Below are positions 1-20,524 of a stretch of 20,524 bases of DNA, one piece after another (the first letter of the stretch is position 1; each line of letters opens with the position of its first letter). The stretch spans positions 1 through 20,524 of IMG/VR virus record IMGVR_UViG_3300027779_000203. One strand, given 5' to 3'. The notes beneath the pieces are model-generated. The model was not told where the DNA came from. It made no database searches and worked only from the letters and a program-made list of their open reading frames with translations. Made by a program: the position numbers and the translations under genes. This DNA comes from a virus.

Positions 1-2360
1 ATCTCTTTATTTTGAACTAATTTAGCCTTATCAATGCTAATTTTTGCTCCCATTTCCTCTTTTTTACGTTCATTTTCCATTGCTTTTAAATCTATCTCTC
101 TAGACTTAAGTTTAAGTAAAGGATCATGGTCAAATTGAGAAGTAATTTTCTTTTCTTCCTTCATAAACTCTTCCATCATTTCAGAAATTAAAACAGCTTT
201 TCTTGCTTCAATTTTCATAACAATTTGCTGTAATTGTTGTTGCGCTTGTGGATTTTGCTGTGCTTGCTGTTGCAATTGTTGCAACATCATAGTTTCTTGC
301 TGAAATTCAATGTCAACTTGTTCTTGAGCCATCAAACCAATATGTTCCAAAATGTTTTTTTCTAATGCACCCATCACCGCAGGGTTATTTCTCACCATAT
401 TCGTTGCCATAAAGTAAAGATGCGACGTAATGTGCGCTCTATGATCTTGACCTCTATAAGCTTGGAAAGGTTTTTGTGACATCGCTTGAATATTTTCAAT
501 CGCCGGATCTGAAGGTTGTGGTGGAGGCGGCGGAGGTAAAATTCTATCAATATCTTTAACGCCTAGAGCCTCATACATCTTACGATACGATTGATAAAGA
601 TTGTGCATCTGTGGATTAGACATCGCTAATTGTAATTCTGTTTGTGCCATAGTAATTCTTTGTGTTTGAGAAAAAATATTAGGATCAGCAACCGGTAAAA
701 TATCGATTCTTTCATCAAAATCCTGAACTTTAATTTCTCTTTGTCCTCCTACCACATCATAAGGATAAACCGGAGGTAAATACGTTGCAAAAACTGTTGC
801 TAACAAATTAAATTCTCTTTTAAGCGCCGCATATAGTCTTTTATGGATTGCTGACATTACTCTTGAACCACGTTCCAAAAGAGCTACGGTCGTACCAACT
901 GCTGCGCCTTGGTTCCCGTCCCCGACCTGCATGTCAGCAATGGACGCGAATCTCTGTCCTGCTTGAACAACAATTCCCATCAATTGCAATAACGTCTGCG
1001 ATGGTTCCTTATAAGGTAGAAATTGAAATGCATCTTTTAGATTTCCACCAGGAGCATCCACATCTCGGAATTCTCCAGGTTGAATAGGAGCTGCGTCATC
1101 TCTAACTCTAACTCCCCTTAGTTTAAAGCCTGCGGGTAGATTTGATAATGTTCCTGCGTCTAATAATTGGCGGAGAGCTACCGTTGCGGTTCTGCTCAAT
1201 CCGCCAATCATATGAATCAATCCAAAACCATAAAATCCTAGTCCGGGCAGAAATTTAAAGTGGACAAAATATTGGACTTTTTTCCGAGTTGGATCGTTGG
1301 GCGCAAAATTCCTTCTGATAGATAACACAGTTCGACTACTTTCTTCGAGTGTTACTACATAAGGAAGCTTTATTCCTGTAGGTTCCCCTTCGGGATCTAC
1401 GTCTTCGAATCCTTCTAAATCTAAATTAACGTGACACTCTAAAAGTGTGTACACATCTTCTTGACGACCAACTTTAGTTGTGCCTCCAAGAGCTTTTTGT
1501 TTTTCTTCTAGTTTGTCTGTGACAATAGCGGGCTTGCTTAACTCGATATCTCTATAAAAACCTGAAACTTGTTGTTTTCTAAGTTCATTTTCTGACATCT
1601 TGACAACGTGAATAATAGCTTCGGTGTCATCTAATGATGTTGCTGAATAAGGTACCACTAAATCTTCTGCTTGAACAAATTTAGAAACGGCTCTTTTTTT
1701 CAAAGAATCATAATAAACTTTTTTAAAGGTAGATCCGGCTAAAGGTAAATGAAATAACATCTGATCAAACTCGGCTTCGTATTCTGTAAGATCATACATA
1801 ATTTCATAATTCATGAAATCTTTAACACGTTGTGATTGCTGTTCACGTTGAGGATCGCTACGACCAATCACTTGTGTTCTTACCGGCCCGTCGGCTGGTA
1901 GTAGTTCTTTATAAGCTTGTGCTTGAAACTGAGTTACGGATTCTGCGAGCACTGGGTGCGTTGCACCACTGGCGCCTTGGAAAGGTTCCGTTTTAACATC
2001 GTATTTAAAACCTAAAAGATCGAGTCCTTTAATATACGTTTGTTCCCAATCTTTTCTTGAATTTCTATAATCGGTATAATCCGCTTGCATTTCTGAACCG
2101 AGTTTGGAAAGAAAACCATCATCTACGGCTTCCGTTAAGTTGTCGAAATGACCTTGGGGTTGTTGTCCATTGAGCTTGGATTTGGGGTCAAAATTAATCT
2201 CTACACCACCATCGGCTAATTCTGTTTGTTCAATATCTTCTTCTGTTGTAGCTTGATCTTCAACTAAATTAACTTCAGTATCTTCGCCAGTTACATCAGG
2301 TGTTGGAATTTCTGTAGGTTGTTTTACGACATTGGGTAATGTCTTATCAATTTCTGCCAT
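1..2360 (-). CDS. Portal protein (partial, C-terminus beyond window)
   Basis: The portal forms the ring at the head vertex through which DNA is packaged and ejected. The reading frame is open for 786 codons from the ATG at 2360 to the left edge, where it is cut. Residues 1-70 are acidic and probably disordered. The conserved body begins near residue 95, with HPVLAESV (135-142) and KELLPADGPVRT (151-162), which I associate with P22-like portals of marine phages. A proline run (609-614) precedes a glutamine-rich helical tail (about 685-715) and a charged coiled coil. The start overlaps the end of the preceding gene by 14 nt, with AGGAC as a weak ribosome site. The place after TerL and one other gene fits a head module. 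The family call rests on recalled similarity and context, not on a search. Confidence 0.82.
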   Translation of the reverse strand, partial: MAEIDKTLPNVVKQPTEIPTPDVTGEDTEVNLVEDQATTEEDIEQTELADGGVEINFDPKSKLNGQQPQGHFDNLTEAVDDGFLSKLGSEMQADYTDYRNSRKDWEQTYIKGLDLLGFKYDVKTEPFQGASGATHPVLAESVTQFQAQAYKELLPADGPVRTQVIGRSDPQREQQSQRVKDFMNYEIMYDLTEYEAEFDQMLFHLPLAGSTFKKVYYDSLKKRAVSKFVQAEDLVVPYSATSLDDTEAIIHVVKMSENELRKQQVSGFYRDIELSKPAIVTDKLEEKQKALGGTTKVGRQEDVYTLLECHVNLDLEGFEDVDPEGEPTGIKLPYVVTLEESSRTVLSIRRNFAPNDPTRKKVQYFVHFKFLPGLGFYGFGLIHMIGGLSRTATVALRQLLDAGTLSNLPAGFKLRGVRVRDDAAPIQPGEFRDVDAPGGNLKDAFQFLPYKEPSQTLLQLMGIVVQAGQRFASIADMQVGDGNQGAAVGTTVALLERGSRVMSAIHKRLYAALKREFNLLATVFATYLPPVYPYDVVGGQREIKVQDFDERIDILPVADPNIFSQTQRITMAQTELQLAMSNPQMHNLYQSYRKMYEALGVKDIDRILPPPPPPQPSDPAIENIQAMSQKPFQAYRGQDHRAHITSHLYFMATNMVRNNPAVMGALEKNILEHIGLMAQEQVDIEFQQETMMLQQLQQQAQQNPQAQQQLQQIVMKIEARKAVLISEMMEEFMKEEKKITSQFDHDPLLKLKSREIDLKAMENERKKEEMGAKISIDKAKLVQNKE

Positions 2361-5244
2361 GTTTATGTCCTATATTTTGAACTATATCATCTCCAGTCAG
2401 GTAAGTCAAGCCATGCGGCATCGGCCCACTTTCAGGAGGTATTGTTGTTGTTAATTGAGGTGCGCTTTTAGGTTGCCACATACGGCCCCCATCTTTAGCT
2501 TCTTGAATATTACCCTCTTTCCATTTTTTCCATTTTTTAAAATCTTCAAAAAAATCACGTTGGAAGTTATCTTTATCTCTGTTTTTTCTATCATCTAGAA
2601 ATTCTCTAAATTCATCATCTTCAATAATTCCACCTTCACCTTTTTTAACAACCGGTTCTAGTATTTCAACCACTTCGTCAATTGTGCTTACAAAAGGTTT
2701 ATTTAATTTTCCTTTTGTTGCTTCACTCCAGTGTAAAAAGCCTGGATCATTTTCATAGACTACATAGTCACTATACAGTTGATGATCTTTTACATTTTGC
2801 TTCATCGATTGTTTTTTATAAGTTTTTACAAAATCTTTCTGACCCGCTTTTTCTGCCTGTTTTAATACATCTCCCCCTTCATCCGCAATACCGGTGAATC
2901 TACCTGTAAACCCTTTCTTTTGTAATTCTTTAACAATAAATTTAGTATCACCTGGGTCAATATTTATATATTCTTTACCTGAAAGCTTTTTTCCATAATT
3001 ACCATGTTTAAATTTCTGTGCTTTGTTCATAATACTTTTTAATGCTGTTCTAACTGGAGCAGTTAAAGCTGTTAAATCAAAATGAGCCAGGCCACTTGTT
3101 CCATAGTCTACATCACTATTATGCCAGTATGTTTTTAATTTCACTGCAAAATCTTTTGTAGGAGCAGCCTTAAAAAGACCTCCCAGTCCAATTCCTTTTA
3201 AGGCCACCATCAAACCACTTGCAGCAACCGTTGCATTAAAGTCTCTTCGACTCTGACCAAAATCCGTTATTTTATCATTAATCGTTTGATCTAACGTTTT
3301 TCCTTTTTTTAATTTACCTATTACTTTGCTCGCCTGATCAATTATTTTTTGTCCTATCTTGAACGCTCCGCCTACGGGAACCGCTATTTCCGTTCCGAGT
3401 CCTAGGACATTTCCAACCGTTCTTTGCTTATCGGATACTTTTGCTCCTTCAGCTTCAGCCAAGGATGATATTCCAAGGTTCTCGGACCATGAACCCGGAG
3501 TAATATTTTCTACGGCTTCACTAAACATTTTTTTATCAGGAGGAGATTGAAGTAATTGACTACCTAACTTTCCTGCTGCAAAAGGCAGCTTGGATAAAGT
3601 TTCAGCTGAATTAACTATTCCTTCTACCGCTTTGTCAGCATAGTAGGGAATACCCGTTTGACTCATAATTCCTGTACCTTCTTGAAAACCAATTCTTCCG
3701 CCTTCGGCTTTGCTAGATGTAAATCCATCAACCTCCTGTTGTTCAGATGGTTTTAATTGATTATAGGGTTTTTGAAATAATAACTGTGAAAATTCTTCAG
3801 GAGTCATAGGCTTAACAGGTCCACCCTCCTCATATCTCGTATCGGTAAAAGGATTTCTTGCTTTAGGAAGTTTCTGGTTGATATAATCCATCACCGGCAT
3901 TTCGCTAGCGTGGTTCTCTTTCCAGTCAGCCCAGGATCCTCCATAGGAGAACGCGAACCCCGGATCTCCTCCGTACATCATTCCGATTCTTCCGCCTTCG
4001 GCTTTTTCGGGAGAGTAAGCGCCAGGACCTCTTTCCCACCATTTTCTTTTTTTCTCTTCTTCAGACAGGTCTAATCCTTCTTTTAATTTCTTGCTTGCCC
4101 ATCGATTAGCCATAATTCCGCCTGCAGTTACGGCCCCTAGTTCAGGAGCTAAACTTTTCATATCGCCTGCTTGGGCTCTCGTTTTAACACTTTTTAAATA
4201 TTTTTTATAAAGATCATAAGGATTGTTTCCTGGTTTATTTGCCCATTTCCAAACCTTAGGACCTTGTTTAGCAAGCCATGCCGCAAGTCCACCAGCGTAC
4301 ATTCCAACTCTTCCGCCTTTTTCATAACCAAAAAGACCTTTGGTTTTTAATATAACAGCAAAGTCATCTATGCTAATTGGTTCACCATTCTGATCCACTC
4401 CGCCTACTTTGTCATAAAGGTCTTTAATAATTTTCCATTTATTAACAAGATCTCCTCCTTGATAACCCGTTCTTCCGCCTTCACCCAGCATCTCACCTAG
4501 GCCTCCTGCGTCTTCCATAATGTCAATGTTTAAATCTTTTTGTTTATCTTTATAAATCTCAATTAATTCTTCATAGGATTCGGGCATTAAACTCGATTTT
4601 AATTTTTCAATCGCTTTGAGTCCTTTATCAATGTCCTTTTGGCTTGGACCACCGTCATCGAAATTAGCCCGGCCGCCCTGAGCATAAGATTCGTTTGAAA
4701 TATCTAAAAATTCTTCAAACTCCATATCTAGGGGAATAGTCCCCTTTTTAAGTGCGTCTTCATAGGCACTACGAGATTCAGCCATTGCATCATCATAACC
4801 ATAAGAAGCAGTCATAATACCACCTTCGGCTTTCTTTCCGCCTTTAATCACGGAAGGATTAAAGCCAGGGGGCTTTATACCTGTTATTCCTTCTTTAGCT
4901 CCTGTAACAAATCGTGATGTATTAGCAGCATTTAAATTTTCAGGTTTAATTTGCGCTTTATGTTTATCTACTATCGCTCGTAGTCTTTTATCAAACGCAG
5001 AACCAGGTCCGGCATCATCCCATTTAAATCTTTTAGGTTTAACAATTTCTTTAGGAACAACCTTGGGATCAAATGTTTTAAAATTTTTATAATAATCTTT
5101 AGCTTTGTTAATCAGCTTAGGAAAATGCTTTTCAGCAATAGGTTTTCCTAGTTTTTCAGCTTCCTTCCATGCCTTAAATAAATATTTCTGACCATATTTA
5201 AAGCCCTGTTTTCCAGCCCATATAAGAAAATTTGTATAACCCAT
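2347..5244 (-). CDS. Large virion-module protein with repeated GGR[I/V]G motifs
   Basis: This 965-residue protein has no enzymatic domain I recognise. A short motif, roughly AEGGR[I/V]GmxxGG, recurs at about residues 140, 190, 256, 310, 417 and 515, with a weaker copy at 919. Related EGG turns occur at 473 and 871. The motifs sit between lysine-rich, helix-prone segments. Residues 675-692 form a glycine-rich hydrophobic stretch. Proteins with this motif are, from memory, common in uncultured marine phages, and their function is unknown. The gene lies between TerL and portal. Its ATG overlaps the TerL stop as TAATG, and its end overlaps the portal start. A structural, internal-virion or ejection role is inferred from position only. 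An unrelated virion-associated enzyme cannot be excluded. Confidence 0.85.
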   Translation of the reverse strand: MGYTNFLIWAGKQGFKYGQKYLFKAWKEAEKLGKPIAEKHFPKLINKAKDYYKNFKTFDPKVVPKEIVKPKRFKWDDAGPGSAFDKRLRAIVDKHKAQIKPENLNAANTSRFVTGAKEGITGIKPPGFNPSVIKGGKKAEGGIMTASYGYDDAMAESRSAYEDALKKGTIPLDMEFEEFLDISNESYAQGGRANFDDGGPSQKDIDKGLKAIEKLKSSLMPESYEELIEIYKDKQKDLNIDIMEDAGGLGEMLGEGGRTGYQGGDLVNKWKIIKDLYDKVGGVDQNGEPISIDDFAVILKTKGLFGYEKGGRVGMYAGGLAAWLAKQGPKVWKWANKPGNNPYDLYKKYLKSVKTRAQAGDMKSLAPELGAVTAGGIMANRWASKKLKEGLDLSEEEKKRKWWERGPGAYSPEKAEGGRIGMMYGGDPGFAFSYGGSWADWKENHASEMPVMDYINQKLPKARNPFTDTRYEEGGPVKPMTPEEFSQLLFQKPYNQLKPSEQQEVDGFTSSKAEGGRIGFQEGTGIMSQTGIPYYADKAVEGIVNSAETLSKLPFAAGKLGSQLLQSPPDKKMFSEAVENITPGSWSENLGISSLAEAEGAKVSDKQRTVGNVLGLGTEIAVPVGGAFKIGQKIIDQASKVIGKLKKGKTLDQTINDKITDFGQSRRDFNATVAASGLMVALKGIGLGGLFKAAPTKDFAVKLKTYWHNSDVDYGTSGLAHFDLTALTAPVRTALKSIMNKAQKFKHGNYGKKLSGKEYINIDPGDTKFIVKELQKKGFTGRFTGIADEGGDVLKQAEKAGQKDFVKTYKKQSMKQNVKDHQLYSDYVVYENDPGFLHWSEATKGKLNKPFVSTIDEVVEILEPVVKKGEGGIIEDDEFREFLDDRKNRDKDNFQRDFFEDFKKWKKWKEGNIQEAKDGGRMWQPKSAPQLTTTIPPESGPMPHGLTYLTGDDIVQNIGHKHGRN

Positions 5245-6725
5245 TAGTAATAAGTCCTATTTGTAATTTCACGTTTGGGCTCTGCGTAGTCTTCTGGGTG
5301 AGTAACAAATCCCCCCTGTCTGAAGCGCATAATCGCTTGAGTCATACTATCGACTAAGTCATCGTGGTCTCCAAAAGGAAACGCTGCGCATTCCTCAATC
5401 ACGTCTTCCGCAAATTTAAATTCAGGGGCCCAAATCATTCCTGACTCAAATAGCGGTGCAACCGAGTTTACTCTTACATGCTTATCATTTCCACGGCTCG
5501 GTGTAAAGTTCATTACTGGTATATCCATCTTTCTCAGCTCATAGGTCAGGGGTAATCCTGATGCCTTAGCTTCGATCAAAACTGAGTCAGGTTGCCAGTA
5601 TTTATACTGCTCGAGAGCTTTCCGTCTTAATTCTGGAAACTCATACCGTCCTTTAAGGGAATCCAATAGAATTAAATTAGCTCCACTATCCTCAGTAGGG
5701 TAAAAAACACCCCAGGTGGTAATAGCCGAGTAATCGGCCGTTTCTTTCTTCATAAAGGCAGTATCATAGGATTGTATAACATGGTAAAGAGGTGGAATTC
5801 TATCGGATTCCCATTTGCGCCACCACTCTCGTTTGATTAAAGCTCCTTCTTCTGATGTAGGGTTCTGCATCCATTGTGCATTCCACTTAGAAACCGGTAG
5901 AGTTGCTTTAACTTTTTCTAACTCCTCAAAGTCCCAATACTCAGGCCACACAGGTCTTTCTTTATCTGTTCCTTGGTCCATGATTGCTGGAAACTCGATC
6001 ACGTCCCACTGATCACCTTTTACTTCTTTTTGATTTTTTAATAACATCGCTGTTAAATCTTTTGTAGACCATCTTGTCATTACCACCACGATCGATGCTC
6101 CAGGTTGCAGACGTTGTCTCGGACCTGAGGTATACCATTCATAAGCATTTTCCAAAGCAGACGCGGACATGGCATCTTGCTCCGAGTGTGGATCATCAAT
6201 GATTAATAGATCAGCACCCCGTCCGGTAATAGCTCCACCGACTCCGGCAGCGAAGTACTCGCCGCCTTGTGCTGTTTCCCACCTCCCAGCGGCCTTACTA
6301 TCTTCCTGTAATCGTGTTTGAAAAATTTTTTCATATTCAGGTGAATCAATAAGGTGCTTGGCTTTACGACCAAACTTAATGGCGAGTTCTCCCGTGTGGG
6401 TTGCTTGAATGATCTTTAATTTTGGATTACGGCCCACCATCCAAGCGGGTAGCAGATAGGATGCAAATTCTGATTTTGTATGCCGTGGGGGCATATTAAT
6501 AATTAATCGTTTTATTTCGCCCGTGGCTAATTTATTAAATTTTTTTGCAACATGTCTGTGATGGGACCCTTCAATAAACTCGGGCCAAACGCACTTAACA
6601 AAGGAAAGAAAGTCATTTTTGGCAGAATTTTGGATTTTTTTCTCGGCATGCATTACCTGAAGTTGTTTGAATTGACGTCTTACATCTGAAGGCAGCCTAC
6701 TTATGTCTACGTTATTTAGATTCAT
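5244..6725 (-). CDS. terL: Terminase large subunit (TerL)
   Basis: TerL is the ATPase-nuclease motor that cuts concatemeric DNA and pumps it into the prohead. The 493-residue length is normal. A Walker A-like NMPPRHTKSE lies at 77-86, Walker B LLIIDD at 173-178, and a coupling-type VVMTRW at 214-219. The C-terminal nuclease carries candidate metal ligands at D321 (QSYDTA), E385 (LIEAKA) and D455/D456 (GDHDDLVDS). All expected motifs are intact. No Shine-Dalgarno is visible upstream; the ATG follows an A/T-only stretch. A possible -10 (TACAAT on the minus strand, 6755-6760) has no good -35. The gene heads the overlapping minus-strand head operon. TerS is about 5 kb away on the other strand. 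Confidence 0.97.
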   Translation of the reverse strand: MNLNNVDISRLPSDVRRQFKQLQVMHAEKKIQNSAKNDFLSFVKCVWPEFIEGSHHRHVAKKFNKLATGEIKRLIINMPPRHTKSEFASYLLPAWMVGRNPKLKIIQATHTGELAIKFGRKAKHLIDSPEYEKIFQTRLQEDSKAAGRWETAQGGEYFAAGVGGAITGRGADLLIIDDPHSEQDAMSASALENAYEWYTSGPRQRLQPGASIVVVMTRWSTKDLTAMLLKNQKEVKGDQWDVIEFPAIMDQGTDKERPVWPEYWDFEELEKVKATLPVSKWNAQWMQNPTSEEGALIKREWWRKWESDRIPPLYHVIQSYDTAFMKKETADYSAITTWGVFYPTEDSGANLILLDSLKGRYEFPELRRKALEQYKYWQPDSVLIEAKASGLPLTYELRKMDIPVMNFTPSRGNDKHVRVNSVAPLFESGMIWAPEFKFAEDVIEECAAFPFGDHDDLVDSMTQAIMRFRQGGFVTHPEDYAEPKREITNRTYY

Positions 6726-6908
6726 AAAAATTTTTTAATTTTTTTTTAGCATCATTGTATGATGTTTAACATGTTTTTAGCAGGGTTGACAGTCTAAATC
6801 AATGTATAAAGAGAAAACTTTGGGACCCCTTTTAAAAAAAAGGGGGTGCGCCGTCTTGCCCTGCGCAAAATTTCAACTTGGGGTTGGTACCTCTATGAGA
6901 TCCACTGC

Positions 6909-6925
6909 GCCGCGCGCAGCGCGGC
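6909..6925. repeat. GC-rich hairpin next to palindrome cluster
   Basis: GCCGCGC, a GCA loop and GCGCGGC form a perfect 7-bp stem. It directly abuts the first TGCGACA palindrome. There is no T-run, so a classical terminator is unlikely. The same hairpin-then-palindrome arrangement recurs at 7009 and 9843. Confidence 0.6.
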
Positions 6926-6981
6926 TGCGACATATTGTCGCATGCGACATCTTGTCACATTGACTGCGACATATCGTCACA
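6926..6981. promoter_or_regulatory. Cluster of three TGCGACA-N3-TGTCGCA palindromes
   Basis: The sites are 6926-6942 (perfect 7-bp arms, TAT centre), 6943-6959 (one mismatch in the right arm) and 6965-6981 (two mismatches). The second starts immediately after the first and is followed by TTGACT. They are on the TerL-proximal side of the ardC-like gene and could serve either gene, or act as a recognition site for a multimeric DNA-binding protein. See the finding on the resemblance to the RegA/RegR box. Confidence 0.7.
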
Positions 6982-7008
6982 CCTGCGTCACTCTACCACA
7001 TTGACATT

Positions 7009-7041
7009 GCACCCCCGAAGGGGGTGCGACATCTTGTCACA
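7009..7041. promoter_or_regulatory. Hairpin plus TGCGACA palindrome at the 3' end of the ardC-like gene
   Basis: GCACCCCC and GGGGGTGC pair around a three-base loop (7009-7027), just beyond the stop codon of the minus-strand gene. The hairpin may mark its transcript end, although no T-run follows. Its last TGC is also the start of TGCGACA-TCT-TGTCACA (7025-7041), which is followed by TTGACT. Confidence 0.55.
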
Positions 7042-7045
7042 TTGA

Positions 7046-7945
7046 CTACTGTTTAACTGGTTGAAAGTAATCAACCGCTTTCTGTGATTGTGCTAATGCG
7101 TCACCTACTAACGTATAGTCATGCTTTAATGCCTTGATCCAGCTGTTCAAGTATTGGACGTGATTGTCTCTTATTGTTTTTTCAATACCAAACTGTTGAC
7201 CAAATAAAACACTACCCAACTCAGCAACTAACTCTTCGAATGCATATTCATTTAGTAAACCAAACTTTTCTTTATTCTTTTTTATTCTTCCTGTTCTCAA
7301 TTCACTTCCCGTTGAGTGTGTTAACTCATGAAACAAAGTAGAATAATAATGCACCGTTGCATCAGCCTCTTTTGTGTCTTTAAAATTAATCTTAGAAGTC
7401 ATGTTGATATAATCAGAAGTTTGATTATAAAAACAACGTCCTTCTTCTTCATGTCTAAGATCAATCTTAGTTGATTTAACAAACGTATCAATTGCATCAA
7501 CTGAGTACTGTTTACCAGTTTTAAAAACTGGCGGTGTGTAAGTGCCTTCAGTTTGTGCAAAGTTAAAAGATTTAGAATAAAGTAAAATCGCTCCACTTAG
7601 AACTTTTTTATCTTTAACTATTCTTGAATCTTTAAAGAAGGGCTTATAAAAAACAATTGGAATAGGTTTGGCTCCAGTTTTTGGAACGTTGCCTAAACTT
7701 GCCCATTGTTTTTTAGTTGCATAAAGACAATATTTATACTTCTTAAAATAAGTGTCAAATGTTGTTAGCATTGCATTAACACCTTTAAAATATAACTTTG
7801 TCTTTGCATTAGTGGGACGGCTATTTAAATTATTAAATGGTGCGTCCCATCTTTTTTTAGGATTATTAACTTGACCTTGCATAAGTGCAATAACTTGATC
7901 AGCTAATGGTTTATGTACTATCTCTGTTACTTTTGTTTTTTTCAT
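7046..7945 (-). CDS. ArdC-like antirestriction protein (DUF1738 plus zincin metallopeptidase)
   Basis: ArdC-type proteins have an N-terminal single-strand DNA-binding domain and a C-terminal zincin-like metallopeptidase domain. They protect incoming DNA from host restriction. Here the N-terminal half carries NSRPTNAKTKLYFKGVNAML (41-60), matching the RPxN...GxN signature of DUF1738. The C-terminal half has the zinc motif HELTHSTG (206-213) and a downstream acidic helix YAFEELVAELG (234-244) expected to give the third ligand. The 299-residue length is typical. The -10 TATAAT ends 6 nt before the ATG, so the transcript is probably leaderless. A palindrome half-site lies just upstream of the -35. 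The gene forms a single transcription unit facing TerL. The protein is probably made early, but that is inference. Confidence 0.88.
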   Translation of the reverse strand: MKKTKVTEIVHKPLADQVIALMQGQVNNPKKRWDAPFNNLNSRPTNAKTKLYFKGVNAMLTTFDTYFKKYKYCLYATKKQWASLGNVPKTGAKPIPIVFYKPFFKDSRIVKDKKVLSGAILLYSKSFNFAQTEGTYTPPVFKTGKQYSVDAIDTFVKSTKIDLRHEEEGRCFYNQTSDYINMTSKINFKDTKEADATVHYYSTLFHELTHSTGSELRTGRIKKNKEKFGLLNEYAFEELVAELGSVLFGQQFGIEKTIRDNHVQYLNSWIKALKHDYTLVGDALAQSQKAVDYFQPVKQ

Positions 7946-7951
7946 AGTGCA

Positions 7952-7997
7952 ATTATACTAAATATGTATAGGTCTGTATATAGCCATTTTGTCGCAG
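7952..7997 (-). promoter_or_regulatory. Promoter of the ardC-like gene with upstream palindrome
   Basis: On the minus strand the -10 is TATAAT (7957-7952) and the -35 is TATACA (7980-7975, 4 of 6), with a 17-bp spacer. A TGCGACA half-site with a degenerate partner lies immediately upstream (about 7982-7997). Only 6 nt separate the -10 from the ATG at 7945. The predicted first transcribed base is therefore the start codon. Confidence 0.75.
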
Positions 7998-8031
7998 GGC
8001 ATACAACTTGTGATTGAATAAAAATAAGGGG

Positions 8032-8077
8032 TGCGACATCTTGTCATGTTCTAAGAACTATGTGAATTTGTTATAAT
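8032..8077 (+). promoter_or_regulatory. Palindrome and extended -10 promoter for the 8084 operon
   Basis: TGCGACA-TCT-TGTCATG (8032-8048) abuts a poor -35 (TTCTAA, 8049-8054). A 17-bp spacer leads to TATAAT (8072-8077), preceded by TG in the extended -10 position (8069-8070). The ATG at 8084 is 6 nt beyond the -10, so the message should be leaderless. The weak -35 beside a palindrome suggests a promoter that needs an activator, which is inference. Confidence 0.75.
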
Positions 8078-8083
8078 GAAAGC

Positions 8084-8368
8084 ATGAAAAAAATAGAAGA
8101 AGTAATAAAAAATGGAGATAAGTTTAAAATTACGTTCTATCCTCAAAGTATAAATTTTGACGTTGATGAACACCAAATACAATCAACAACAAGATTTGGA
8201 ATTTGGAATAGTGATTGTGATTTTATTCTAAAACCAAAAACAAAACAAGTAGCACCTTACATCAGATTTTTTGATGTAAATGCTGATGGATATAGAATGG
8301 CTACAACAAAACATAGAGCGGTATCTATATTTCTTAATAATCAAAACTATGTTTGGAAAGCTTACTAA
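8084..8368 (+). CDS. Small protein of unknown function
   Basis: I do not recognise this 94-residue protein. It is lysine- and aromatic-rich, without membrane segment, signal peptide or cysteine pairs, and looks like a compact mixed alpha/beta domain. The gene has its own extended -10 promoter with a palindrome upstream and is predicted to be leaderless. Its TAA stop is directly followed by the ATG of the next gene, so the two form a two-gene operon ending at a good intrinsic terminator. The divergent neighbour is the ardC-like gene. A counter-defence or host-modulation role would suit the setting, but nothing in the sequence shows it. Confidence 0.78.
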   Translation: MKKIEEVIKNGDKFKITFYPQSINFDVDEHQIQSTTRFGIWNSDCDFILKPKTKQVAPYIRFFDVNADGYRMATTKHRAVSIFLNNQNYVWKAY

Positions 8369-8599
8369 ATGAGTATATTTGCAAAAGATAAAAATGCTTT
8401 TTGCACAACTAACTTAATTGTAAAAGTTAGACAGTACAAAGATGGAGAACATTTTTTCTCTATTAATAGTATTGTGGTGGATAGTGTTAAGGCTAGAACA
8501 GTAGCCGAAAAACTTAATGAAGTTGTCGAAATTGAAAAAGACAACGCAGAGAATAAAGGTTGGAAGAATAGATATTATTCTAAACCCTTTACATTTTAA
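8369..8599 (+). CDS. Small protein of unknown function, second gene of operon
   Basis: This 76-residue protein is not one I recognise. Its N-terminal half alternates hydrophobic and polar residues as in beta-strands (TTNLIVKVRQY, then HFFSINSIVV). A charged helix follows (ARTVAEKLNEVVEIEKDNAE), and the end is basic and aromatic. The ATG begins immediately after the stop of the preceding gene, with no intervening Shine-Dalgarno, which suggests translational coupling. An intrinsic terminator begins 14 nt after the stop. Function unknown. Confidence 0.75.
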   Translation: MSIFAKDKNAFCTTNLIVKVRQYKDGEHFFSINSIVVDSVKARTVAEKLNEVVEIEKDNAENKGWKNRYYSKPFTF

Positions 8600-8613
8600 A
8601 TAAAAAAGAAAAA

Positions 8614-8644
8614 AGCCCAGCGATCAATGATCGGTGGGCTTTTT
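8614..8644 (+). terminator. Intrinsic terminator of the 8084-8599 operon
   Basis: AGCCCA-G-CGATC pairs with GATCG-G-TGGGCT around an AAT loop, giving 11 base pairs with one opposed G pair. Five T residues follow on the plus strand. An A-rich stretch on the other side may give some activity in the opposite direction. Confidence 0.88.
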
Positions 8645-8673
8645 GTCAATGCGACATTTTGTCGCATTGACAA
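8643..8673. promoter_or_regulatory. Longest perfect TGCGACA palindrome (14-bp arms)
   Basis: TTGTCAATGCGACA, centre TTT, and the exact reverse complement form a 31-nt perfect inverted repeat. It starts inside the T-run of the terminator. It extends the core TGCGACA-N3-TGTCGCA outward, so that the flanking TTGACA on each side is part of the symmetry. No gene starts close downstream on the plus strand. A TTGACA-N15-TATACT pair at 8667-8693 is possible but poorly spaced. Confidence 0.72.
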
Positions 8674-8694
8674 TGATATATTTATATTATACTA

Positions 8695-8720
8695 GAAGCT
8701 CCAAGCACCAAGCCTCAAGC
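8695..8720. repeat. CAAGC heptad array 1
   Basis: CAAGC occurs at 8702, 8709 and 8716, with GAAGC at 8695, at exact 7-bp spacing. The array lies between the ends of two convergent genes, beside the long palindrome. The same repeat unit appears at 9812 and 10501. Confidence 0.75.
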
Positions 8721-8732
8721 TACCTACTTTCA

Positions 8733-9299
8733 TTACTTACCTTTAGGTTTTGGTAATGCAGGTAGATTATTGTCCCACGAAACACCGCCCAATTTTAATA
8801 GAGATGTTAATTGATCTATTAAATCAGTTGGTACTGACGCTTCCTTGACCATATCCCCAGCTCTTTCCTTAATCGCTTTCAGATAGACAAGGCGTTGTCC
8901 TTGTGGAGTTTTCTCAGCTAGTTGTTTGGCTTGTGCTTCTGCCCACTTCTCTAACTGATCTTGACAGTTTTTGACAGTAATACAATCCCTGTCATCTTTG
9001 TCAAATCTGTAGTCTTTTAATTTAGACCACGCTACATCTTTTCTGGCACTTTGGTCAAAAAATATGTAGGCATTTCTTGATGCTTCTCGTAGTTTAGTTT
9101 CAGCATCTTGAAGTGCGTTTATTACTTTAGTTGCACCAATATTCTTAGCAAAAGATTTAGTTCCTTTGTTTAGAATATTTTGTACAGTCGTCTTAATCCG
9201 AAGTTCTTCCCTCTCGATTTCAGGTTCTAACTTCTTCTCAACCTTTTGCTCAAAATGATCTCTTTGATACAGTTTGAGTTCGTTTTCTTTTTTTGTCAT
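8733..9299 (-). CDS. Hypothetical alpha-helical protein
   Basis: I do not recognise this 188-residue protein. It is rich in Lys, Glu, Gln and Ala and should be mostly helical. A strongly charged N-terminus (1-40) precedes a region with KNIGATKVINALQDAETKLR (52-71) and a long helix around 113-160. The C-terminus is proline-rich (NLPALPKPKGK). There is no membrane segment or signal peptide, and two cysteines lie near 105-111. It has a sigma70 promoter and an AGAGG ribosome site, so unlike several neighbours it has a normal leader. It is divergent from the 38-residue gene at 9482, and the shared 180-bp intergenic region carries three palindromes. Confidence 0.8.
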   Translation of the reverse strand: MTKKENELKLYQRDHFEQKVEKKLEPEIEREELRIKTTVQNILNKGTKSFAKNIGATKVINALQDAETKLREASRNAYIFFDQSARKDVAWSKLKDYRFDKDDRDCITVKNCQDQLEKWAEAQAKQLAEKTPQGQRLVYLKAIKERAGDMVKEASVPTDLIDQLTSLLKLGGVSWDNNLPALPKPKGK

Positions 9300-9328
9300 T
9301 TATTTACCTCTTTATCTTTCTGTCCACT

Positions 9329-9372
9329 ATTATATAGGATATGATTTAAAAGTCAACTGCCAAATTGTCGCA
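9329..9372 (-). promoter_or_regulatory. Promoter of the 8733-9299 gene with abutting palindrome
   Basis: On the minus strand TTGACT (9356-9351), a 16-bp spacer and TATAAT (9334-9329) form a near-consensus promoter. A palindrome half-site TGCGACA with centre ATT and degenerate arm TGGCAGT (9372-9356) meets the -35 directly. The leader of about 20 nt contains AGAGGT before the ATG. Confidence 0.85.
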
Positions 9373-9375
9373 GGG

Positions 9376-9430
9376 TGCGGCATATTGTCGCGCGACACTT
9401 TATCCTCTTGACATTGGACAAATTGTCGCA
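9376..9430. promoter_or_regulatory. Two further palindromes in the divergent promoter region
   Basis: TGCGGCA-TAT-TGTCGCG (9376-9392) and TTGGACA-AAT-TGTCGCA (9414-9430) lie between the divergent promoters. Each has one intact arm and one degenerate arm. A TTGACA at 9408-9413 sits just before the second site, but no -10 is correctly spaced from it. Confidence 0.6.
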
Positions 9431-9439
9431 GCTTCTCTT

Positions 9440-9473
9440 TTGCCATAATGTTGCCATAATTCTCCTATATAAT
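9440..9473 (+). promoter_or_regulatory. Promoter of the 38-codon gene, with 11-bp-spaced direct repeat
   Basis: TATAAT at 9468-9473 lies 8 nt before the ATG at 9482, which implies a leaderless message. The -35 position (9445-9450, ATAATG) is poor. TTGCCATAAT is repeated at 9440-9449 and 9451-9460, one helical turn apart, just upstream of and overlapping the spacer. It may bind a regulator. Confidence 0.65.
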
Positions 9474-9481
9474 AAGGGAAT

Positions 9482-9598
9482 ATGGAAAAACAAAACAAAG
9501 AAGAACTAGAACCATACACACCTGATGAGGAGTATGTTGAGTACCAAAACGACATGCAATCTCAGGTGCAAGAAGATATAGAAGAAGCTTCGGCTTAA
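9482..9598 (+). CDS. Acidic 38-residue peptide upstream of the structured RNA
   Basis: The ATG at 9482 opens 38 codons ending with TAA at 9596-9598. The peptide is strongly acidic (about thirteen Asp/Glu against three Lys) and glutamine-rich, with PYTPDEEYVEYQ in the middle. It has no cysteine, signal or membrane segment. A good -10 box 8 nt upstream and strong codon-like composition support it, though it is short. A C(UUCG)G hairpin (9585-9596) overlaps its last codons, and the folded RNA element begins right behind it. Function unknown. It could be a real small protein or a translated lead-in to a functional RNA. Confidence 0.6.
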   Translation: MEKQNKEELEPYTPDEEYVEYQNDMQSQVQEDIEEASA

Positions 9599-9791
9599 TC
9601 TAAAAGGTCTCAGGCGCTTCGGCGCCTGGGCTTGAGCCGGGATCTTATGGTGGTCAGTTAGTATGGAATAGCGTAATAAATGTGCTTGCACTATAAAAGT
9701 CTATTTAGAAAGCTGAGAAGTCGTAGGATCCCGGGTCAAGTTGCGACTAATGGTAACTCGCGAGAGTGTAATACCCATTAGCGCTTGACCC
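9585..9791 (+). ncRNA. Candidate structured RNA element
   Basis: Several helices follow the 38-codon gene. Two stems are capped by C(UUCG)G loops: AAGC/GCTT (9585-9596) and CAGGCGC/GCGCCTG (9611-9628). A long arm starts with CCGGGATC (9637-9644) pairing GATCCCGG (9727-9734). It continues through six more mostly wobble-containing pairs (9645-9650 with 9721-9726), an internal loop, TCAGTT/AGCTGA (9654-9659 with 9711-9716) and AATAG/CTATT (9667-9671 with 9701-9705). A second arm is GGGTCAAG (9733-9740) with CTTGACCC (9784-9791), then CTAATGG/CCATTAG (9747-9753 with 9775-9781), capped by ACTC-GCGA-GAGT (9756-9767), a GNRA tetraloop. It does not look like tRNA, and I cannot assign a known family. 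The promoter upstream of 9482 could transcribe it. Confidence 0.68.
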
Positions 9792-9811
9792 TAAAAATAA
9801 AAGAAAAGCCC

Positions 9812-9844
9812 CAAGCTTCAAGCTCCAAGCGCCAAGCTTCAAGC
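9812..9844. repeat. CAAGC heptad array 2
   Basis: CAAGC occurs at 9812, 9819, 9826, 9833 and 9840, at exact 7-bp steps. The two variable positions are TT, TC, GC and TT. Adjacent units create GCTTCAAGC, itself a near-palindrome. The array runs straight into a GC hairpin and a TGCGACA palindrome. Confidence 0.85.
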
Positions 9845-9880
9845 CGCCGAAGGCGGCTGCGACACTATGTCACATTGACA
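9843..9880. promoter_or_regulatory. GC hairpin with TGCGACA palindrome and TTGACA
   Basis: GCCGCC-GAA-GGCGGC (9843-9857) is followed at once by TGCGACA-CTA-TGTCACA (9858-9874) and TTGACA (9875-9880). No -10 sits at the right distance from this TTGACA. The hairpin could end the upstream RNA transcript, but no T-run follows. Confidence 0.6.
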
Positions 9881-9893
9881 CAAGATGTAGTGG

Positions 9894-9938
9894 TGCGACA
9901 ATTTGGCCATTGACATCCGGACCATGATCCTATATAAT
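9894..9938 (+). promoter_or_regulatory. Perfect-consensus sigma70 promoter with abutting palindrome
   Basis: TTGACA (9910-9915), a 17-bp spacer and TATAAT (9933-9938) match the consensus exactly. TGCGACA-ATT-TGGCCAT (9894-9910) meets the -35. The expected transcript start near 9945 gives a short leader with AAGGAG before the ATG at 9971. Confidence 0.92.
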
Positions 9939-9970
9939 AGGGGACATGAATAACAAAAAGGAGAAACAAC

Positions 9971-10387
9971 ATGGGTGATAGAGTTAGTATATCATTTAGA
10001 CAAAAGGAAGAAACATACGGCGGACCTACAGAGAAGAAGACACGTTTGGAAGAATCTCCAGCGCTCTTCCATCATTGGGGTGGCACTGAGCTTCCTAAAG
10101 TAGCCTTCGAATGGTTTAAGAAGGTTAGGGAAGACACTGAAGGAAAACGATCAGATCCATTCACGCGCCTAGAGCCGCGCAATCTAATGGTGCAGCTCAT
10201 CGGCACCTTAGCACGAGAGAAGTGGGATCAGTATAGTACAGGAACCGGGAAACACGATACATGGATGACGCATAGCATGTACCTGGGCAAAGATAGCAAT
10301 GATGGAGACAACTCCGACAACGGTCATTACACGATCGATGTGGATGAAAGCAGAATGTACAACGACAAAGGAGAATCAATAGCATAA
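9971..10387 (+). CDS. Conserved small phage protein beginning MGDR
   Basis: This 138-residue protein starts MGDRVSISF and contains SPALFHHWGGTELP (about 29-42). That pattern (MGDR...-F..HWGG..-P) recurs, from memory, in a family of unknown function in marine phages and cyanobacteria. The C-terminal third is rich in Asp, Asn and Gly (KDSNDGDNSDNGHYTIDVDE), possibly metal-binding or an exposed loop. The gene has a perfect-consensus promoter and an AAGGAG site 8 nt before the ATG, so it should be strongly expressed. It is a single-gene unit followed 6 nt later by a long GC hairpin. Function unknown. Confidence 0.85.
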   Translation: MGDRVSISFRQKEETYGGPTEKKTRLEESPALFHHWGGTELPKVAFEWFKKVREDTEGKRSDPFTRLEPRNLMVQLIGTLAREKWDQYSTGTGKHDTWMTHSMYLGKDSNDGDNSDNGHYTIDVDESRMYNDKGESIA

Positions 10388-10393
10388 CACCTC

Positions 10394-10422
10394 TTCATGG
10401 GCCGGCGTCGCCGGCCCATGAA
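10394..10422. terminator. Long GC-rich hairpin after the 9971-10387 gene
   Basis: TTCATGGGCCGGCG and its reverse complement form a perfect 14-bp inverted repeat around a single T. In RNA this would be a stem of about 12 bp with a small loop. Only AATCTT follows, not a real T-run, so it is a possible terminator or 3'-protecting hairpin rather than a classical one. Confidence 0.6.
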
Positions 10423-10425
10423 TCT

Positions 10426-10448
10426 TGTCAATATGTCAAATCGTCGCA
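10426..10448 (-). promoter_or_regulatory. TGCGACG palindrome abutting TTGACA, minus orientation
   Basis: On the minus strand TGCGACG-ATT-TGACATA (10448-10432) meets TTGACA (10431-10426) exactly as at working promoters in the island. The position where a -10 should fall lies inside the GC hairpin and does not match. It may be a relic promoter or an extended operator only. Confidence 0.5.
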
Positions 10449-10500
10449 CTCCAGTTTTAAAAATTTTTGGTAATGGTAGTATAGTAGATACAGCAGGCTA

Positions 10501-10556
10501 CAAGCACCAAGCGGAAGAGGCCCCAAGCATCAAGCTCCAAGCTTCAAGCGCCAAGC
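10501..10556. repeat. CAAGC heptad array 3
   Basis: CAAGC occurs at 10501 and 10508. After a 9-bp interruption of the phase it recurs at 10524, 10531, 10538, 10545 and 10552, again in exact 7-bp steps. A single extra copy lies at 10605. The array sits between the ends of two convergent genes and runs into a palindrome. A weak TTAAAA-N17-TATAGT (10457-10485) could transcribe it. Confidence 0.85.
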
Positions 10557-10559
10557 CCG

Positions 10560-10596
10560 TGCGACAAATTGTCGCGCGTCAATATGTCTTATTGAC
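10560..10596. promoter_or_regulatory. TGCGACA palindrome plus second inverted repeat
   Basis: TGCGACA-AAT-TGTCGCG (10560-10576) is followed by GTCAATA-TGTCT-TATTGAC (10578-10596), a perfect 7-bp inverted repeat containing TTGAC on each strand. The pair lies just after CAAGC array 3 and before the end of the minus-strand nuclease gene. Confidence 0.65.
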
Positions 10597-10624
10597 AGAA
10601 GCACCAAGCTCCACGAACCACGGT

Positions 10625-10993
10625 TCAGTTTAATTCATTAAAAATTTTTTGGATTTCTTTCCATGAAGTCGCAAGCGGCCAACTATAGTTGTGGCCTTCG
10701 GAGCTTAGTCCACGAATCATGGATCCTGGAAAAAGTTTTAGAGACCTCTGACCGAGGGCCTCTACTAGGATAAAACTATTCTTAGAATGTTGTACATGGA
10801 AACTTATTTGATGGGGAGAAAATCGTACCTTATTACCTTTGGCGACTTTTAATTCAACAGTGAAATACCGGCCAGAATCATTATACCCCAATAGATCAGG
10901 AAGCCCAAGTAAGCTAAGGTTTTCAATACGATTCCATGTGATGGATGGTGTATTTTTTTTAAGATTCTGGTATAATTTTCGCTCGGGTGCCAT
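10625..10993 (-). CDS. VRR-NUC / Holliday-junction-resolvase-like nuclease
   Basis: The 122 residues fit a small PD-(D/E)xK nuclease of the VRR-NUC or archaeal Hjc type. Visible motifs are an N-terminal acidic residue in RIEN (22-25), LPDLLGY (31-37) with D33, the catalytic pair VELKV (46-50) with E47 and K49, and a conserved glutamine in SPHQISFHVQHS (59-70). Such enzymes resolve branched DNA before packaging. The gene is the last of a minus-strand operon that starts at 11696, and it follows the preceding stop by 17 nt. No strong Shine-Dalgarno is seen. The catalytic core looks intact; the exact subfamily is uncertain. Confidence 0.8.
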   Translation of the reverse strand: MAPERKLYQNLKKNTPSITWNRIENLSLLGLPDLLGYNDSGRYFTVELKVAKGNKVRFSPHQISFHVQHSKNSFILVEALGQRSLKLFPGSMIRGLSSEGHNYSWPLATSWKEIQKIFNELN

Positions 10994-11010
10994 TTCATTT
11001 TTGAGGTAAC

Positions 11011-11271
11011 CTAGTAGTCGTCTTTAAGATTGGTAGGAAGAATAAGTGGAGAATTTTTTTGAGTTTTCATAACCAATCTATGGGCAGTATGACCAGGTTG
11101 ACCTATAATAGGAACAGCATGTTCATGCACTTCCATTCGTCTTATTTCAAATAATTTTCCACCATTCTCAACAAAGAGAACAGCGTTAGAAATAGCATTT
11201 CCCTGTCTCGTGCCTGTAGCGTTAGCTGATGTAAATTTACTTAGAAATTCTTGTAGGTCTCGGACTCTCAT
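11011..11271 (-). CDS. Hypothetical protein, middle gene of nuclease operon
   Basis: I do not recognise this 86-residue protein. It starts with a charged helix (MRVRDLQEFLSKF), followed by polar residues and two beta-like segments around 28-55 (NAVLFVENGGKLFEIRR). The C-terminus HRLVMKTQKN looks like another strand. There are no cysteines or membrane segments. The ATG overlaps the stop of the preceding gene as TAATG, and AGGA lies just upstream, indicating translational coupling. Its constant partner here is the nuclease downstream. Function unknown. Confidence 0.78.
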   Translation of the reverse strand: MRVRDLQEFLSKFTSANATGTRQGNAISNAVLFVENGGKLFEIRRMEVHEHAVPIIGQPGHTAHRLVMKTQKNSPLILPTNLKDDY

Positions 11272-11696
11272 TACATTCCTGATTTTCTTAATTGATCGAC
11301 TTTGTCTTCTATCTGTCGTGACAATTTAATATTGTCAGCATGCAACTCTATACTCTCTTGTTCTACCTCTGTCAATCTTTCCTGTAGTGTTCCATTTAAT
11401 TTTTGATGAGACTCATTAGATTCACGTGAACTTATCAAATTTATTTCAAGTTTTTTAATTTGAGCGATAGCTTGTTTCATCTCCGGACTATTCTGTCCGA
11501 CGGCCTTAACAATAGATAGTTCTAACTCAGCTTGTTGACATCGTTTTTTATAATTCTCAATAGTTCTTTCAGCTTCTTCAACAACTTGAATTGGTTCTAG
11601 TTCTTCTTGTTTTTTTTGTGACTCAGTTAAGGGAATATTAGTGGCTTCCTGGAGACGATCTTCATCCCTATATTTCTCGGATATATCTTTATACAT
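11271..11696 (-). CDS. Coiled-coil protein (start corrected to the second ATG)
   Basis: The protein is almost entirely charged helix. Glu/Gln/Lys-rich coiled-coil heptads extend from about residue 30 to the end, broken near VGQNSPEM. No catalytic motif or membrane segment is seen. An ATG nine bases further upstream (11705) overlaps the -10 box of a perfect-consensus promoter and cannot be transcribed from it. The second ATG, at 11696, falls at the predicted transcription start, giving a leaderless mRNA and a 141-residue product. It is the first gene of a three-gene operon ending in a small nuclease. A scaffold or oligomerisation partner is possible but unproven. Confidence 0.75.
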   Translation of the reverse strand: MYKDISEKYRDEDRLQEATNIPLTESQKKQEELEPIQVVEEAERTIENYKKRCQQAELELSIVKAVGQNSPEMKQAIAQIKKLEINLISSRESNESHQKLNGTLQERLTEVEQESIELHADNIKLSRQIEDKVDQLRKSGM

Positions 11697-11703
11697 ACTT
11701 GAC

Positions 11704-11732
11704 ATTATAGCATTGTTACCTTAAAATGTCAA
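11704..11732 (-). promoter_or_regulatory. Perfect-consensus promoter overlapping an ATG
   Basis: On the minus strand TTGACA (11732-11727), a 17-bp spacer and TATAAT (11709-11704) match consensus at all twelve positions. The last two bases of the -10 are the AT of the upstream ATG. Seven bases later comes the ATG at 11696, at the expected start of transcription. Confidence 0.9.
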
Positions 11733-11821
11733 ACATATGAATTTTATAATATGGCATCTAATAGCCATACTTACGGTAATGGCATGCAGCCTTATCATCG
11801 GATATAGTATAGGAAGAAAAA

Positions 11822-12421
11822 ATGGGAGTTCCAAAAAGATTAACTGAAATGCAGATGAGATTCTCCGAGTTTGTTGTATTCGGTGGAGTAGACGGGCCGA
11901 TGACTCAAGCTGAAGCTGCCATCGCAGCAGGCTATAGTGCTAACAGGGCCAGACAAGAAGGGTCTGAACTATTAAACCCTAGACTCAGCCCTCTCGTAGT
12001 TCAATACGTAGGCAAATTAAAAGAAGAAAGACTTAGAAAATTTGAGGTCTCTTACGAAGGTCATGTTGCTGAACTTTCTAGAATAAAGGAGCTTGCTTTG
12101 AAGAAAGGGAGCTTTTCCTCTGCAGTAAACGCCGAAACAAATCGTGGCAAGGCGGCAGGATTATACATAGACAGAAAAATAATAAAACATGGGAAATTAG
12201 AAGACTTATCAGAGCAAGAGCTAGAAGCCAAAATGAAACAGATTTTAGAAGATTACTCACCAATTTTAAACGTTACCCCCGAAGATGAAGTATTGGAACA
12301 AAAAACATCACAAACCAAAACAGAGACAAAAGAAACAAAGCTAAAAAATATTGTTGACCATCCGACATCTACAAAGACATCCAAACATAAAGAAAAACAA
12401 TCAGTGAAGATAACATTATAA
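11822..12421 (+). CDS. terS: Terminase small subunit (TerS)
   Basis: TerS recognises the phage packaging site and loads TerL. The N-terminal LTEMQMRFSEFVVFGG and the following TQAEAAIAAGYSANRARQEG (28-47) form the helix-turn-helix typical of Terminase_2/XtmA-like small subunits, including the usual GS.LL.NP....V motif (SELLNPRLSPLV). Helices near 60-135 would oligomerise. The Lys/Thr/Glu-rich tail (about 150-199) is probably disordered and may contact TerL. AGGAAG lies 6 nt before the ATG. The gene is monocistronic on the plus strand and convergent with the gene ending at 12430. It is separated from TerL by the accessory island, an unusual arrangement. Confidence 0.88.
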   Translation: MGVPKRLTEMQMRFSEFVVFGGVDGPMTQAEAAIAAGYSANRARQEGSELLNPRLSPLVVQYVGKLKEERLRKFEVSYEGHVAELSRIKELALKKGSFSSAVNAETNRGKAAGLYIDRKIIKHGKLEDLSEQELEAKMKQILEDYSPILNVTPEDEVLEQKTSQTKTETKETKLKNIVDHPTSTKTSKHKEKQSVKITL

Positions 12422-12429
12422 ATAACATT

Positions 12430-12726
12430 TTATCTCGATTCCACATTTAATTTCTCCATTTTTACAACACATCCTGAAGGAAACACATTTCTATCTGAAA
12501 AGACTTCCTCTTTCTCATCAAAACTAGCAAATGTCCACAACGCTTTACTTGTTTTCTTATATACATAAGCAAACGTTATCATTTTAGCACACTCAAACTT
12601 ATCAAATTCTTCTCTAGTGGCATGCCCCGCATCGCCTGTGATGTCAACCCACACTATTTTGAAGAAATAATATTTCTTCTTATTGATGGCAACATATTTA
12701 TATTTAGATTTTTTTCTTTTAGGCAT
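12430..12726 (-). CDS. Conserved hypothetical protein
   Basis: This 98-residue protein has a very basic start (MPKRKKSKYKY), then KKYYFFKIVWVDITGDAGHA (16-35), an AYVYKKT strand near 53 and FSDRNVFPSGCVVKMEKL near the end. The pattern WVDI.GD.GHA...-A.V....-FSDRN..P.GC..K is, from memory, widespread in uncultured marine phages without known function. It looks like a small beta-rich domain. Its ATG lies inside the last codons of the upstream gene (8-nt overlap), implying a two-gene unit. Its stop is 8 nt from the convergent TerS stop, and no terminator is visible. Confidence 0.8.
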   Translation of the reverse strand: MPKRKKSKYKYVAINKKKYYFFKIVWVDITGDAGHATREEFDKFECAKMITFAYVYKKTSKALWTFASFDEKEEVFSDRNVFPSGCVVKMEKLNVESR

Positions 12727-13027
12727 AATAAAATTTTATATAAGTAATCTCAAAAACAATTAGAGAAGTCAAAAAATTTAAAAGTTTTTCCTTTGCGAAT
12801 ATTTTGTTGGTATTGCTACCTTTTTGATCTCTACTGACACATCTGCCATATTGTGAAACAGTGATTGCCACACTATTTGGCAGTGTTTTGCTTAAATAAG
12901 TATTGATTTTATTATCTTTTTTGTCTAACTGACACATTGACAGATTATTTTCAACTATTTTTTTTTTTTCAAAACAATAATTGTTTCTGAGATTACTATA
13001 TGCATGCTGCTGCCTAATTTGTGCCAT
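12719..13027 (-). CDS. Hypothetical protein
   Basis: I do not recognise this 102-residue protein with confidence. It has a polar N-terminus, a central NKINTYLSKTLPNSVAITVS and a GRCVSRDQKGSNTN segment that I vaguely recall from related phage genomes. The last 20 residues are hydrophobic and aromatic (FLTSLIVFEITYIKFYYA) and could form a membrane segment or read-through sequence. A TAAGGCG stretch precedes the ATG. The end overlaps the next start by 8 nt, which supports it being translated. The poly-T (poly-Lys) run near residue 22 is a place where an indel could have changed the frame. Confidence 0.6.
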   Translation of the reverse strand: MAQIRQQHAYSNLRNNYCFEKKKIVENNLSMCQLDKKDNKINTYLSKTLPNSVAITVSQYGRCVSRDQKGSNTNKIFAKEKLLNFLTSLIVFEITYIKFYYA

Positions 13028-13063
13028 AATTTCGCCTTAATCTCGCCACATTCTCTTTAGTTT

Positions 13064-13090
13064 AGGGGCAACATTAGCTGCCCCTGTTTT
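13064..13090. terminator. Hairpin after the cold-shock gene
   Basis: AGGGGCA (13064-13070) pairs with TGCCCCT (13079-13085) around an 8-base loop. On the plus strand GTTTT follows; on the minus strand, the direction of the cold-shock gene, only AAACTAAAG follows. It is a weak or bidirectional terminator candidate. Confidence 0.5.
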
Positions 13091-13101
13091 GTGAAATACG
13101 A

Positions 13102-13305
13102 TTAAACTTTTAGCAGATTAACTGCAGAAGGACCTTTTTCGCCATTCTCGACTTCAAATGTTAGTTCGTCACCTTCATTTAAATCCATATTTGCGGATCT
13201 AGCTGCAGATGAGTGAACGAAAACATCTTTTTCTTTGTCTTCTCGCTCGATGAAACCATAACCTTTTGTAGGGTTAAACCATTTCACTTTTCCTTTTATA
13301 CTCAT
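13102..13305 (-). CDS. cspA: Cold-shock domain protein (CspA family)
   Basis: CspA proteins are small OB-fold RNA/DNA chaperones that melt secondary structure. This 67-residue copy has the full domain: [17 protein letters not shown] (4-20) with RNP1-like KGYGFI, and DVFVHSSA (27-34) with RNP2-like VFVH. The ending [18 protein letters not shown] is typical. All key aromatics (W, F, F, F, H) are present. AAGGAG precedes the ATG. Phage copies may aid translation or protect phage RNA, but that is inference. The 130-nt region upstream can fold, as in many csp leaders, and a hairpin follows the gene. Confidence 0.96.
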
Positions 13306-13320
13306 GTTACTCCTTTTTTA

Positions 13321-13398
13321 TGTGACGGATGCTTTATGCTCGTAATTAGATAATAGGGAATCGAGGGCGAACATATAGCTAAACTCGAGCCCGTCACA
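13321..13398 (-). promoter_or_regulatory. Foldable leader of the cold-shock gene
   Basis: On the minus strand TGTGACGG (13398-13391) pairs exactly with CCGTCACA (13328-13321), enclosing about 60 nt with an inner CTCGA/TCGAG (or GGGC/GCCC) stem. The closing helix ends about 4 nt before the A-rich AAGGAG ribosome site. This could be a temperature-responsive leader like those of known csp genes. No clear promoter was found upstream. Confidence 0.45.
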
Positions 13399-13437
13399 AA
13401 CCCGGATGAAAAACCCCTCTATCCCAACTCCTAACAT

Positions 13438-14157
13438 CTAAATTTTATTTGCTTCAAAATCTATCTCTCCTGCTTTTGGATTGTTTTTATTATAAACTAG
13501 GTTGTAATAACTGTCCAATCTTTTCAAAAACTCATGTTTATAGCGCCTTAATTCACTATCTTGAATCTTAAATTCTTGATAATATAGGTCTGGAGTACAT
13601 ATCATAATGACTCCTTGTCTAATGTGGCTGCCATGTACACAATCGTGAGCCATAGCGTATGCTGCAATCTGCATGTAGTAATCTTCTATCCATTCCTCTC
13701 TCTTCGGGCGATTTGACTGTTTAAAGTCTCCTATCGTCTCCATATCGTTATGCATACAGATTAAATCTGTACTGCCTGCGTATAAACCTGGATAGTATAA
13801 AGTAATTTCTGTTCCGTAGTATTCACTAATCGGAGTCAATCCTACGTCAATAATTTTTTGAGCCATCGGTTTAGCTTGGATACCGATCTCCGTAAGGTCT
13901 TCATGACCATTCCCTTGGATGTGTTTCTCCAAGAACTTATGCATGGCAGTCCCCCGCTTGCTTGAATAATTCTTAATTCTCTCTGCTTCTTCATGTCCAA
14001 CTTTTTCCTTCCAGCGTCTTAAATACGTCTGATCTTTAGTTTTTGCAAGCACCGTGGTCACTGAAGGAAGTTTCATGCCATTGACATCATACATCCGTGA
14101 TCCATGCTCCGTGGTTCGTGCTGCCTGGACGTAGCGATATTTATTTTGTATCTTCAT
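13438..14157 (-). CDS. RecB-like PD-(D/E)xK exonuclease
   Basis: The 239 residues fit the Cas4/RecB-like exonuclease group used by phages in recombination and DNA processing. Motifs in order are RGTAMHKFLEKH (68-79, with H73), GTEITLY (115-121), AGSTDLI (127-133, with D131), the core IGDFKQS (142-148, with D144 and K146), and YYMQIAAYA (160-168, with Q163 and Y167). The four-cysteine Fe-S set of true Cas4 is not apparent. The ATG overlaps the previous stop as ATGA. It ends the long minus-strand operon, which also carries an HNH enzyme and an Nfu-like scaffold, so it belongs to a DNA-metabolism module. Confidence 0.87.
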   Translation of the reverse strand: MKIQNKYRYVQAARTTEHGSRMYDVNGMKLPSVTTVLAKTKDQTYLRRWKEKVGHEEAERIKNYSSKRGTAMHKFLEKHIQGNGHEDLTEIGIQAKPMAQKIIDVGLTPISEYYGTEITLYYPGLYAGSTDLICMHNDMETIGDFKQSNRPKREEWIEDYYMQIAAYAMAHDCVHGSHIRQGVIMICTPDLYYQEFKIQDSELRRYKHEFLKRLDSYYNLVYNKNNPKAGEIDFEANKI

Positions 14158-14399
14158 TTCTTTTTATCTCTCTTTTTTATATAATCTCGACTTTCTTTTT
14201 TTATTTCTTCCTTCTCTTTATCGGATTCCTTGTATTCTTTTAAAAGCTTCTCCGATGGATGGTAGACATACACGGCCGAATGACACTTGGGACACGATAG
14301 ATTAGTCACGATGTCATAATCCACAACCTCTTCAATATCATGGTCTCCGCCCCAAATTAGTTCTTTGTTACAATGCCAACATTTCATTTCTTCTTCCAT
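14154..14399 (-). CDS. Zinc-ribbon protein with CWHC...CPKC
   Basis: The 81-residue protein has CWHC near residue 7 and CPKC near residue 36, a classic zinc-ribbon pair spaced by DIEEVVDYDIVTNLS. The KELIWGGDHD segment after the first knuckle is, from memory, typical of a conserved marine-phage family. The C-terminal half is a highly charged Lys/Glu helix. The start overlaps the end of the gene upstream by 16 nt, and its own stop overlaps the exonuclease start as ATGA. A second ATG (M5) is possible. Nucleic-acid or protein binding is likely, and the actual role is unknown. Confidence 0.83.
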   Translation of the reverse strand: MEEEMKCWHCNKELIWGGDHDIEEVVDYDIVTNLSCPKCHSAVYVYHPSEKLLKEYKESDKEKEEIKKESRDYIKKRDKKK

Positions 14400-14584
14400 T
14401 CTCTATATTCATCAATCCAAGATTTTTTAGATAAATCTTTACGCATCTCTGATCTTAAATGTTTTATCCTGACTTTTAATCCATCAATCGTGGTATACAT
14501 CCACCCACAATCATGAGGTCCGATCTCTTTCTTAAACCATTTAATAGTCTCCAGAAGTGCTTCAATCTGTTGTTGTTTATACAT
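14384..14584 (-). CDS. Small charged helical protein (start uncertain)
   Basis: The likely product is 66 residues, beginning MYKQQQIEALLETIKWF, predicted to be two helices rich in Lys and Glu, with a CGW in the loop (GPHDCGWMYTTIDGLK). The open frame reaches back to 14734, but that part is inside the Nfu-like gene in another frame. The ATG at 14584 overlaps the Nfu stop and has AAAGG nine bases upstream. The ATG at 14593 is also possible. Overlap with the next gene is 16 nt. Function unknown. Confidence 0.68.
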   Translation of the reverse strand: MYKQQQIEALLETIKWFKKEIGPHDCGWMYTTIDGLKVRIKHLRSEMRKDLSKKSWIDEYREWKKK

Positions 14585-14885
14585 CTCGTTCATCCTTTGG
14601 AATAAAAGGTGTGTAGCCTTGTTCTTCGGCTTCTTCATCATCTTGACCCACGATAGTTTGAACTTCAGGAACGTAGTGTTTGAGCGTATCCTCGACACTC
14701 CGTTTAAGGGTGATTGCTGACATTGCGCACCCACTACAGCTGCCCGATAGTTTTAAAGTAGCCAGGCCAGTGTCCATGGCAAAATTAATAAAACCAATAG
14801 CACCATTATGAGCTGCAACGCTTGGGGCAATCTTCTCTTCCAATATAGTCTTAATATCCTTAACGATTTCATCTTCAGTTCTCAT
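14577..14885 (-). CDS. NifU/Nfu-type Fe-S cluster scaffold protein
   Basis: Nfu domains assemble or carry Fe-S clusters on a CxxC motif. This 102-residue protein is essentially one domain: EIVKDIKTILEEKIAPSV (6-23), then GLATLKLSGSCSGCAMSA (40-57) with cluster ligands C50 and C53, TLKRSVEDTLKHYVPEV, and an acidic tail. The usual DGG before the sheet is replaced by HNG. GGAG lies 5 nt before the ATG. The gene overlaps the HNH gene upstream by 11 nt and precedes a zinc ribbon and an exonuclease. Fe-S genes recur in marine viral sequences as host-derived helpers. Which protein receives the cluster is unknown. Confidence 0.9.
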   Translation of the reverse strand: MRTEDEIVKDIKTILEEKIAPSVAAHNGAIGFINFAMDTGLATLKLSGSCSGCAMSAITLKRSVEDTLKHYVPEVQTIVGQDDEEAEEQGYTPFIPKDERDV

Positions 14886-15468
14886 GATTCTCCATAATAG
14901 CTCGGCTCCAAGAAACTAAACTTTCGGTAGTTTCATTATGCTTCATGGTATTTACGCGTCTACAAATGAACTGAATGTTTCCGGGATCATAGTTTTTTAA
15001 ACTATCAATGCGATCGATGGAGATATTGGTCTCCAGAGGCCCATGACCTTGTTGATGGGTCATAACTTGACCGGATAAAGGACAAATAAGTCCATGTTTT
15101 TCTTTCTGAATCTCCCAAGTTTTCATAAATTGGTTAAAGGTCACGGTGGTAGGTTTTCTTTTCTTTTTTTTCGCTGATTTTTGTTTAATCATCTGATAGG
15201 CACGCATAAGAAAAATTTCAGGGTTCTCACTATATTTAATGCGTCGTTGTTTTTCTCGGCAATCTGAGCATTCGGCCTGAAGTCTAATTTTTCTTTTTCC
15301 TTTATAATAATCACTTTTCCAGTTAAAATTAAAAATATCTTTAGTTCTTTTACATTTAGAACACTTTTTAGAATCACCAAATAATTTTCGTTTTTTGGGG
15401 TCATTTCCGTTGGGGTAGCGATGGATGGTTCTAGCTTTTCGTTTTTTAGGTCCTAATTTTAAAGTCAT
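14875..15468 (-). CDS. HNH endonuclease-like protein with N-terminal zinc knuckles
   Basis: The 197 residues show a very basic N-terminus, two cysteine pairs CSKC (about 36) and CSDC (about 68) forming a zinc module, and a C-terminal HNH-like fold. The latter has CPLSGQVMTH (about 128-137), NISIDRIDSLKNY (about 148-160) and NIQFICRRVNTMKHN (about 164-178). The DR-D and N...N...H arrangement matches HNH enzymes that recognise recently replicated or branched DNA. It overlaps the previous gene by ATGA and the Nfu gene by 11 nt, so it is a regular operon member. A free-standing homing enzyme remains possible. Confidence 0.8.
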   Translation of the reverse strand: MTLKLGPKKRKARTIHRYPNGNDPKKRKLFGDSKKCSKCKRTKDIFNFNWKSDYYKGKRKIRLQAECSDCREKQRRIKYSENPEIFLMRAYQMIKQKSAKKKKRKPTTVTFNQFMKTWEIQKEKHGLICPLSGQVMTHQQGHGPLETNISIDRIDSLKNYDPGNIQFICRRVNTMKHNETTESLVSWSRAIMENHEN

Positions 15469-15653
15469 TTTCTTTGAAGTCTACCTTCCCTAAAACTTTT
15501 AACTTGTTGATGGCCCTTCTTATTCATATAAGAACACCAGCCATTAAACTTAGGGTATTTGATTAACAGACTTTTAAATAATTTTTTCCAACTCATAGCT
15601 TTCATAACTTCCGTTTCTCCACCTTCTTTTGTCAAAGTATATTCGTATCTCAT
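15465..15653 (-). CDS. Small basic hypothetical protein
   Basis: I do not recognise this 62-residue protein. It opens with a beta-like MRYEYTLTKEGGETEVMKA, then a basic amphipathic helix (SWKKLFKSLLIKYPKF) and a Gly/Lys-rich end. It has one cysteine and no membrane segment. The start overlaps the previous stop as TAATG, and its stop overlaps the HNH start as ATGA. This double coupling supports genuine translation. Confidence 0.72.
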   Translation of the reverse strand: MRYEYTLTKEGGETEVMKAMSWKKLFKSLLIKYPKFNGWCSYMNKKGHQQVKSFREGRLQRK

Positions 15654-15877
15654 TAATGCAATAAAGGCTTTGCTAGAGGTTTAACATCCTCTTCTAGAAT
15701 TTGATTCATAAATTGTTTATAATGTCTTTCATCAAGAAGAGATCTGAGAATTCGAGAACCAACAGCAAGATAAGAGGTTGCTACGAGCATAGAATCTTTA
15801 ACCTTTTCGTTATGTTCAGTAGCTTCGTCGTAAATTTTGTCGTTTAACTCGGCTATAATATTATCTTCGTTTGTCAT
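15653..15877 (-). CDS. Small acidic hypothetical protein
   Basis: This 74-residue protein is helical with a DNIIAELNDKIYDEATEHNE acidic N-terminus, a more hydrophobic stretch SMLVATSYLAVGSRILRSLL (29-48) and QFMNQILEEDVKPLAKPLL at the end. I do not recognise it. The hydrophobic part is amphipathic rather than a clear membrane segment. It overlaps the upstream lipoprotein gene by 17 nt and couples to the next gene as TAATG. Confidence 0.72.
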   Translation of the reverse strand: MTNEDNIIAELNDKIYDEATEHNEKVKDSMLVATSYLAVGSRILRSLLDERHYKQFMNQILEEDVKPLAKPLLH

Positions 15878-16073
15878 AAAGTTCTTTTCCTTTGTTATAG
15901 ATGTGTTTCTTCATACTTTTGTCGGTGTGCATTAAAGTAAGAACATCAAGTCCGTTATAAGCTTTGGTATAGGCATTTTGGCTCACACCAATACTACCCG
16001 CGGACATCAATAAAGCAAATTCGCTGCAACCTGTGGTAATAAGTAAACATCCTATTAATAATATCTTACGCAT
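15861..16073 (-). CDS. Small lipoprotein with lipobox
   Basis: A short basic start (MRK), hydrophobic core ILLIGCLLI and the lipobox ITTGC (12-16) identify a signal-peptidase II substrate. C16 would be lipidated, leaving about 55 residues in the periplasm. The mature part, SEFALLMSAGSIGVSQNAYT and following, resembles small lipoproteins I recall from pelagiphage-like genomes. An outer-membrane spanin or a superinfection-exclusion role is possible, but no inner-membrane partner sits beside it. It overlaps the zinc protein upstream by 8 nt and the next gene by 17 nt. Confidence 0.8.
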   Translation of the reverse strand: MRKILLIGCLLITTGCSEFALLMSAGSIGVSQNAYTKAYNGLDVLTLMHTDKSMKKHIYNKGKELYDKRR

Positions 16074-16284
16074 AAACTTCTCCTTGGCTTTTACATTTTG
16101 TACATTGGTGTATTTCTACCATATTTTTTCTTTGATATCCATTACCCTTACACGCAGAACAAGGCTCTAATTGTAAAGGAGGCATCCATATATTGTCTGA
16201 AGGGCCACAATCAATACAAAAATTATCATCGTTCCATTCATCCGGCTTAGGTAAACAACCACAAGATTGGCATTTTATTTTCAC
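16066..16284 (-). CDS. Zinc-finger protein with DnaJ-like CxxCxGxG
   Basis: The 72 residues hold four cysteine pairs: CQSC near 5, CIDC near 23, CSACKGNGY near 42 and CTKCKSQG near 62. The last two resemble the CxxCxGxG knuckles of the DnaJ zinc domain, where they bind two zinc ions. No J-domain or other part of DnaJ is present. Such isolated modules occur in phages as small binding proteins. The start overlaps the end of the upstream gene by 4 nt (ATGA). Confidence 0.8.
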   Translation of the reverse strand: MKIKCQSCGCLPKPDEWNDDNFCIDCGPSDNIWMPPLQLEPCSACKGNGYQRKNMVEIHQCTKCKSQGEVYA

Positions 16285-17054
16285 AGTTTTTCCATAACAT
16301 AATTATAAATGGCGTGAGTAATGATATTCTTTTCTTTATCTTTTTGTTCGGGAGCTACTTTTTGTTGAAAAAGAGTAATAATATCATGATACTGCATGCC
16401 CCACTCATTGGCTCCGTATACTTTAATATATTTTTTATTAGTAGCTATTGGTTCAAATTTAAAACAAAGATTTCTAACATGTTTAAAAACTTTTTCAGCT
16501 TGAAATTCTCGGATGTCAAAGGTATGCCCGGTATAATAAACTAAACGGTCCCCTTTTTTAGACGCTTGAATCCAACGATCTATATCTCCTGTTGTTAAAC
16601 GAGACTTCTGTTTCCTAACAGGAGTAGAAAAATGGTCTCTTGAAGACTCTAGTTTATAATCCTCTTCTCTTCTTTCTTTGTTATGGGAAAAAAGTTCTTT
16701 TTGAAGTTTTATTAATGCTGGTTTTTCTTTATCTAGTTTTATTAAAGGAATGATATTTTCTAAGGTTTCTAAAATAAGAACAAAGGTCTTTAGATGATTA
16801 CTTAAATGGCCCTTGTCAATAGATTCTTTAATAACTTTTAAAGTTTCTTGTAGATCTTGACGACTTTTCCATCCTTGAGCTACAGGATCTAAAACCGTAA
16901 ATGCTTTTTTAAGTAAAAGAGTTGATCTGCTTTTATAGTCGGTTACTCGGCTCGCTTTTGTCAAACGTTCCCCAAGTTTTATCATTTCTACTTTTTTATT
17001 TTCATTGGGACTATTTGTATCTATATACTTTCCGTCTCTAACTATTATTGTCAT
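16281..17054 (-). CDS. Hypothetical two-part protein, first gene of long operon
   Basis: The 257-residue product has a helical Lys/Leu-rich N-terminal two-thirds, including HLKTFVLILETLENIIPLIK (87-106), and a separate C-terminal domain from about 154. The second begins TTGDIDRWIQASKKGDRLVYYTGH. The GDR-VYYTG pattern, followed by a helix and short strands, loosely resembles small phage proteins of unknown function, a low-confidence recollection. AAGGAAG precedes the ATG. A TTGACA-N17-TAGACT promoter lies just upstream, overlapping the terminator of the regulator gene. It begins the operon that runs to 13438. Confidence 0.78.
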   Translation of the reverse strand: MTIIVRDGKYIDTNSPNENKKVEMIKLGERLTKASRVTDYKSRSTLLLKKAFTVLDPVAQGWKSRQDLQETLKVIKESIDKGHLSNHLKTFVLILETLENIIPLIKLDKEKPALIKLQKELFSHNKERREEDYKLESSRDHFSTPVRKQKSRLTTGDIDRWIQASKKGDRLVYYTGHTFDIREFQAEKVFKHVRNLCFKFEPIATNKKYIKVYGANEWGMQYHDIITLFQQKVAPEQKDKEKNIITHAIYNYVMEKL

Positions 17055-17073
17055 CTTTCTTCCTTATTATTCA

Positions 17074-17103
17074 TTAAAAAAACAGTCTACATTAAAATGT
17101 AGG
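17074..17103 (-). terminator. Intrinsic terminator of the ribbon-helix-helix gene
   Basis: On the minus strand CTACAT and ATGTAG (17102-17087) form a small stem, followed after ACTG by seven T residues. It lies 13 nt after the regulator's stop. The stem is short, so termination may be partial. Confidence 0.65.
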
Positions 17104-17112
17104 ATTTGTCAA
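17084..17112 (-). promoter_or_regulatory. Promoter for the 17054-13438 operon, inside the terminator
   Basis: On the minus strand TTGACA (17112-17107), 17 bp, then TAGACT (17089-17084, 4 of 6). The predicted start is about 25 nt before the ATG at 17054. The spacer contains the terminator hairpin, so read-through from the regulator gene would compete with initiation. Confidence 0.55.
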
Positions 17113-17115
17113 GCT

Positions 17116-17286
17116 TTATTTAGCTTTACCGTTAAGTTTTTTTAATTTTTCGTTAGCAATAGACTCAATTGTCTTACTAATGGAAAGTTTAGTTCCATCA
17201 GACAATAAAGATCTTGATAACTTAATAAGGATAGCGTATGTATCTTTAGATAAAGATACGTTTCTATATTTAGTGATGTCGGTCAT
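17116..17286 (-). CDS. Ribbon-helix-helix DNA-binding protein
   Basis: The 56-residue product MTDITKYRNVSLSKDTYAIL and onward has the layout of Arc/MetJ-type regulators: a short beta-strand (YRNVSL), then two helices (TYAILIKLSRSLL and SISKTIESIANEKLKKL). These dimerise and insert strands in the major groove. The open frame extends to a TTG at 17325, but AAAGGAAAG lies just before the ATG at 17286, so the shorter form is chosen. The gene has its own promoter, a highly structured leader and a terminator, features of an autoregulated repressor. Its operator is unknown. The leader's inverted repeat and the island's palindromes are both candidates. Confidence 0.82.
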   Translation of the reverse strand: MTDITKYRNVSLSKDTYAILIKLSRSLLSDGTKLSISKTIESIANEKLKKLNGKAK

Positions 17287-17313
17287 TTTCTTTCCTTTTT
17301 TAATTTTAGTCGT

Positions 17314-17391
17314 CAGCTCTACCAACTAATTCCGAGGAGGAATAATGTGTAGAGCTGGTGAAAGAATAGCATTATTTTAGAGGATTGTCAA
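17314..17391 (-). promoter_or_regulatory. Promoter and structured leader/operator of the ribbon-helix-helix gene
   Basis: On the minus strand TTGACA (17391-17386), 17 bp, TATTCT (17368-17363). The predicted start near 17356 opens a leader containing CAGCTCTAC (17357-17349) and GTAGAGCTG (17322-17314), with ATTCC/GGAAT nested inside (17343-17339 with 17333-17329). As DNA this is an operator-like inverted repeat just after the start site; as RNA it is a two-step hairpin. Either could mediate autoregulation. Confidence 0.65.
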
Positions 17392-17402
17392 GGATAATAT
17401 TT

Positions 17403-17621
17403 ATGAAAATAGTATTAAGTTTAATCATTTGTTCAGCTATAGCTGGAGAATGCAAACCTCCTTATCAAAATAAGGATTTATTTGTGGATTGGGCCAGCTG
17501 TATGTATCAAGGCTATGCTGACTCAACACAGTTGCTAAATGTTATGGGGGACGACTATATTAATCAAAACAAGATATTCATCAAGTTTTCTTGTAAAGAA
17601 ACCCCTGAATCTACAACCTAA
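17403..17621 (+). CDS. Small secreted or periplasmic protein
   Basis: The ATG at 17403 has AAGGA upstream and gives 72 residues. A signal-peptide-like start, MKIVLSLIICSAIAGECKPP, is followed by a soluble part with three more cysteines, WASCMYQGY near residue 30 and FIKFSCKE near 63. The cysteines could pair in the periplasm. Its C11 lies in SLIICSA, which is not a good lipobox. A TTG at 17385 would add six residues and is less likely. I recall similar peptides in marine phages, of unknown function. The gene is divergent from the regulator. Its stop directly abuts the stop of the minus-strand gene at 17622. Confidence 0.78.
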   Translation: MKIVLSLIICSAIAGECKPPYQNKDLFVDWASCMYQGYADSTQLLNVMGDDYINQNKIFIKFSCKETPESTT

Positions 17622-17753
17622 TTAAGATCCCTGACCTATTGATTTTTTACGTCTAGGAATTCTTTTTGAAACGTGTTTAGCGTGCCTTCCGGGGCGCTTC
17701 TTTTGAGTTCTTTTATGGTAGTCAGAAACACCAAAGAGAGGTCTATTGGCCAT
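17622..17753 (-). CDS. Small very basic protein (43 residues)
   Basis: Reading the minus strand from the ATG at 17753 gives MANRPLFGVSDYHKRTQKKR, then PGRHAKH and a Lys/Arg-rich end finishing IGQGS. The start PLFGVSDYHK with a basic tail is, from memory, a recurrent small family in uncultured marine phages. It overlaps the zinc-ribbon gene upstream by 11 nt, as usual here, and its stop meets the convergent stop at 17621 with no gap. Such a basic peptide may bind nucleic acid, but no evidence shows this. Confidence 0.78.
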   Translation of the reverse strand: MANRPLFGVSDYHKRTQKKRPGRHAKHVSKRIPRRKKSIGQGS

Positions 17754-17958
17754 TGTCTTTTATATTCTGTTCTAAGAATATTTTATTTTTTGAAAGAGTA
17801 TCCCCAACTGGAATATAAGAAATAACACCGTTTACTTTTTGTTCCATGTCGGTTCCGCAATTAGTGCAGCGAAAGTTATGGGCACAGATTGAAATAAGAA
17901 TGGTATGTCGAGTACATGTGGGGCATACACCAGTTACAATTTCAGCATTAAGCTTCAT
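17743..17958 (-). CDS. Zinc-ribbon protein (CPTC...CTNCG)
   Basis: The 71-residue form starts MKLNAEIVTGVCPTCTRHTI. CPTC (12-15) and CTNC (about 32-35) make a zinc ribbon, followed by GTDMEQKVNGVISYIP, a pattern I recall as common in marine phages. An ATG at 17994 would add 12 residues. The internal ATG is preferred because GGGGA precedes it and the overlap with the previous gene falls from 47 to 11 nt, in line with neighbours. Nucleic-acid or protein binding is likely; the role is unknown. Confidence 0.78.
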   Translation of the reverse strand: MKLNAEIVTGVCPTCTRHTILISICAHNFRCTNCGTDMEQKVNGVISYIPVGDTLSKNKIFLEQNIKDNGQ

Positions 17959-18109
17959 CGCTTTTCCCCAGACCTTTTTTCCAAATTTGTTCATTGCTTT
18001 TCCTACTATATTTAGTTTTATCTTTAAACCGCTGCGGTGTAAAGTGTTTTAAAAGTCGAGCAATAGGGTTTCTAGTTGAGGATAATTTTTTTAATTGAGA
18101 TTGAACCAT
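17948..18109 (-). CDS. Small basic protein (53 residues)
   Basis: The ATG at 18109 opens MVQSQLKKLSSTRNPIARLL, then KHFTPQRFKDKTKYSRKSNE and a Lys-rich end, stopping at 17948. The LKK.S.TRNP.AR segment resembles a small family seen in related phage sequences, from memory. GGAG lies about 10 nt upstream. It fills an otherwise empty gap between two clear genes, overlapping the upstream one by 38 nt, longer than usual here. No function can be given. Confidence 0.7.
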   Translation of the reverse strand: MVQSQLKKLSSTRNPIARLLKHFTPQRFKDKTKYSRKSNEQIWKKGLGKSDEA

Positions 18110-18281
18110 CTATATTTGTCTCCAGTTCAGCGTTAGTTTTGATACATTTGTAAGTTACACTTTCACTGAACTGACGTTCCGCTTCGCGTTTTCCCCGAAG
18201 GCACATTCCCATTGAGTCCTGAATACGGTGTTCTTTAATTTCAAAATTTACAAACATTAATAATGCTACTACTGTTTCCAT
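18072..18281 (-). CDS. Conserved hypothetical protein with N-terminal hydrophobic helix
   Basis: The 69-residue product begins METVVALLMFVNFEIKEHRI, a hydrophobic start that may be a short signal or anchor. CLRGKREAERQ, YKCIKTNAELE and DGSISIKKIIL follow. Two cysteines (about 27 and 46) could pair. The pattern EIKEHRIQDSM..CL.GKR..ER recurs, from memory, in marine phage genomes, with no known role. Its ATG directly follows the TAA of the preceding gene, with GGAA nearby, so it is translationally linked. Confidence 0.8.
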   Translation of the reverse strand: METVVALLMFVNFEIKEHRIQDSMGMCLRGKREAERQFSESVTYKCIKTNAELETNIDGSISIKKIILN

Positions 18282-18701
18282 TTAATTTCCATTTCCATTT
18301 TTATAATGAATCTCTCGGTTTGAGTCTTTAAGTTCTTCAATATCATTAAGAGCTTTGTTCATTTGTTTAGTTAAAAATTCTATATTTACTTTATTGTGCA
18401 TACCATCTTCAATAGCTTTTTGCAGCTTATCCACGGATTTATAAAGATCCTCGATCATCATGAACTGCTCAGAATCCGCGGGCAAACTTCCAAGTTGTCC
18501 ACGTGGCCATTTGATTCTAAATTCTGTATTCATTTTGAGATCAGAAGACATAAGTTCTACCTTAGTTAATAATTTATTTTGAGTCTCAATAAGCCCAAAA
18601 TAAGCCCAGGTCCCGACTGCAACGAGGGCTATCAAACTAGCAACCGTTTTCATCGGCATCTGTACAGATGCTTCTTCAGATATTTTTAATGGTTTACTCA
18701 T
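18282..18701 (-). CDS. Membrane-anchored coiled-coil protein
   Basis: The 139 residues start MSKPLKISEEASVQMPMKTV, then one membrane segment at about 20-38 (ASLIALVAVGTWAYFGLIE). A soluble part contains KWPRGQLGSLPADSEQFMMI (about 64-83) and a charged coiled coil to the end. N-terminus inside and C-terminus outside is likely. The WPRGQ.G.LPADSEQF block is strongly conserved in my memory of marine phages, but unnamed. It could be a lysis or injection-related membrane protein. GGAGATAA lies before the ATG, and the gene overlaps the upstream one by 8 nt. Confidence 0.84.
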   Translation of the reverse strand: MSKPLKISEEASVQMPMKTVASLIALVAVGTWAYFGLIETQNKLLTKVELMSSDLKMNTEFRIKWPRGQLGSLPADSEQFMMIEDLYKSVDKLQKAIEDGMHNKVNIEFLTKQMNKALNDIEELKDSNREIHYKNGNGN

Positions 18702-19290
18702 TTATCTCCGGTTTTGGCTCAGGTAGTATAAAGTCTTTTGGAGGCATTTTCAAACTATTTTTTTTAGGTAGCTTGGGACCCATATAATCACCTGGATTTT
18801 CTTTCATATAACCCTCTTTTAATTCTTCCCAATAGTTTCCTTCAGGTCTAAATTCATCATCCTGTATTGTTTTAGTCATTGGTAAGATTCCTGCACATTT
18901 TCTATATAATAAAGCAAATGATGGATTACTAGCATAACCTGGATTGCGATTAACCTTTTCACATTTCTTCATTAACTCCATTAACATTCTTAGTTCTGTT
19001 ATTTCTTGTTGAAGTTCGGTATTTTCTTTAGTGCAAGATGAACCTAGATAACGTCTATAAGTGAAAGTAAGTCTTCTATCATCTTCTGTGTCTGTATAAT
19101 TACTAGAGTTACTATAATGGTCTCTGCTGTACTGATCATCATCTTGTTCTATACTAGCTTCGAAGTAACCATTATTACAATGATTATCATTTCTTAAATC
19201 TAAGTATTCATTTTTAGGATAAGCAGGTTCCATGAACAAAACCATTAAACATATAGCTATAATTATTGCTGCTGTAAATTTGTAGTTCAT
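18694..19290 (-). CDS. Exported protein of unknown function
   Basis: The 198-residue form starts MNYKFTAAIIIAICLMVLFM, with a likely signal peptide ending near AYPK. The soluble part has an Asp/Ser/Tyr-rich stretch (about 45-75), then RRLTFTYRRYLGSSCTKENT, a short helix with a CEKVN segment, and a Pro/Lys-rich tail. The four cysteines could form disulfides. A longer frame to an ATG at 19350 would overlap the previous gene by 38 nt and place a second hydrophobic segment in front. The shorter start is preferred, though its ribosome site is weak. Function unknown. Confidence 0.74.
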   Translation of the reverse strand: MNYKFTAAIIIAICLMVLFMEPAYPKNEYLDLRNDNHCNNGYFEASIEQDDDQYSRDHYSNSSNYTDTEDDRRLTFTYRRYLGSSCTKENTELQQEITELRMLMELMKKCEKVNRNPGYASNPSFALLYRKCAGILPMTKTIQDDEFRPEGNYWEELKEGYMKENPGDYMGPKLPKKNSLKMPPKDFILPEPKPEINE

Positions 19291-19312
19291 CCTGAAAATC
19301 TTTATCCATAAA

Positions 19313-19624
19313 TTAGTTATTAATATCACGAAGTACGTCCTTAATATCATAGCCTTGTTCTCTAACTGTATTTGCTAAAACATTATATAAATTTTCTGCC
19401 ATGTTCCATGTGGCTTCTGCTGATGCAAGTCTACTCTTAGCTTCTGACAAACTCTCTTTAAGAACACCCACATCTCTTTCCATATTAATAAGAGTTTGTT
19501 GGTTGTCATTAATGGTTGATGTTAAATTTAAAACATACTTGATAGAAGTAAAACCCCCAACGACTATTGAAACAATAATAGGAACAAAGATAAAATTCTT
19601 TTTAAATAATTCTGCTATGTTCAT
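19313..19624 (-). CDS. Single-pass membrane protein with coiled coil
   Basis: The 103-residue product has a short cytoplasmic start (MNIAELFKKN), a membrane segment at about 11-32 (FIFVPIIVSIVVGGFTSIKYVL) and a periplasmic coiled coil with DNQQTLINMERDVGVLKESL and SRLASAEATWNMAENLYNVL. The layout resembles inner-membrane spanins or small virion/lysis proteins, but no catalytic or signature motif is visible. Its ATG directly follows the stop of the gene upstream. Confidence 0.8.
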   Translation of the reverse strand: MNIAELFKKNFIFVPIIVSIVVGGFTSIKYVLNLTSTINDNQQTLINMERDVGVLKESLSEAKSRLASAEATWNMAENLYNVLANTVREQGYDIKDVLRDINN

Positions 19625-19813
19625 TTACTCAGCCTTTTTTTTCTTATTTTTTCTTTTATTTTTTTTTAAAGATTTACCTATTATTTTTTCTACCTGTTCT
19701 ACTTTAACTTTAACTTCTGTCATTTCATTTGACAGTTTAAATGTTTGAGAAAGATTCCATCCACCTAATGCTAATAGGATAGCCAGTAGTGCCGTGATTA
19801 ATTTATCATTCAT
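19625..19813 (-). CDS. Small membrane protein with basic tail
   Basis: This 62-residue protein has a membrane segment at about 5-22 (LITALLAILLALGGWNLS). A short helix with MTEVKVKVEQVEKII follows, and the end is extremely basic (KSLKKNKRKNKKKKAE). The size and single segment allow a holin-like or accessory lysis role, which is inference. It overlaps the upstream gene by 8 nt and abuts the next. Confidence 0.78.
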   Translation of the reverse strand: MNDKLITALLAILLALGGWNLSQTFKLSNEMTEVKVKVEQVEKIIGKSLKKNKRKNKKKKAE

Positions 19814-20000
19814 TTTGATCCTTCATTTTTTCTAGTTCTCTATAAGTTTTATTTGGATTTGAGTTAGCTAAGTCATATATACGTAGACTTATCGGAGGAT
19901 GTTCGTATGTTCGATCCTCTGAAGATTGTTGACAACATGTACCATTGTCTTCTTTTTCTTGGGTATGCGTATTACAGCATTTTGTTTTATCTATTGACAC
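19806..20000 (-). CDS. Small Cys/Gln-rich protein with GTG start
   Basis: The likely start is the GTG at 20000, with AGGAG eight bases upstream. A GTG at 20009 overlaps that ribosome site and is less likely. The 64-residue product has a CC pair (KTKCCNTH) and a second (GTCCQQSS) in its first 30 residues, followed by a helical end (NPNKTYRELEKMKDQ). The two CC pairs could bind metal or form disulfides. It overlaps the Cys-rich peptide gene by 10 nt. Function unknown. Confidence 0.66.
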   Translation of the reverse strand: MSIDKTKCCNTHTQEKEDNGTCCQQSSEDRTYEHPPISLRIYDLANSNPNKTYRELEKMKDQNE

Positions 20001-20137
20001 GATAAGCACTCCTCATCATTTACTTTAGCCCCTTGGGGGTTACAGTTACATTTTTCACAGTGACACACGCCATTCGCATCTGAATGGTTTTTAACATTAC
20101 AGTGACAATCACAAAAACAATCTTTACATTTATTCAT
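19991..20137 (-). CDS. Cysteine-rich 48-residue peptide, metallothionein-like
   Basis: From the ATG at 20137 the frame reads MNKCKDCFCDCHCNV, then a spacer, VCHCEKCNCNP and a terminal CLSCQ. Eleven of 48 residues are cysteine (4, 7, 9, 11, 13, 25, 27, 30, 32, 44, 47), with histidines interspersed, in CxC and CxxC spacing as in metallothioneins and small zinc modules. GAGGAAAAG precedes the ATG. It overlaps the partial gene upstream by 8 nt and the GTG gene downstream by 10 nt, which argues for real translation. Metal binding is likely from composition. Whether it is storage, a redox peptide or a regulator is unknown. Confidence 0.75.
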   Translation of the reverse strand: MNKCKDCFCDCHCNVKNHSDANGVCHCEKCNCNPQGAKVNDEECLSCQ

Positions 20138-20524
20138 TTTTCTTTTCCTCAATTTTATAGAAGAACTTATCCGTATCTTCCGTTTTCCATTTCCCTGTAT
20201 CTTCTACATTCCATTCAGAAGTTTGTACCTTCCAGTCCGGAATCTCATCTCTCACTGTGAAAGAGGGAATACTCCATATTAATCTGTTGTTAGGCTGCGC
20301 TGCATAATTACCATCATCTAACTCGAGGATGTGTGCGCACTTATGTTCGTGCGGGATCTCTGAATGTTCGGTATTGACTATATTACTCTCTGGGTGCGCC
20401 CAGTCAACCGTAAAGAGATAGGCTCCTGCGTGCCATTTCTTGTCTTTGCCAATATATTTCCCTGTTTGGCTAGCTAGAATATCGAAAGTAGTAATAGCAG
20501 GATAGTAACTGAAACAATTCCAAA
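20130..20524 (-). CDS. Conserved hypothetical protein (partial, N-terminus beyond window)
   Basis: The right edge cuts a minus-strand frame with 130 residues visible to the TAA at 20130. It begins in WNCFSYYPAITTFDIL and contains LFTVDWAHPESN, EIPHEHKCAHILELDDG, AQPNNRLIWSIPSF and a C-terminal DWKVQTSEWNVEDTGKW. From memory, the HPxE...EIP.EHK..H..ELD.G...AQPNNR pattern marks a common marine-phage family. No catalytic assignment can be made; the conserved His, Asp and Asn residues would suit a beta-rich structural domain. It overlaps the Cys-rich peptide by 8 nt. Confidence 0.85.
   Translation of the reverse strand, partial: WNCFSYYPAITTFDILASQTGKYIGKDKKWHAGAYLFTVDWAHPESNIVNTEHSEIPHEHKCAHILELDDGNYAAQPNNRLIWSIPSFTVRDEIPDWKVQTSEWNVEDTGKWKTEDTDKFFYKIEEKKNE

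Follow-up and report, generated by a model that had tools for sequence, protein, structure and literature searches.

The window, by which we mean the whole analysed stretch of 20,524 nt (positions 1 to 20,524 of the IMG/VR virus record IMGVR_UViG_3300027779_000203), carries a structured RNA element that starts where a 38-codon ORF ends; terL is encoded on the other strand (Table 1). The divergently oriented gene next to it encodes an all-helical protein (family q188) without matches in Pfam, PHROG, PADLOC, PDB or Foldseek. The product of a nearby minus-strand gene (7046-7945) is recognised by Pfam and PHROG (PHROG 7245) as ArdC-like, an anti-restriction protein that includes a zincin-like metallopeptidase domain. 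CAAGCNN heptamers are found at three intergenic sites, all on the plus strand (8695-8720, 9805-9844 and 10494-10556; 15 matches versus 1 expected), and possibly represent Rho-loading or protein-binding repeats.

Table 1. Features of the window around the structured element.
Feature	Coordinates	Strand	Remarks
Divergent 188-aa all-helical protein, family q188	8733-9299	-	usual neighbour of arrays
Sigma-70 promoter of the divergent q188 gene	9329-9356	-	11 of 12 consensus positions
38-codon ORF, with the RNA array as its 3' UTR	9482-9598	+	conserved in L003 and L007
AAGC(UUCG)GCUU hairpin	9585-9596	+	overlaps the end of the 38-codon ORF
5' module, CAGGCGC(UUCG)GCGCCUG hairpin	9611-9628	+	folding z -4.3 (9599-9630)
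5' adaptor CTTGAGCC	9631-9638	+	
A module CTTGAGCC-GGGATC-(cargo)-GATCCC-GGGTCAAG, 110 nt	9631-9740	+	folding z -6.0; homologous cargo in L003
Shared adaptor GGGTCAAG	9733-9740	+	complementary to upstream CTTGA-CC and downstream CTTGRCC
B module GGGTCAAG-(cargo)-CTTGACCC	9733-9791	+	folding z -4.9; palindrome CTCGCGAG at the tip
CAAGCNN 7-mer repeats behind the array	9805-9844	+	
Sigma-70 promoter of the next gene, perfect TTGACA-17-TATAAT	9910-9938	+	

The minimum free energy calculated for positions 9585-9791 is -82.8 kcal/mol, compared to -57.8 ± 4.5 kcal/mol for 200 dinucleotide shuffles, none of which reaches the stability of the native sequence (z = -5.52); the individual arms also are unusually stable when folded singly (Table 1). 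All helices named in the initial annotation, which had read the element, here that of a marine phage, as a compact and highly structured RNA, are present, including the closing helix of the A arm, CCGGGATC/GATCCCGG (9637-9644/9727-9734), and the B-arm helix GGGTCAAG/CTTGACCC (9733-9740/9784-9791) with its GCGA tip. The description is thus borne out, as is the statement that the RNA is not a tRNA, given that ARAGORN finds neither tRNA nor tmRNA. Its placement outside any known family also holds: across the whole window no Rfam 15 family scores at or above its gathering threshold, and when 9300-9980 is searched permissively (E up to 10), matches are at chance level only, the best being a microRNA family far below threshold (E = 0.024). 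The IMES RNAs, which had been put forward as the first comparison, similarly are structured marine RNAs of unknown function, but a link to them finds no support, neither in the window at gathering scores nor within 9300-9980 at E up to 10. No similar phage DNA was retrieved by blastn. The assignment of G9733-G9734 to both arms is correct. This overlap is seen throughout the family, since GGGTCAAG has a complement on its upstream side (CTTGA-CC) as well as on its downstream side (CTTGRCC). As for the switch suggested on this basis, the competing pairings around GGGTCAAG are conserved family-wide, and alternation between them is possible.

That the element is an array had been missed because relatives were needed to see it. 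Searching with a short exact stretch of the long arm leads to L003, a contig with flanks ~90% identical to those of the window, in which the same A arm is preceded by an extra two-hairpin unit and combined with a different second arm. L003 is the only homologue among the first exact matches; two other candidates, L001 and L002, were rejected as chance matches inside other sequence. The class was then searched for with patterns of its boundaries (CTTGAGCC, GATC, GGGTCAAG and CTTGRCC). The pattern GATCNNGGGTCAAGT-N30-60-CTTGANCC is matched by 38 viral contigs, nearly all of which, among those inspected, contain arrays of alternating hairpins; CTTGAGCCNNGATC-N20-50-GATCNNGGGTCAAG is matched by at least 120 contigs and CTTGRCCAAACTTGAGCC by 94. 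Following the removal of duplicates, at least 159 non-redundant array loci were identified in marine viral contigs, each joining from one to four or more small modules; given that all searches relied on exact patterns, diverged arrays are under-sampled in this set. These modular phage RNAs apparently constitute a class undescribed so far: no description of such arrays was found in the open-access literature (with preprints scarcely covered), and an earlier one elsewhere is possible.

The repeating unit of the arrays is CTTGAGCC-NNGATC-(A cargo)-GATCNN-GGGTCAAG-(B cargo)-CTTGRCC-AAA, followed by the next CTTGAGCC. A modules are closed by CTTGAGCC-NNGATC...GATCNN-GGGTCAAG and B modules by GGGTCAAG...CTTGRCC. 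Positions 9631-9791 of the window show this succession of adaptors, and the window modules occur in other phages in other orders. The window element, with two modules, is one instance of such arrays, which are widespread and composed of exchangeable RNA modules.

The closing stems vary in a manner expected of RNA. Among 192 unique A inserts, picked by their outer 8-mers only, positions 3-10 of the A stem are paired in 90-100% of cases, through several types of base pairs, compared to 43-98% with shuffled partners. With one insert per cluster, the contrast is largest at positions 7-11 (80-99% versus 40-72%). At positions 5-10, we counted 86 G-U combinations versus 8 A-C, indicating that it is the array strand, in single-stranded form, that is under constraint. 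The same pairing behaviour and the same G-U/A-C trend are seen in an independent set of 34 inserts collected without the GATC requirement. The B modules are closed by GGTCAAG/CTTGRCC, where R pairs either as G-U (CTTGGCC, 99 cases) or as A-U (CTTGACC, 66 cases). At position 2 of the A stem, a T-T mismatch is the commonest state (131 of 192), and paired versions exist. In the cultured Pelagibacter phage HTVC027P, the A stem is closed by CTGATCCC/GGGATCAG, a compensated change that keeps the T-T mismatch. Located two pairs into the A stem of the array units, this mismatch may be bound by a protein or a metal.

Integron attC cassettes likewise combine structured ends that are constant with cargo that varies and is shuffled. 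By analogy, the arrays might be DNA-level cassettes, hairpin units that a recombinase mobilises in folded single-stranded form (attC-like), or they might constitute a mobile palindromic element, in either case devoid of RNA function; a palindromic repeat of bacteria indeed has the same core, CTTGAGCCGGGATC...GATCCCGGGTCAAG. We consider this explanation highly improbable. The closing stems tolerate G-U but not A-C, the stems within cargo families covary (see below), the two ends in HTVC027P differ in a compensated manner, and the orientation of the arrays is fixed behind ORFs and promoters. Furthermore, unlike attC cassettes, the arrays have noncoding cargo of ~30-90 nt that covaries at the RNA level, and some stand behind their own promoter; Pfam scans of ten window proteins revealed no integrase or other recombinase.

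The cargo is highly diverse. The 417 distinct cargos form 261 clusters, including 172 singletons and 89 clusters with at least two members, 24 of which occur in both A and B slots. The Chao1 estimator yields ~525 module families, a count that, given the loose clustering thresholds and the pattern-biased sampling, gives an order of magnitude. Modules move from one phage to another and from one slot to another. For instance, the B cargo of the window follows other A modules in four contigs (L123, L235/L237 and L236), in L003 the A module of the window has an additional two-module unit and another B module as neighbours, and the slot of the 5' module in L005, L006 and L007 is occupied by other hairpins ending in GCGCC. 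Modules also can be nested: in one A family, CGACAAGAACAACCA...GGGAGTGCGCACCG is retained, and the middle is filled by several unrelated hairpins. Standard adaptors make the modules interchangeable, so that they are shuffled among phages by recombination.

Cargo cores without their closing stems are not unusually stable when folded singly (median z of -0.34 for 80 modules), and the evidence on the cores is therefore one of covariation rather than of energy. Analysis of 27 families with at least three members using RNAalifold identified 44 compensatory pairs versus 11.1 ± 3.0 in column-shuffled alignments, with a summed consensus energy of -199.8 versus -119.5 ± 9.4; two of the largest families yielded no consensus fold in this analysis. 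The helices proposed for the window, which the initial annotation had made dependent on covariation among homologues and on a folding energy distinct from that of shuffled sequence, do covary, and the energy is unusual (z of -5.5). Modules evolve as RNA, with closing stems that covary and tolerate G-U but not A-C, and that the arrays are modular structured RNAs appears nearly certain to us. Simple stable hairpins were considered as the conserved feature of the cargo and rejected: hairpins with loops of 3-12 nt are not generally enriched, whereas palindromes with zero loop are, and the folding z of cargo taken alone is only about -0.3.

Self-complementary sequences are a prominent component of the cargo. 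Palindromes of 8 bases are found 141 times compared to 54 ± 6 in shuffled cargos, and zero-loop stems 151 times versus 62 in neighbouring DNA, with most other loop sizes unchanged. With one module per cluster, a 6-nt palindrome located in a loop with four or more closing pairs is present in 115 modules, against 65 ± 5. Aligned palindromes of homologous modules with differences at two or four positions have remained palindromic in 34 of 62 and 25 of 41 comparisons, respectively (chance levels of ~7% and ~2%), comparisons within a family being non-independent, whereas an equally strict but meaningless control rule is kept in 2 of 70. In total, 19 families contain palindromes that change in sequence while staying palindromic, and in 14 families there is at least one comparison in which the palindrome is broken. 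Among 63 comparisons in which the central dinucleotide has changed while the two outer pairs have not, 22, from 14 families, show self-complementarity in either version; by our arithmetic, ~5% would be expected if both central bases were free. Pairing between adjacent bases is impossible within one chain, and covariation of the central dinucleotide therefore implies a partner molecule. As a case in point, in one family the stem varies between GGUUG/CAACU, GUCUG/CAGAU and ACACUG/CAGUG, GAGGUAAA is constant, and the hexamer that follows is either CCUAGG or CGCGCG. The palindrome CTCGCGAG of the window B module is identical in all homologues found and was itself part of the search pattern, and hence provides no test of palindrome preservation. 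In principle, selection on double-stranded DNA could preserve palindromes as well.

The same kind of evidence is available for OLE, GOLLD and ROOL, large structured RNAs, some of them phage-borne, that assemble without protein, partly via symmetric kissing loops (PMC12286853). A loop of OLE switches among the palindromes GGCC, GAUC and AGCU, and one of GOLLD between GC and CG, and this reasoning supports the symmetric kissing loops seen in the cryo-EM structures of OLE and GOLLD (PMC12286853, published in 2025). At the level of the class, the arrays display the palindrome-preserving covariation that marks such multimers. However, OLE, GOLLD and ROOL each have a single conserved fold, whereas the arrays are combinatorial chains of exchangeable modules with no fixed overall fold, and no Rfam match pointing to sequence homology was obtained for the window or the other loci scanned. 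In dimerisation loops of the HIV-1 type, a stem presents a loop with a 6-nt palindrome, the sequence of which may change as long as it stays self-complementary. The arrays are not related to these loops and comprise hundreds of different modules rather than one. To our knowledge, no other natural noncoding RNA is put together from an extensive kit of shuffled modules that share standard adaptors. Many modules offer a self-complementary loop through which two copies of the RNA would pair, and the transcript therefore probably dimerises or multimerises. We regard self-association of the array RNA as somewhat favoured over its absence.

The arrays occupy characteristic positions in phage genomes. 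A sense ORF has its stop codon abutting the start of the array in 62 of 154 loci, compared to 7 of 135 at a control position; in L003 and L007, the array is located 32-61 nt downstream of the conserved 38-codon ORF. Downstream of the arrays, CAAGC is present at 3.99 copies per 350 nt versus 0.82 at random places. Free-standing arrays without an ORF account for 22 of 167, and in 21 of these a sigma-70-like promoter directly precedes a constant leader; several contain a further constant scaffold with variable slots (scaffold alignment A3). A phage promoter would accordingly drive a transcript in which the array is either the 3' UTR of a tiny ORF, as in the window, or an RNA gene of its own, the transcript being a chain of small folding modules joined by the two standard adaptors. 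Most of the promoters of free-standing arrays (L038, L043, L064, L235 and others) have an inverted repeat, TTGACAA...TTGTCAA, over the -35 box. This repeat resembles an operator, and the divergent gene may regulate the RNA.

Placement right behind short ORFs and ahead of the next promoter, and, in the window and in L163, between genes of opposite strand, would also befit an ordinary 3'-UTR stabiliser that guards short early mRNAs against 3'-5' exonucleases, or a transcription boundary between convergent units with CAAGCNN as a Rho-loading stretch. Such a role is improbable as the full explanation, considering that no terminator-like GC hairpin with a U run is present within 9280-10000, that the 22 ORF-less arrays follow their own promoter, and that stabilisation requires neither hundreds of conserved module families nor palindromes that are kept.

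Within 1.2 kb of the array, a divergent neighbour from one of two protein families is present in 99 of the 123 loci with enough sequence. These are q188, the helical 188-aa protein of the window, and a family of ~325 aa (fam2; for instance, L235 3000-3962, plus strand). Profile comparison reveals no similarity between the two families, and profile searches, a PDB sequence search and Foldseek comparison of two AlphaFold models returned nothing convincing for them. Both are candidate RNA-binding partners; the phages are related, and the association accordingly may reflect synteny rather than partnership.

The arrays are elements of viruses that infect SAR11, the commonest bacteria in the ocean. 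The TerL of the window is 73% identical to that of HTVC027P, and the ~325-aa neighbour family is 70% identical to gp35 of this phage; the host of the window is assigned through these relatives. Another array-bearing phage is contained in L163, a SAR11 single-cell assembly. Among 297 genomes of the SAR11 order, only one was positive, through the phage contig of L163, which indicates that the arrays belong to phages.

In HTVC027P, the 549-bp gap between gp34 and gp35 (17671-18218 of the record, MN698241) contains, on the minus strand, a promoter of the form TTGACA...TATATA and a free-standing array (fold z of -5.1). The 3' half of this RNA (L238 2499-2619, minus strand) matches the Rfam family Flavobacterium-1 (RF02976) with 90.2 bits, against a threshold of 58.9. 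Flavobacterium-1 thus appears to serve as one array module in at least one phage. The family is absent from the window, and among the 37 other loci scanned it is found in a single one; this match, with 80.6 bits, lies in a marine phage outside the array, adjoining an HNH-like gene (L021 567-690, plus strand). The genes behind the array RNA on the same strand are gp34 and gp33, which in an infection transcriptome form a cluster of their own with high expression at 6-9 h (PMC12753301); the text of that study, the infection data of which are deposited under PRJNA1253180, does not mention noncoding or intergenic RNA.

Taken together, we favour, with a probability of roughly 0.58, a modular and probably self-associating RNA that is expressed during infection. 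We infer that the array RNA is made and stable, that its copies pair in the cell and that a function follows from this. The most likely role of such an RNA would be host takeover or counter-defence during infection, an assignment that is tentative and takes as its basis the genomic position and the early-to-middle expression of the neighbouring genes. It is similarly conceivable, but speculative, that pelagiphages possess RNA-only assemblies for the takeover of SAR11, drawn from several hundred exchangeable self-pairing modules and combined differently in each phage.

The main rival holds that the modules are aptamer-like ligands which titrate a host protein or defence factor, that is, swappable counter-defence RNAs in which the palindromes are secondary or serve dimeric targets. 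Conserved unpaired cores within covarying stems have the appearance of ligands, a large shuffled repertoire is what an arms race would predict, the arrays are missing from all SAR11-order genomes other than the one represented by a phage contig, and the ArdC-like anti-restriction protein is encoded nearby. We nevertheless consider a pure array of ligands or decoys unlikely, as there is no known example of a target, and ligand binding alone does not predict palindromes that change yet stay palindromic. The two explanations are compatible, and both could hold. If, as favoured here, the palindromic loops act in the way that their covariation suggests, the arrays would provide natural RNA self-association motifs in very large number, carried by phages whose hosts are the most abundant bacteria of the ocean. 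This proposal is directly testable given that HTVC027P, which carries a copy, is in culture (host HTCC1062) and the time course of its infection is public (PRJNA1253180).

A host-encoded element was considered and rejected, as the matches in bacterial genomes mostly represent a different, GTCATCCCGGC-flanked palindromic repeat (Sphingomonas and others); true arrays among the bacterial-genome pattern matches are restricted to L163, a phage, and L173. The interspersed palindromic repeat, GTCATCCCGGC-CTTGAGCCGGGATC-(variable)-GATCCCGGGTCAAG-CCCGGGATGAC, is found in L159-L179 except L163 and L173 (Sphingomonas, Deltaproteobacteria and others), and shares with the phage modules the adaptor core and a G-G mismatch, by common origin or by coincidence. 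Finally, L034 (13,440 b) contains the same gene and array twice in opposite orientations, which looks like an assembly artefact due to inverted duplication.
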